A stretch of 53,943 nucleotides of DNA. It comes from Candidatus Gastranaerophilales bacterium. Lineage in GTDB: Bacteria; Cyanobacteriota; Vampirovibrionia; Gastranaerophilales; Gastranaerophilaceae. The stretch spans positions 1 to 53,943 of the forward strand of contig CALUTF010000010.1 in assembly GCA_944323595.1 (NCBI GenBank), read 5' to 3'. Shown here piece after piece: positions 1-53,943 of the stretch. The notes under the pieces are model-generated. The model did not search any database. It was not told the origin of the DNA and was given only the letters and a program-made list of their open reading frames with translations. Positions within the stretch are counted from its first letter, which is position 1; each line of letters opens with the position of its first letter. The translations under genes and the position numbers were made by a program.

Positions 1-695
1 CCCAGTACTGCATTGCTGCCGGTTCCTAAATCAACTTTTTTCTTTTCCCATGCGATTGGTTTTGAATAATCGTATTCTGTTTTTGTAGTTGTAGTTTCTG
101 TCATTGCAACGGTAGGATAGCCGTTGAGGATAGAAGAATCCCCGTCATTGAAATGGAATCCGAAAGTTGCATCAGTGATTTCACCGTCGGGGTGCAGCGG
201 AAGAAGGTCGCCAATTGATTTGCCGACTGAATTTAAGTATTTATCCCATGCTTCGTGAATCATACTGACTGATGTTGCTTTAGCTTCTTCATCATCGCTT
301 GTTACATTTGCAATAATATCAGCCTGAGTGTAGCCCAATTCTGCCAGAAATACGTTATAGTCGCCGTTACCTTTTTCAAACGCATCTGCTATTTTTTGTT
401 CTACAAGAACTCTGCCTTTTGTATCCGTAATAACATATTGCTTGCCGCCCGCAATTGTATTATAACCGGTGAGTGTTTTGAAATTGATATCTGTGTAAAC
501 TTCTTCTGAACCGTTAAATCCTGTTAAAACTGTTAATTTTGTCTGGTTAAGCGCTTCATTATAGTCAGCGTTCAACTGTTCAGTCTGATTTGCCAAACTG
601 ATTTTGTTGAACGATAAGCGTTGCCCGCTGTTTTCATTATCTGTCAAACGGGCGGTTATGCTTAATAATCTGGCTTGTGATGCTGCCATTCCCAT
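1..695 (-). CDS. Hypothetical protein, N-terminal part (runs off window edge)
   Basis: An open frame runs from an ATG at 695 to the left edge of the window without a stop, so about 231 codons of the N-terminal part are visible. It begins MGMAASQARLLSITARL and continues with a polar, helical stretch rich in N, Q and A. AAGGGACA lies about 10 nt before the ATG and serves as ribosome binding site; a second ATG two codons on is possible. I recognise no catalytic domain. The N-terminal style (MAASQARLL followed by a helix) resembles a lineage-specific hypothetical family I associate with Gastranaerophilales-type genomes, but this is memory and not a search. It is divergent from the gene at 866. 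Confidence 0.7.
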   Translation of the reverse strand, partial: MGMAASQARLLSITARLTDNENSGQRLSFNKISLANQTEQLNADYNEALNQTKLTVLTGFNGSEEVYTDINFKTLTGYNTIAGGKQYVITDTKGRVLVEQKIADAFEKGNGDYNVFLAELGYTQADIIANVTSDDEEAKATSVSMIHEAWDKYLNSVGKSIGDLLPLHPDGEITDATFGFHFNDGDSSILNGYPTVAMTETTTTKTEYDYSKPIAWEKKKVDLGTGSNAVL

Positions 696-865
696 AGTTA
701 CAGTTGTCCCTTATTTTTTTCCTTAATAATGTTATCGGCATTTTCTATATACATGTTTAATATTTTGAGAAAATTGTTACATAACTTAAAACTTTGGCTA
801 AAACATTAAAGAAATTGTTTCTAAATTCCGATTAAAAGATTATAGACAAAATTATAGGGATAACT

Positions 866-2083
866 ATGACATTATCACTTGACAGTTCACAATATACCAG
901 CCTGCAGGTTGTCGAGATTAAAAAAATCGAGCAGCAAATCTCTGATGTTCAAAATGCCGTTGATGAAATCAGTACAGTGCAGCCCGGTAATTTTTTGTCT
1001 ATAACATCAAGACAACCGAGTGTATCCGGTAATTCCTGGATACTGGCAGCGATGGGGTATGATGATGTTATATCGGGCGCAGTTGAAGATGAAATTCAAT
1101 CTGTGATTTCGGAAACAGATGCTATAGCTTCAGCTATGGATGATGTTAAACCACAGACTAATTATGCAAAAGTGCCGACTACAACTGTAAGAAATTACGG
1201 AAGCAGTGATACTTTTGAATGCAGTACAAATACGAGTTCGCAGGCGGTTACAGATGCTGTTAACCGAGGCGATTACAACAAGACTTATGCCAGCGGTAAA
1301 ACTGCACAGCAATATAAAGATGCCGTTGTAAAGGCATTTGAAGGAGTTATTGCCTTTCTGGATGATTTAATTGCAAATTATGACACCCGTGTAGCTTCAG
1401 GCTTAGCATCCGGTCATCAGGAAGTTAAATTGACGGCTCTCCTGCAACTGAGAAATGCTATGAAAAACTGTGACTTAGTCATTAATATTGAAGATACTTA
1501 TGGGCGAGATGTAGACTACGGCGCTTATTACGGTTATTACACTGCAATGTATGAACTGCAAATGGGGGATGGAACTAAAAGAGCCGCCGTTGAGACTAAT
1601 TCATCTGATTATGATGTTATAATACAAGGCCGATATTTTAAATTTGTAAATAGTGATTATGATAGGCACTACAACAGGCAAATGTGTTTCACGACTGATT
1701 CTTTAGACAGCTTTATTAATTCAGGTTATGCTGATAAATATATGCTGGCAACAGTTATGCACGAGTTTTCACACTCATTGCATATTCCAAACGAGTGTAT
1801 TGCGTACCTTATGGGTGAAGTCATCGCTGATGACATTAATTATCCTCTGAACTGGGGAGGATTTGATGCTACAGATCCTGACGATTGGGGTTGGAAAGGT
1901 CAATCTTACGGGTATGGATATACTCTTGATTCTGATGATGAGATATTATTCTTTGGTGACTGGTGGGAACATCGTTCTCAAGGAACAGTGAATAAAGATG
2001 CAAATGCTTCGGAATTTGCAAACTATACTGCTGATCCGAATTATAACAAAAATGATGCGATAAATAAGAGATTTGTTGCCTAG
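866..2083 (+). CDS. Putative zinc metallopeptidase-like protein (HEFSH motif), function unknown
   Basis: This 405-residue protein has an HExxH motif at residues 299-303 (HEFSH, within ATVMHEFSHSLH), the classic zinc-binding and catalytic pattern of metallopeptidases. Glutamates at 310 and 318 could supply a third ligand, but the spacing is not diagnostic of a known clan. The N-terminal 100 residues are helical and polar with no signal peptide. The C-terminal third is rich in aromatic residues, Gly and Asp (for example around 325-370). The start follows an AT-rich leader with AGGGATA about 7 nt upstream. It is divergent from the partial gene at the left edge and convergent with the TIGR04076 gene. 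Peptidase activity is inferred from the motif only. Confidence 0.65.
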   Translation: MTLSLDSSQYTSLQVVEIKKIEQQISDVQNAVDEISTVQPGNFLSITSRQPSVSGNSWILAAMGYDDVISGAVEDEIQSVISETDAIASAMDDVKPQTNYAKVPTTTVRNYGSSDTFECSTNTSSQAVTDAVNRGDYNKTYASGKTAQQYKDAVVKAFEGVIAFLDDLIANYDTRVASGLASGHQEVKLTALLQLRNAMKNCDLVINIEDTYGRDVDYGAYYGYYTAMYELQMGDGTKRAAVETNSSDYDVIIQGRYFKFVNSDYDRHYNRQMCFTTDSLDSFINSGYADKYMLATVMHEFSHSLHIPNECIAYLMGEVIADDINYPLNWGGFDATDPDDWGWKGQSYGYGYTLDSDDEILFFGDWWEHRSQGTVNKDANASEFANYTADPNYNKNDAINKRFVA

Positions 2084-2091
2084 TTAGGTTA

Positions 2092-2439
2092 TTATTCTTT
2101 TACCGGCGTATAGTCGATTTTTGAAATTTCGTCTGTGGCTTCCAGTTTGAATATAACCGGTCTTAGACCGTCGTTGCAGCTGCAAATTGCTATTCCTGGT
2201 TTTCTTATCCAATCCCCGTAATAGAATACATCATTTCCTGCACCGTGGGCGAGAGCAAATACATATTGATAGATTGCTTTCCAGGCTTCGTCGCAGAAAC
2301 CCTCCGGCTTTGCATAATCTGCATAGAAGACTTGTCCTGTTGTCAGCATTGGACAGGCTGTGAGCCCCTCCGCACCGTATTCTCTGGCTAACTCTTCATC
2401 TAGTGTTTTTTTTAGTACGGTTATTTTTACTGTTTTCAT
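2092..2439 (-). CDS. TIGR04076 family protein
   Basis: This 115-residue protein matches the small TIGR04076 family: MKTVKITVLKKTLDEELA at the start, ACPMLTTGQVF in the middle, then FCDEAWKAIYQYVFALAHG and a C-terminal CSCNDGLRPVIFKLE. The conserved cysteines (the CP in the middle, FCDEAW and the CSC pair) are present, which suggests metal binding or redox chemistry, but the family has no established function. Length is normal for the family. It ends 8 nt from the stop of the convergent gene at 866-2083. Recognition is by sequence memory and fairly secure. Confidence 0.8.
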   Translation of the reverse strand: MKTVKITVLKKTLDEELAREYGAEGLTACPMLTTGQVFYADYAKPEGFCDEAWKAIYQYVFALAHGAGNDVFYYGDWIRKPGIAICSCNDGLRPVIFKLEATDEISKIDYTPVKE

Positions 2440-2484
2440 TTATTTGAACCTGTGCTCTCTTAAATATTTTTACATGAAAAAAAC

Positions 2485-2556
<72 letters not shown>

Positions 2557-2584
2557 AGAGTATTTAATTGTGAAGTAGGGAATT

Positions 2585-2752
2585 TGTGGCGGCGGTAGCG
2601 GCGCTACCTTTCCTCTCCTCAAACGTGACATTTAGTCACGTTTTCGTCGGCAGAGTGCCACAGTCCCGAAGAATTTTGTGCAATCTACACAAAATCGAGA
2701 ATATTAAATTGTCAAGCTTTGAAAAATTGGTCGGTAGCATTCCACAATTTCG
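2585..2752. repeat. tRNA-5'-end-associated repeat element, tRNA-Met copy
   Basis: On the 5' side of tRNA-Met, going away from the gene, I see: an inverted partial copy of the tRNA 5' half (2585-2600, 16 matching bases with a 2-nt gap); a 6-bp hairpin GGTAGC/GCTACC (2594-2608); a perfect 9-bp hairpin AAACGTGAC/GTCACGTTT (2621-2643); CGG plus six bases; then an exact 11-nt copy of the tRNA start (2657-2667). An 8-bp hairpin ATTTTGTG/CACAAAAT follows (2673-2695), and then a decayed second copy of the CGG-N6-tRNA-start module (2731-2752). The same architecture recurs beside tRNA-Ala at 53702-53943. No protein-coding capacity is seen. Confidence 0.75.
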
Positions 2753-2903
2753 AAAGGTTTAGGGCTACCCGCCTAACAATAAACTTTTAATGTGCTGTTG
2801 GAGAATGAGTTCCGCCGGATTTTTCCTCGTAAGCTCTTTTAAGCTTTCGCCCAATCCCCGCTTATTCAATCTATCATTAAAACTTGAAAAAATCAAGAGG
2901 CTT

Positions 2904-3917
2904 TTACAGATTAACTGTTTCGCCTGATATTTCCTGATTTGCACCGACAATTTGAGATTGCAAATCTCGGTTAATTACAGAATTTGAAGCTATAACGCAA
3001 TTTTTTAATGTTATATTATCTCCCACTGTTACGTTATTCCAGAGAATACAATTTTCTAAAGTAACGTTTTTGCCTATAATACACCCGCTGCCTATAGTGG
3101 TGTTTCCAATAAATTTTACAGACATCGGAAGCACGCTTTCCGAGATATAAGCACCTGTGGAGGTTTTTATAATCGGCGCATGACTGAATGTGTAACTCTT
3201 GTTAAATAAATCCTGTGATGATTGCTGATATTGGGTTAAAGTTCCGATATCACTCCAATATTCGTTTATTACAAATGTATTTATCTGTCTTTCTGCAAGC
3301 AAATCCGGAAAAACATTTTTCGCAAAGTCGTAGAATGTATCTTTCGGAATATAGTCAAAAATTTTGTAGTTAAAGATATAGATACCAGTGTTGATATAAT
3401 TACTTTTTGCAAGTTCAACAGGAGGTTTTTCCTGAAATTCTGTTATAAATCCGTCAGCATCTGTTACCACGACTCCAAAATGTGATACTTCATTTTTAGG
3501 AATTTGTTTGATACCTATTGTAGCAATTGCATCAGATGCTTTATGTACTTGCAAACCGCGAATTAAATCAACATTAGATACACCGTCACCTGAAAGAACT
3601 ATAAAATCTTCATCTTCATCAAAGAAGTACTGACATTTTTTCAAGCCTCCGGCAGTGCCTGAAAGAGTTTCTTCTTTTATATAATTGAAGTTTATACCAA
3701 AACTGTTATTTGAATATCTTTCAATGATTTTATCAGCAAGATAATGAGTATTTGAAATAACACTTCTTACACCGATTTTAGCAAGATATTCAAGCAAAAT
3801 ATCCATAACCGGTTTATTAGCAATAGGTACTAGAGGTTTAGGCACCATCTGTGTAAGTGGATCCAGTCGTGAACCTACGCCTGCAGCCATAATCATTGCC
3901 TTTAAATCATGTTTCAT
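2904..3917 (-). CDS. Sugar-phosphate nucleotidyltransferase (mannose-1-phosphate guanylyltransferase-like)
   Basis: This 337-residue protein has an N-terminal nucleotidyltransferase fold with the signature AAGVGSRLDPLT and VPKPLVPIANKP (residues 11-35), and a later SGDGV metal-binding segment. The C-terminal ~90 residues are left-handed beta-helix hexapeptides. It should make an NDP-sugar from a sugar-1-phosphate and NTP in the cytoplasm. Substrate cannot be read from the sequence. A GDP-mannose product would feed the gmd/fcl pathway encoded 8 kb away, but glucose-1-phosphate or another sugar is possible. The start ATG at 3917 has AAGGAGTAAGAC upstream as ribosome binding site. It stands alone as a minus-strand unit. 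Confidence 0.82.
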   Translation of the reverse strand: MKHDLKAMIMAAGVGSRLDPLTQMVPKPLVPIANKPVMDILLEYLAKIGVRSVISNTHYLADKIIERYSNNSFGINFNYIKEETLSGTAGGLKKCQYFFDEDEDFIVLSGDGVSNVDLIRGLQVHKASDAIATIGIKQIPKNEVSHFGVVVTDADGFITEFQEKPPVELAKSNYINTGIYIFNYKIFDYIPKDTFYDFAKNVFPDLLAERQINTFVINEYWSDIGTLTQYQQSSQDLFNKSYTFSHAPIIKTSTGAYISESVLPMSVKFIGNTTIGSGCIIGKNVTLENCILWNNVTVGDNITLKNCVIASNSVINRDLQSQIVGANQEISGETVNL

Positions 3918-4172
3918 GTCTTACTCCTTACCTATTCATATTATCCCATGACTTTTTATATTTGACAAGGATGTTACTAAACTATAGGACTATTTTTAAT
4001 ACTTAACATTATACGGTTTATAAAATTATAATTTAATAAATTTACTGATATCGTAAAAGCTTACTGCATGGCTATTAATACGATCTGAAATGGATGCCGT
4101 TTGCAATTCTCTTCTGTTTGATTTATCCGCATAAAGGCAAGCAACTATGGTGAATACGACAAGTACCTGCTA

Positions 4173-4201
4173 TTGACTAAAATATTCCGTTTTGTTAAAA
4201 T
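4173..4201 (+). promoter_or_regulatory. Sigma70-type promoter of tRNA-Lys
   Basis: TTGACT (4173-4178) and TAAAAT (4196-4201) are separated by 17 bp, a near-consensus housekeeping promoter. Transcription would begin around 4208, a few nucleotides before the tRNA at 4215. The 250 bp between this promoter and the nucleotidyltransferase start at 3917 shows no gene or clear repeat. Confidence 0.75.
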
Positions 4202-4214
4202 TAAGACGAAATTT

Positions 4215-4287
<73 letters not shown>

Positions 4288-4378
4288 AATTTTTTATTAT
4301 TCCGGTTTGTTTCTTATCAAAATATAAGTTTATAATTATTTTAGGTTTACTAGCAAAATTTTTTCTTTATGTGGTTTA

Positions 4379-6412
4379 ATGTCATGTATGAAAGTTTTAC
4401 CTGTAAATTTTAATTCTAACATTTCTGTAACGTTACATAATGCCCCGCAGGAAAAGAAAATCCCTAATCAAAATCTGACGGCTTATTCCACTGGTTTGTC
4501 ATCTGCATATTATTTGCCTGTTAGTTTTTACGGAAATGATAATCAGTCTGTACTTACAAAAGATTTGAAGTCTTTAAAAAATCTTCATTGTCCATACTGT
4601 GGTACTAAAATGCTTTCCTCTGATGAAATAAAAGATGCTCTCTCTGCTTCTGCGAAAGTGAAATCAGTTAATGATTTATTTAAATATTTGAATAAGTATG
4701 AAGAATCTATAAACCCCAGATTTAAAACGGTTATAGGTGAGGTTAAACATGTTGGTTATGCAAATTTTAATAAATCAGCTGACGAAGTTTTGGAAAATTG
4801 CAAACAAAATATGAAGCAAAAGTCAAATGAAGCTTATAAATTAATGCTGACGGATTTTGACGGGTTATTAGAAAATGGCGAATTTAGTGAACATGACAAA
4901 GAAGTTTTAGAAAAATGCAGGAAAAATATAGCAGAAATTCCTGAAAATATTAAAACAAGAATTGGTATTTATAAAGAATTCTCAAAAACATTAAAGTCTT
5001 CTGTTGCAGAATTAGAGACGCCTGTTAAAAATAAAATTTATATGCATCTTAATAACAATGTCAGGGATGCTTTTTTTAACGAATATTTATTTGAGCAGCG
5101 TTTTGGTGATGAAACATCTTTGACCAAAATTTTTCTAAAAAATCTTATGCAGTATTCAAAATCTGATGTTCGCAGAGTCAGCGACAAGATACCAGCTGAC
5201 ATTGATAATATTATGTTGTGCTGCAAACATTGTGAAGTTACCGGAAAAAATTTGCGTAATAAAGATTTGAAGAAACAATATTATTATAATCATATTTATG
5301 AATTATGCCGTGCAGCTCTCGCCGGCGATTTACATGAAAACAGAGCTTATCCTGCAATGCTGCAAAGCAGTGTTATAAAAAATTTTAATAACAGGCTTGC
5401 CCCGGATAATTTACAACCGGATTTGCGCGCTTTATTAAAGTCAACCGGAATAAAAAATCCACGTTATGTCGAATTTCCGCTTACTGATGTCCCGGGAATT
5501 TATTGTGCATCATGTGGTCAAAAAACTATTACACATGAACAAAAAGCTCAAATATACGCCGAAATTCAAGATGCTGAAACCATCCATGATTTGCTAGGTG
5601 TTTTTCATAAATATAGAGAGGTTATTAGACCTAAGTATGCTCCAATTGTTCGAGAATTAGAAAAAAATATTATGCAGCAGCCGGCAATTCCGGAAGCTTC
5701 ATTGATTAAAAATTTAAAAGTTTTTGCCTATAAAAATATACAGGATACCCTCTCTTATAATATTAAAAATGTAGAGGATATCGCGGAAACCTACAGGCTA
5801 AAACCGGAAGAAGAGGCTGCAGTCAGAAAATTTGTTTCAAAGGCTAATAACCTTTTATTGAATACCCGTCCGGATGTATTATTTTCTTTGGATTCATATT
5901 ATGAAATACTTTCTGAGCTTGCAGGAGATTTGAATAGCCAGACACGTAAAGAAATATGGGATGCCTGCTATCCTAATATAGTAGCGGATTATGCGCGGCA
6001 AATTGTTCTTATGCCGACACAATCCGTATTGGATAAGGGTAAACCGGAGTTAAAAATTATGGCAGAGTATATATTAAATCATTCTCTCGCTACTGTAGAC
6101 CATCTTGATCCAAAGTCTAAATATAATTACAAACGTCAGAAAAATAAAGTTTCCGGTTTCCCGGAGAATAAATATGAAAATCTGGTTGTAATGTGCAAAG
6201 ACTGTAATACAAGCAAAAGCTCTGAAAGTTTAAACCGATGGGTAAAAAAGCACCCTGAGATGATTCGTAATATGGAAAAATATATTGCGCAGGTAAAACA
6301 GCTCAGAAAAGATAAAATTATCGGTAGAAAATTTGACTATTATCCGTATGAAGTAGCGGCACAATTTTCAAGGCTGACAGGTATAGATATTTCAACAACG
6401 GGAAGTTACTAG
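4379..6412 (+). CDS. Duplicated zinc-ribbon/HNH endonuclease-like protein
   Basis: This 677-residue protein is built from two related halves. Each has a CxxC knuckle near its start (C71/C74 in HCPYCG; C376/C379 in YCASCG) followed by similar helical segments (SVNDLFKYLNKYEESINPR versus TIHDLLGVFHKYREVIRP), and each ends near a second Cys pair (around C282/C285; C606/C609). The second half ends in a good HNH pattern: VDHLDPKS (D574, H575), then ENLVVMCKDCN (N601, C606, C609). In the first half the DH element is missing, so only one site looks catalytic. The N-terminus (PVSFYG) has no clear signal peptide. An alternative ATG lies three codons downstream. It is 4 nt from the next gene, likely one transcript. 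A DNA nuclease or effector role is inference. Confidence 0.75.
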   Translation: MSCMKVLPVNFNSNISVTLHNAPQEKKIPNQNLTAYSTGLSSAYYLPVSFYGNDNQSVLTKDLKSLKNLHCPYCGTKMLSSDEIKDALSASAKVKSVNDLFKYLNKYEESINPRFKTVIGEVKHVGYANFNKSADEVLENCKQNMKQKSNEAYKLMLTDFDGLLENGEFSEHDKEVLEKCRKNIAEIPENIKTRIGIYKEFSKTLKSSVAELETPVKNKIYMHLNNNVRDAFFNEYLFEQRFGDETSLTKIFLKNLMQYSKSDVRRVSDKIPADIDNIMLCCKHCEVTGKNLRNKDLKKQYYYNHIYELCRAALAGDLHENRAYPAMLQSSVIKNFNNRLAPDNLQPDLRALLKSTGIKNPRYVEFPLTDVPGIYCASCGQKTITHEQKAQIYAEIQDAETIHDLLGVFHKYREVIRPKYAPIVRELEKNIMQQPAIPEASLIKNLKVFAYKNIQDTLSYNIKNVEDIAETYRLKPEEEAAVRKFVSKANNLLLNTRPDVLFSLDSYYEILSELAGDLNSQTRKEIWDACYPNIVADYARQIVLMPTQSVLDKGKPELKIMAEYILNHSLATVDHLDPKSKYNYKRQKNKVSGFPENKYENLVVMCKDCNTSKSSESLNRWVKKHPEMIRNMEKYIAQVKQLRKDKIIGRKFDYYPYEVAAQFSRLTGIDISTTGSY

Positions 6413-6416
6413 ACTG

Positions 6417-7310
6417 ATGAAAATTGATGACAGAAACAAAAAGTTTATGATTAATACCGCAATTTTTGGCAGTTTTGGCGTCCTGTACGGTGGAATGCGC
6501 AGTGTTTCTAAATCAATGGGAAAATTTGAAAAGGAGTTTATGAAAAATGTTAAACCGGAATATTTTTCATATTTGAATAGTGAAGAACTTCAATCTGTCC
6601 AAAAACTTTTGAATAAGGGTATGACAGAGAAAGAACTTAATATGTTTTCACGTATCTGGAAAATTCCTGATAAAAAACAGTTTCTTGAAGAAGCTTTGAA
6701 TATTTTTATAGGGGACACCGGTTATAAATATCTGAAGCCAAAGTTGACCTATGATATATCAGATAATGACGGCTTTTTCAAGTGGACAGATTTTAGTATT
6801 AATATTCCAAGGCTAGAGAAACGTTCTAAGGTTGATATTTTAGGGGTATTAAAACATGAAATGGTTCATTTTAAACAATATGTTTCTATGCTGCGAACGG
6901 AAGGTATAGGCGCTGATTGTATTCTGGAAAACGAAAAGGAAAATATTTTTAATAGATTGAAAAATGATGCGGGGTTTATGAAGAATAAATCAGAAAGCGA
7001 AGCTAAATTAATCGCTAATTATTATAATAATCTTTATAGAGATATTTTATCTCTGCGTGAACAAATTGCTGTGGAAGCACTGGGGCCAATTCCTGCCAAT
7101 TCTGCTGAGGGGAAAAAGGCACGGAAATATCTGGAGGCTGTTAAAAGTTATGTAAGTGTTAACAGATTTTCAGATTATACAGATGTTAAAAAATATGAAA
7201 AAAATCTTTTAGAGCAGGAGGCTTTTCCGGCGGGCGAGGCTCTGGTTGATAAATACGGTGATTTTATTTTAACACTTGCGGAAGATAAGAAAAAACTACA
7301 AGTTAAGTAA
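6417..7310 (+). CDS. Putative HExxH zinc metallopeptidase-like protein
   Basis: This 297-residue protein starts 4 nt after the HNH gene and is probably translationally coupled to it. It has an HExxH motif, HEMVH, at residues 147-151 in VLKHEMVHFKQY, typical of zincin metallopeptidases. Glutamates in a later segment (REQIAVEALG) could provide a third ligand. A weakly hydrophobic N-terminal segment (about residues 11-25, INTAIFGSFGVLYGG) might be a membrane anchor or a signal-like element. Nothing else is recognisable. It overlaps the convergent gene at 7303 by 8 bp at the 3' ends. Linked HNH and HExxH proteins suggest a lineage-specific exported or effector cassette, which is a guess. Confidence 0.7.
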   Translation: MKIDDRNKKFMINTAIFGSFGVLYGGMRSVSKSMGKFEKEFMKNVKPEYFSYLNSEELQSVQKLLNKGMTEKELNMFSRIWKIPDKKQFLEEALNIFIGDTGYKYLKPKLTYDISDNDGFFKWTDFSINIPRLEKRSKVDILGVLKHEMVHFKQYVSMLRTEGIGADCILENEKENIFNRLKNDAGFMKNKSESEAKLIANYYNNLYRDILSLREQIAVEALGPIPANSAEGKKARKYLEAVKSYVSVNRFSDYTDVKKYEKNLLEQEAFPAGEALVDKYGDFILTLAEDKKKLQVK

Positions 7311-8577
7311 GATATTCAAGAAGTTTTTTATAAAATGGATTTTCTTCATCTTGAATGTTTATTTTTAGAGGGAGAATAAATTTGCTAAAATTCTCTTCTG
7401 ATGGTGTTGCTTTATAGGATGTTAATTTTGTCATTATATCAGTGTATTGTTCTTCGTTTATTATATTCAAAACCCTTGCTTGTTTATAGATTTCAATGGT
7501 TTTATCAACTTGTTCCGGAAGCGCTGTACGCCATTCGTATCGGGCTTCATTTTTATAAAGTTCATTATACAAATCAATAATCTGATTTGTTTTTTCATCT
7601 AATTCTAATTTATCCCGATTTTGCGTAAGAATTTTAAATAGTTGTTTGTCCGATACATTTCTATAATTGGTAATTAATTTGTATAATTCTTGTTTTCTTC
7701 CGCTTTGTATTGTTAGTTCCAAATAGTATTCAAAGCTTTTCATTTTGTCATTGATGTTTCTATTGAAGTTGTTCTCAAAATATACACAACTGTCAGCCGG
7801 ACAGTTAATTTCTTTAAGACTTTGCATTATTACAAATAAAGTACTATCATTCGGATTGAATTTATTATTTTTAACGATATCCAGAATAGTTTGATAATTT
7901 TTTTCTTTGCCAAGAAGTATGATTTTTTGATTTAGAAAATATTCCTGTGCCCATGTATCTTTGATGTTATCAAGCATTTTTTCAAGTAGACCGAATGCTT
8001 TATCTTTTTGATTAGTATTATAATATGCATTTGAGGTCTGGATTATTATATCGGGATCCTTATATTCAAGAGAATCTTTATGTAAAAGAGTTTCAATATA
8101 ACGTTCAATATGTGTAAGATATGTTTTATCATCAATTTCTTTTAAATGTTCGTATTTGAACGTAATAATATCACTTAGATTTTTAAGAGCTTTGCCTGTT
8201 GCCATTTTTTGAAAGTTTAGCATCTCTTCTGTATTGGCATTGTAAAACCCTGTAGTAATTATATTGCCGAACTTATTATTAACAACTTCTGTTGCCTGTT
8301 CAATAGTATCGTCAACCAGATTTTCCAGCGGTTTAAATTGAGATTCCTGCGGCTTGAAAAGTCTTTTTGCGATAAAACCCCGTCCTGCAAACATCATTAT
8401 TCCGCTCAAGGTTACCAGACCTGCAACTGCGAGCTGTTGTTTTTCTTTCCAGGTAATATGAAAGCCTTCAGTCGTTTTCTTTTCAGGAGGGATAGACGTT
8501 TCCTTTCTAACCGGTTCTGTCATAGTATAGGGTTGAGGTATATTAAATTGTTTAAAAGCATTGTTTTCTATCGGCAT
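7303..8577 (-). CDS. Membrane-anchored helical-repeat protein, function unknown
   Basis: This 424-residue protein has a polar, proline-rich N-terminus (about 45 residues) and one transmembrane helix near residues 48-66 (AVAGLVTLSGIMMFAG). The rest is a long alpha-helical domain that reads like degenerate TPR units (NAYYNTNQKDKAFGLLEKML, NYQTILDIVKNN). The charge pattern suggests a single-pass anchor. No catalytic motif is visible. It converges on and overlaps by 8 bp the HExxH gene, and is divergent from the glycosyltransferase at 8698. I do not recognise the family; a scaffold or protein-binding role is the most one can say. Confidence 0.7.
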   Translation of the reverse strand: MPIENNAFKQFNIPQPYTMTEPVRKETSIPPEKKTTEGFHITWKEKQQLAVAGLVTLSGIMMFAGRGFIAKRLFKPQESQFKPLENLVDDTIEQATEVVNNKFGNIITTGFYNANTEEMLNFQKMATGKALKNLSDIITFKYEHLKEIDDKTYLTHIERYIETLLHKDSLEYKDPDIIIQTSNAYYNTNQKDKAFGLLEKMLDNIKDTWAQEYFLNQKIILLGKEKNYQTILDIVKNNKFNPNDSTLFVIMQSLKEINCPADSCVYFENNFNRNINDKMKSFEYYLELTIQSGRKQELYKLITNYRNVSDKQLFKILTQNRDKLELDEKTNQIIDLYNELYKNEARYEWRTALPEQVDKTIEIYKQARVLNIINEEQYTDIMTKLTSYKATPSEENFSKFILPLKINIQDEENPFYKKLLEYLT

Positions 8578-8697
8578 ATTTGTTTAAAGCGCGTAAAATA
8601 ATTTTTTTGCGTATTATTGCAAAATCTTAAATATAGATTGATTTGTCCGATTTATTGGTTTATTATAAAAAGTGTGATTTCAGGGAGAGAATTTTTG

Positions 8698-9615
8698 ATG
8701 AAAAAAATGTTGGATGTTATTGTACCTGTTTATAATGAGGAAGCCTGTATTTCAGAAACTATACAGCGGCTTTTTAATTTACGTAACTTATTGATTGATG
8801 AACTTGATGTTAATTTTATTTTTGTAAATGATGGTTCTAAGGATAAAAGTTTAGATATTTTGAAGAATTTTGCTTCTAAATATCCGTTTGTGAAAGTTAT
8901 AGGTTTTTCAAGAAATTTTGGGCATCAAATGGCAGTTACTGCAGGTTTGGATTATTCTAAAGGTGATTATGTAGCTATTATTGATGCGGATTTGCAGGAT
9001 CCGCCCGAGTTGATTAAAGATATGTATTATCAGGCAAAAGACGGCGGTTACGATGTTGTTTACGGAAAAAGACTTAAACGTAAATCAGAAACTTTCTTTA
9101 AAAAATTCACTGCTTTTGCGTTTTACAGATTGCTTGATTTTATGTGCCAGATTAACATTCCGACAGACACAGGCGATTTCCGTTTGATTACGCGGGAAGT
9201 TGTTGAGGCAGTAAAATCTATGCCTGAAAAACACAGATTTATCCGTGGTATGGTTCCATGGGTAGGTTTTAAAAGCGCTCCTTTATATTACAACAGAGAT
9301 GAGAGGTTTGCAGGGGAAACAAAGTATCCGCTCTCTAAGATGTTGAAACTCGCTTTTGACGGAATTTTTTCTTTCTCTGTTAAGCCGTTAAAGTTTATCA
9401 CGGATATCGGGATTGCGTTAATGATTATGGCTCTTGTTGCATTTGGAGCAGGGGTGATTTTTAGATGTACGATTTCAATAATATCTTCTGTTATATTATT
9501 TGTAGGTTCTTTACAAATGATAGCTCTTGGTATTATCGGTGAATATGTCGGCAGAATTTTTGAGGAGTCTAAAAACAGACCGCTCTACATTGTTAAAGAT
9601 AAAATTAATTTATAG
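8698..9615 (+). CDS. GT2 polyprenyl-phosphate glycosyltransferase (GtrB/DPM-like)
   Basis: I start this at 8698 (305 aa) because GGGAG lies about 10 nt upstream and the GT2 fold begins at once with MLDVIVPVYNEE; a longer frame from 8617 would add 27 unrelated residues. NDGSKD (44-49) and DADLQDPPE (96-104) are the nucleotide-sugar and metal-binding motifs of the DPM1/GtrB/ArnC group. Two C-terminal transmembrane helices and the ending LGIIGEYVGRIFEESKNRP are characteristic of GtrB. It should load a sugar onto undecaprenyl phosphate at the inner membrane. The next gene, 8 nt downstream, is an ArnT-like enzyme that uses such lipid-linked sugars, so the two form a functional pair. Confidence 0.88.
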   Translation: MKKMLDVIVPVYNEEACISETIQRLFNLRNLLIDELDVNFIFVNDGSKDKSLDILKNFASKYPFVKVIGFSRNFGHQMAVTAGLDYSKGDYVAIIDADLQDPPELIKDMYYQAKDGGYDVVYGKRLKRKSETFFKKFTAFAFYRLLDFMCQINIPTDTGDFRLITREVVEAVKSMPEKHRFIRGMVPWVGFKSAPLYYNRDERFAGETKYPLSKMLKLAFDGIFSFSVKPLKFITDIGIALMIMALVAFGAGVIFRCTISIISSVILFVGSLQMIALGIIGEYVGRIFEESKNRPLYIVKDKINL

Positions 9616-9623
9616 GGGATTTT

Positions 9624-11090
9624 ATGGAAAAAATTAAAAGTTTTATTCAGAACAGACCTGAGGCAGCCTGCTTAATAACGCTTGCAATATTTTGTGTTGT
9701 GTTTTTGTTCATAGGTTTGAATTCATATCCGCTTGTCGATGTTGATGAGACAAGATATGCAGTTATGTCCAGAGGGCTTATCGGGTCAGGTGATTGGAGT
9801 ATTTTGCTTTTAAACGGAGTGCCTTTTACAGAAAAACCACCGTTGTATTTTTGGCTGACAGCTTTTTCTATTAAGTATTTAGGCTTTAACGAATTTGCCG
9901 TGAGATTTCCTACGGCTATTCTGGCAACTCTGATAGTTTTCTTTACTTATTTTACTGGGAAAACTATTATTTCAAGAAAATTTGGGATGTACAGTGCTTT
10001 GATTTTATTATCAACAGTATTTTTTCTTGTTTTATCCCACGTTGCTATTTTGGATATGACGTTTACGGTATTTTTAACAGCTGCTATTTATTGCGGACTT
10101 TTGACAAGTTTTTGTAAAGATGAGCATAAAAAGTTATACTGGCTTGGGTTTTATGTTGCAATGGGGTTGGCATTTCTGGCTAAAGGGCTTCTTGCTTTTG
10201 TTATTCCTGTTGCTGTTGTCGGCTTGTACAGACTTATTACAAAGGATGTTAAAGAGATTTTTAAGCCGGTTAATATTATTCCGGGTATGATTGTCTTTTT
10301 TGCAATAATTTTACCTTGGCATATTCATATGTATCAGGTTTACGGGTATAGATTTATTTATGACTATTTTATTCTTCACCATTTTGAAAGATTGGTAAAT
10401 GCCGAAGTTCTGGGGAAAACCAGACCGTTTTTATATTTTGTTCCGGTTTTTCTAGTTGGATTTTTGCCATGGTCTATTGCCTTTATGATATTTTTGATAA
10501 AAAAATGCAGACGATTAATCAAAAGAATTAAAACTAAAACTTTATATTATACTTTTGATACTAATGAACGAAAATTGATTCTATTTTTATCTATATATTT
10601 TGTTCTTGTATTTTTATTATTCAGTATGGCGAGCGGTAAGCTTCCGACATACATTTTGCCGGCATTTCCTGCTGCGGCAATGTTAACAGGATTATTTTTC
10701 TATCGTAAACCTATGGATTACTTTAATGCTTCATTGATAGTTGCATTGCTTGCTAATTTTATTATGGTAGGTTTTGTCTTTGATCAAATATACAAGGGCG
10801 GTATGGATGAACTTGTAGAGTATGCAGAGATGGCGCAGGAAGATAACAAAAAGCTTGTTACTTTTGATATGCCGGTAAAACCCAGTGTGTTGATTAATTA
10901 TAGAGAAAAAGTTGATTTTATCACCAGACGCGATTTTGAGGCTCTTGATAAACAACTTGATTTTGACAATGACTGTTATGTAATTATGAAAAATAAAAAC
11001 ATAAAGGACGATGATTATAAAAATGAACTTATGAAGCATTTGATTAAAATTAAATCAGGTGATAAATATACAATTTATGCAGAGCCATAA
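9624..11090 (+). CDS. ArnT/PMT-like GT39-family membrane glycosyltransferase
   Basis: This 488-residue multi-pass membrane protein shows the N-terminal luminal motif of the ArnT/PMT class: LVDVDETRYA (catalytic-type acidic residues at 39-42) and EKPPLYFW (70-77). About ten hydrophobic helices follow and then a ~100-residue soluble tail. Enzymes of this class transfer a sugar from polyprenyl phosphate to lipid A, protein or glycan on the periplasmic side. It is 8 nt downstream of the GtrB-like gene, which would make its donor. The acceptor cannot be told from sequence. GGGGA precedes the ATG. Transcription probably ends at the hairpin at 11121-11153. Confidence 0.85.
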   Translation: MEKIKSFIQNRPEAACLITLAIFCVVFLFIGLNSYPLVDVDETRYAVMSRGLIGSGDWSILLLNGVPFTEKPPLYFWLTAFSIKYLGFNEFAVRFPTAILATLIVFFTYFTGKTIISRKFGMYSALILLSTVFFLVLSHVAILDMTFTVFLTAAIYCGLLTSFCKDEHKKLYWLGFYVAMGLAFLAKGLLAFVIPVAVVGLYRLITKDVKEIFKPVNIIPGMIVFFAIILPWHIHMYQVYGYRFIYDYFILHHFERLVNAEVLGKTRPFLYFVPVFLVGFLPWSIAFMIFLIKKCRRLIKRIKTKTLYYTFDTNERKLILFLSIYFVLVFLLFSMASGKLPTYILPAFPAAAMLTGLFFYRKPMDYFNASLIVALLANFIMVGFVFDQIYKGGMDELVEYAEMAQEDNKKLVTFDMPVKPSVLINYREKVDFITRRDFEALDKQLDFDNDCYVIMKNKNIKDDDYKNELMKHLIKIKSGDKYTIYAEP

Positions 11091-11120
11091 TAGTGTTACT
11101 GCATATACATTGAATAATTT

Positions 11121-11153
11121 AAAAAGGGTACTTATCATAAGTGCCCTTTTTAT
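11121..11153. terminator. Bidirectional Rho-independent terminator
   Basis: AAAAGGGTACTT and AAGTGCCCTTTT form a 12-bp stem (one G-T pair) around a short loop, flanked by A and T runs on both sides. It lies between the convergent ArnT-like gene and fcl and can serve both directions. Confidence 0.8.
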
Positions 11154-11165
11154 GTATTAATTTTA

Positions 11166-12113
11166 TTATACTTTTGTAAGATGTTTGTTTTTAAAGTCTT
11201 CGTATGCAATTTTTAATCCATCTTTGAGTGATGTTTTTGCGCTCCATCCGAGGGCATTAATTCTGGATACATCCATAAGTTTCAACATTGTGCCGTCAGG
11301 TTTAGAAGTATCGTATACGAGTTTACCTTCAAATCCGACGGTTTCTTTAACCAGATTAGCAATTTCTGCAATAGGCATATCGTAACCGGAACCTATATTT
11401 ATAAATTCTCCGATATCTTTTGCATCTTTATTTTCCATAAGGAATACAACGGCTTCTGCAAGGTCTCCGGAATATAGAAATTCTCTTCTAGGTGTACCTG
11501 TACCCCATACTGTAACTTCTTTTAATCCTTGTTCTTTTGCTTCGTGAAATCTTCTGATAAGCATTGGAATTACATGGGCATTTTGCGGATGGTAATTATC
11601 GTTCAAACCATACAAATTGCAAGGCATTACAGACATATAATTAGTTCCGTATTCTCTGTTGTATGCATTGCAGAGTTTAATCCCTATAATTTTAGCCAGT
11701 GCGTATCCCTCATTTGTTTTTTCCAGATAACCGGATAAAAGATGTTCTTCTTTCATCGGCTGAGGCGTTTCTTTCGGATAAATACAGCTTGAACCGAGAA
11801 ACAGAAGTTTTTTAACATTATTTTTATAGGCATTTTCTATAATATTATTTTGTATTTTTAAATTTTCCAGCATAAATTCAACCGGATAAGTATTGTTGCC
11901 GTAAATCCCGCCTACTTTTGCTGCCGCCAGTACAACCCAGTCCGGTTTTTCTTTCTCAAAAAATTCTGCAACCGCAGCAGAGTCAGTTAAATCCAATTCG
12001 CTGTGGGTTCTGTATATTAAATTTGTGTATCCTTTTTTCTCAAATTCCTGTTTTATTGCACTGCCTACCAATCCTCTGTGTCCGGCTATGTAAATTTTGA
12101 TATTTTTATCCAT
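11166..12113 (-). CDS. fcl: GDP-L-fucose synthase
   Basis: This 315-residue short-chain dehydrogenase has the NADP-binding GHRGLVG (11-17), the catalytic set S108/S109, Y137 and K141 (GSSCIYP and GYALAKI), and family signatures such as CNLYGLNDNYHP and RREFLYSGDLAEA. It converts GDP-4-keto-6-deoxymannose to GDP-L-fucose (epimerase and reductase) in the cytoplasm. GAGGTAG lies before the ATG. It overlaps the upstream acyltransferase gene by 8 bp and is the last gene of the surface-glycan locus. With gmd two genes upstream it completes GDP-fucose synthesis from GDP-mannose, the donor for the GT10 and GT11 enzymes in the same locus. Confidence 0.95.
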   Translation of the reverse strand: MDKNIKIYIAGHRGLVGSAIKQEFEKKGYTNLIYRTHSELDLTDSAAVAEFFEKEKPDWVVLAAAKVGGIYGNNTYPVEFMLENLKIQNNIIENAYKNNVKKLLFLGSSCIYPKETPQPMKEEHLLSGYLEKTNEGYALAKIIGIKLCNAYNREYGTNYMSVMPCNLYGLNDNYHPQNAHVIPMLIRRFHEAKEQGLKEVTVWGTGTPRREFLYSGDLAEAVVFLMENKDAKDIGEFINIGSGYDMPIAEIANLVKETVGFEGKLVYDTSKPDGTMLKLMDVSRINALGWSAKTSLKDGLKIAYEDFKNKHLTKV

Positions 12114-12735
12114 TTTTCACTACCTCTTTTTGTGTTAATGCTAAATATTGTTTTGGTCGGAGTTTATTCCATTTAATATTCTTTTTTACTACTTTAGCAG
12201 GATTCCCTGCAATGATACAATTGGGCTCCGTAAATTCTTTTGTTACAATACTTCCCATTCCGATAATACAATTATCAGGTATGGTAACATTTTTACCTAT
12301 TCTGGCATCCTGACAAATCCATATATGGTTTCCAATTTTCACAAATTTGCCTGTATTTAAAAGATTATCGTCAAAATCCAGAATACTGTGCGTATCAGAA
12401 CAAGCTATATTAACATTGGTCGAAAACAAACAATCTCTGCCGATTTCAACAATGCTGTTATCTTCCATAAGTACAATATCAGTTCCATTTGAAAAAGCAT
12501 TTGCTCCAATAAGAACCGTACAATTATCAGTATGTGAACGTGGTGCACCAATAGTTATTTTCCCGGCAAATTGGGCACTTTTATCTATTATAACTTTATT
12601 GTTATTTCCGTAAATAAAAATTTGTGTTCTCCATTCCGGCATTTGGATAATGTTATTTTGTCCTTTGTTGACAATTTTTTTATATTTGATGTGGCGTATT
12701 TTATTTGCAATACGCCTTATCAATTTTGACAGCAT
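12106..12735 (-). CDS. Left-handed beta-helix acyltransferase (WbbJ-like)
   Basis: This 209-residue protein carries imperfect hexapeptide repeats through its central part and the typical C-terminal block of sugar O-acetyltransferases: IWICQDARIGKNVTIP, then GMGSIVTKEF and IIAGNPAKVVKK. It should be a trimeric, CoA-dependent acyltransferase that decorates a sugar. It sits between gmd (3 nt downstream of the gmd stop) and fcl (8-bp overlap), so it is translationally coupled within the fucose operon. A role acetylating the fucosylated glycan or its precursor is inferred from context. Ribosome binding site AGAGGT precedes the ATG at 12735. Confidence 0.85.
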   Translation of the reverse strand: MLSKLIRRIANKIRHIKYKKIVNKGQNNIIQMPEWRTQIFIYGNNNKVIIDKSAQFAGKITIGAPRSHTDNCTVLIGANAFSNGTDIVLMEDNSIVEIGRDCLFSTNVNIACSDTHSILDFDDNLLNTGKFVKIGNHIWICQDARIGKNVTIPDNCIIGMGSIVTKEFTEPNCIIAGNPAKVVKKNIKWNKLRPKQYLALTQKEVVKNG

Positions 12736-12738
12736 TTA

Positions 12739-13824
12739 TTACACCTCTTGAGGAATAAGTATTTTGTAACCTTTTTCTCTTAAAACTTTTTCTTTTTTTG
12801 CAAGTTCAAGGTCTTCTGCGACCATTTCTTTCACGAGCATTTGTAAGTCATACTTAGGTTCCCATCCGAGTTCACGTCTTGCTTTTGCACTGTTACCGAG
12901 CAGCAAATCAACTTCTGCCGGACGGAAGTATCTCGGATCAACTTCTATTAAGACTTTTCCTGTAGCTTTATCTATACCTTTTTCGTCAACTCCGGTTCCG
13001 ACAAATTCAAGATCTATGCCGAGTTCATTGAACGTCATTTTGCAGAAGTCTCTTATTGAAGTTGTAACGCCTGTTGCAAGTACATAATCCTGCGGTTTAT
13101 CCTGCTGCAGAATTCTCCACATTCCTTCAACATAATCTTTTGCATGTCCCCAGTCACGTTTTGCAGAGAGGTTTCCAAGGTATAATTTTTCCTGAAGACC
13201 GACTTTAATTTTTGTAGCAGCCATTGTAATTTTTCTTGTTACAAAAGTTTCGCCACGACGCGGGGATTCGTGGTTGAACAAAATCCCGTTTGCAGCAAAC
13301 ATGTCAAAACTTTCTCTATAGTTTACGCAAATCCAGTATGCGTATAATTTTGCAACGGCGTAAGGAGAGCGTGGATAAAACGGCGTAGTTTCACTTTGTA
13401 TCGGCTCTTGTATAAGTCCGAACAATTCTGATGTTGAAGCCTGATAGAACTTTGTTTTCTTTTCAAAATGGTTCATTCTTATAGCTTCCAGCAATCTCAA
13501 TGTACCTAAAGCATCACAGTCCGCTGTATATTCAGGACAATCCCAGGAGACTTTGACGTGTGATTGTGCGGCTAGGTTATAAATTTCATCCGGTTCAATG
13601 TCATGTACAAGTCTGATTAAATTAGATGAATCAGAGAGGTCACCGTAATGTAATTTGAAATTTGAGTTTTCATGAATGTCTTGATATAAATGGTCAATTC
13701 TTGATGTATTGAATGAAGATGCTCTTCTTTTCATTCCGTGAACTTCATAACCTTTTTCAAGAAGCAGTTCTGCAAGATAACTTCCGTCTTGCCCTGTAAT
13801 TCCTGTGATAAACGCTTTTTTCAT
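12739..13824 (-). CDS. gmd: GDP-mannose 4,6-dehydratase
   Basis: This 361-residue protein has [12 protein letters not shown] (8-19), the NADP-binding motif of Gmd, followed by [17 protein letters not shown], the catalytic TSE (131-133), and Y155/K159 in SPYAVAK. The block [17 protein letters not shown] is also diagnostic. It converts GDP-D-mannose to GDP-4-keto-6-deoxymannose, the first step to GDP-L-fucose. Length is that of the family. AAAGGAG lies before the ATG. About 70 bp without a feature separates it from the upstream GT-D gene. GDP-mannose supply may depend on the nucleotidyltransferase at 2904. Confidence 0.96.
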
Positions 13825-13894
13825 ATATATTCTCCTTTGATTGCTAATTTTTTTAATTTAATCTGCCATTGAAAATGATTTTCGGCTAAAATTT

Positions 13895-14860
13895 TTACCA
13901 GTAGCAGCCGCCTTCAACTTTTTCGGCTCCTTTAGGTCTTTCAGAAGCTTTCGGACGGATCCAGTGTTCGTTAATTAATTTACCGACGGAACTTTTGTAT
14001 TCTGTTTCCCAGCGTTTGCCGGTTATGCCGAACAAGATTTGCGTAGCACCTCCCATATGAACAGCTTTTTTGCCTATTTTTTTACAATGGTGGGCGAGAA
14101 AAATTCCGTAGGCGCCGGCGCCTATAATTGCGATATCAAAGTCAATAGAATCTATTTTTTTATTCATCGCATCCAGCGCATCAAACCATGTTTTATACGG
14201 TAAGTTATCTTTGTTGTCAGCAAGACTCTGAACAGGTTTCATCGTAATCAGTTCAAAATCCGGCAGGGTGTCTTTATTCTCAAACAGCAATTCGTGTTTT
14301 TTATATTGTTCTTTTATCGAGTCTTCAAACGGGTGGATAACCAGAACTTTTTTACCTTTCAAATGTTTAGACCATGGATTTTGTGAATTAACTGCGCTTA
14401 TTGCATCCAGAGCCACAAGTTTTGTTTCAGCTCCAAGATAATTTTCGCAGACAAATTTTTCACCTTTTGTATTCCAAACACCTACAACATCTGTGTCTTT
14501 TAAAAGGCTGAGAAATTCGCATGAAAATCTTGAAAGATTATATTCATTTGCAGGATAAAACCCCGACAAATCGGAAATCATATTTCGGATTTTAGGTGAA
14601 AATTTATGCTGTTTATCAATATTTTTCAAAAACCGGTTAACAACTCTCATTTCAGTGCCGCCATAACGGCAGATTAAGCATGGTGCATCTTTTTTTAAAT
14701 ATTCTGAAATTATACTTTCTGCGTCATCACCTTTATATATATGTTTTGTTCCGTAATTAACGGGCAGGCTTGCATCTAATATATATTTCCCTCTTAAACT
14801 TTTCCTGAGTTTTTTATCAGGAATCAAATTAATTAGCAATTTAACCAGAGTTGTCAGCAT
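13895..14860 (-). CDS. GT-D fold putative glycosyltransferase
   Basis: This 321-residue protein has the motif ICRYGGTEMRVVNRF (residues 63-77), which fits the [SR]-x-G-x-x-E active-site region of GT-D fold (DUF1792-like) glycosyltransferases. Further on are KGKKVLVIHPFEDSI, IAIIGAGAYGIFLAHHC and GGATQILFGITGKRWE, blocks I associate with the same class. The C-terminus (GAEKVEGGCYW) is short and polar. It should be a cytoplasmic, nucleotide-sugar-dependent transferase of the surface-glycan locus; donor and acceptor are unknown. It overlaps the upstream transferase gene at 14841-15827 by 20 bp, so they are co-translated. Confidence 0.75.
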   Translation of the reverse strand: MLTTLVKLLINLIPDKKLRKSLRGKYILDASLPVNYGTKHIYKGDDAESIISEYLKKDAPCLICRYGGTEMRVVNRFLKNIDKQHKFSPKIRNMISDLSGFYPANEYNLSRFSCEFLSLLKDTDVVGVWNTKGEKFVCENYLGAETKLVALDAISAVNSQNPWSKHLKGKKVLVIHPFEDSIKEQYKKHELLFENKDTLPDFELITMKPVQSLADNKDNLPYKTWFDALDAMNKKIDSIDFDIAIIGAGAYGIFLAHHCKKIGKKAVHMGGATQILFGITGKRWETEYKSSVGKLINEHWIRPKASERPKGAEKVEGGCYW

Positions 14861-15827
14861 TTATTTTACCTTTGCCAGTTGAAAAAACTTGTTTTAATAC
14901 GGTACAGCTTTCACCGTTAAAATTAAATGTAATTAATTCGGAAAGCCATCTCAATATAAATTTTACCATAAAACTGTTAATTCTGTAAAAATGTTTAAAC
15001 ATGAGATTATCATATTTATTGTTATATTCTATGGCATCAGGTAAGTTAATCTCGTCAAGTTCATTATTTTTTAGTCGTAATAAAATTTTGCTCTTTTTAT
15101 TTTTTTGTTTGTAGTGCGCACCGTCAAACCCTATATTGCTGATTAAGTTTTTAGGCGAAACAAGAGAAAACGCTTTATGTTGGATTATATTCAAAGCCCA
15201 CGGGTAAGCCCAGGAGTTTAAGTTTGTTTTATTATAACGGTATAAAATTCTCAGCCAGTAAAGTTTGTATGAAATTTTATTGAAAGCTCTGCATATGTGA
15301 TTGTAATCGAAATTTTTTAAGTCAGGATTAAAATATTTCCACCTGTCAGCCCAGGTCGCCCATCCCCAGCAGTTCATACATTTTACGGGGTATGCGTATG
15401 TGTTATCGTCCTCAATAGTTTCCGGAATTGTATTGCACCCTACAATGCACCATATATCGGGGTTATCTGCATATTTATCAAGTGCAAGTTCACAGTATTC
15501 AAAAAAACTTTTTGAGGGGATACAATCGTCTTCTAAAATAATTCCGTCTTTTTCTTGGGACAAGAACCAGTTAATGGACTTTGGTATATTTAATGCGCAT
15601 CCGTAATTTTGTTCCTGAAACAGTGTTTTAATTTCGCATTCCCAGTCAATATTTGCAAGTACCCATTTTCTTGTATTTTCAACGAGTTCTTTTTCTGTTT
15701 CTATATTTTCTCTTGCGCCATCGCTTGCAATATACAGTTTAGGTGGTGCTGCTAAACGTATTTGTTCAAATACCTTTTGAGTTGTATCTAATCTGTTAAA
15801 GATAATAAATAGCACAGCTTTTTTCAT
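14841..15827 (-). CDS. Glycosyltransferase (GT2-like, HlpA-type), intact paralog
   Basis: This 328-residue protein begins KAVLFIIFNRLDTTQKVFEQI, has IILEDDCIPS (EDD at 99-101, the metal/nucleotide-sugar motif) and a MNCWGWATWADRWKYF block, all typical of GT-A transferases often annotated as hemolytic protein HlpA-like. It is closely related along its full length to the frameshifted neighbour at 15877-16852 (same EDDC.PS, W.WA.WADRWK and FNFNGESCT motifs), so the pair arose by tandem duplication. This copy has no poly-G tract. It overlaps the next gene by 20 bp. GGAG lies before the ATG. The sugar transferred cannot be read. Confidence 0.83.
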   Translation of the reverse strand: MKKAVLFIIFNRLDTTQKVFEQIRLAAPPKLYIASDGARENIETEKELVENTRKWVLANIDWECEIKTLFQEQNYGCALNIPKSINWFLSQEKDGIILEDDCIPSKSFFEYCELALDKYADNPDIWCIVGCNTIPETIEDDNTYAYPVKCMNCWGWATWADRWKYFNPDLKNFDYNHICRAFNKISYKLYWLRILYRYNKTNLNSWAYPWALNIIQHKAFSLVSPKNLISNIGFDGAHYKQKNKKSKILLRLKNNELDEINLPDAIEYNNKYDNLMFKHFYRINSFMVKFILRWLSELITFNFNGESCTVLKQVFSTGKGKINADNSG

Positions 15828-15876
15828 AGGCAGGTAACTCCGTTCTAATTTTATTTACATAAATAAAAAATTAGCT

Positions 15877-16101
15877 TTATATTCGTTTTTTAGAGTTAAT
15901 TGTAATTACTTGCCTTATTATTGTGCAGCTTTCGCCGTTAAAGTTAAAAGTAAGGATTTCAGCAAGAAGTCTCAATATGAATTTGAACATAAAGCTTCTT
16001 ATCCTGTAAAATCTTTTGAATAATTCTTTGTCATATTCCTCATCATAGGTAAGCTTATCAGGGAGATTGATGACGTCTAATTCAAAGTTTTTTTGTCTCA
16101 A
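15877..16101 (-). CDS. 3' portion of the phase-variable glycosyltransferase (out of frame in this sequence)
   Basis: An open frame of 74 codons from an internal ATG encodes NFELDVINLPDKLTYDEEY and ends in FNFNGESCTIIRQV, matching the C-terminal third of the intact paralog at 14841-15827. The same frame stays open upstream, through a segment reading CVVPCKNLIKNVGYLGTNY, up to the 11-base G tract at 16186-16196. It is therefore the separated tail of the gene at 16169-16852. With a 10- or 13-base tract the whole would read as one protein of about 324 residues (15877-16852), close to the paralog's 328. On its own it is unlikely to be a functional gene. Confidence 0.75.
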   Translation of the reverse strand: MRQKNFELDVINLPDKLTYDEEYDKELFKRFYRIRSFMFKFILRLLAEILTFNFNGESCTIIRQVITINSKKRI

Positions 16102-16168
16102 AAGTAGTTTACTTTTTTTCTTTCGTTTGTAATTTGTACCGAGGTATCCGACATTTTTAATCAGATTT

Positions 16169-16852
16169 TTACACGGGACAACGCACCCCCCCCCCCTCTC
16201 TCAGAAATCCCATTATATCAAGCTCCCACTGGTAGTCGCAGCTGAAGAATATGTTATTAACACTGCGATAAAGAATGCGTAGCCAGTAAATTTGTTCAGG
16301 GATTCTTTTAAATGTTCTGCTGATATTTGTAATATCGTAATTTTGAGGATTTGGATTATAATGTTTCCATCTGTCAGCCCAGCATGCCCAGCCCCAGAAA
16401 GTAATGCATTTGCTTAAATACGCAGAATAGTCATTATTAAGTTCTATGTCTGTTGAATTTGCGCCGCTGATATGCCAGATATCTTTGTCATCGTTGTATT
16501 TGTCTAAAGCGGCTTCGCAGAATGTGAAAAAACTTTTTGACGGCATACAGTCATCTTCCAGTATAATACCGTCCTTTTCATTCTGGAAAAACCATGTTAT
16601 GGCATCAGGAACACTTTCGTTTACTCCGAGATTTTGGTCTCGAAACAGGGTGTGTACCTCACATTCCCAATCTATATTATCAAGCAACCATTTTCTTATG
16701 TCAGCCACAACAAAATTTTCATTTTTAACATCTTCTCTTGGTCCGTTGCTCGCAAGATAAAGTCTTGGCGGCTGTGCCAGACGTATTTGTTCAAATACCT
16801 TTTGGGTCGTTTCAAATCTGTTGAATGTTATAAACAGAAGAGCTTTTTTCAT
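16169..16852 (-). CDS. Glycosyltransferase (GT2-like, HlpA-type), frameshifted at a poly-G tract
   Basis: This frame gives 227 residues: KALLFITFNRFETTQKVFEQI at the start, IILEDDCMPS, then FWGWACWADRWKHY, as in the paralog at 14841-15827. It breaks at an 11-base G run (LREGGGVRCPV then stop). Losing one G or gaining two joins it to the tail at 15877-16101 and restores a full-length enzyme. The catalytic EDD region is intact, but the C-terminal third is lost in the present state, which I read as the OFF phase of a contingency gene. A sequencing or assembly indel in the run would look the same. It overlaps the GT9 gene by 4 bp (ATGA). Confidence 0.8.
   Translation of the reverse strand: MKKALLFITFNRFETTQKVFEQIRLAQPPRLYLASNGPREDVKNENFVVADIRKWLLDNIDWECEVHTLFRDQNLGVNESVPDAITWFFQNEKDGIILEDDCMPSKSFFTFCEAALDKYNDDKDIWHISGANSTDIELNNDYSAYLSKCITFWGWACWADRWKHYNPNPQNYDITNISRTFKRIPEQIYWLRILYRSVNNIFFSCDYQWELDIMGFLREGGGVRCPV
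16186..16196 (-). repeat. 11-base poly-G (plus-strand C) tract, candidate slipped-strand switch
   Basis: Eleven consecutive C on the plus strand lie inside the glycosyltransferase coding frame, about three quarters of the way through. Reading frame analysis shows that length 10 or 13 gives a full-length protein and 11 or 12 truncates it. In an AT-rich sequence such a run is very unlikely by chance. Only one other run of this length occurs in the window, in the same locus. Confidence 0.85.
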
Positions 16853-17853
16853 GAACCCCTAACTCCCGCAAAGTTTTTATCTGCGATTTGATTAAGTTTC
16901 TTGAGTAGTTCTGTAGCATCAATATCTTTACCAATCAGGTTGACGATTATTTTGTTGTGTTTTAAATCTGCGGGACCCCATTTTGTGTATAAGTTGTTAA
17001 AGAATACTGTTACAACAGGAGTTTTTACTGCAAGTGCCAGATGCTGGCATGAAGTGTCAACGGAGACAAACTTTGAGCATTTATCAATAAGGCATGCCGT
17101 TTCACCGTACTTTGTCTTACCTGTCATATCGACAAAATCTGTTTTGCATAATTTTTTTAATTTGGAGGCAAAATCCGAAACATCATTTCCGCCTGTCATC
17201 ACAATTTTGTAATCGCAGCTGGTGTTTACAAGGTCTATAAATTCAGCGGCATCTTCTAATCTCATTGTTTTTATATCCTGACCGCAGGCGGGACAAAATC
17301 CGAGCAGTTTTTTGTTTTCAAGATTATATTGTTTCAAAAGTTCATTAACTCTGGCTTCATCTTCTTTTGTATAAGAAAAAGAAGTTTCAATGTTTGGTCG
17401 ATACAAACCGAGAGGTTTCAGGCAGCGGGCATAATATTCTGCCACCGGTACATCATTTTTTTCTTCCCTTGTAAAAGGAATTGAATCTGTTAAAAGCAGC
17501 GACCGGAAATTACATCTTCTGCCGATTCTTCTTCTTGCGCCTGTCTTAAATGCAAGATTTGCGCTGCGGAATGAGGTGTCTAAAATTACTATTGTATCAA
17601 ATTTTCCGTGGTGTTCACGGGCAAATTTTTTAATTTCCTCCTGTCCTTTCAACCCCTTTTTACTTCTGTCAAAGAGGTATCTGTTTGTGATTTCCGGTAT
17701 CCCGTAGGATGCAGTGATTCCGGCAGGAATTGTTATGATAGACAACGGATTATCAGGATACGCTTTTTTCAAAGTCCTGAAAACTCCTGATGTGTTAATC
17801 ACATCGCCCAATGGTCCTAATATCATAACTGCAATTTCTTTATTTTTATCCAT
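16849..17853 (-). CDS. GT9 glycosyltransferase (heptosyltransferase-like)
   Basis: This 334-residue protein has the GT9 layout. The N-terminal domain starts IAVMILGPLGDVINTSGVFRTLK, the G-D-x-x-x-T/S-P-like loop of LPS heptosyltransferases. The C-terminal donor-binding domain contains DKCSKFVSVDTSCQHLALAV (the D-T/S-xxxHxA motif) and PVVTVFFNN. It should add a heptose or other ADP/NDP sugar to a core oligosaccharide at the inner face of the membrane, supporting an LPS-like outer membrane. It is the first gene of the subcluster after the 390-bp non-coding gap (17854-18240) and overlaps the next gene by 4 bp. Confidence 0.85.
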   Translation of the reverse strand: MDKNKEIAVMILGPLGDVINTSGVFRTLKKAYPDNPLSIITIPAGITASYGIPEITNRYLFDRSKKGLKGQEEIKKFAREHHGKFDTIVILDTSFRSANLAFKTGARRRIGRRCNFRSLLLTDSIPFTREEKNDVPVAEYYARCLKPLGLYRPNIETSFSYTKEDEARVNELLKQYNLENKKLLGFCPACGQDIKTMRLEDAAEFIDLVNTSCDYKIVMTGGNDVSDFASKLKKLCKTDFVDMTGKTKYGETACLIDKCSKFVSVDTSCQHLALAVKTPVVTVFFNNLYTKWGPADLKHNKIIVNLIGKDIDATELLKKLNQIADKNFAGVRGS

Positions 17854-17970
17854 GCTGACTCTTTATACTTTTATATTTAAATTATAAAACAGATAAATTT
17901 AATAACAAATAAAAGGTGATGTAATATTAATAAAAATTTACTAAAATTTGACCTGTTGGTTAGGGATGAT

Positions 17971-18264
17971 GGGGAAATCAAATCCAATTTTGAGGAGTCG
18001 TGTTGCTGCAAACATCAAGTTTGGCAAACGTAACGTTTGCCAAAGGAAGGTTCGGAAACGTAGTTTCTGATTACTCGTTTCATTCGGACGCGTTTTTCTC
18101 TTTCTCATGTGCTGTTTCTTTCTCTTTTACTCGCAATAAAAGAGAAAGAAATGAACATGAAAGAAGATTTTTGTCGGATTAGTAAATCCGACCTACATTA
18201 CTGACGTGGGCGGGGAAATCAAATCCAATTTTGAAGAGTCCTATTGATGCAAACATAATGTTTG
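17971..18264. repeat. Direct repeat pair enclosing several hairpins, in a gene-free gap
   Basis: The gap 17854-18240 has no convincing gene. Two direct copies of a ~53-bp sequence start GGGGAAATCAAATCCAATTT at 17971 and 18212, with about 46 of 53 positions alike. The second copy runs into the last ten codons of the acyltransferase at 18241. Between them are perfect hairpins: TTGGCAAACG/CGTTTGCCAA (18021-18043), a 15-bp stem (18115-18151) and GTCGGATT/AATCCGAC (18173-18192). This could be a duplicated gene end with terminators, a MITE-like insertion, or a structured RNA. No transposase is present. Confidence 0.6.
18115..18151. other. Perfect 15-bp hairpin in the glycan-locus gap
   Basis: TTTCTTTCTCTTTTA (18115-18129) pairs perfectly with TAAAAGAGAAAGAAA (18137-18151) around a 7-nt loop. 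Flanking TTTCTCATGT and ACATGAAAGA extend it imperfectly. It is purine/pyrimidine-biased and lacks the GC-rich stem plus T-run of a usual terminator, so its role is uncertain. Confidence 0.6.
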
Positions 18265-18813
18265 CTCCAGGTTCGCGATAATTTTTCCGGCTTCAGCAGG
18301 TGCGTAATTCCAGTATTCTGATTGGAGAATTTTATTGATTTTATCCTTGTCAAACCTGTATTTGATAATTTTTGCCGGGCATCCTCCGACGACTGCGAAA
18401 TCCGGAACATCTTTGTTTACAAATGAATTTGCCCCTATAACCGCACCGTTACCGACTGTTACCCCGCGGCGGATTACTGCTCCGACTCCTATCCAGACAT
18501 CGTTTTTAATTATGCAATCTTTTTTAGTAAGAGCTTTGTAACCTCCGTCTTTGCATAACAGACTTGATGTTGATATTTGTGTTATATCATGTTCCCCCAG
18601 ACCAATTCTTACGTGTGAACCTATGGAACAATATCTTCCGATTTTTGCTTTTGTTATATCAACGTTTTTATTTATGTAAGTGTAATCTCCTATTTCAGTA
18701 TTGGAATCAATGTCTGCTGTTGGATGCACACTTACTTTTTTATCAAACATATAAAATCGAACAGGTTTGCCTCTCAACTTATCAATTATTTTCTGGAGTA
18801 CTTTAATTTGCAT
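18241..18813 (-). CDS. Hexapeptide-repeat (LbH) sugar acyltransferase
   Basis: This 190-residue protein has many hexapeptide repeats: VHPTADIDSNTEIGDYTYI, IGRYCSIGSHVRIG, then CIIKNDVWIGVGAVIRRGVT and GAVIGANSFVNKDVPDFAVVGG, ending CPAKIIKYRF. This is the DapH/WbbJ/xenobiotic acetyltransferase layout, a trimeric acetyl-CoA-dependent O- or N-acetyltransferase. GGAGGA lies 7 nt before the ATG. The last ~10 codons fall in a repeat shared with 17971-18023, so its C-terminus may have been altered by that repeat. Its start lies just beyond the stop reached by the alternative-frame tail of the upstream glycosyltransferase, whose poly-G tract could therefore affect its translation. Confidence 0.83.
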   Translation of the reverse strand: MQIKVLQKIIDKLRGKPVRFYMFDKKVSVHPTADIDSNTEIGDYTYINKNVDITKAKIGRYCSIGSHVRIGLGEHDITQISTSSLLCKDGGYKALTKKDCIIKNDVWIGVGAVIRRGVTVGNGAVIGANSFVNKDVPDFAVVGGCPAKIIKYRFDKDKINKILQSEYWNYAPAEAGKIIANLEQTLCLHQ

Positions 18814-18872
18814 AAATCAGTCCTCCGTTTTTATAATTGATACTCAAGCGGTCAGAAGTTACGATATATATT

Positions 18873-19796
18873 TTAGCGTGAGCCTGAGCCCCCCCCCCCT
18901 GAGAGCAAATTAAGACTTGCCGTGACTTTTCGCCATAAGGATTGTCTTGGTTTCGTATAATATTCAACAACAAATTCGGGGATTGAGGTGTTAGTCAATA
19001 TTTTTTTCAATTCTAGTAAATCATTTATTTTACTGTCTTGTAATATTTTTATAATTCTTTTGTGAATATGGCTTCTGTATTGTGAGTTTTCAATATACTG
19101 TTCAAATTTGTTAAAAATAATAAATGTGTCATTTATTATTCTGGTAATATTTTTTTCGTAAGTTTGAGTTAATTGTGTGGCAGGACAACCTAAAGCAATT
19201 AATTCTTCCTTTATAAAGGCAATTTTATTATTAGTAGTCAGCACATTCATATAATAATCCGTGTCGTTACTCCAGATGATATTTTCATCAAATCTACAAG
19301 GAAGAGAATTTCTAATAATTACAACACTTGGAGCAGAGATTCTATTATATAAGAATAATTCCATCGGGTCATTTTGAAGCCTTTTTACATATTTTTCTGC
19401 GTGTCTGTGGACTACTTTTTGTGTGCCTCGTTTGAAGCCTATTTGTTTGCAATAGCCAAAATCGGACTGTGGATTATTGTCCATTAATTCAACCATTTTT
19501 CGCAAAGCATCTTTTGTCAAAAACCAGTCGTCATCAAAAAGTATTTTGATGTATTCACCTTGGGATTTGTCCAACATTTTATTCCAATTAGCAGACGGTG
19601 TTATTGTAGGTATATTTCTAAAATAGTTAATGCTTGTATTGTTTAAGTTTTTGATATATTCTTCTGTTTCGTTATTTGTTGAATTGTCTGCGATTATGAT
19701 TTCGTAATCTTCAAAATCCTGCATAAATACAGAATCAAGCGCCCGTTTTAAATCTTTCAAATTGTTATATGTCGGAATTGCAACAGTTACTTTCAT
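18873..19796 (-). CDS. GT2 family glycosyltransferase with poly-G C-terminus
   Basis: This 307-residue protein starts MKVTVAIPTYNNLKDLKRAL and has IIADNSTNNET and IKILFDDDWF, the nucleotide-sugar and DxD motifs of GT2 enzymes. The catalytic domain is complete. The C-terminus reads LNLLSGGGGSGSR because the frame crosses an 11-base G run. With 10 or 13 G the frame would instead continue about 25 residues and end at 18803, overlapping the start of the acyltransferase gene; with 12 it ends after about 8 more residues. The tract thus alters the tail and the coupling to the next gene and not the catalytic core. It starts directly after the stop of the GT11 fusion gene. Confidence 0.83.
   Translation of the reverse strand: MKVTVAIPTYNNLKDLKRALDSVFMQDFEDYEIIIADNSTNNETEEYIKNLNNTSINYFRNIPTITPSANWNKMLDKSQGEYIKILFDDDWFLTKDALRKMVELMDNNPQSDFGYCKQIGFKRGTQKVVHRHAEKYVKRLQNDPMELFLYNRISAPSVVIIRNSLPCRFDENIIWSNDTDYYMNVLTTNNKIAFIKEELIALGCPATQLTQTYEKNITRIINDTFIIFNKFEQYIENSQYRSHIHKRIIKILQDSKINDLLELKKILTNTSIPEFVVEYYTKPRQSLWRKVTASLNLLSGGGGSGSR
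18889..18899 (-). repeat. Second 11-base poly-G (plus-strand C) tract
   Basis: Eleven C on the plus strand lie within the last codons of the GT2 gene. Same length as the tract at 16186-16196 and 2.7 kb away. Each of the three frames gives a different C-terminus (see the gene entry); one of them overlaps the downstream start codon. Confidence 0.85.
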
Positions 19797-21473
19797 CTAA
19801 ATTTGTCCTCCAATTCTTATCCATTCCGGCGGAATTAAGTCATAGTCGGAGGCTGCATTTTTCATCCATACTTTTGGAGCTATTACTATTTTATCAGGGT
19901 TTTCATTCAACCATGCAGCCCAGTATGAAAAACTGCTGTTTGCAATGATGTTATGTTTGCAGTTTTTCATTAATTCCATATCATAGTAGCCCTGTTTCCC
20001 TGAATTTATATCGACAATTATTGTTTCGTGTGGGAATTTGATATTTTCTTTTGCCCATTTCGGGTCATCAGAAAATACAAATAGCGTTAGAGGTTTATTT
20101 ATTTTTTGAGCTATAGTTTCTACTGCTTTGTTGTAATATTCGTCAGTACAGGAGCCCATGACATTTGCCACGCGGGATTTTAGATAATCAGTACGTCTGT
20201 AATGAAGTGATACGGACTCTGTATTTTTTATTTTTTCAAGAATTTTTTTGTTTTTGCTGTTCAGCGGCTTTTTCAAAGAAAAATCTTTAAGCAATTCATC
20301 TCTCACCGGCTCAAAATATTTATATGATTGAAAAAATCCGTCTAAATATACCGGAGGATGTACATTTATATATTTTTCATCGTATTTGAAGTACGGGTTT
20401 TCCGCAAGAACAGGAATTTTAATTTTTATTTTTGTAAGTTTGTTTCTGAGTTTTCGAAACGGAATGGTTTTTCTGAAAAGTTTGTATTTCAGCGGCTTTT
20501 TAATTGCATATTTTTTGAAGTTCAAATTAAACGGCGCCAGTTTTTCTGTTTCTTCGCTGTCATCAAATATCGGCTGAATACCTGTTTGTTTTTTGATGGC
20601 TTTCCCGAGTGCCCATTCAAACATCTGGTTTGCCATACGTCCGTTTAGGCGGATAATTACATAATCAAGCTGCGGATTCCATGTTTTAATTTTGTATTTT
20701 TTCCCCATAAATACAAGTACTTTTGCATTTGTACCGCTATCGTTTGTTATTGTCAGGAAAAGTTTTAGCTGTCTTTTCAATTTTTCAGAGAAACTTAACA
20801 CTTTTTTTTCGCTGTAATAAACAACTTGAAAGCCCTCTGATGCAATAATATTGGCAGTTCTGTCAACAAGATTATCAACCCATGCATCCGTTTTAGCTGT
20901 TTGCTTTTCCGGTTTATACCAATCGTGGATATTCTCGTACGGATGGTGCATTTTTACCAGACTTATGTCCGGATTAAGTTTGTTTTTATCCAGTAAATCT
21001 TCTATGTCCCAGACAATCAATTTAAACGGTTTTTCTTTTCGTATACTTTTTACAGTTTCGTATAATTCGTTCACATCCTGCGTTGAGCTCTGAGCATTGT
21101 GAACAAAAAAGACAAAATCTTCAGAATTAATAGCCTCTTTCAGATTTTTAAATCTCTGTTTATATCGCTCAATGAGTTTTTCTCTGCCTGTCTCATCACA
21201 ATCCGTATCGTGTATAAATCTTGTCTGATATTCAGGCTGCATCCATTCCATTCTTCTCGTGTCTTCAGAAAATATATATTCCACCCCATCTAAAAAATTA
21301 TTATCATTTTTTAAAAGTTTAGAAACTGTTGCTGCGTAATTTACAGCCAGGTCAAACGGCATTGATAATCGTCCCTGGGCTTTTGTTTTTATTAGTCCGT
21401 GTGTTGTTAAATATGCTCTGACCTGACAATTCCAGCCAAGCGATATTATTTCATATTTACTTTTATTTTTCAT
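19797..21473 (-). CDS. DUF1796 - alpha-1,2-fucosyltransferase (GT11) fusion
   Basis: This 558-residue protein joins two modules. Residues ~7-225 look like DUF1796 (a papain-like putative cysteine peptidase family): ISLGWNCQVRAYL at 10-22 with its conserved Cys, and a FVFFVHNAQSS segment. Residues ~270-555 are a GT11 alpha-1,2-fucosyltransferase: IIRLNGRMANQMFEWALGKA (GxxxNQxFxxA), HYRRTDY at 424-430 (the HxRRxDY GDP-fucose motif) and NSSFSYWAAWL at 512-522. The catalytic half should transfer L-fucose from GDP-fucose in alpha-1,2 linkage, in the cytoplasm. The donor is made by gmd/fcl in the same locus. The role of the DUF1796 half is unknown. Its stop is directly followed by the next ATG. Confidence 0.87.
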   Translation of the reverse strand: MKNKSKYEIISLGWNCQVRAYLTTHGLIKTKAQGRLSMPFDLAVNYAATVSKLLKNDNNFLDGVEYIFSEDTRRMEWMQPEYQTRFIHDTDCDETGREKLIERYKQRFKNLKEAINSEDFVFFVHNAQSSTQDVNELYETVKSIRKEKPFKLIVWDIEDLLDKNKLNPDISLVKMHHPYENIHDWYKPEKQTAKTDAWVDNLVDRTANIIASEGFQVVYYSEKKVLSFSEKLKRQLKLFLTITNDSGTNAKVLVFMGKKYKIKTWNPQLDYVIIRLNGRMANQMFEWALGKAIKKQTGIQPIFDDSEETEKLAPFNLNFKKYAIKKPLKYKLFRKTIPFRKLRNKLTKIKIKIPVLAENPYFKYDEKYINVHPPVYLDGFFQSYKYFEPVRDELLKDFSLKKPLNSKNKKILEKIKNTESVSLHYRRTDYLKSRVANVMGSCTDEYYNKAVETIAQKINKPLTLFVFSDDPKWAKENIKFPHETIIVDINSGKQGYYDMELMKNCKHNIIANSSFSYWAAWLNENPDKIVIAPKVWMKNAASDYDLIPPEWIRIGGQI

Positions 21474-22454
21474 TTATCCGACCTTAATCTTAATTCCAAA
21501 AATATATAGTATTTTATGCATGCCCTTATCTCTTATAGGTGCATATCTTTCGTAAAATCTTACAAATTTATTGCGTTGTCTTACAAGAGGCATATTACCT
21601 TTTGTAATGATATTGTTTAGAAATTTTTCCAACTTTTCATAACCGTTGAAATCATAATTTTCACGCATAGCAGGTTCTTTTATCATTTGCATATATTTTT
21701 CATCGTCATTATCAAGTTCTTTTACTTTCTCAATGACTTCATCAAGACTGTTATAATCGTTACAGTTTATAAATGCTTTCGGATTAAAGTCTTCTACCGC
21801 TTTCGGATTTCCCCAGTAAATAGGAATAGAATTTGCCATCAGCGGATGAAAAAGTTTTTCGGTTGTATATCCGTTTGTTTGGCGGTTTTCAAATGCTATT
21901 GTAAATTTATAGTTACTTAAAAAATCAAGTTTTCCCTGCTGCCAATCTCCGTTTCTTGGAGAAATAGCATCTTGCATGTTATTTAATACTTTTCCGGGGC
22001 AGTCTATATGTTTATATTTTGAGAGTGCTTTGCAAAACTCGGCTCTTAGAGCTGCTCCTTCTCCGTTTCTGCAGTTTGAGTAGACAAAATTACAGAATTT
22101 TCTCTTTGTCAGATTGGCGGATAAGTTCTGTCTGTTCTGGATTTCTGGCTGTATTTTCAGATTATATTCAGTAAATCTGAGGTACCTGTCTTCAAATTTT
22201 ATATGATGAAACCCTATGCCGTAATCACATTCGTTAAAGTCCGGAACTACATTTTCGTTTGTGTAATAAATTTTGACACAATTTGTATAATCCCAGTGTT
22301 TTGTCCCGAAGCATGAATAAAACAAGAAATCAGGTTTTTCTGATATTTCAACATCATAATTTTTTTGTAAAATTTCTAAAAAAAGGTTATTTTTTTCGTT
22401 TACAAATGTATCATCATTATCACAAAAATTTACTTTAATTTTGGGTTTTGTCAT
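21474..22454 (-). CDS. Alpha-1,3/4-fucosyltransferase (GT10)
   Basis: This 326-residue protein contains the GT10 signature at residues 183-215: KFTIAFEN, NGYTTEKLFHPLMA and SIPIYWG, which bind GDP-fucose in bacterial and animal alpha-1,3-fucosyltransferases. A second block, FCNFVYSNCRNGEGAALR, also fits the family, where FxxSN precedes the donor domain. Length is typical for bacterial members. There is no long heptad-repeat tail as in Helicobacter pylori FutA. The start overlaps the upstream stop by 1 bp (TAATG) and the stop abuts the GT11 gene start, so both fucosyltransferases are on one transcript. Exact linkage (alpha-1,3 or alpha-1,4) and acceptor are unknown. Confidence 0.9.
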   Translation of the reverse strand: MTKPKIKVNFCDNDDTFVNEKNNLFLEILQKNYDVEISEKPDFLFYSCFGTKHWDYTNCVKIYYTNENVVPDFNECDYGIGFHHIKFEDRYLRFTEYNLKIQPEIQNRQNLSANLTKRKFCNFVYSNCRNGEGAALRAEFCKALSKYKHIDCPGKVLNNMQDAISPRNGDWQQGKLDFLSNYKFTIAFENRQTNGYTTEKLFHPLMANSIPIYWGNPKAVEDFNPKAFINCNDYNSLDEVIEKVKELDNDDEKYMQMIKEPAMRENYDFNGYEKLEKFLNNIITKGNMPLVRQRNKFVRFYERYAPIRDKGMHKILYIFGIKIKVG

Positions 22455-23188
22455 TACTTACCAACTCCGCTCCAGTATTTTTCAAGCCAGCGGGTAGGTT
22501 TTATATACCGGAATCCGCATTTGCCGAAATATCCTTCATAAGCTTGTTTAGGAGTCGGTTTCCCGTGAAAAATAAGAATTTTTGATTCTTCCGGATCTCT
22601 TGGCACCTTAAACCAGCACATAGGAAATTTATGCAGGCAGTTACGTTTGAAACTTACGCACCAGTTTTTATCCCAGTATTTTAATATACCTTTTCTGTAC
22701 ATTTCGTAAGTTAAAAATGCCTGTTCGTTTTTATATCGTTTTCTGATATCTTTGCCTTCTTTATAGAAGTTTTCAATGATATCAGGATGTTTACCTATTT
22801 CAAATCTGAAAACAGAAGAGTTGCCTATTATATCATGTGGAAAATCCCAGTCTTTTATTATCAAAAATTCGCCCTCAGCCTCAAAAAACGGTGTCAGGTC
22901 GTCACGGATTATGATATCCAAATCTAAAAATAAAGCCTGTCCGGTGAGGTCTGCAAGTTTTTCGTTAAATACTGTTAATTTCTTCCACATTCTGTCAGGA
23001 ATACCCTCTTCATTAAGAGGTGGAATTTCTCTTATTTCAATGTTTGGGTTAATTCCCTCTGCGTTATCTGTAAAGCATACAAATCTGTGCGGAATTTTAA
23101 GATTACGTTCTACCATATCGTACAATCTGTTTACGTAATCAGCATCAAACTTATCGCCCCATTTCATACAAATAACATTTTTATCCAT
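22454..23188 (-). CDS. Glycosyltransferase (GT8-like, DxD)
   Basis: This 244-residue protein starts NVICMKWGDKFDADYVNRLY and has ALFLDLDIIIRDDL (DLD at 89-91), the DxD motif of retaining GT-A enzymes. A later ILIFHGKPTPKQAY segment resembles the HGKPKP element of a GT8-like family often found in capsule and LPS loci. It is the most upstream gene of the minus-strand glycan locus, so the locus promoter probably lies in 23189-23325, where I see no clear -35/-10 pair. It overlaps the GT10 gene by 1 bp. The sugar is unknown. Confidence 0.8.
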   Translation of the reverse strand: MDKNVICMKWGDKFDADYVNRLYDMVERNLKIPHRFVCFTDNAEGINPNIEIREIPPLNEEGIPDRMWKKLTVFNEKLADLTGQALFLDLDIIIRDDLTPFFEAEGEFLIIKDWDFPHDIIGNSSVFRFEIGKHPDIIENFYKEGKDIRKRYKNEQAFLTYEMYRKGILKYWDKNWCVSFKRNCLHKFPMCWFKVPRDPEESKILIFHGKPTPKQAYEGYFGKCGFRYIKPTRWLEKYWSGVGK

Positions 23189-23325
23189 AAATAAAATTTG
23201 CTCCCTTAACAGCTTTCGTTGTTAATTTTATCATAAATATTTTAGCCAATGTACTAATTTCTTAATAAAAATTTACGGAGTTAGTGCATCGTATTCTTTT
23301 TTATATTATTTCCGTTAATTGAAAG

Positions 23326-25549
<2,224 letters not shown>

Positions 25550-25571
25550 TTATTTATAAGGAGAAATATTT

Positions 25572-26327
25572 ATGAAAAGAGTTATATTATTGAGCGGTGT
25601 AATTGTATCTGCTTTAACTTCAGCAGCTTTTGCAGTACCGGACGGAATGCCTAATTTTACTCCGGGGTCATTAAATCCTGTTATGGCTCCGGGTGCTTTC
25701 GGTGCTTATGAAATGCAATTAATGAAAGACCAGCGCCAGCGTCAATATATTGACGAAGACTTCAAACTCTATCAAAAGAAGAAACAACTGGAAGAGTCCG
25801 GTGAAGTTGATACGGATATAATTAATGATGAACGTTTGGATTTGCAATCAGGTTCCGATGCCAATAATACTTTTATCAAACGTGTAAAAAACAGAAGTAA
25901 ATCAAATCCTGAATATATACAAAATAAAGGTAAAGTTATCGTTAAGGAAGAACGTGATCCTGATGCAAAAGAATTAAAAGTTAAGGATGAGATTAAATCT
26001 TCTGAAGAGGTTTTTAAGCCTGTAAATACCAGAGCAGCGGAACAACCTGCAGAGACTGAAACTGATACAAATATTAAACCTGTCTCTACTGTAGAAACTC
26101 CTGCTGCAGAAAGTGCTGAACCTGTTAAAAATGAAAATATTCAGACTCCGGAAACAATTCAACAGGAAGATTCCAAACCGCAAATAAAAGAAGATACTCT
26201 TTCTTCATCATCTTCTTACAAGCCGTTAATTAAGCAGCATAAAGAAAAACCTTGGCTTAACGAAATATCTCCTGATGTTCCGACAGTAGAGCCTGCATCT
26301 TTTGAAGATAATTTTGATGCTGATTAG
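25572..26327 (+). CDS. Secreted, low-complexity hypothetical protein
   Basis: This 251-residue protein has a clear signal peptide (MKRVILLSGVIVSALTSAAFA, cleavage after AFA near residue 21). The mature part begins VPDGMPNFTPGSLNPVMAPG, followed by a charged helix (MQLMKDQRQRQYIDEDFKLY) and a long acidic region rich in E, P, T and S that looks disordered. No domain is recognised. AAGGAG precedes the ATG by 7 nt. Its 3' end overlaps the convergent EamA gene by 4 bp. The start of the mature part (proline-rich, then a KxQxxQ helix) slightly resembles that of the TpsB protein at 32408-34255, which may be chance. Confidence 0.7.
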   Translation: MKRVILLSGVIVSALTSAAFAVPDGMPNFTPGSLNPVMAPGAFGAYEMQLMKDQRQRQYIDEDFKLYQKKKQLEESGEVDTDIINDERLDLQSGSDANNTFIKRVKNRSKSNPEYIQNKGKVIVKEERDPDAKELKVKDEIKSSEEVFKPVNTRAAEQPAETETDTNIKPVSTVETPAAESAEPVKNENIQTPETIQQEDSKPQIKEDTLSSSSSYKPLIKQHKEKPWLNEISPDVPTVEPASFEDNFDAD

Positions 26328-27187
26328 TACAATATAATCGCAACGGAACCGAGAATTACAATTACAGCACCTGCTAATTTTTTTAGCAGGTGCTGTTCTT
26401 TGAATATTTTGTAACCTAAAATTACATTCAATAAAATTGAAAGCTGGAATAAGGAAAGTGCATAACCTACATTTATTTTGGAAAATGTATAGGCGGTCGT
26501 AATCATTACAAGCCCGAAACATATTGCCGTAAGCAGATATGACAGCGAATGTGAAAGATTAATTTTTCCTATTTTAATTTTATTGATTTTTAATATTAAG
26601 AATGAAAAAATAGCTCCGAAGATGCAGGTACTTATGCAGGAGGTTGTTATATCCGTTATAAGGATTACTTTTTTGATAAATACGGCTTCAATTGCTGTTA
26701 AAAAAAGCGCATAAAATCTGTATCTTATGTCTTTTCGTTTGAATAAGGCAAACGAAAATTTTTCTTCAACAGTATCAAATATAAGATAACTCCCGAGTAT
26801 TATCAGAACAATTCCGCCCAGTCCGGCTGCCGATGGTAATTCTTTCAGAAAAATGATACCGCCAAGGAGACCAATTACTGACTTATAAGCATTGATTGGT
26901 CCTAAAACGGAAAGTTCACCTTTTTCCAGCGCTTTTATAAGAAAACTGTTGCCTGCAGCGCCAAAAATTCCTCCAAGGATTGAATATATCCAGAAGTCTA
27001 TCTCCGAAATCCCGCCTGAAATTTTTCCGAAAAACGGAATGCAAAGCAGAGTTAATATCAGGTATGTTACAAAATTTATGCTGTATGGTGATTCTTTTTC
27101 ACAGGTTAATTTTTTCTGAAAAACATTTGAAAATGAATTTGCAAGAATTCTCAAAATTACAGCTATTGTGATTGTTAGATTTTGCAA
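26324..27187 (-). CDS. DMT (EamA-like) transporter
   Basis: This 287-residue protein has about ten hydrophobic helices in two similar halves, the drug/metabolite transporter layout. Typical features include FGAAGNSFLIKALEKGELSVLGPINAYKSV in mid-sequence (shown here by its parts GAAGNSFLIKAL and SVLGPINAYKSV) and a C-terminal LAGAVIVILGSVAIILY. It starts with TTG at 27187, 15 nt after the EmrA-like gene, so it is the third gene of a marR-emrA-eamA operon. In standard EmrAB systems an MFS permease (EmrB) would be here. Substrate unknown. Confidence 0.83.
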   Translation of the reverse strand: MQNLTITIAVILRILANSFSNVFQKKLTCEKESPYSINFVTYLILTLLCIPFFGKISGGISEIDFWIYSILGGIFGAAGNSFLIKALEKGELSVLGPINAYKSVIGLLGGIIFLKELPSAAGLGGIVLIILGSYLIFDTVEEKFSFALFKRKDIRYRFYALFLTAIEAVFIKKVILITDITTSCISTCIFGAIFSFLILKINKIKIGKINLSHSLSYLLTAICFGLVMITTAYTFSKINVGYALSLFQLSILLNVILGYKIFKEQHLLKKLAGAVIVILGSVAIILY

Positions 27188-27202
27188 TTTATATACCTGA
27201 AA

Positions 27203-28306
27203 TTATTTTTGTTTTTTCTTCCATTTTTTTACTTTTACAGTCGGAACGACAGACATTCCCGGAACTATATTATAGTCCGAAATATCTTCAGTGAAAACAA
27301 TTTTTACGGGAACTCTCTGTACAATTTTGACGTAGCTTCCGACAGCGTTTTCGGGCGGGAAAAGGCTTGATTTTGCACCTGTTGCTCTTTGGATACTATC
27401 AATTTTTCCTTTGAATTTTTTCCCCGGATATGTGTCTATTTTGATTTGTACAGGTTCACCTTTTTCCATGTGTGTTAATTGGATTTCTTTATAGTTTGCA
27501 ACCACCCAGACTTTTTCCGGCACTATAGAAAGTAACGGCTGTGCAACCTGAACGTAATTGCCCTGTTCTACACTTCTTGCCGTAATTTTTCCTGCCTGAG
27601 GGGCTTTGATTTTTGTGTATGACAGGTTTAATTCATCCTGTTCAACTTCTGCTTCAAGCCGTTTAATTTCTGCCTGAATAGCTTCTGTTTTTGCTTTTTG
27701 AGATTTTAACACTGCTTCTGCGGCTTTTAAATGTTCCTGAGACGCATTCAGATTTGCCTGAGCCACAGTAAGTTCTGTATTGCTTTTATCAAATTCCTGT
27801 TTTGATGCAATACCGGCTTTGTACATATCTGTGTATCTTTTGTGATCTTTTTGTGCAAAGTCATATTTTGATTTTGCAGATTCAATGTTCTCTGTTGATT
27901 GTTGAACATTTGACTGACTTTCTTCAATCTGGCGTTCTGTAATATTCAGGTTTGCTTTTGCTTCTTCTAGTTTAGCCTGAGTTTGTTTCAATTTTACTTC
28001 GTAATCTGTCGGGTCGATTTCTGCAATAAGCTGGTTTTCCACAACTTCATCGTTATCATCAACAAGCAGCTTAACTACAGGACCGGAAACACGCGGGGCT
28101 ACTGCTATAATATGTCCTTCGACAAATGCGTCATCAGTTGTTTGATAATATGTTGAGCGTATTGCCCAGAATATGCCTAGTAATACTAAGATTACGGCTG
28201 TTATTGTCGGGATTACAACTCTCTTTTTTATATATTCCGGTCTGTTTTTTTCCGCTCTTATTTTTGCTATTCGGGATTTCGGTGAATCTTTTTTTTCTTC
28301 TGCCAT
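27203..28306 (-). CDS. EmrA/HlyD-type periplasmic adaptor (membrane fusion protein)
   Basis: This 367-residue protein has an N-terminal anchor helix (about 30-50, VVIPTITAVILVLLGIFWA) and then TDDAFVEGHIIAVAPRVSG, the EmrA/HlyD motif. Two lipoyl half-motifs flank a long coiled-coil hairpin (about 105-225), and a beta-barrel domain ends in VPGMSVVPTVKVKKW. It bridges an inner-membrane transporter and a TolC channel. AGAGGAC precedes the ATG. It follows marR by 12 nt, and a TolC gene is divergently encoded at 28846. The expected MFS partner is missing; a DMT transporter gene follows. Confidence 0.92.
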   Translation of the reverse strand: MAEEKKDSPKSRIAKIRAEKNRPEYIKKRVVIPTITAVILVLLGIFWAIRSTYYQTTDDAFVEGHIIAVAPRVSGPVVKLLVDDNDEVVENQLIAEIDPTDYEVKLKQTQAKLEEAKANLNITERQIEESQSNVQQSTENIESAKSKYDFAQKDHKRYTDMYKAGIASKQEFDKSNTELTVAQANLNASQEHLKAAEAVLKSQKAKTEAIQAEIKRLEAEVEQDELNLSYTKIKAPQAGKITARSVEQGNYVQVAQPLLSIVPEKVWVVANYKEIQLTHMEKGEPVQIKIDTYPGKKFKGKIDSIQRATGAKSSLFPPENAVGSYVKIVQRVPVKIVFTEDISDYNIVPGMSVVPTVKVKKWKKKQK

Positions 28307-28318
28307 ATTGTCCTCTTT

Positions 28319-28777
28319 TTATATTTGTATATTTACTTTGTCCTTTAAATTTTCTGTAATTTTTGTCAGCATTTTGTTAAAAACAAGGATTTCATCATCA
28401 TTTATACCTTGAATTGATTCTTCCCATACTTTTAATATTTGGGGCTGTGTTTCTTCGTAAATTCTTTTACCTTTTTCGGTTATATCTATTTTATAAATTT
28501 TTTTGCCGTTTGAGTCAGCTTTTTTTGTTATACATTCCAGTTTTTTAAGTATACTTAGTATTCTTTTAACATTGGCTCTGTCCTTAAGTGTGATTGCCGA
28601 AATTTGACGCTGGTATATTGCACCGTGGTTTGCCAGTACTGCAAGAACCGTATATTGTTCCGGGGTTATCGGACATGCTGCCGCATTTAAACTTTGTATT
28701 GCGTATAATTTTGATAAAAGTCCTACTCTTGCAAGGTTATAACCGATTTTTGTTTCAAGTAAAATTTCTTTTTGCAT
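28319..28777 (-). CDS. MarR family transcriptional regulator
   Basis: This 152-residue protein has the MarR winged-helix layout: EQYTVLAVLANHGAIYQRQIS (shown in part: TVLAVLANHGAIYQ) as helix-turn region, LKDRANVKRILSILKKLECI as recognition helix, and DITEKGKRIYEET at the wing. It probably represses itself, the emrA-eamA genes behind it and the divergent tolC gene from the 24-bp palindrome at 28787-28810, which lies 10 nt upstream of its ATG and touches its ribosome binding site (AAGGAT). The inducer cannot be deduced. Direct autoregulation is inference from this arrangement. Confidence 0.92.
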   Translation of the reverse strand: MQKEILLETKIGYNLARVGLLSKLYAIQSLNAAACPITPEQYTVLAVLANHGAIYQRQISAITLKDRANVKRILSILKKLECITKKADSNGKKIYKIDITEKGKRIYEETQPQILKVWEESIQGINDDEILVFNKMLTKITENLKDKVNIQI

Positions 28778-28786
28778 AATTATATC

Positions 28787-28810
28787 CTTGTGTTATCATG
28801 ATAACACAAG
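28787..28810. promoter_or_regulatory. Perfect 24-bp palindrome, probable MarR operator
   Basis: The half-site CTTGTGTTATCA is followed at once by its exact complement. The palindrome sits between the divergent marR and tolC genes, 10 nt before the marR start codon, and overlaps an ATG at 28798 that could otherwise be taken as the tolC start. Size, symmetry and position are typical of MarR-family operators. Confidence 0.85.
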
Positions 28811-28845
28811 AAAAAATTAATTGTAAACAGCCGGAGAAATTTTTT

Positions 28846-30222
28846 ATGAGAAAGTTGAGTGTAATACTATTTATCCTTTTATTTTTGATGCCTTTATCCG
28901 TATGTGCTAAAAAACAGGAAGATAATTCTTACAAGTTAGCATATATAAATATAGACTGGTGGGAAAATTATAAAGACCCGATTTTGCGGGAATACATGTT
29001 ACGGATATATAATGACAATCAGGACATTAAAATTGCAACCATCAAGTCAGAACAAAGTAATCAGGTTGTAAAAATGTCTCTCGGACAGGAATTGCCTCAA
29101 ATAGGTTTTAATCCTAATATTTCAAGAGAATTTGCATCAAGTGATGTTTATTTTGGTAATGTGATAATCCCAAATTATACACAGAGCAGATTTTTACTTC
29201 CGTTAACTATGAATTATGAAGTTGATATCTGGGGTAAAAACAGGCAGATTACAAAGAGTTTTTCTAAAGAACTAGAAATGGAAAAGCAAAATGAAAGAGC
29301 CTCTTATATTCTTGTGACTTCTGCTTTTGCATCTGATTATTTCAATCTTGTAAAGGCTGATGCGCTTTTGAAAAATCAGGAAAAACTCGTTGAACTGCAA
29401 AAAAATATTGTGGAAGCAACCGATAAAAAATATCAATCAGGACTCTGCCCTGTGTCAATTTTGCTTGAAGAAAAACAAATATTAACTAACTTTGAGGAAC
29501 AGTTAAACAGTTTGAAAGAAAAGCAGGATGTTCTGGAAAATCAGCTTTATGTATATTTAGGAGACAGAACCAACCACGGTATAAAAAGAACTGCTTACGA
29601 AGATTTATATCTGGTTACAATCCCTGAAAGTATTGATTCAACTGCAATTAAGTATCGTCCGGACATGATTAGAACCGAAAAATATATAGAAAAAACAGGA
29701 CTTCTTGTAAAAGTTGCACGCAAAGAATTTTTGCCTAGTTTTACTCTGTACGGGCAGGTTGGTTTTAATGCATATCAGCTGAGTAAAATTTTTACACACC
29801 ACACATTCCTTTCAAACATAGGTGTGATGCCTAATCTGGATTTGTTTACCGGGGGAACTAAGATTGCACGTTTCAAATACAGAAAACTTGAATACCAAAA
29901 GGCATTACAATATTATGAAAAAACTGTGCTGACATCAATTCAGGAACTGAACGATTCTCTGGTTAGTGCCAAAACAACAGATAAAAACAGAAAAATTTCA
30001 GATGAGCGTTATGATATTGAATTACAAAAGTTTTCTCTTGCCGAAAAGAAACAGAATATCGGCGCCTCTGGAAGTATAGAATTCATGAAAGCTCAGGAAC
30101 GACTTTTGGAAAGCGAAAATTCAAAAATCTCCGGACGTATAAATTATCTTATTTCAACGATAAATTTATACAAAGCAGTCGGCGGTCTGGATTACAACAA
30201 ACTTGAAGAAGCAACGCTTTAA
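28846..30222 (+). CDS. TolC/NodT-family outer-membrane efflux channel
   Basis: I start at 28846 (458 aa): GGAGA lies upstream and a signal peptide follows at once (RKLSVILFILLFLMPLSVCA), whereas an ATG at 28798 lies inside the operator. The mature protein shows the OEP duplications, with LTMNYEVDIWGKNRQITK (the E-x-D-x-W-G-K motif of RND/EmrAB-type channels) and a second-half LDLFTGGTKIARFKYRKLEY. The Cys near the cleavage site is not in a good lipobox. It should form the outer-membrane exit for the EmrA-like adaptor encoded divergently and share its regulation through the palindrome. Confidence 0.9.
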   Translation: MRKLSVILFILLFLMPLSVCAKKQEDNSYKLAYINIDWWENYKDPILREYMLRIYNDNQDIKIATIKSEQSNQVVKMSLGQELPQIGFNPNISREFASSDVYFGNVIIPNYTQSRFLLPLTMNYEVDIWGKNRQITKSFSKELEMEKQNERASYILVTSAFASDYFNLVKADALLKNQEKLVELQKNIVEATDKKYQSGLCPVSILLEEKQILTNFEEQLNSLKEKQDVLENQLYVYLGDRTNHGIKRTAYEDLYLVTIPESIDSTAIKYRPDMIRTEKYIEKTGLLVKVARKEFLPSFTLYGQVGFNAYQLSKIFTHHTFLSNIGVMPNLDLFTGGTKIARFKYRKLEYQKALQYYEKTVLTSIQELNDSLVSAKTTDKNRKISDERYDIELQKFSLAEKKQNIGASGSIEFMKAQERLLESENSKISGRINYLISTINLYKAVGGLDYNKLEEATL

Positions 30223-30238
30223 GTATATTATACATTTT

Positions 30239-31867
30239 ATGAATATATTTGCTGACAAATGTTTTAAAAATCCGATTGAAATAATAACCGCATTTGATTG
30301 TGATACCTTTAAAAATGCTTTATTTAAAATTGAAAAATTATCCAAAACGCATTATCTTTTAGGGTATATTCGTTATGAAGCCAAAGATATTTTTTTAGGG
30401 AAAAATATTATCTCTAAATTACCTTTATTATATTTTGAAGTTTATGACGGATACAGTAAATTCGACTTAAAATGTGACAAAAATATCTTCTTATTTCCGC
30501 GGCAATCCATCTCAATGGAGGAATATGTAAGTGATATAAATGCAATAAAAAATTATATATCATCCGGTGATACTTACGAGGTTAATTATACTTATGATTG
30601 GGATGTTGTGCACCCGTTTGACGGTTTTGAATTATATAAATCATTATTGCTTTTTCAAAAAACTCCATACAATGCATATATAAAAAATGAATACGAGGAG
30701 GTATTATCATTTTCTCCGGAATTATTTTTTGAAATCAAAGATAATAAAATTTTTACCAAACCAATGAAAGGTACGATAAAACGCGGGGAGAATGAAATTG
30801 AAGATGCAGCAAATATTGAGTTTTTGAAAAATGATATAAAAAATCGTGCGGAAAATGTTATGATAGTAGATTTATTGCGGAATGATTTAAGCAAAATTGC
30901 AAAGACCGGCACGGTAAATGTTCCTAAACTTTTTGATATAGAAACACACAGCACTCTCCATCAAATGACCTCTGAAGTAACAGCAGAAATACGTGATGGT
31001 ATCAGTTTATATGACATTTTTGAAGCAATTTTTCCATGTGGTTCTATTACAGGTGCTCCTAAAATCCGTACAATGGAAATTATTGATGAGCTTGAACACG
31101 GCAGCAGAAATATATATTGCGGTGCAATCGGTTTAATTACACCTGAAAAAATGACATTTAGCGTTCCCATAAGAATTTTACAACGCACTGCCGGCAGCGA
31201 TGAGTTTAAATACCGTGTCGGCGGGGCTGTAGTTTGGGATTCCGATGCATATAATGAATGGGAAGAAACTATTGTAAAAACATCATTTCTTTGCGCAAAT
31301 CACTGTAACTTAAAGTTGATAGAAACAATTAAGGTCGAAAACGGTGAAGCATTTTTGTATAATGAACATATCGAAAGAATGCAGACTACTGCCAGAAAAT
31401 TAGATTTTTCTTTTCCCGATACTCTGCCTGCAATTCCTGAAAATTTTAACGGAATTTTAAGATTTTTACTCTCAAAAAATGGAGAATTGGAAGTTATACA
31501 AAAAGAATTAACACAATTACCATTTGAATCTGTAAAAATCTCTCCTGTTATTGTGAATTCGCAATCGGAATTCCTTTATCATAAAACTACGTACAGACCA
31601 TATTATGAAAATATTGATGAAATTTTCTTTAATGAAAAAGGTGAATTAACAGAAAATTCTATTGCAAATATAATACTTGAAGTTAATGGGCGATTATACA
31701 CCCCGCCTCTTGAATGTGGTTTGTTGAACGGTATTTACCGTGCGAAACTTCTCAAAGATGGAAAAATTCAGGAAAAGAAACTTTATATGGAAGATTTGGT
31801 TGCCGCAGATGCTATCTATCTTGCAAATTCCGTAAGAGGAATGTGGAGGGTTAAATTGTGCTTATAA
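30239..31867 (+). CDS. pabB: Aminodeoxychorismate synthase component I fused to aminodeoxychorismate lyase
   Basis: A 542-residue protein if started at the ATG 30239; a TTG at 30203 would add 12 residues and overlap tolC. Residues ~1-360 are PabB: KPMKGTIKRG, the catalytic ENVMIVDLLRNDLSKIA, CGSITGAPKIRTMEII near 267-281, and RVGGAVVWDSD. Residues ~375-540 are a PabC-like class IV aminotransferase domain: EAFLYNEHIERM and GELTENSIANI, then TPPLECGLLNGIYRAKLL. Together they turn chorismate and glutamine-derived ammonia into p-aminobenzoate for folate. The PabA amidotransferase overlaps its 3' end by 10 bp. The PabC part seems short at its N-terminus, as in other PabB-PabC fusions. Confidence 0.92.
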   Translation: MNIFADKCFKNPIEIITAFDCDTFKNALFKIEKLSKTHYLLGYIRYEAKDIFLGKNIISKLPLLYFEVYDGYSKFDLKCDKNIFLFPRQSISMEEYVSDINAIKNYISSGDTYEVNYTYDWDVVHPFDGFELYKSLLLFQKTPYNAYIKNEYEEVLSFSPELFFEIKDNKIFTKPMKGTIKRGENEIEDAANIEFLKNDIKNRAENVMIVDLLRNDLSKIAKTGTVNVPKLFDIETHSTLHQMTSEVTAEIRDGISLYDIFEAIFPCGSITGAPKIRTMEIIDELEHGSRNIYCGAIGLITPEKMTFSVPIRILQRTAGSDEFKYRVGGAVVWDSDAYNEWEETIVKTSFLCANHCNLKLIETIKVENGEAFLYNEHIERMQTTARKLDFSFPDTLPAIPENFNGILRFLLSKNGELEVIQKELTQLPFESVKISPVIVNSQSEFLYHKTTYRPYYENIDEIFFNEKGELTENSIANIILEVNGRLYTPPLECGLLNGIYRAKLLKDGKIQEKKLYMEDLVAADAIYLANSVRGMWRVKLCL

Positions 31868-32421
31868 TAGATAATTATGACTCTTTTACATATAACATTG
31901 TGGAATATTTAAGGGAACTCGGTGTCGAGCCCCGTGTGTTTAAAAATGATGAGATTTCAGTTAATGATTTGAAGTCAATGGATTTTTCTTCAATTATAAT
32001 TTCTCCGGGGCCTAAAAATCCTGATAAGGCCGGAATATCTATGGCAGTTATAGAAGAATTTTATAAAACCAGAAAGATACTGGGTGTTTGTTTGGGACAT
32101 CAATGTCTTGCGCAATTTTTCGGGGCAAAGATTATCCGTGACAGTGAACCTTTCCATGGTAAAGTATCACAAATAACGGTTAATCAATCTTCAATCTTGT
32201 ACAAAAATCTTCCTGAAAAATTTAATGTAACCCGTTATCATTCCTTGCTTGTGGATGAAAATACTTTACCGGAGTGTTTGTTAATCAATGCAAAAACATC
32301 AAACGGATTAATTATGGGGATTGAACATAAAACTCTGCCGCTGTGGGGTGTACAGTATCACCCTGAAGCCATTCTTACAGAATACGGTCATGAAATTTTT
32401 CTTAATTTTATAAACTCTTAA
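31858..32421 (+). CDS. pabA: Aminodeoxychorismate synthase component II (glutamine amidotransferase)
   Basis: This 187-residue protein starts with GTG at 31858, with GGAGGG 7 nt upstream inside the end of the pabB fusion. MLIIDNYDSFTYNIVEYL is the standard PabA/TrpG start. The triad is C78 in GVCLGHQC, with H168 and E170 in QYHPEA. It supplies ammonia from glutamine to PabB. TrpG activity cannot be excluded by sequence, since TrpG and PabA are nearly alike, but overlap with the PabB-PabC fusion makes PabA much more likely. It overlaps the convergent TpsB gene by 14 bp. Confidence 0.93.
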   Translation: MLIIDNYDSFTYNIVEYLRELGVEPRVFKNDEISVNDLKSMDFSSIIISPGPKNPDKAGISMAVIEEFYKTRKILGVCLGHQCLAQFFGAKIIRDSEPFHGKVSQITVNQSSILYKNLPEKFNVTRYHSLLVDENTLPECLLINAKTSNGLIMGIEHKTLPLWGVQYHPEAILTEYGHEIFLNFINS

Positions 32422-34255
32422 TTTCTTTTTTATCGCTGTCTTTTTCTTTAGGGTGTCTCATTTTGACTAATGCATCAAAATCAGGAGTCAACATCATTTC
32501 AAAGTGGAATCTGCTTGAAGGATGTTTGTATTCGTGGCTGTTTCTAATCATCGGGAAGCCCCAGTATAATCTTGCGGTCAAATCACCGGGTAATGTTACT
32601 CTTAATCCCAAACCTGCACTTAGCAAAAAGTCATTTGCATACGATAAATCTTTACCCGGTCCCTCGCCTTTGAATGGTAATACTCCGGCATGGTCTACGA
32701 AAACAACCCCTTTTACATATTTGCCGAGGAAAGGTACTTCTTTCTTTTTAGTTTTAATTTTTGACGGCATAAACGGGAATAAAAGTTCCGTACTTACAAA
32801 ATAACCGGTCTTACCAATCAACAGCCCTTCAGAATAACCTCTTACAGAAGATAAACCGCCGCCTTGATATTGATCTATGTAAGGGATTACATCCTGAGGT
32901 ATCCATTGATAATTTGCTCTGAACTGTCCGACAATGCCGTGTCCGAAATCGTGTAATCTTACAAGTCCGCCCTCTAATTTGAGATAGTTTGAATTATCTT
33001 TAAAAATAGGGAATGCGTAATAAACATTCTGGTTCATATACCAGATACCTTTTTTAGTATCATAACGGAAGTTTAAACCTGTTTGTGCACTTGTGATTTT
33101 ATCAGTATACAAATCATACCCGTCAAAAGTTGTTGTTGCCTGTTTATAATTCAAAGCGCTGAAACTGGCTAACTCCATATATGGTTTTCTGATTATCGGC
33201 TGGTTAAAATATAATGAATAGACATAAGACTGGCTTTTGATATTAAACATTGAATAATTACCGTTTCTTATTCTCGCATTACTGGATGAAAACATGAAGC
33301 CGACACGTCCGTCTTTTTTGTTGACCGGAATATTATAATCTGCAAAAGGAGTTATTGAGTGATGGCTTGCATACATCCCTGCAGAGAGTTTATCTCTGAA
33401 TCCGAACAGACTGTCGTGTTGAACCATAACGCCGCCGCGGAGTTTCCCGATTGTATCGCGACCTGCATTATCAAAAATACCTGTTATATGAAACGGAATT
33501 TTTTCTCTTGCATGTAATTCAATATCGGTTGTGCCGAGGGTTTCCTCTCCTGGTTTCAGGTTTGCGCTTAATTCAACGCCGGTGGTGTATCTGTTAAAAT
33601 TCAGCACATCTTCTTCCAGTTGAACAATATCAAAAACGTCCCCTTTTTGTCCTGAAATTCTGTCTTCAATATAGGAATCTCTTGTCCATTTATTATTGGT
33701 GACTGTTACATTGCCGATTTTTCCCTCTACAAGTTCTATATACAAAGTTTCATTGTCTATAGTTTGTTCTGGCACGTAAGCTCTTGCTGTTACATAACCT
33801 TTTTCCAGATAAAGATTATTTATTTCATCAACAATTTTTTTGATTGCCTCAAACGTAAGGTTTTGTCCTGTGTGGGGTTCAATGATGTCTGATATTTCTT
33901 CCGTTGTTAAAATTTCACTTGGAGAAACCTTAATATTTTCAATATAAACCCCTTTTGTTGCATATTCAACAGCTTTAGCTTTTATAACTTTTTCTTTTTC
34001 TTTTTTTTCTTTGCGGGTTTGTTTTTTTTCTTTTTCTTTAAACCTGTTGCTTTTTTCAAGGTTTTGCAAATCTTTGCGTTCTATCTGCTCAATTTGCTGT
34101 TGTTTCAAAATATCCATATCGTGAGTGTTAATCCCGCCGGTTGACTGAATTGCTGTCGGTATCATAGGTGCAGGTTCGCCGAAAACACAGCTTGTACATT
34201 GTATGCATACGGCGCAAATTATTGTCGTCAAAAGCTTTTTACTATTCATAATCAC
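32408..34255 (-). CDS. TpsB outer-membrane translocator (ShlB/FhaC family)
   Basis: This 615-residue protein has a signal peptide (about 1-27, cleavage near CVFG-EP), a charged linker, a POTRA domain near 100-180 (YIENIKVSPSEILTTEEI through YLEKGYVTARAYVPEQTI, quoted in part), and a 16-strand-type barrel with GGLSSVRGYSEG near residue 470, the VRGY motif of Omp85/TpsB translocators. It should secrete the giant adhesin encoded divergently at 34465. Two close starts exist (34255 and 34249). A K/E-rich linker between signal and POTRA (KEKEKKQTRKEKKEKEK) is unusual. The 209-bp gap to tpsA must hold both promoters; I see no convincing boxes in it. Confidence 0.92.
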   Translation of the reverse strand: MIMNSKKLLTTIICAVCIQCTSCVFGEPAPMIPTAIQSTGGINTHDMDILKQQQIEQIERKDLQNLEKSNRFKEKEKKQTRKEKKEKEKVIKAKAVEYATKGVYIENIKVSPSEILTTEEISDIIEPHTGQNLTFEAIKKIVDEINNLYLEKGYVTARAYVPEQTIDNETLYIELVEGKIGNVTVTNNKWTRDSYIEDRISGQKGDVFDIVQLEEDVLNFNRYTTGVELSANLKPGEETLGTTDIELHAREKIPFHITGIFDNAGRDTIGKLRGGVMVQHDSLFGFRDKLSAGMYASHHSITPFADYNIPVNKKDGRVGFMFSSSNARIRNGNYSMFNIKSQSYVYSLYFNQPIIRKPYMELASFSALNYKQATTTFDGYDLYTDKITSAQTGLNFRYDTKKGIWYMNQNVYYAFPIFKDNSNYLKLEGGLVRLHDFGHGIVGQFRANYQWIPQDVIPYIDQYQGGGLSSVRGYSEGLLIGKTGYFVSTELLFPFMPSKIKTKKKEVPFLGKYVKGVVFVDHAGVLPFKGEGPGKDLSYANDFLLSAGLGLRVTLPGDLTARLYWGFPMIRNSHEYKHPSSRFHFEMMLTPDFDALVKMRHPKEKDSDKKEIKSL

Positions 34256-34464
34256 TCACTTTTTAATTTAATCTTTTTCAAATTTATTGTTCTTAAATTA
34301 CTATAAATATATATTTATTAATTAAAAAATAAAGAAATGTTACATCTTTGTAATAAAACTGTTACATTTCAACAAAAGAAAATGTGTTTGTATTTTCATG
34401 TAAAATAACTGTTTATGTGGTTACTAATTTAAGCAAATTAACCGGAAGAAAAGGATAGGATTAT

Positions 34465-37400
34465 ATGAAGAGTAAAAGACCGATTGTAGAAGTATTACGC
34501 AGATTATTTGTATTAATATTGTGCGTGAGTTTTGTATTTCAGCAAAGTTTAATTTTGCCGCTTTTAGCGAGTGAAATTACACCGGATACTTCACACGGCA
34601 TGGGTGCTGAGATTAATTTCAACCCGATAAATAACGGTCTTAATACGAACTTTGATATTACCGGACATCCTCATGGTTCAACGGATTTTGCTCATTTTGA
34701 CAAATTTAATTTAACACAGGGTGATATTGCTAATCTTATCAATAGTTTCGGTATAGAAAAATTTGTAGCTCTCGTAAACAATCAGGTTAATATTAACGGT
34801 CTTTTAAATACTTTAAATGCAAGCGGTGCTTTTAATAACGGGCATGCTATATTTGTATCTCCGAGCGGTATCGTAATCGGAGCTTCCGGTGTATTAAATG
34901 TTGGTGCACTATCTCTCATTACACCGTCACAAAATACTTATAATGCTTTTCTCTCATCTCCTGTTGAAGATTTGTCTAATTTGAAAACAGATTCACAGGG
35001 CGATATAACAATTAACGGTAAAATTATCGCGCGTAACGGAGTTGAAGTTTACGGTAAAAATATTTCTATAGGCAATGATAGTACAACTACAAATACCGCG
35101 GGTATTATAGCAGGTGTTAAAAATAACAATGTAATTCTGACAGGGGATGAACAGGCGCAAAATTTGTTTAACAGCCTTGTATCAAATAATATCCAAAATC
35201 CTACCGGTCTTGATTTACAAAACGGCAAGGTCGTCATCCGCGCTCAGGCATCGCGTGAATCTGACAGTCTGCTGAGTAAAGTAGAAAAACAAGACCCTCT
35301 TAAAGCCTCAGTTAATATTAAAAATGCAACAGTAGCAGGCGGCTCATTGGATATTCAGGCTGTAGCTACGGATAAAGTTGACGTTCAATTTGAAAATGTA
35401 GATTCTGCAACATCAGATGCAGCACAAAATCTTGGCGATTATTTTAATATGAATACCCCTTATGATGATTTTGTAGGCGCACGTGCAGAGGCTGAAATTA
35501 ATATAGAAAATTCAAATTTGGCTGCAAATGGCGATATAATTCTGGGGACAAATGCCGCTGCTTCAACAGAGGTTTCATCTACTGTTATTCCGACAGGCAA
35601 AGCATTAGTTTATGCACTCGGTAATGCTACAAAATCAAATATTAACGTAAAAAATACCAGTATTAATACAACCGGTGATTTAACAGCACTGGCTCTTTCA
35701 CAAAACGAATCTTCTTTAGAGCTTCAAAACCAGACTAAAATTCAGAACAAAGGCGAAAAAGCCAATGCATATGAACTTATGGTTATAAATCATACTTCAA
35801 CTGCAGATACCGGTGTAAATTTTGATAGTAATTCAACAATTAAAGCCGATAATTTGAATGTTGCGGCTGTAAATGCAACCAGCAACGATATTGAAATTGA
35901 AAATAAAGTAAAATATCAGGAAGCTTCTGCTGGTCATGAGGCAGGCAGTACTGCAGGTGTTTCTCTTTTGTTAAAAAATGACCGAGTAAATACATCAGCA
36001 GTGGTTAATGCTAAAACAGAAGTTACCGGTGATGCCAATGTAACAGCACAATCACTCCATGTAAGTTCTACTGAAGTTTCAGCAGAAGGAAGCGAATATA
36101 AACCGGGTGATACTTCTGCAACGGATAAAGATAATCAAGAGCATACAGACGAAGAAAAAGGCATTTTGAGCAAAGTTCAGGGTATTCTGTCAGCATTTTC
36201 GTCAGACAAAGCAAATGCCGATGACCCTACAAATACAACTTCCGATCCAAATCCGACACTGGAAGCAACAGGAGTTGTTAACATAAATAAAAGCGTAATT
36301 AATACTACAGCATCAATCGGCAGCTCAGATTTTAAAGCCGGCGGAGATGTTGCGGTAGAAGCTAATACGGTCGATTATACAATAAATCAGGCAAAATCAG
36401 AATCTACGGACGGGGCAAAATTTGCTCCGGGTGCCGCTGTTCTGGTAAATAGCCAGAATAATACAACTACTGCAAATATAAGCGGTAATGTAACAGCAAA
36501 TTCTGTTAAACTAAATGCAACAACAGAATTGCCTGCATCTCTTGTAGATTTGTATCTTAATATTTTAGGTTCTGATATTGTAAGCTTTAATATCGGTGCA
36601 AATTCTGACGGTACTTTAGACTGGAATTTTGATATGTTTGGCTCTGATGGCGGAGATAACTATTCAGGTCTGGACTTATCAAACGTTGATTTCGAAATAT
36701 CAGGAGAAGACGGCGGTATTGTAGATTATGAAGCTGAAGCTAATTTATTCAATAATCAGGCGTCTGCTTCAGGTGACGGCGCAAATGCCGGAGTGTCCGG
36801 TGCTGTTGTATACAATACAATTACAAATAACACGACAGCAGCCATAGCAGATAATTCTGTAGTAAAGGCCAACAACGGTAATGTAATTGCTAATGCTGTA
36901 AATTCAGTTGTTAACTTTAATAGTGCAGGTCAGATTACGCAGATATTTAAAGGTGCAGCAAGCGGCGATAAAGTAGGTCTTGGCGGCTCTGTTCTTATAA
37001 ACGATTTTACAAATAATGCCGTAGCCACTATTGGAAAAGGTGCAACCGTCACCGCACAGAATGGCGAAGTCGGCTTGTATTCGGCTAACGAAGCAAGCTA
37101 CCTGAATGTAATTGCCACAGGTGCAAGTTCAGGAACATTTGCTCTCGCTGGTTCTGTCCTTGTTAATAATATAAGCGGGAATACAACCTCTTCAATCGGG
37201 GAAAATGCTAAAGTAAATGCTAAAAAAGTTAACGTAAAAGCAGGTGAAGCAAAATTTAGACCTGTAGCTGATACTGAAAATCTTAATAATAATACGATTG
37301 CATTTGGAGATGAACGAACCGCAACAGATAAGACTTCTGTTTTAAATATTGGCGGGGCTCTATCTAAACAAAGCGGTTCATCCTCAGGAGGCAGCGGACA

Positions 37401-40400
37401 AACTTCATCTTCCGGAGCAGCCGTCGGTGCTACTGTTATGGTGAATTCCGTAGATAAAAATGTTCAGGCTCAAATCGGTAACCGTGCTAATATTACCGCA
37501 TCAGAAAGCGCGGATATTAACGCCGATGCTAAATATCAGGGGCTTAATGTCGGATTGGCTGGTGCATTTGCCGGCGGTGTTAGTGTCGATAAATCAACAC
37601 AGGATGCGGCAAATAGCGGTTCAGGATCATCTGAAAATCAGATTTTCGGCAACTTTGGCGGCTGGATGGATAAACTGCAGCCATTAGTTGATAAAATTAA
37701 AGGCGGGACATCTTCTTCAGACAATGCTGTCGCTGATGCTTCAGGAAGTTCGGTTACAGATTCTCTTCAAGACGAAAATGTTCAATCATCATTGAATGAT
37801 ACAAATAAAACACCTGACGGAACGACTGACAATAATTCTACAACTTCTCAAGGTCAGGCGCTTGCCGGAACTACAGGTAATTTAACTCAAACTGCAAACG
37901 GTCAGACCGCAGCCGATAATTTTTCTGCCGCAGCAGCAGGTGTTGTAACAGTAAATTCTAATGATACCAATGTAGAAGCTTCTGTAGGCAATGCCACTAT
38001 TACGGTCGGAAATTCTTTGAATGTAGAAGCAACACAGGAAACAAAAGGTCTTGATATAGCAACAGGTGTCGCAAAATCAGGTAATGTCGGTGCAGGTGCC
38101 GCTGTTAATGTTAATTCCAAAGGCGGTTCAACCACTGCTTCAATGAACGGCACTAATGTAACATTTAATAATTCAAATGGTGCCCTTAATCTTAAAGCAG
38201 ATGAAAATAACGAAAATATTGCAGTTGCTGTCGGGGTTGGCGCGGCATCAGGTCAGGGTGGCAATGTTAAGGCTGCTGTAGGCGGTTCATTTAACGTAAA
38301 CACAATAGACAATTCTGTAACCGCTTCTATGGAAAATGTTACTTTGACAGGTAAAAATACAGATGTAAATGTTACTGCGAACAATTATTCAAAATCTTAT
38401 AAAGGCGCCGGCGGTGTAGCTTATGCCGGTGGAAAGGGCGGCAGTACCAATGTTGGTGCCGGTATTGCAGGTAATATTGATATATATGATAAATCAACAA
38501 CTTCTGAAATTACCGGTGGTAATCTTCAAGGTGTCAAAAATGTAAATGTTAAGGCTAACGATAAAGGCGGTGTAACCGATGATATAATTGCATTTTCAAT
38601 TGCAGGCAGTGTAATTACAGGCGGTTCTTCATCATTCTCATTTGTAGGTGCTATAGGGGTTAACGTCATTGGGAATGCTGTTTCAGCAGCGATTAATAAT
38701 GCTGTAATAAATTCTTCCGGTGCTGTGGATACTCTTGCTTACTCAAATATTAATGCCGCAAATGTTGCCGGTTCAGCCTCTATTTCTACTGCTAACGGTG
38801 CAGGTGTAGGTATCGGTACTGTTGTGAATGTTATTAATAACGAAATTATTGCAGGTATCCAAAATTCTGAAATACAGAATTCAACCTCTGTATCTGTTAC
38901 GGCAGACTCTGACGAACTTTTAAGATTTCTTGCAGTGAATTTCGGGCTTACTACGGGGCAAACTACCCAAGTTCTGGCAAATGCTATTGTAAATGTTTTG
39001 AATAGTAATATTCAATCATATATTACAAGCGGTTCGATTAAATCAGCAGGAAATGTCGCAGCAGCATCTGATTATAATAGTACAGTCGAGGGTGTCACGG
39101 CAGTTGCAGGATTGGCACTGGGTAACGGCAATGCAGTAGGCGGTAATATTATTACAAATGTTTATACAAATGAAACAACTTCAAACGTAAATTCTAATAT
39201 TGAAGCAGGCGGCAATGTAAGTGCTGCCGCTCAATCTTATGAAAATATTGACATTATTCCTGCAGCTGTTTCCGTATCAACAGGTACTCTGGCAGCGGCT
39301 GCAAATATTGGTGCAAATGTTATTGTTAACAAAACAATGGCTTCAGTTGGCGGCACTGTTACAAATTCAACCGGTGTGGATGTTATCGCAACAGATACTA
39401 CAGACTTGAAGAGCCGCGGCGGGACTGTGGCTGCATCCGGTACGGCTGGAGTGGGCGGTTCTATTATTGTAGATGTTTTGAACAAAGATGTTTCAGCATC
39501 TGTTGCTGACGGTGCTAATATAACTTCATCAGGAAAAGTCAAGGTAAATGCATCTGCAAGCAACTACTCAGGCGGCAGAGATATTGTTTCAATTAATATT
39601 GATGATATTCTTACAAATGTTGTGAACGGCAGTACAAGCCTTGAAGCTTATGATGCTCTCAAAAACTGGCAGATGACATTTGATCTGGCAGGTGGTGGTA
39701 CTGCAGGCGTAAGCGGTTCTATAATTACAAAAGTTGTCAATAACAATGTACTGGCATCTATAGGAGATGCAAACATAAAAGCTGGTTCCGTTGATGTTCA
39801 GGCTACAGATAATGTAGTGATAAATGCAATTGTCGGTACTATTACTGCGGCAGGTACGGCTGCTGTTGGCGGTTCTGCCTTTGTTAATGTAGTAACAGGT
39901 ACCACGCAGGCGCTTATTGCTAATGGTGCAAATATTACAACAACATCAGGCGGTGTGAATGTAAAAGCTGAAAATAACGAGACCGTCAGAACTTTAATGG
40001 TTGTTGGCGGAGGTGCTGGAACTGTTGCAGTTAACGGTTCTGCTAATGTGAATACGGTAGTAAATAATACTCTTGCTACAATTGAAGATGGCGTTACTAT
40101 TAATTCTGCAGGCGGTGTCACCGTTGAAGCAAAAGAACAAACTGATGTTGAAAGTGTTAATGTTGCAGTTAACGGCTCTGGTGTTGCTTCAGTTGGTGCA
40201 ATTGCTTATGTGAATGCTTTTTCAAACAATACACAGGCAACCGTAGGTAAAAAAGGCGGTGATAAAACATCTATAACTGCAGGTGACGATATTAATGTGA
40301 ATGCTGATTCAAAGGCATCTTTCGGCTCAACGATGATGATGGTTTCCGGTGCAGGAGCTGCGGGCATTGCAGGTGCCGGTATTGTTAACGTCATTGACTC

Positions 40401-43400
40401 AACTGTAAGAGCTTATGTTGTAAACTCTACATTATCAAATGCTTCAAAAAATATTAATGTCACCGCCAAAAGTGATTTTAATAAATGGAAATATGATGAT
40501 AATTTCTATGCCGTCTTAATGGGTGATGACTCAGATTTTAGTAACGGTATTAATATTGATAATTATATTCCAATTGTAAATATTCTTGCCGTAACAGGCT
40601 CAGGTACCGATTCTGTAGGTGCAGTTGCTGTTGCAAATACTATTACAAATGATGTTTCAGCAGTAGTTGAACAGGTAGAAATTGAAAATACAAATATGTT
40701 GAATGTTTCTGCTGAAACAGTAGCCGTTACTTATGATGCACTTGCAAATCTTGCAGGTTCCGGTGTCACCTCTGTAACAGGAAATGCGCTTGTTAATACC
40801 ATTTTAGGCACAACAGAAGCTTCAATACTGAATACAACAGTTAAAAACGGCTCAGTCGAAGTAACTGCAAAAGACGGCGGCTATCTTGGCGGTATTATGC
40901 TTGGCGCCTCAGCTTCCGGTGCGACAGCTGTAAATGGAACTGTGAATAATAATTACATGCAAAATACTATTTCCGCAAAAATTAAAGATTCTAAAATTCA
41001 AAATGCGCAAACAGTTGCAGTAAAAGCAGAAAACGATAAAGAAGTTGCAACTCTTGCTGCCGGAGTTTCAGCTTCCGGAGGTGTTGCAGGCAGCGCGCTC
41101 GTAATTGCAAATGAAAATACTACAACTAACACCGCTTCTGTTGAAAACTCAATAATTAAATCCAGTGGAGAAACAAAAGTAGAAGCTTCAAATGAATTTA
41201 AAACTTTTGATGTGCTGGCTGCCGGTGCAGGTTCTGCAACAGCAGTAAACGGTTCTGCTATTGCCAATTCGGCTAAGAATACAAGTGTTGCACAAATTAA
41301 AGATTCAGAAATTAATTCGGGTGCATTGACTGTAAATTCAACAAGTAATAATGAATTTAGCGGCAATAATTTGTCAGCAACAATCGGCGGATTGGCAGTT
41401 GGTCTTGGTGTCATTGTTAACGTGATAGAATCAGAAGTCCGTGCTTATGTTGATAACAGTGTTAAAGATATTACAACAGGAATACTCACTGTAAATGCGC
41501 AGGATGAAATTAATCTGGATATGAATGTCGGTATCGTCGCTGTAGGAGTCGGCGGTGGCGGAGCCGGTGCTGCAAACGTTAATATAATTAATAATGCAGT
41601 GAGAGCTGAAATTGCATCTACAACAGGTGTAATCGAAGCATCTTCCGTAGATGTTGATGCCGTTTCAGATATGGATATTAATATCCTTACAGCATCAGCC
41701 GCAGGCGGTTTGTATGGTGTTGCAGGCGCTGTTTCTGTGACATCTATCGGCGGCAAATTTGATGATGCCAACACAAATGAGTATTTAACAACCAGCGATA
41801 ACGGTAATATTACCGATGTTGCACTTAATCGTGCAGATGTGACTGTATCAGATGCATCAAAAGGCGGTGTTCAGGCTAATGTGAATGCCAATATTCAGTC
41901 AACAGGTGACGTAACTGTTGATGCGTCTAATACACTCAATTTAGATAAACACAATGCAACAGCTGCCATCGGGCCTGCAGGAGCATTTTCTGCAAATGTG
42001 CTTGTAACTAATATGAAATACAATACATCAGCAAGTTTGGGCGGTAATGTATCGGGTAATAATAATAATATTTCAGTGACTGCAAATAATGAGGTTATAG
42101 CAGACACAAATGCTTATGCTGCATCTCTTGGTAGTGTTACAGTAGGCGGAAACGTTGCATACTTTACAAATACCTCTACTACAAAATCAGAAATAAATAA
42201 TGGAACAATAAGCGGTCAAAATGTTGCGGTGAATGCAATTTCAAAAGATACAACAAATGTAAGTTCTGTTGGTGCAAATGTTTCCGGTGTAAGCATTGAT
42301 GCGACCGTTGCGCTTGCAGAATCCAAAAATACGGTAGAAGCTGCAATTAGAGGGGCAGTAGATATTGATGCAACCGGAAACCTTGATGTAAAAGCTGACA
42401 ATACAAGCGCTTTAAGTTCAGAACTTGCATCTCTTAGAGCTTCTGCTATTTCAGGACAGGTTGTTGTTAATAAAGCTGAATCAAGTGCTATTACAAATGC
42501 TATAGTTGATGCGACCGGTACAATCAATTCAAATAATATGAACGTAATTGCATCAACAGGCGGTGTGAGTGCCAAAACAACCGTAAATATGGGTGGTCTG
42601 TCACTTGCCTCAGCAACAGTAACCTCACAGGGGGCTATTGTTAATGCACAATTTAACTCAGGTATTAATAATTCCGGTTTAACAATAGAAAATACAGACA
42701 ATACTAAAGTCGCCGCAGGTGTTAAGACAAATACCGATGAATCAGGTGAAATCAGGGCTGAAGTTCTTGCTAAAAAAGCACAAGCAGGTTTGGCAGGTAT
42801 CGGCGTAACTAGACTAAATGCAGAAGTTAACGCTCAAACAAATGCAACTGTTAATGCAGGAAGTCTTAAATCAAATAATCTGAATGTATTTTCTAAATTA
42901 AACAGAACAGCTTCAGCAGGTTCATCATCTGCTAGTTTGAGTGCAATAGAACTTAATTCTCTTGCATTGCAATCTTCAGTCAGCGGTTCTAATACGATAA
43001 CAATTGCCGGAAATAATGAAATCAAAAATGCAATTAATGTTGTCTTGAATGATAATTCTGATGTAAATACTGAAATGCTTAATGCTTCTATCACATTAGC
43101 TTCCGATTCATCTAATTCAAGTAAAGCACTAATTAATACAAATACTACTATTAATATAGGCGGCAATCTTGCAATGAATAGTATGAATGTTACGTCAGAT
43201 GTTGAACGTAATTCATTTAATACCGCTGAATCTAAAGGCGGCGGTCTTGTAAGGGTTGGTACTTATGAACTAACGACAGCTTCCAACGGAAATTCTGTTA
43301 TTAATATTACTGCCGATGCAGTAAATGAAGATTTCAATAATAGTATGAATGTTACTTCTAATGCCGTGAATAAAACAGAAACCGTATTAAGTGATAAAGC

Positions 43401-46400
43401 GGTCACCTTAGTTGCAATCTCAAAATCAGATACATCAAATACGTTAAACACAACAAACAAAATCAACATAGACGGAGCCAAAATCAAATCATCAGGAAAT
43501 GTTAATTTTGATGTCAATAGTGAAAATCGTGTTGCGATGAAGAGAAATCTTCAAGCTTCCGGAGCTGTTCTTGTATATGGCGGTAATGTTAAAAATAACA
43601 TAACATCAACTGCTGATATAGTTTCACAAAACGGCACCGATATTGAAGCTTACGATATGTCTATGAAAACCAATGCAAAACTTGGTACAATTGATGATAA
43701 AGATATCAGGTATGAAGTCAGAATTGCAGGGTTTTCAGTCTCAGACAGTACAAATATTACTAACGATGTGACCCAAACAAGTAATATAACACTGAAGGAT
43801 TCCACGTTCAGAGCACAAAACAATATGAATGTAGATGTTACTTCAGACAGTACATTGAGGCAGTATATAGGTTCTGCTGCCGGTGGTTTTGTTGCAAAGA
43901 ATGTTGCAACCTCAAGGTTAACTGTTACAAATAACAATAATCTGAACATAGGCACAGGTGCGTCATTACTGGCAAGAGATTTAGATATCGCATTAGATTC
44001 TAATAATACACTTGTATCTGATGTTAATATTGATGCCGACCAATTTGGAGGTCGTGATCCTGGTGCATTTTCATATCTTACGTTAAACGTAAATAATAAT
44101 GTAGATAACAGCGGTAAACTTTTAGGCAACGATATTGTTCAGATTAACTTTATGCAGAATTCCGAAAATAATCTGACCCAAAATGCTCAACTTAATGTTG
44201 ATGCTGCTGTTGCTACAGGCGATGCCGGTGGTTCATTGAAATTTAATACAAACAATGACTTAACCGTTAATAAAAATGCATTAATCTCTTCAGATAAAGA
44301 TGTTACAATTCGTTACGGCAATGGTGATTCCGACCTCTCTTCAAATGTAGCCTATACAAAAACCAGTTATCTGTTATTCGGTATACCTATTACTGTATCA
44401 GGACAAAGCAAAAATATTACAGAAACAATAGATAATTCACTAAAACTTGACGGTGAAATTAGTGCAGGAGCCGGTTCAAAATACAATATGATTATAGATA
44501 AAGACGGCAATATTGTGGAAGATGAAGGTTTTGAAAATAAATATGAAGTTGTTGAAGGCGGTGTAATCACAGCAGAAGAACAAGAAGAAGACAATCAAAA
44601 GGCTATTGAGTCTATTGATGCTGAAATTATTGAACTTCAAGAAAAACTTTCTGATATTGAAAATGATGATAAATACAGCAATGAGAAAATTGCGGAGTAT
44701 GATGCTTTAATCGGTGAACTTAAACAAATGCTGGAAGATTTGAATACCGGTGATTATGAAACTATTTCTATGGATACTGTTCAGGGGATAGTAAAAGATA
44801 ATGTCAAGGCAGCTGCAGACGGCATAATAGAAGATTTTGATACGTTCTGGACCAACTTTATGAATCAGGAAACATCTGCTACCGGCGAAGTTTCATCGTT
44901 TGAAACATATATTGCGTCAGACTCGTTGAATTTGACGGAAGAACAGCAGACAACTCTTCTTACTGCATACAATGCTATACAATCCCAAATAACAGAAGAT
45001 GAAAATCTCGGATTTATTTATACAGATGCCAACGGTGCTCAAAAAGTTATTGGCGATGCGACAAGCGCTGAAGATGCTAAAGATAATATAAATGCCTCTA
45101 TTGCAAATTATGAGTCGCAGATTGATTCGCTTAAGACCTTAATAGAAAATAATACAGATTCTAAAAAAACAATAACTGAAAGTATAGCAAATCTTGAATC
45201 TCAAAAAGAATACTTGAGCGGTTTGACTTTTGAAGATATTACAGCAGACAAATCTTATATCAAGTTTGACGATATAAATGCACCAAAATCTAAGATTGAG
45301 ATTATTGGTCTGGAAACTGATACAACATTAAATAGAGCCGCTGACGAAACCGCTTTGAATAAAATTACAGGCAGCGGTCATTTCAAAATCTTTGAGCCGG
45401 CATTTGATGTAAACAATTATTCAGACAAATATGACTTAATTTTCGGAAATATCAATTTTGATAATCTTGATGAAGTCGGGCTTATTATAGAAAAACAAAA
45501 TTACAGTTATCTGGCAAATACCGGTACACCTATTCACGATAACGTTCTTGTAGTAAGCGGTGACGGTCAGGCTTATGAGCCGGGTATTAATATCAAAAAT
45601 TACTTTGACCATAACAATCCGTTAGATCAGTTCAAAAATTCAACACCGTCTGATATAACCTTCAACGGAATGATTAATTTCAGCGGAGCTAAACTAAACG
45701 TATGGAACGAAAGTGGTGATATAAACTTTAATGGAGCAATAAACACCGCTGTGAAAGATGTTGTTGCAGTACAGGGCAATGTTGCATACAATGCAAAAGG
45801 CACTGATTTGAACATAAATACAGGCGACAGATTTATTGCAGGTAAAGATATTACAGTAAATGCTGACAATATCAAGGTTGACGGATATGTTCAGGCTGGT
45901 TACGGTGACAGAAATATTACAATAACAGATGAGATGCTGAAAGATGAAAACCTTATTGTTGATCCGAATACAGGTGAAAAGAATATGGTCAATACCGCAT
46001 ACCTGAATAAAGATAACAATATAAAAGTTCTTTATGACAAAGCAAATAACAAACTTCTTGTATTCCATACACAACAAGAAGGCGGTAATGTTAACTTCAC
46101 AGGTAATGTTTCCGGCAAAGGTGAAGTTCATTATACTGACGGATATGCCAACGTTAACATTAAAAACGATACAAATAATGAACTTGTCATAAATACTCTT
46201 GGAAATGACAGAATGAACGGAGGTAAAGGTTCATTCACAGGTACTGTTGTAAATCAGGGACATAATCTAGCCTCAACAGAAGTTACTTCAAAAGGCAAAG
46301 TTAACATCCTTGGAGTAATTACAAACGGTAAAAATAAAAAAGATGGTTACGGAACAGGTTCTCTCAATATAACTTCAGAAAACGGTATTACAGTTAATGA

Positions 46401-49400
46401 GCACCGTAATAAAGACGGTAATGTTGTTGCAACAATTGATTCAGTCGGCAAAACAACTCTTGAAAACAGTGCAAATCGCGGAGTCGTTGTTGACGGCAAA
46501 TTAATCAATGACGGAGAACTTACACTGAAGAATAACGGTGCTGATGGTGTTAGTATAACAACAAAAGGCGATATCCAAAATTCTAACGGTGCCTTGACTG
46601 TAGAAAATACAAAAGGTGATGTGACAGTTGCCGGTAAAGTTCAAAATACAAACGGTAATACAAGTGTAACGAACAATGGTAATAAAATTACTGTTTCCGG
46701 TACTGTTTCAACGACTACGGGTAACACTACACTGACAAATAACGGCGCCGGCGGAACCGAAATCAGCGGCACAATAACTAATGAAAAAGGTAATATAACC
46801 TTGACAAATAATAGCGGAGATTTGACCTTAACAAATACCGGTAATGTAAAAAATAATGAAAAAAATACAGGTTCAGCAGGTAATATAACGGTTACTAATG
46901 CAGAAACCTCCGGAAAACTAACACTTGCCGGGCTGCTTAAGAACTTTGGAAAAGGCGACACAAAAATCTCATCCAAAGGAGCAAACGGAGCAGAAATTTC
47001 AGGCACAGTATCAAATAATGCCGGAGATACGGAAATCACAAACGAAAAATCAGAACTTAAAATATCAGGAACCGTTGAAAATAAACAGGGTAATATAACG
47101 GTTACTAATGCAGAAACCTCCGGAAAACTAACACTTGCCGGGCTGCTTAAGAACTTTGGAAAAGGCGATACAAAAATAACTTCCAAAGGAGCAAATGGAG
47201 CAGAAATTTCAGGCACGGTATCAAACAATACCGGAAATACAGAAATCACAAACGAAAAATCAGAACTTAAAATTTCCGGAACCGTTGAAAATAAACAGGG
47301 CAATATGACCGTAACAAATAACGGCGTTGACGGCTTGAATGTTGCATCAACCGGTAAAATAGATAATCAAAACGGTTCTATGACGGTTACCAATAAAAAT
47401 GGCGCATTAACCGTTGATAACGGTGCTCAGGTGCTGAATAATAACGGAACAATGACTGTTACAAATAACGGTAATGGCGGTGCTGAAATTGCAGGTATTG
47501 TTAACAATAAAAAAGGTAATACAAAAGTCAATAACACTGCCGGAAAACTTACTGTTACAGAAAGCGGTTTAATCAAAAATAATAACGGATTGCTGGAAGT
47601 AACGAATAGCGGTGACGGAATTCTTGTTCAAGGTGATATTTTGAATGTCCTCGGTCAAACAAATATTACCAACACGAACGGAGGAATTATAGTAGATGCT
47701 ATCGGTACTGTTATTAACAATAACGGAAATCTTAATATCAAAAATACAGCTTCAGGCGGTATTATAATTGCAGGTATAACAAGAACCGACAATCAGAATA
47801 TTAATATTACAAACAGCGATTCAAATATTATAATCGGAGATGCTTCTACCAATAATAATATTAATGCTGTTAGGGGAAATGTTAATATAACACAAACGAA
47901 CGGAGACATTCTAAATTCTGGAGTTGATAAAACTCTTATTGCAGCAGGTCAGGATTTGAATATCAAACTCACAGACGGCAGTATTGGTCAACGTGCAGAT
48001 TCCGATAAACCTGCCTATAGTATTGATGCTGAAACCCGAGATAATACAAAATCAATAAATGTTAATATCAAAGGCAAAGTAGATATAGAAGCTTCTGCAA
48101 AAGACGGAGTGGCAGATTCAGGTCTTGTTAACCTGACAGCTAAAAATTCCGATTTGAATGTTGATAAAATTAAAACGGATGGCGATATTGTTCTGACAGC
48201 AGCTGACTGGAAACAACCTGATGAAGAACATCCGGATCCGAATAATGAACCTTACTACAGAGGCTACTCAATAAAGAATGCCTCAACAGATAATACTCAG
48301 GCTAATCTGGAGGGTAAAAATATTTCGGTAATTTCAAGCAATGAAATTGGTGAAGATGGAAAAGCTTTGACCTATAAACAAAGAACAGATTTGGATGCAA
48401 ATGCTAAAGTAGGTTTTGAAGCTGAAAATGATATTTATCTGGATGGTTCAGCCTATGGTGATAAAACAAATATTGCTCACTTGATTTCTAAGCGGGGTTC
48501 AATAGATTTTGCATTAGGCTCAGATGCTGAAATAAGTGAAATTACATCAAATAATCACCTCCATATTCTGAGTAAATCAAAAAATCTTACTATCTATAAT
48601 TTAGGTAAAATTTCAGGCGGCAGCGATGATTTCAATGATTTACTTTATCCGCACGACAAGATTAAACTAGGCGGTGAAGATAATGAAGTAGTTCCGCAAA
48701 CTGTGGCAATAGAAGTATTGGATGCATTTGGCGGTGATGATGCAAATTCAACACTCAGAATATATAATGCCTACGTCAGAGGTGCCAATAACGGTAAAGG
48801 TGAATTTGAAACCGTAAATGGTAATACTTTCCAAAAGGCAGATGTTACTCTGATGGCAGATAATATCTATGCTCATTCTTATGATGCGATGGAATCAGAC
48901 ATACATACTAAAAACCATAGTGATGGATTTGATCCTAAAGCCGATACGGTATATGTTGATCCTCTTACCGGAGAAACATCCTACGCATCAGGATTTAATA
49001 CTTTCGGTGACGGCGCAAAATTATCTTTTGATATAACTGGTGTATCCAAAGATGCTGTTGCAGATGCAAATAATGGTGACAGTTCTACAAGGTCATATAT
49101 TGAACAGGAATTAATGACGACAATTGAAATTTTCCAAAATAAATTCACTATCCAGACAGGTACTGATAACAGAGCCAAAGATGTTACACTTTCTTTGAAT
49201 TCTAATAATACATTGCAGCAGGATACTAACAGAGGATTAAATATCAATAAGTTATATGCAAATGATGCTTATATTGATACTCAGGATTTGGAACTCTCTG
49301 TACGTGATGCAATAATCAATAACTATGCAGAATTCAGAAACGGTAACAGATTTGGTTCAGCAGGTGTTCACAGACCGCAAAGTGAAGAATACAGATGGCT

Positions 49401-49977
49401 GACTATTGTTGATAACGATTACAGAAGACTGCTGGATCATTCAACCTTGCAGCTTTATACCCAAAAAACAGGTTCTTTCGGACTTTATATGGGTGATTTA
49501 ATTACTCTGGAAACTCAGGCTCCTGTTGTAAATTATAATCCTTATGAAATCACCAACCTGTTTAGAAACGAAAACAGTTTCTACAGATTGACCTACAAGG
49601 ATGATAAATTACAACAATATACGACAACTCCGGGATTTAAGGATATTGATAAAGCTACTTATAAAGCAACCAAACGTATTTCAATGAGATTCCCGACTGA
49701 AGGGCAAAATATTAAATCAACTGTTCCTGTATATGATATTTCAAAAACAGGTGCATTAATAGGTAATGACTTGAATCTTAAAGTCGGCGATAAAGTTGAT
49801 GTTTCTATACTGTATGAAGATATTGAAATTGATGTACAGGTTGAAGTTATGCGGCTTCAAGAAGATATGGCCGGTGTCCGCTTTGTTAATATGAGTAAAG
49901 CCACAGCGAATAAGATTTTATATCTCAATCTTCGCAGAGCTAATTCAATGAAGTCGAATTTGACTAATAAGTGGTAA
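34465..49977 (+). CDS. Giant TpsA-type filamentous adhesin (LktA/FHA-like) with C-terminal PilZ domain
   Basis: This is a 5170-residue protein. Residues 1-36 are an extended Sec signal (RRLFVLILCVSFVFQQ...LLAS). Residues ~40-260 form a TPS domain: ALVNNQVNINGLLN and GHAIFVSPSGIVIGASGVLN. Then come ~3000 residues of degenerate beta-helix repeats rich in N, G, A, S, T and V (modules like GGSILVNVV...A.I...), similar in style to fusobacterial leukotoxin LktA. Residues ~3370-3590 are a coiled-coil-like insert (IDAEIIELQEKLSDIEND). A second repeat region (~4000-4500) includes two near-identical 70-residue units. The C-terminus (~5068-5160) is a PilZ domain with RISMR (5071-5075) and DISKTG (5091-5096). 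It should be exported by Sec and then TpsB. AGGATAGG precedes the ATG. A PilZ domain on an exported adhesin is anomalous. Confidence 0.93.
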   Translation: MKSKRPIVEVLRRLFVLILCVSFVFQQSLILPLLASEITPDTSHGMGAEINFNPINNGLNTNFDITGHPHGSTDFAHFDKFNLTQGDIANLINSFGIEKFVALVNNQVNINGLLNTLNASGAFNNGHAIFVSPSGIVIGASGVLNVGALSLITPSQNTYNAFLSSPVEDLSNLKTDSQGDITINGKIIARNGVEVYGKNISIGNDSTTTNTAGIIAGVKNNNVILTGDEQAQNLFNSLVSNNIQNPTGLDLQNGKVVIRAQASRESDSLLSKVEKQDPLKASVNIKNATVAGGSLDIQAVATDKVDVQFENVDSATSDAAQNLGDYFNMNTPYDDFVGARAEAEINIENSNLAANGDIILGTNAAASTEVSSTVIPTGKALVYALGNATKSNINVKNTSINTTGDLTALALSQNESSLELQNQTKIQNKGEKANAYELMVINHTSTADTGVNFDSNSTIKADNLNVAAVNATSNDIEIENKVKYQEASAGHEAGSTAGVSLLLKNDRVNTSAVVNAKTEVTGDANVTAQSLHVSSTEVSAEGSEYKPGDTSATDKDNQEHTDEEKGILSKVQGILSAFSSDKANADDPTNTTSDPNPTLEATGVVNINKSVINTTASIGSSDFKAGGDVAVEANTVDYTINQAKSESTDGAKFAPGAAVLVNSQNNTTTANISGNVTANSVKLNATTELPASLVDLYLNILGSDIVSFNIGANSDGTLDWNFDMFGSDGGDNYSGLDLSNVDFEISGEDGGIVDYEAEANLFNNQASASGDGANAGVSGAVVYNTITNNTTAAIADNSVVKANNGNVIANAVNSVVNFNSAGQITQIFKGAASGDKVGLGGSVLINDFTNNAVATIGKGATVTAQNGEVGLYSANEASYLNVIATGASSGTFALAGSVLVNNISGNTTSSIGENAKVNAKKVNVKAGEAKFRPVADTENLNNNTIAFGDERTATDKTSVLNIGGALSKQSGSSSGGSGQTSSSGAAVGATVMVNSVDKNVQAQIGNRANITASESADINADAKYQGLNVGLAGAFAGGVSVDKSTQDAANSGSGSSENQIFGNFGGWMDKLQPLVDKIKGGTSSSDNAVADASGSSVTDSLQDENVQSSLNDTNKTPDGTTDNNSTTSQGQALAGTTGNLTQTANGQTAADNFSAAAAGVVTVNSNDTNVEASVGNATITVGNSLNVEATQETKGLDIATGVAKSGNVGAGAAVNVNSKGGSTTASMNGTNVTFNNSNGALNLKADENNENIAVAVGVGAASGQGGNVKAAVGGSFNVNTIDNSVTASMENVTLTGKNTDVNVTANNYSKSYKGAGGVAYAGGKGGSTNVGAGIAGNIDIYDKSTTSEITGGNLQGVKNVNVKANDKGGVTDDIIAFSIAGSVITGGSSSFSFVGAIGVNVIGNAVSAAINNAVINSSGAVDTLAYSNINAANVAGSASISTANGAGVGIGTVVNVINNEIIAGIQNSEIQNSTSVSVTADSDELLRFLAVNFGLTTGQTTQVLANAIVNVLNSNIQSYITSGSIKSAGNVAAASDYNSTVEGVTAVAGLALGNGNAVGGNIITNVYTNETTSNVNSNIEAGGNVSAAAQSYENIDIIPAAVSVSTGTLAAAANIGANVIVNKTMASVGGTVTNSTGVDVIATDTTDLKSRGGTVAASGTAGVGGSIIVDVLNKDVSASVADGANITSSGKVKVNASASNYSGGRDIVSINIDDILTNVVNGSTSLEAYDALKNWQMTFDLAGGGTAGVSGSIITKVVNNNVLASIGDANIKAGSVDVQATDNVVINAIVGTITAAGTAAVGGSAFVNVVTGTTQALIANGANITTTSGGVNVKAENNETVRTLMVVGGGAGTVAVNGSANVNTVVNNTLATIEDGVTINSAGGVTVEAKEQTDVESVNVAVNGSGVASVGAIAYVNAFSNNTQATVGKKGGDKTSITAGDDINVNADSKASFGSTMMMVSGAGAAGIAGAGIVNVIDSTVRAYVVNSTLSNASKNINVTAKSDFNKWKYDDNFYAVLMGDDSDFSNGINIDNYIPIVNILAVTGSGTDSVGAVAVANTITNDVSAVVEQVEIENTNMLNVSAETVAVTYDALANLAGSGVTSVTGNALVNTILGTTEASILNTTVKNGSVEVTAKDGGYLGGIMLGASASGATAVNGTVNNNYMQNTISAKIKDSKIQNAQTVAVKAENDKEVATLAAGVSASGGVAGSALVIANENTTTNTASVENSIIKSSGETKVEASNEFKTFDVLAAGAGSATAVNGSAIANSAKNTSVAQIKDSEINSGALTVNSTSNNEFSGNNLSATIGGLAVGLGVIVNVIESEVRAYVDNSVKDITTGILTVNAQDEINLDMNVGIVAVGVGGGGAGAANVNIINNAVRAEIASTTGVIEASSVDVDAVSDMDINILTASAAGGLYGVAGAVSVTSIGGKFDDANTNEYLTTSDNGNITDVALNRADVTVSDASKGGVQANVNANIQSTGDVTVDASNTLNLDKHNATAAIGPAGAFSANVLVTNMKYNTSASLGGNVSGNNNNISVTANNEVIADTNAYAASLGSVTVGGNVAYFTNTSTTKSEINNGTISGQNVAVNAISKDTTNVSSVGANVSGVSIDATVALAESKNTVEAAIRGAVDIDATGNLDVKADNTSALSSELASLRASAISGQVVVNKAESSAITNAIVDATGTINSNNMNVIASTGGVSAKTTVNMGGLSLASATVTSQGAIVNAQFNSGINNSGLTIENTDNTKVAAGVKTNTDESGEIRAEVLAKKAQAGLAGIGVTRLNAEVNAQTNATVNAGSLKSNNLNVFSKLNRTASAGSSSASLSAIELNSLALQSSVSGSNTITIAGNNEIKNAINVVLNDNSDVNTEMLNASITLASDSSNSSKALINTNTTINIGGNLAMNSMNVTSDVERNSFNTAESKGGGLVRVGTYELTTASNGNSVINITADAVNEDFNNSMNVTSNAVNKTETVLSDKAVTLVAISKSDTSNTLNTTNKINIDGAKIKSSGNVNFDVNSENRVAMKRNLQASGAVLVYGGNVKNNITSTADIVSQNGTDIEAYDMSMKTNAKLGTIDDKDIRYEVRIAGFSVSDSTNITNDVTQTSNITLKDSTFRAQNNMNVDVTSDSTLRQYIGSAAGGFVAKNVATSRLTVTNNNNLNIGTGASLLARDLDIALDSNNTLVSDVNIDADQFGGRDPGAFSYLTLNVNNNVDNSGKLLGNDIVQINFMQNSENNLTQNAQLNVDAAVATGDAGGSLKFNTNNDLTVNKNALISSDKDVTIRYGNGDSDLSSNVAYTKTSYLLFGIPITVSGQSKNITETIDNSLKLDGEISAGAGSKYNMIIDKDGNIVEDEGFENKYEVVEGGVITAEEQEEDNQKAIESIDAEIIELQEKLSDIENDDKYSNEKIAEYDALIGELKQMLEDLNTGDYETISMDTVQGIVKDNVKAAADGIIEDFDTFWTNFMNQETSATGEVSSFETYIASDSLNLTEEQQTTLLTAYNAIQSQITEDENLGFIYTDANGAQKVIGDATSAEDAKDNINASIANYESQIDSLKTLIENNTDSKKTITESIANLESQKEYLSGLTFEDITADKSYIKFDDINAPKSKIEIIGLETDTTLNRAADETALNKITGSGHFKIFEPAFDVNNYSDKYDLIFGNINFDNLDEVGLIIEKQNYSYLANTGTPIHDNVLVVSGDGQAYEPGINIKNYFDHNNPLDQFKNSTPSDITFNGMINFSGAKLNVWNESGDINFNGAINTAVKDVVAVQGNVAYNAKGTDLNINTGDRFIAGKDITVNADNIKVDGYVQAGYGDRNITITDEMLKDENLIVDPNTGEKNMVNTAYLNKDNNIKVLYDKANNKLLVFHTQQEGGNVNFTGNVSGKGEVHYTDGYANVNIKNDTNNELVINTLGNDRMNGGKGSFTGTVVNQGHNLASTEVTSKGKVNILGVITNGKNKKDGYGTGSLNITSENGITVNEHRNKDGNVVATIDSVGKTTLENSANRGVVVDGKLINDGELTLKNNGADGVSITTKGDIQNSNGALTVENTKGDVTVAGKVQNTNGNTSVTNNGNKITVSGTVSTTTGNTTLTNNGAGGTEISGTITNEKGNITLTNNSGDLTLTNTGNVKNNEKNTGSAGNITVTNAETSGKLTLAGLLKNFGKGDTKISSKGANGAEISGTVSNNAGDTEITNEKSELKISGTVENKQGNITVTNAETSGKLTLAGLLKNFGKGDTKITSKGANGAEISGTVSNNTGNTEITNEKSELKISGTVENKQGNMTVTNNGVDGLNVASTGKIDNQNGSMTVTNKNGALTVDNGAQVLNNNGTMTVTNNGNGGAEIAGIVNNKKGNTKVNNTAGKLTVTESGLIKNNNGLLEVTNSGDGILVQGDILNVLGQTNITNTNGGIIVDAIGTVINNNGNLNIKNTASGGIIIAGITRTDNQNINITNSDSNIIIGDASTNNNINAVRGNVNITQTNGDILNSGVDKTLIAAGQDLNIKLTDGSIGQRADSDKPAYSIDAETRDNTKSINVNIKGKVDIEASAKDGVADSGLVNLTAKNSDLNVDKIKTDGDIVLTAADWKQPDEEHPDPNNEPYYRGYSIKNASTDNTQANLEGKNISVISSNEIGEDGKALTYKQRTDLDANAKVGFEAENDIYLDGSAYGDKTNIAHLISKRGSIDFALGSDAEISEITSNNHLHILSKSKNLTIYNLGKISGGSDDFNDLLYPHDKIKLGGEDNEVVPQTVAIEVLDAFGGDDANSTLRIYNAYVRGANNGKGEFETVNGNTFQKADVTLMADNIYAHSYDAMESDIHTKNHSDGFDPKADTVYVDPLTGETSYASGFNTFGDGAKLSFDITGVSKDAVADANNGDSSTRSYIEQELMTTIEIFQNKFTIQTGTDNRAKDVTLSLNSNNTLQQDTNRGLNINKLYANDAYIDTQDLELSVRDAIINNYAEFRNGNRFGSAGVHRPQSEEYRWLTIVDNDYRRLLDHSTLQLYTQKTGSFGLYMGDLITLETQAPVVNYNPYEITNLFRNENSFYRLTYKDDKLQQYTTTPGFKDIDKATYKATKRISMRFPTEGQNIKSTVPVYDISKTGALIGNDLNLKVGDKVDVSILYEDIEIDVQVEVMRLQEDMAGVRFVNMSKATANKILYLNLRRANSMKSNLTNKW
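46879..47298 (+). repeat. Tandem 2 x 210-bp repeat inside the giant adhesin gene
   Basis: Two adjacent 210-bp (70-codon) units, 46879-47088 and 47089-47298, are nearly identical, differing at scattered bases (for example ATCTCATCC versus ATAACTTCC). They encode units around AETSGKLTLAGLLKNFGKGD and ISGTVSNN. The next unit diverges. High nucleotide identity shows a recent duplication, and copy number may vary by recombination. Confidence 0.9.
49666..49944 (+). other. PilZ domain region of the adhesin gene
   Basis: Codons ~5068-5160 of the adhesin. RISMR (RxxxR) is followed 15 residues later by DISKTG (DxSxxG), the two c-di-GMP contact motifs of PilZ domains. The rest of the fold fits too: LKVGDKVDVSILYED, a variable strand, then MAGVRFVNMSKATANKILYL at the end. 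The stop follows about 10 residues after the domain. Confidence 0.85.
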
Positions 49978-49985
49978 AATCAGAT

Positions 49986-50013
49986 AAAAGAACGGTTGCA
50001 AAACCGTTCTTTT
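49986..50013 (+). terminator. Rho-independent terminator after the adhesin gene
   Basis: AAAAGAACGGTT (49986-49997) pairs perfectly with AACCGTTCTTTT (50002-50013) around a 4-nt loop; the stem runs into T residues. It lies 9 nt after the adhesin stop codon. Confidence 0.9.
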
Positions 50014-50075
50014 TCTATTGCAGAGATTAACTAAATAATGTATAATAATTTTAGTATTATATAAGAGGGTGAATG

Positions 50076-50267
50076 ATGGGTAAATTAATTTTATTAATAG
50101 TTGTATTAGCTGGTTTATATTTTATAGGAACGAATTATAAATCTATTGATCTGGAAGAAACAAAAAATGCAGTAATTCAGACTATTGAAACAAAAGGTGC
50201 CGTAGGCGCTGTTCGTGAAGGACGGGCAAGACGCCAAAAAGAAATTTTGGATGCTACAAGTTTCTAA
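50076..50267 (+). CDS. Small single-pass membrane protein, unknown
   Basis: A 63-residue protein if started at 50076, which has GAGGG 7 nt upstream; the preceding ATG at 50073 is an alternative. One N-terminal transmembrane helix (LILLIVVLAGLYFIG) is followed by a charged tail ending GRARRQKEILDATSF. No family recognised. The ribosome binding site, hydrophobic helix and position after a terminator support a real gene. It is 99 bp upstream of the holin-like gene. Confidence 0.6.
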   Translation: MGKLILLIVVLAGLYFIGTNYKSIDLEETKNAVIQTIETKGAVGAVREGRARRQKEILDATSF

Positions 50268-50366
50268 TATACTTAAAAAATAATTAGCACTTTCAGGGCA
50301 TAATTTATATATAATTTCGCTTTATATTTATTATCTGTAAAAGATGTATTTTAAAGGGAGATTATT

Positions 50367-50699
50367 GTGTTAAATTTATTATTGAGATGGGTAATATATG
50401 CTCTTGCCATAGTCTTCGTTTCGTGGGTCGTTCCCGGAATTGAAGTTGAGAGCTTTTTGAGTGCATTACTGGTTTGCGTTATTCTGGCACTCATAAATAC
50501 ATTCATAAAACCTCTTATTCAAATAATTACTTTACCTGTAAATGTGTTGACTCTCGGTTTGTTTTCCTTTGTAATTAACGCATTGTTATTAATGCTTGCA
50601 GGTGCGGTCGCTCCTGGTTTTGAAGTCGAGGGGTTTGTCAGCGCGCTAATCGGTTCTATATTATTATCCTTGTTTGCTCTCGGTATCAGCCGGATTTAA
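50367..50699 (+). CDS. Phage holin 4-2 type (PF04020-like) membrane protein
   Basis: This 110-residue protein has a GTG start with GGGAG upstream. It has four hydrophobic helices and the family features WVVPGIEVESFLSALLVCVI, ALINTFIKPLIQIITLPVNVLTLG (quoted in part: NTFIKPLIQIITLP) and APGFEVEGFVSALIGS. Members are widespread chromosomal proteins despite the holin name, and there is no phage context here. Function is not established. Its 3' end overlaps the convergent DMT transporter gene by 36 bp. Confidence 0.85.
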   Translation: MLNLLLRWVIYALAIVFVSWVVPGIEVESFLSALLVCVILALINTFIKPLIQIITLPVNVLTLGLFSFVINALLLMLAGAVAPGFEVEGFVSALIGSILLSLFALGISRI

Positions 50700-51608
50700 A
50701 GCGGCTTTTTTGTTCGCCGGAAAATTTAATTGAGAGAGTATGGTTGCGGTAATCATAAAGCCGCAACCTGCCAGTTCTCGAATTGACAGAACTTCATGGA
50801 GAATTAAAAATCCTCCTACTACGGCAAAAACTGATTCCAGACTCAGGATTAGAGATGCAACAACAGGTGATGTATTTCTCTGTCCTGCAATTTGCAGAGT
50901 GTAAGCTACCCCGCAGGCAAAAAAGCCTGAGTAGATAATAGCATCTTTTGCAAGCCATACATTATGCAATGTAGGTTGCTCAAACAGAAGCATAGGTACA
51001 ATGGAAAGTGTACCTGCTACAAAAAACTGAGCGCAGGATAACTTTATCGGATTAACTTTCGGAGAATAATGATTTATAACCATAATATGCAGTGCAAACA
51101 TAAGAGCACTTATTATAAGAATCAAATCTGCAGGCGCAACGGTAAAGTCTGTTTTGCAACATAAAAGATACAGCCCAAATGCTGCTAGTATTACACTTAT
51201 CCATACATTAACAGTAATCTTGTGTTTGTAAAAGAAAGATAATATAGGTACAATTACAATATACAAAGCGGTGATAAAACCGGCTTTGCCAGCTGATGTG
51301 TAGATTATACCTATTTGCTGTAAAGTCATTCCAAGAAATAACACTATGCCGCATGCAAGTCCGCCTTGTATCAAACGTATTCTTCTTATTTTTGTTTTTT
51401 GCGGCGAATATGATGCTTTCTTTTTCTTCTTCATCAACTTAAAAAGTATTATAACAGGAATCAGGCTTATGCTGCCAAGGATTGCACGGACAGCATTAAA
51501 TGTATAAGGTCCGAGAAATTCCATGCCGACTCTCTGGGCGGTAAATGTCAAGCCCCATATTACGGCTACTGTCAATAAAGCTATATTTGCGTAAATCTGT
51601 TTATTCAA
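50664..51608 (-). CDS. DMT (EamA) family transporter
   Basis: This 314-residue protein has ten hydrophobic helices in two EamA halves: ANIALLTVAVIWGLTFTAQR at the start, GIIYTSAGKAGFITALYIVI in mid-protein and SLILSLESVFAVVGGFLIL in the second half, all typical of the RhaT/EamA group. A basic cytoplasmic loop (LMKKKKKASYSPQKTKIRR) lies after the second helix. The start is TTG with AGGAGAG upstream. It is divergent from the CzcC-like gene across an inverted repeat. Substrate unknown. It is a different subtype from the transporter at 26324-27187. Confidence 0.87.
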   Translation of the reverse strand: MNKQIYANIALLTVAVIWGLTFTAQRVGMEFLGPYTFNAVRAILGSISLIPVIILFKLMKKKKKASYSPQKTKIRRIRLIQGGLACGIVLFLGMTLQQIGIIYTSAGKAGFITALYIVIVPILSFFYKHKITVNVWISVILAAFGLYLLCCKTDFTVAPADLILIISALMFALHIMVINHYSPKVNPIKLSCAQFFVAGTLSIVPMLLFEQPTLHNVWLAKDAIIYSGFFACGVAYTLQIAGQRNTSPVVASLILSLESVFAVVGGFLILHEVLSIRELAGCGFMITATILSQLNFPANKKAALNPADTESKQG

Positions 51609-51650
51609 TTTTTCTCTCCTATTTTTAATTATAGGCTAAACTTTTTTGTA

Positions 51651-51675
51651 AGTAAACTTTTTATATAAGTTTACT
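51651..51675. promoter_or_regulatory. Inverted repeat, possible operator between divergent genes
   Basis: AGTAAACTT (51651-51659) and AAGTTTACT (51667-51675) are perfect 9-bp inverted arms separated by 7 bp. The site lies in the 109-bp space between the divergent DMT transporter and the TolC-family gene. The cognate regulator is not in the window. Confidence 0.55.
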
Positions 51676-51717
51676 ATACTTTTGTCTTATGGTATGATTT
51701 TCCATGGACGGAATTTT

Positions 51718-53019
51718 ATGAAAAAGCTTCTGATTCTTATATTTTTATATTTTATCCCTGTGATTAGTTTTGCTGTAGAAGAGGTGCAAAAAATCAATCT
51801 TCAGCAGGCTATAGATATTACTGTTGAAAACAATATGGATTTAAAAGTATCTAATATTGATCGTGATATCGCAAAGAATGAAGTAAAAATTGCAAATCGT
51901 CTGCAAAACCCTGATTTTAATGCGTTCTATTTTCTGGGAGCCGCTGGCAGAAGTGAGCCTAACCAGCTTGGATTTACAGAGTTGGTTGAAATCGGGAAAC
52001 GCGGTGCAAGAAAAAATCTTGCTAAAGCTAATCTTGAATTAATCTCAAAAAATGTGGATTATAGAAAATTCAATATAGAAATGGATGTTAGAGAAGCTTA
52101 TATTAATCTTGTTGCCGCAAAATCCGTTCTTGATACGATGGAACAGCAGCAGGAATTGCAGGAAGAACTTTTGGAAATAGCACAGCGTCATGTCAAATCA
52201 GGTGCAGTTCCTGAAATTGATGCAATTCAGGCAACTATTGCACTGAATCAGATGATTACACAGGTAAATACTGCAAAGGCTAATGTAAAAAGTGCCCTGT
52301 TTGAGTTTAATAAAATTATTAACTCAAAAGCAAAAGTTTTCTATGATTCTATAGATAATATATTATCTGAAGCTAATAATTTTCAGGAATTGATGACACC
52401 ACCGCCGACAACTCAATTCCCTGATTTTAATACAATATCAGAACGTGCACTTGAGCATAGATTTGATATAAAAATTGCGAAGCAGGAGATAGAAGTTGCC
52501 AAAAAGAATTTAACTGTCGTTATGAGAAAAAGGGTTCCGGATTTAGAATTAATAGGCGGATATGCTTATCAGACCATGACGCAAACGGATGACAGACGCT
52601 ATAACAGTGGTGCTTATGTCGGCGGCAATATTGTTAACTTGCCTGTGTTTTATAACTATGCTCCGGAAATTAAGAATGCTAAATTACAGCTTGAGCAGGC
52701 TGAATTAAATTACGAATCTGTTAAAAATAAAGCTATAAAAGATTTGAATGCTGCTTATTATAAGTTAATGATTTCTGCATCAAATCTGAATGATTATGAA
52801 ACAAAAATTCTGACAAGTTCGGAAGAATTGATTGATGTTTCTGTGAAAGATTACGAAACGGGAAAATCTGATTTGACTTCTTTAATAGTTATGAAACAGT
52901 CATATAAATCTATCATCGTAGGTTATACAATGGCGTTAGCGGATTATTATAATACCTGGACAAACTTTTTGCGTGAAGTGAATTCCGACGAATTTGACCT
53001 ATTTGTTACTGAATTATAG
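51718..53019 (+). CDS. TolC-family outer-membrane protein (CzcC-like)
   Basis: I start at 51718 (433 aa), where a signal peptide begins (KKLLILIFLYFIPVISFA, cleavage after SFA); a longer frame from 51682 adds 12 unlikely residues. The mature protein begins VEEVQKINLQQAIDITVENN, the OEP entry motif, and has FTELVEIGKRGARKNLAKA, close to the CzcC-type metal-efflux channels. Two OEP repeats and long helices follow. No RND pump or adaptor gene is beside it within the window, though the window ends soon after. It may be regulated through the inverted repeat at 51651-51675. Confidence 0.87.
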   Translation: MKKLLILIFLYFIPVISFAVEEVQKINLQQAIDITVENNMDLKVSNIDRDIAKNEVKIANRLQNPDFNAFYFLGAAGRSEPNQLGFTELVEIGKRGARKNLAKANLELISKNVDYRKFNIEMDVREAYINLVAAKSVLDTMEQQQELQEELLEIAQRHVKSGAVPEIDAIQATIALNQMITQVNTAKANVKSALFEFNKIINSKAKVFYDSIDNILSEANNFQELMTPPPTTQFPDFNTISERALEHRFDIKIAKQEIEVAKKNLTVVMRKRVPDLELIGGYAYQTMTQTDDRRYNSGAYVGGNIVNLPVFYNYAPEIKNAKLQLEQAELNYESVKNKAIKDLNAAYYKLMISASNLNDYETKILTSSEELIDVSVKDYETGKSDLTSLIVMKQSYKSIIVGYTMALADYYNTWTNFLREVNSDEFDLFVTEL

Positions 53020-53075
53020 TTAATTTATTTTTGATATTGTGTTTGTTTTGTAGTTGTTTGTGGTAATGTGTTTTT

Positions 53076-53270
53076 ATGAAAAAATCTACTATAAAACTGA
53101 TTATTTTTACTATTTTAGGTCTTATTGCATCAATAATTCTTTATCAGATAAATAAAAACCCAAATCCAATGATGCTTCCACGAACTGTATCCAGAATTGC
53201 TGTGGGGATGTATATTTGTCCTTTTTTCGGTATTATTTACTGGTTATTCTGTCGACACATTGATGAATAA
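53076..53270 (+). CDS. Small two-helix membrane protein, unknown
   Basis: This 64-residue protein has two hydrophobic helices (IKLIIFTILGLIASIILY and IAVGMYICPFFGIIYWLF) joined by a polar NKNPNP linker. No strong ribosome binding site is seen before the ATG. The hydrophobic periodicity supports a real but minor gene. No family recognised. Confidence 0.45.
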   Translation: MKKSTIKLIIFTILGLIASIILYQINKNPNPMMLPRTVSRIAVGMYICPFFGIIYWLFCRHIDE

Positions 53271-53321
53271 ATTACAATTTAAAACGCAGATTAGGACTTA
53301 CTATCCCGTGCTCTTTCTTAA

Positions 53322-53549
53322 TTACTGTTTTGATTGTTTTACAAAATTGATGCCAAGTTCTGTAAGTTTATCAAGAATAGAAGTTGTCTGTTTTGTCGTC
53401 GGTGATGAAATATCAATTCTATCTGCGTGAAAATCAGCTTGTACCTGATTAGCTTTTACAAGTTTGCTGACATGATTGTATGTATATTGAACTTTTTGTT
53501 CTGCAGGAATTGTAATTTTTGTTGTTACATTAGGTGCAACTTTTATCAT
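53322..53549 (-). CDS. Small hypothetical protein
   Basis: I choose the ATG at 53549 (75 aa) because AAGGAG lies 7 nt upstream; a longer frame from 53588 adds 13 residues with no ribosome binding site, and another ATG lies at 53555. The protein begins MIKVAPNVTTKITIPAEQKV and ends in LDKLTELGINFVKQSKQ, a soluble mixed fold with no Cys. No family recognised. It lies 43 nt downstream of the tRNA-Ala 3' end, on the same strand. Confidence 0.6.
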   Translation of the reverse strand: MIKVAPNVTTKITIPAEQKVQYTYNHVSKLVKANQVQADFHADRIDISSPTTKQTTSILDKLTELGINFVKQSKQ

Positions 53550-53592
53550 ACTCATACTCCTTATATTTTTATTTTCATAATGATACAAAAAA

Positions 53593-53665
53593 TGGAGCGT
53601 AGGGGATTCGAACCCCTGACCCCGACACTGCCAGTGTCGTGCGCTACCAACTGCGCTAACGCCCC
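53593..53665 (-). tRNA. tRNA-Ala (GGC anticodon)
   Basis: A 73-nt cloverleaf on the minus strand: acceptor GGGGCGT/ACGCTCC with a G-T pair at position 3-70, the alanine identity element; D stem GCGC/GCGC; anticodon stem CGACA/TGTCG with loop CTGGCAG giving GGC; T loop TTCGAAT; discriminator A. No CCA is encoded. Its 5' flank carries a tandem repeat made with its own first 11 nt (53702-53943). Confidence 0.94.
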
Positions 53666-53701
53666 TTCTGTCGGTTGATTAAGCTATTCAATTATCATGG
53701 T

Positions 53702-53943
53702 GGCGAGCGCAGTATCCCCCCACCCAAAATCAGACATTAAGTCAGATTTTGTGCGGGTCCCTGCTAACGCCCCGCTTGATTAAGATATTTAATTATCATA
53801 ATGGTGAGTACATTAACTCTCACCCAAAATCCGTCATTGAGTCAGATTTTGTGCGGGTTTCTGCTGACGCCCCGCTTGATTAAGATATTTAATTATCATA
53901 ATGGTGAGTACATTAACTCTCACCCAAAATCCGTCATTGAGTC
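53702..53943. repeat. tRNA-5'-end-associated tandem repeat, tRNA-Ala copy (continues past window)
   Basis: Going away from the tRNA-Ala start: an inverted partial tRNA copy GGCGAGCGCAGT (53702-53713, 12 matches with a 2-nt gap); a hairpin around AGACATTAAGTC; CGG plus six bases; then an exact 11-nt copy of the tRNA start (53763-53773). A second 100-bp unit (53774-53873) ends in the same 11 nt with one change (53863-53873), and a third unit identical to it so far runs off the window. Each unit also has a GGTGAG/CTCACC hairpin and a conserved AT-rich box (AATTNAATANCTTAATCAA) just before the tRNA or tRNA fragment. Compare 2585-2752. Confidence 0.85.

What the first reader, a model, noticed from the sequence alone, without database searches (positions are those of the whole stretch)
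2585..2752. Repeat element that copies the first 11 nt of tRNA-Met, with an inverted tRNA copy and a GACATTWAGTC hairpin
The 11-nt start of tRNA-Met reappears exactly at 2657-2667 and diverges from nt 12 on. It is preceded by CGG-N6 and a perfect hairpin with core GACATTTAGTC. Between hairpin and tRNA lies an inverted 16-base partial copy of the tRNA 5' half. A decayed second unit follows at 2731-2752 with the same CGG-N6 spacing. The tRNA-Ala locus 51 kb away has the same plan with its own tRNA sequence. Mobile elements normally use tRNA 3' ends; a 5'-end element that picks up its host tRNA's sequence is not something I can name.
Basis: seen in the sequence. Interest (0 to 1): 0.75.

Follow-up and report, generated by a model that had tools for sequence, protein, structure and literature searches.

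The report
Hairpin arrays copying tRNA gene ends
Gut-dwelling relatives of cyanobacteria carry a short hairpin DNA element that sits inside partial copies of tRNA (and other RNA) gene ends, stacked in tandem beside the intact gene, an arrangement for which I found no published description.

Summary
The window's genome (Gastranaerophilales) has exact or near-exact copies of tRNA nt 1-11 upstream of 10 of 38 tRNA genes, against 4 of 1363 swapped-flank controls. Mirror-image units occur at tRNA 3' ends, at a tmRNA 3' end and beside 5S-like sequence. Each unit carries a conserved 45-bp hairpin (H: ACTCTGCCGA-stem-GACTAAATGTC-stem-GAGAGG) inside a truncated D-arm or T-arm copy. An inverted copy of the arm and a duplicated leader or trailer often follow. 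Units form 90-111-bp tandem arrays. H occurs in 107 of 219 sampled genomes of one family and in 0 of 22 from other families of the order. It also occurs dispersed at the tips of other palindromic repeats. The copied end matches the genome's own tRNA, not another lineage's (45 of 46). Best explanation: a lineage-specific miniature palindromic element, REP/RPE-like, that enters hairpin arms. At essential RNA genes only events that also duplicate the gene's end and flank survive, and the result amplifies in tandem. How it moves is not shown; no transposase family tested tracks it. A specific 5'-end element is not supported, since 3' ends are used too. New variant of a known kind.

The parts
2484..2557 (-). 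tRNA-Met(cat), the intact target gene
   Evidence: ARAGORN; Rfam tRNA 68.9 bits
2558..2574 (-). AT-rich leader TTCACAATTAAATACTC before the tRNA (motif TTGAnAATTnAATA seen before most 5' units)
   Evidence: read; same motif at other loci
2578..2600 (-). inverted partial copy of the tRNA-Met 5' part (CGCTACCGCCGCCACAAATTCCC)
   Evidence: I1: 23 nt, 78% complementary; p=0.005 against shuffles
2601..2608 (-). direct copy of tRNA D-loop/D-stem 3' part (GGTAGCGC), continuing the truncated tRNA copy after the hairpin
2612..2656 (-). 45-bp hairpin H, ACTCTGCCGACGAAAACGTGACTAAATGTCACGTTTGAGGAGAGG
2657..2667 (-). exact copy of tRNA-Met nt 1-11 (GGGACTGTGGC)
2673..2695 (-). small hairpin ATTTTGTG..CACAAAAT in the distal leader
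   Evidence: read
2702..2715 (-). distal leader motif TTGACAATTTAATA
   Evidence: read
53593..53665 (-). tRNA-Ala(ggc), second target in the window
53672..53820 (-). gene-proximal tRNA-Ala unit: leader, inverted copy, hairpin variant (core GACTTAATGTC), copy of nt 1-11 at 53763-53773, and the leader of the next unit
53821..53943 (-). second unit (94% to the first over 100 bp) and a third cut by the contig end
   Evidence: families D1-D3

Best explanation
A 45-bp hairpin (H) is a miniature palindromic repeat of one bacterial family that colonises the tips or arms of hairpin-forming DNA: other intergenic palindromes, and the D-arm or T-arm of RNA genes. At RNA genes the hairpin is found in an extra, truncated copy of the gene's end that lies outside the intact gene, together with a copy of the leader (5' side) or terminator region (3' side). 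The probable path is: (1) H enters the D-arm or T-arm while the region is single-stranded and folded; (2) replication or repair of the blocked hairpin switches template back to the flank, duplicating flank plus gene end, often with a fold-back (inverted) piece of the arm; cells that keep one intact gene survive; (3) the unit, a direct repeat, then expands into a tandem array and is homogenised with the gene. Shown: the anatomy, the 5'/3' mirror symmetry, family restriction, own-tRNA tracking, filled against empty orthologous sites, tandem homogeneity, structural covariation of H, and alternative hairpins at the same site of other palindromes. Inferred: the order of steps, template switching, and that H moves actively.
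For: Swapped-flank control: 10/38 (5') and 4/32 (3') against 4/1363 and 2/1194. Of 243 distinct H copies in fetched loci, 93 lie at tRNA 5' ends, 23 at tRNA/tmRNA 3' ends, 35 more before a duplicated 11-mer, 37 at contig ends, 55 elsewhere; breakpoints cluster at tRNA position 11-12 (57/93) and 17-20 (26/93), and at 10-14 from the 3' side. Units lie outside the gene on either side, with the ACTCTGCC side of H against the gene-end fragment. 3' units of tRNA-Leu(caa) lie beyond a terminator-like hairpin that is itself duplicated in the unit, which argues for a DNA-level process there. Initiator tRNA-Met locus: empty in most genomes read (e.g. L145, L170), filled in L114, L123, L153, L167, L169, with promoter-like sequence and leader retained distally and a leader-like sequence repeated before the intact gene. 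Tandem unit 90 bp x 4.4 at 98%. Direct continuation of the tRNA after H p<=0.01 in 56/106 units, inverted copy p<=0.01 in 44/106. Own-tRNA tracking 45/46. 97 distinct 45-bp H: positions 18-32 pair as GC 36, CG 28, AT 24, TA 6. Dispersed palindromes hold H, another hairpin or a short loop at the same point.
Against: No enzyme found: H presence is not associated with Y1 (RAYT-type) transposases (p=0.39), reverse transcriptases (p=0.13) or IS110 (p=0.13), and the window's genome has no Y1 transposase match. I saw no copy that is plainly a fresh insertion inside an otherwise full-length RNA gene. About half of the units lack a significant inverted copy, so the fold-back step is not universal. In some units H replaces about 5 nt of the D-arm rather than inserting cleanly. 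Sequence conservation of H across genera could also mean selection for a function.
Confidence: 0.48

Rival explanations
1. Ordinary tandem duplication of tRNA ends came first by polymerase slippage, and H landed later in these dispensable copies because its target sequence is there.
For: Some partial copies carry a different hairpin instead of H (L024, L171, L043). L219 and L144 are direct duplications without an inverted copy, joined at TTGA microhomology.
Against: Nearly every partial copy that I read holds some hairpin in the arm, so hairpin and duplication seem linked; but loci outside G000 were chosen by the H pattern.
Confidence: 0.22
2. The unit is a functional RNA: a tRNA-like leader (outer stem from tRNA nt 1-11 with its inverted copy, H in the D-arm place, a second hairpin) that controls maturation or expression of the adjacent tRNA.
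For: Several 5' units fold as a closed three-way junction, the window's Met unit most neatly. H covaries across genera. At the initiator tRNA-Met locus the unit lies between the promoter-like sequence and the gene.
Against: Mirror-image units at 3' ends put H on the opposite strand and, at tRNA-Leu(caa), past a terminator-like hairpin. H also sits at dispersed palindromes. Most genomes read lack a unit at the initiator Met locus. No Rfam family matches the unit.
Confidence: 0.15
3. H is a REP-type element moved by RAYT (HUH tyrosine) transposases, and the arrays are REP clusters that happen to lie in tRNA remnants.
For: RAYT-like genes and GTAG/CGTC-tagged REP-like hairpins occur in these genomes; in L182 a RAYT gene with such hairpins sits exactly in the tip of an H in a tRNA-Phe array. 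REPs inside palindromes are described (PMC3733652).
Against: H carries neither a GTAG nor a CGTC tag at its foot (by eye). Y1 presence does not track H (39/68/34/78, p=0.39). 15 of the 25 genomes with most H lack a Y1 hit.
Confidence: 0.1
4. Units are integrated copies of a tiny circular or RNA-guided element (integrase, integron-like or IS110 bridge-RNA-like) that recognises tRNA ends and brings a replacement gene end with it.
For: The arrangement gene end - element - intact gene resembles elements that restore their target gene, and many units hold a direct copy of one part and an inverted copy of the next part of the target.
Against: No coding capacity in 90-111 bp. IS110 found in only 11 of 219 family genomes and not associated with H. 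Units of different tRNAs have different ends, so no single circle could serve. No exact H pattern in IMG/VR.
Confidence: 0.05

Closest known systems
REP / REPIN elements and RAYT REPtrons (e.g. GTAG- and CGTC-tagged REPs, PMC3733652)
   Same: Short imperfect palindrome, many copies per genome, mostly intergenic, clusters, sometimes nested inside other palindromes
   Different: No GTAG/CGTC tag seen, no association with RAYT genes, placed inside truncated copies of RNA gene ends whose sequence follows the host gene
Rickettsia palindromic elements (RPE), from general knowledge
   Same: Small hairpin element found within genes, including RNA genes, tolerated because of its folded shape
   Different: RPEs lie inside the functional gene; here the functional RNA gene stays intact and the element lies in an extra partial copy
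Small dispersed repeats (SDR) of filamentous cyanobacteria, from general knowledge
   Same: Tiny mobile-looking repeats in a sister lineage, often nested in other repeats
   Different: Different sequence; no tRNA-end duplication known to me
tRNA-targeting integrative elements and satellites
   Same: Use a tRNA end as target and leave the gene intact beside a partial copy
   Different: Those are kilobases long with an integrase; these units are about 100 bp, non-coding, tandem and tRNA-specific in sequence
Template-switch inverted duplications (ODIRA-type, PMC10766183, abstract only)
   Same: Template switching generates direct plus inverted copies through hairpin-ended DNA
   Different: Described for copy-number variants of much larger segments, not for tRNA ends in bacteria

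Membership tests
REP/REPIN (RAYT-mobilised) | Short imperfect palindrome in many copies | tested here: met
   45 bp, up to 31 pattern matches per genome; covarying stem
REP/REPIN (RAYT-mobilised) | GTAG- or CGTC-type tag at the foot of the palindrome | tested here: not met
   Feet are ACTCTGCC and GAGAGG in all 97 canonical 45-bp copies (the search pattern itself required these feet)
REP/REPIN (RAYT-mobilised) | Co-occurrence with a RAYT gene | tested here: not met
   39/107 H-positive against 34/112 H-negative family genomes have Y1_Tnp, p=0.39
RPE-like element | Insertion within the functional gene | tested here: not met
   tRNA genes next to the units are called intact by ARAGORN
tRNA-targeting integrative element | Integrase gene carried by the element | tested here: not met
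   Units are 90-111 bp, too short to code for one
IS110 bridge-RNA system | IS110-type recombinase in the genome | tested here: not met
   None in the window's genome, 11 of 219 in the family
Known structured RNA | Match to an Rfam family | tested here: not met
   Only tRNAs reach the gathering threshold
Mobile element in general | Presence/absence at orthologous sites | tested here: met
   Initiator tRNA-Met locus filled and empty; palindromes with and without H
Mobile element in general | Transposition shown experimentally | not testable with these tools
   -

The most novel reading that the evidence does not exclude
A self-sparing element: a hairpin whose insertion is mechanistically coupled to copying of the target RNA gene's end and flank, from either side, so that each event leaves an intact gene and adds one unit whose arms are taken from that gene. 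This would be a way for a parasite without any coding sequence to live in single-copy essential RNA genes.
Probability: 0.25. Interest if true: 0.85.

Novelty: new variant of a known kind. Interest (0 to 1): 0.62.

Why it matters
It links a short mobile-looking hairpin to duplication of essential RNA gene ends in a whole bacterial family. It provides many natural replicates (tRNAs, tmRNA, 5S; both ends; filled and empty sites) for studying how hairpins enter DNA and how tandem arrays start. It probably also explains part of the assembly breakage of these gut genomes: in the window's genome about 9 of the 14 H sites or clusters lie close to a contig end (read).

Tried and rejected
Chance similarity: rejected by swapped-flank controls. 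Unit restricted to 5' ends or to tRNA: rejected. Association with Y1 transposase, reverse transcriptase or IS110: not found. Known RNA family: no match. Viral origin: no exact H pattern in IMG/VR. H-bearing MAGs labelled Muribaculaceae and Acinetobacter: GC 36% and 32%, DNA similar to other loci here, probably misbinned. The leader motif TTGACAATTTAATA as a promoter for the tRNA: judged unlikely because its distance to the tRNA varies from about 1 to 21 nt and canonical promoter-like sequence lies further upstream at the initiator Met locus. Paper searches for a description of such arrays found none in the open-access library; that is weak evidence, as many journals are missing.

Full report
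What is in the window. The finding was checked base by base. tRNA-Met (2484-2557, - strand) is preceded on its own strand by an AT-rich leader, an inverted copy of its 5' part (2578-2600), a short direct copy of its D-arm 3' part (2601-2608), a 45-bp hairpin H (2612-2656) and an exact copy of tRNA nt 1-11 (2657-2667). The tRNA-Ala locus at the other end of the window has the same plan with its own sequence, in at least three tandem 100-bp units cut by the contig end. The 'decayed second unit' at 2731-2752 is not better than chance by eye.

Chance control. 39 tRNA genes of the 2.05-Mb genome were found and their flanks fetched. Copies of the tRNA's first 11 nt matching at least 10/11 lie within 400 bp upstream for 10 of 38 tRNAs, against 4 of 1363 swapped pairs. 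On the 3' side (reverse complement of the gene end) the figures are 4 of 32 against 2 of 1194.

Anatomy. The cleanest array (L219, tRNA-Lys) is 90 bp x 4.4 copies, 98% alike: leader, tRNA 1-11, H, tRNA from the D-loop on, then directly the next leader, joined where tRNA and leader share TTGA. Other units add a fold-back: after H the tRNA continues (direct copy p<=0.01 in 56 of 106 units) and then runs backwards as an inverted copy (p<=0.01 in 44 of 106). The window's Met unit can fold into a closed three-way junction. At 3' ends the plan is the mirror image, with the T-arm in place of the D-arm and the terminator region in place of the leader. For tRNA-Leu(caa) the terminator-like hairpin lies between gene and unit and is duplicated in the unit. 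Units also occur at a tmRNA 3' end (L105) and beside what I read as 5S rRNA (L090, L108).

The hairpin. 97 distinct canonical 45-bp copies share ACTCTGCC, GAC-TNAAT-GTC and GAGAGG (these were the search anchors), while the stem varies in a paired way (position 18 with 32: GC 36, CG 28, AT 24, TA 6). A minority have other tips on the same base, such as GATTAAGTATC or GCCAGTGGC. H is found in 107 of 219 genomes of the same family and in 0 of 22 from other families of the order (Fisher p=1.2e-6). In G001, 27 copies are mostly dispersed inside other palindromic repeats. In two such palindrome families the same tip holds either a short loop, another small hairpin, or H.

Own-gene tracking and filled against empty sites. 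Where an isoacceptor differs between genomes, the copy follows its own genome's tRNA in 45 of 46 cases and another's in none; units had been chosen for resembling their tRNA, so this is a comparison among similar sequences, not a blind one. The initiator tRNA-Met locus is empty in most genomes read and filled in a few. The filled ones keep the promoter-like sequence and leader distally, followed by the first nt of the tRNA, H, and then a leader-like sequence before the intact gene. Target preference: in G000 tRNAs whose D-stem starts GCGC carry 5' units in 6 of 7 cases, others in 4 of 31 (classified by eye, p=0.0005).

Mechanism. The mirror symmetry, the position beyond a terminator at a 3' end, and the dispersed copies argue for a DNA-level process. 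I favour entry of H into a folded D-arm or T-arm coupled to, or rescued by, duplication of gene end and flank through template switching, followed by tandem expansion. The coupling is inferred. The alternative that partial duplications came first and H landed in them comes second. A RAYT gene with REP-like ends sits in the tip of one H (L182), so hairpins here do receive hairpins, but Y1 transposases do not track H, nor do reverse transcriptases or IS110.

Limits. All genomes are draft or metagenome-assembled as far as their contig numbers and titles show, arrays break contigs, H counts are lower bounds, and loci outside the window's genome were chosen by the H pattern or by one tRNA, so the shares are not genome-wide rates.

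Noticed in passing
G004, G011, G044, G081, G086 and others: Perfect 45-nt copies of the 3' part (nt 33-77) of initiator tRNA-Met lie 2-19 kb from the intact gene on the same strand, and copies of nt 1-39 in other genomes (G059, G198); they overlap at the anticodon loop, which suggests kilobase integrative elements crossing over there from either side.
   Followed up: no
L182:987-1850: A RAYT-type transposase gene with GTAG-type inverted ends is inserted exactly at the tip of an H hairpin in a tRNA-Phe 3' array.
   Followed up: partly
L179, L182, G001 loci: GTAG/CGTC-tagged REP-like hairpins (GGTTGGGC..GCCCAAC) are common in the stretches read from these genomes.
   Followed up: no
L022, L049, L087: A second hairpin class, AGGACTCCG or AGGGACCCC with tip GATTRAGTATC, takes the place of H in some units.
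   Followed up: no
L010 (G000:C2:114360-114489): Two units of tRNA-Phe type with no tRNA gene found in the 2.1 kb fetched around them.
   Followed up: no
L201, L236: H in MAGs labelled Muribaculaceae and Acinetobacter; low GC and similarity to other loci suggest misbinned contigs.
   Followed up: partly
window 53721-53943: The window's contig ends inside the tRNA-Ala array, so the true number of units is unknown.
   Followed up: no
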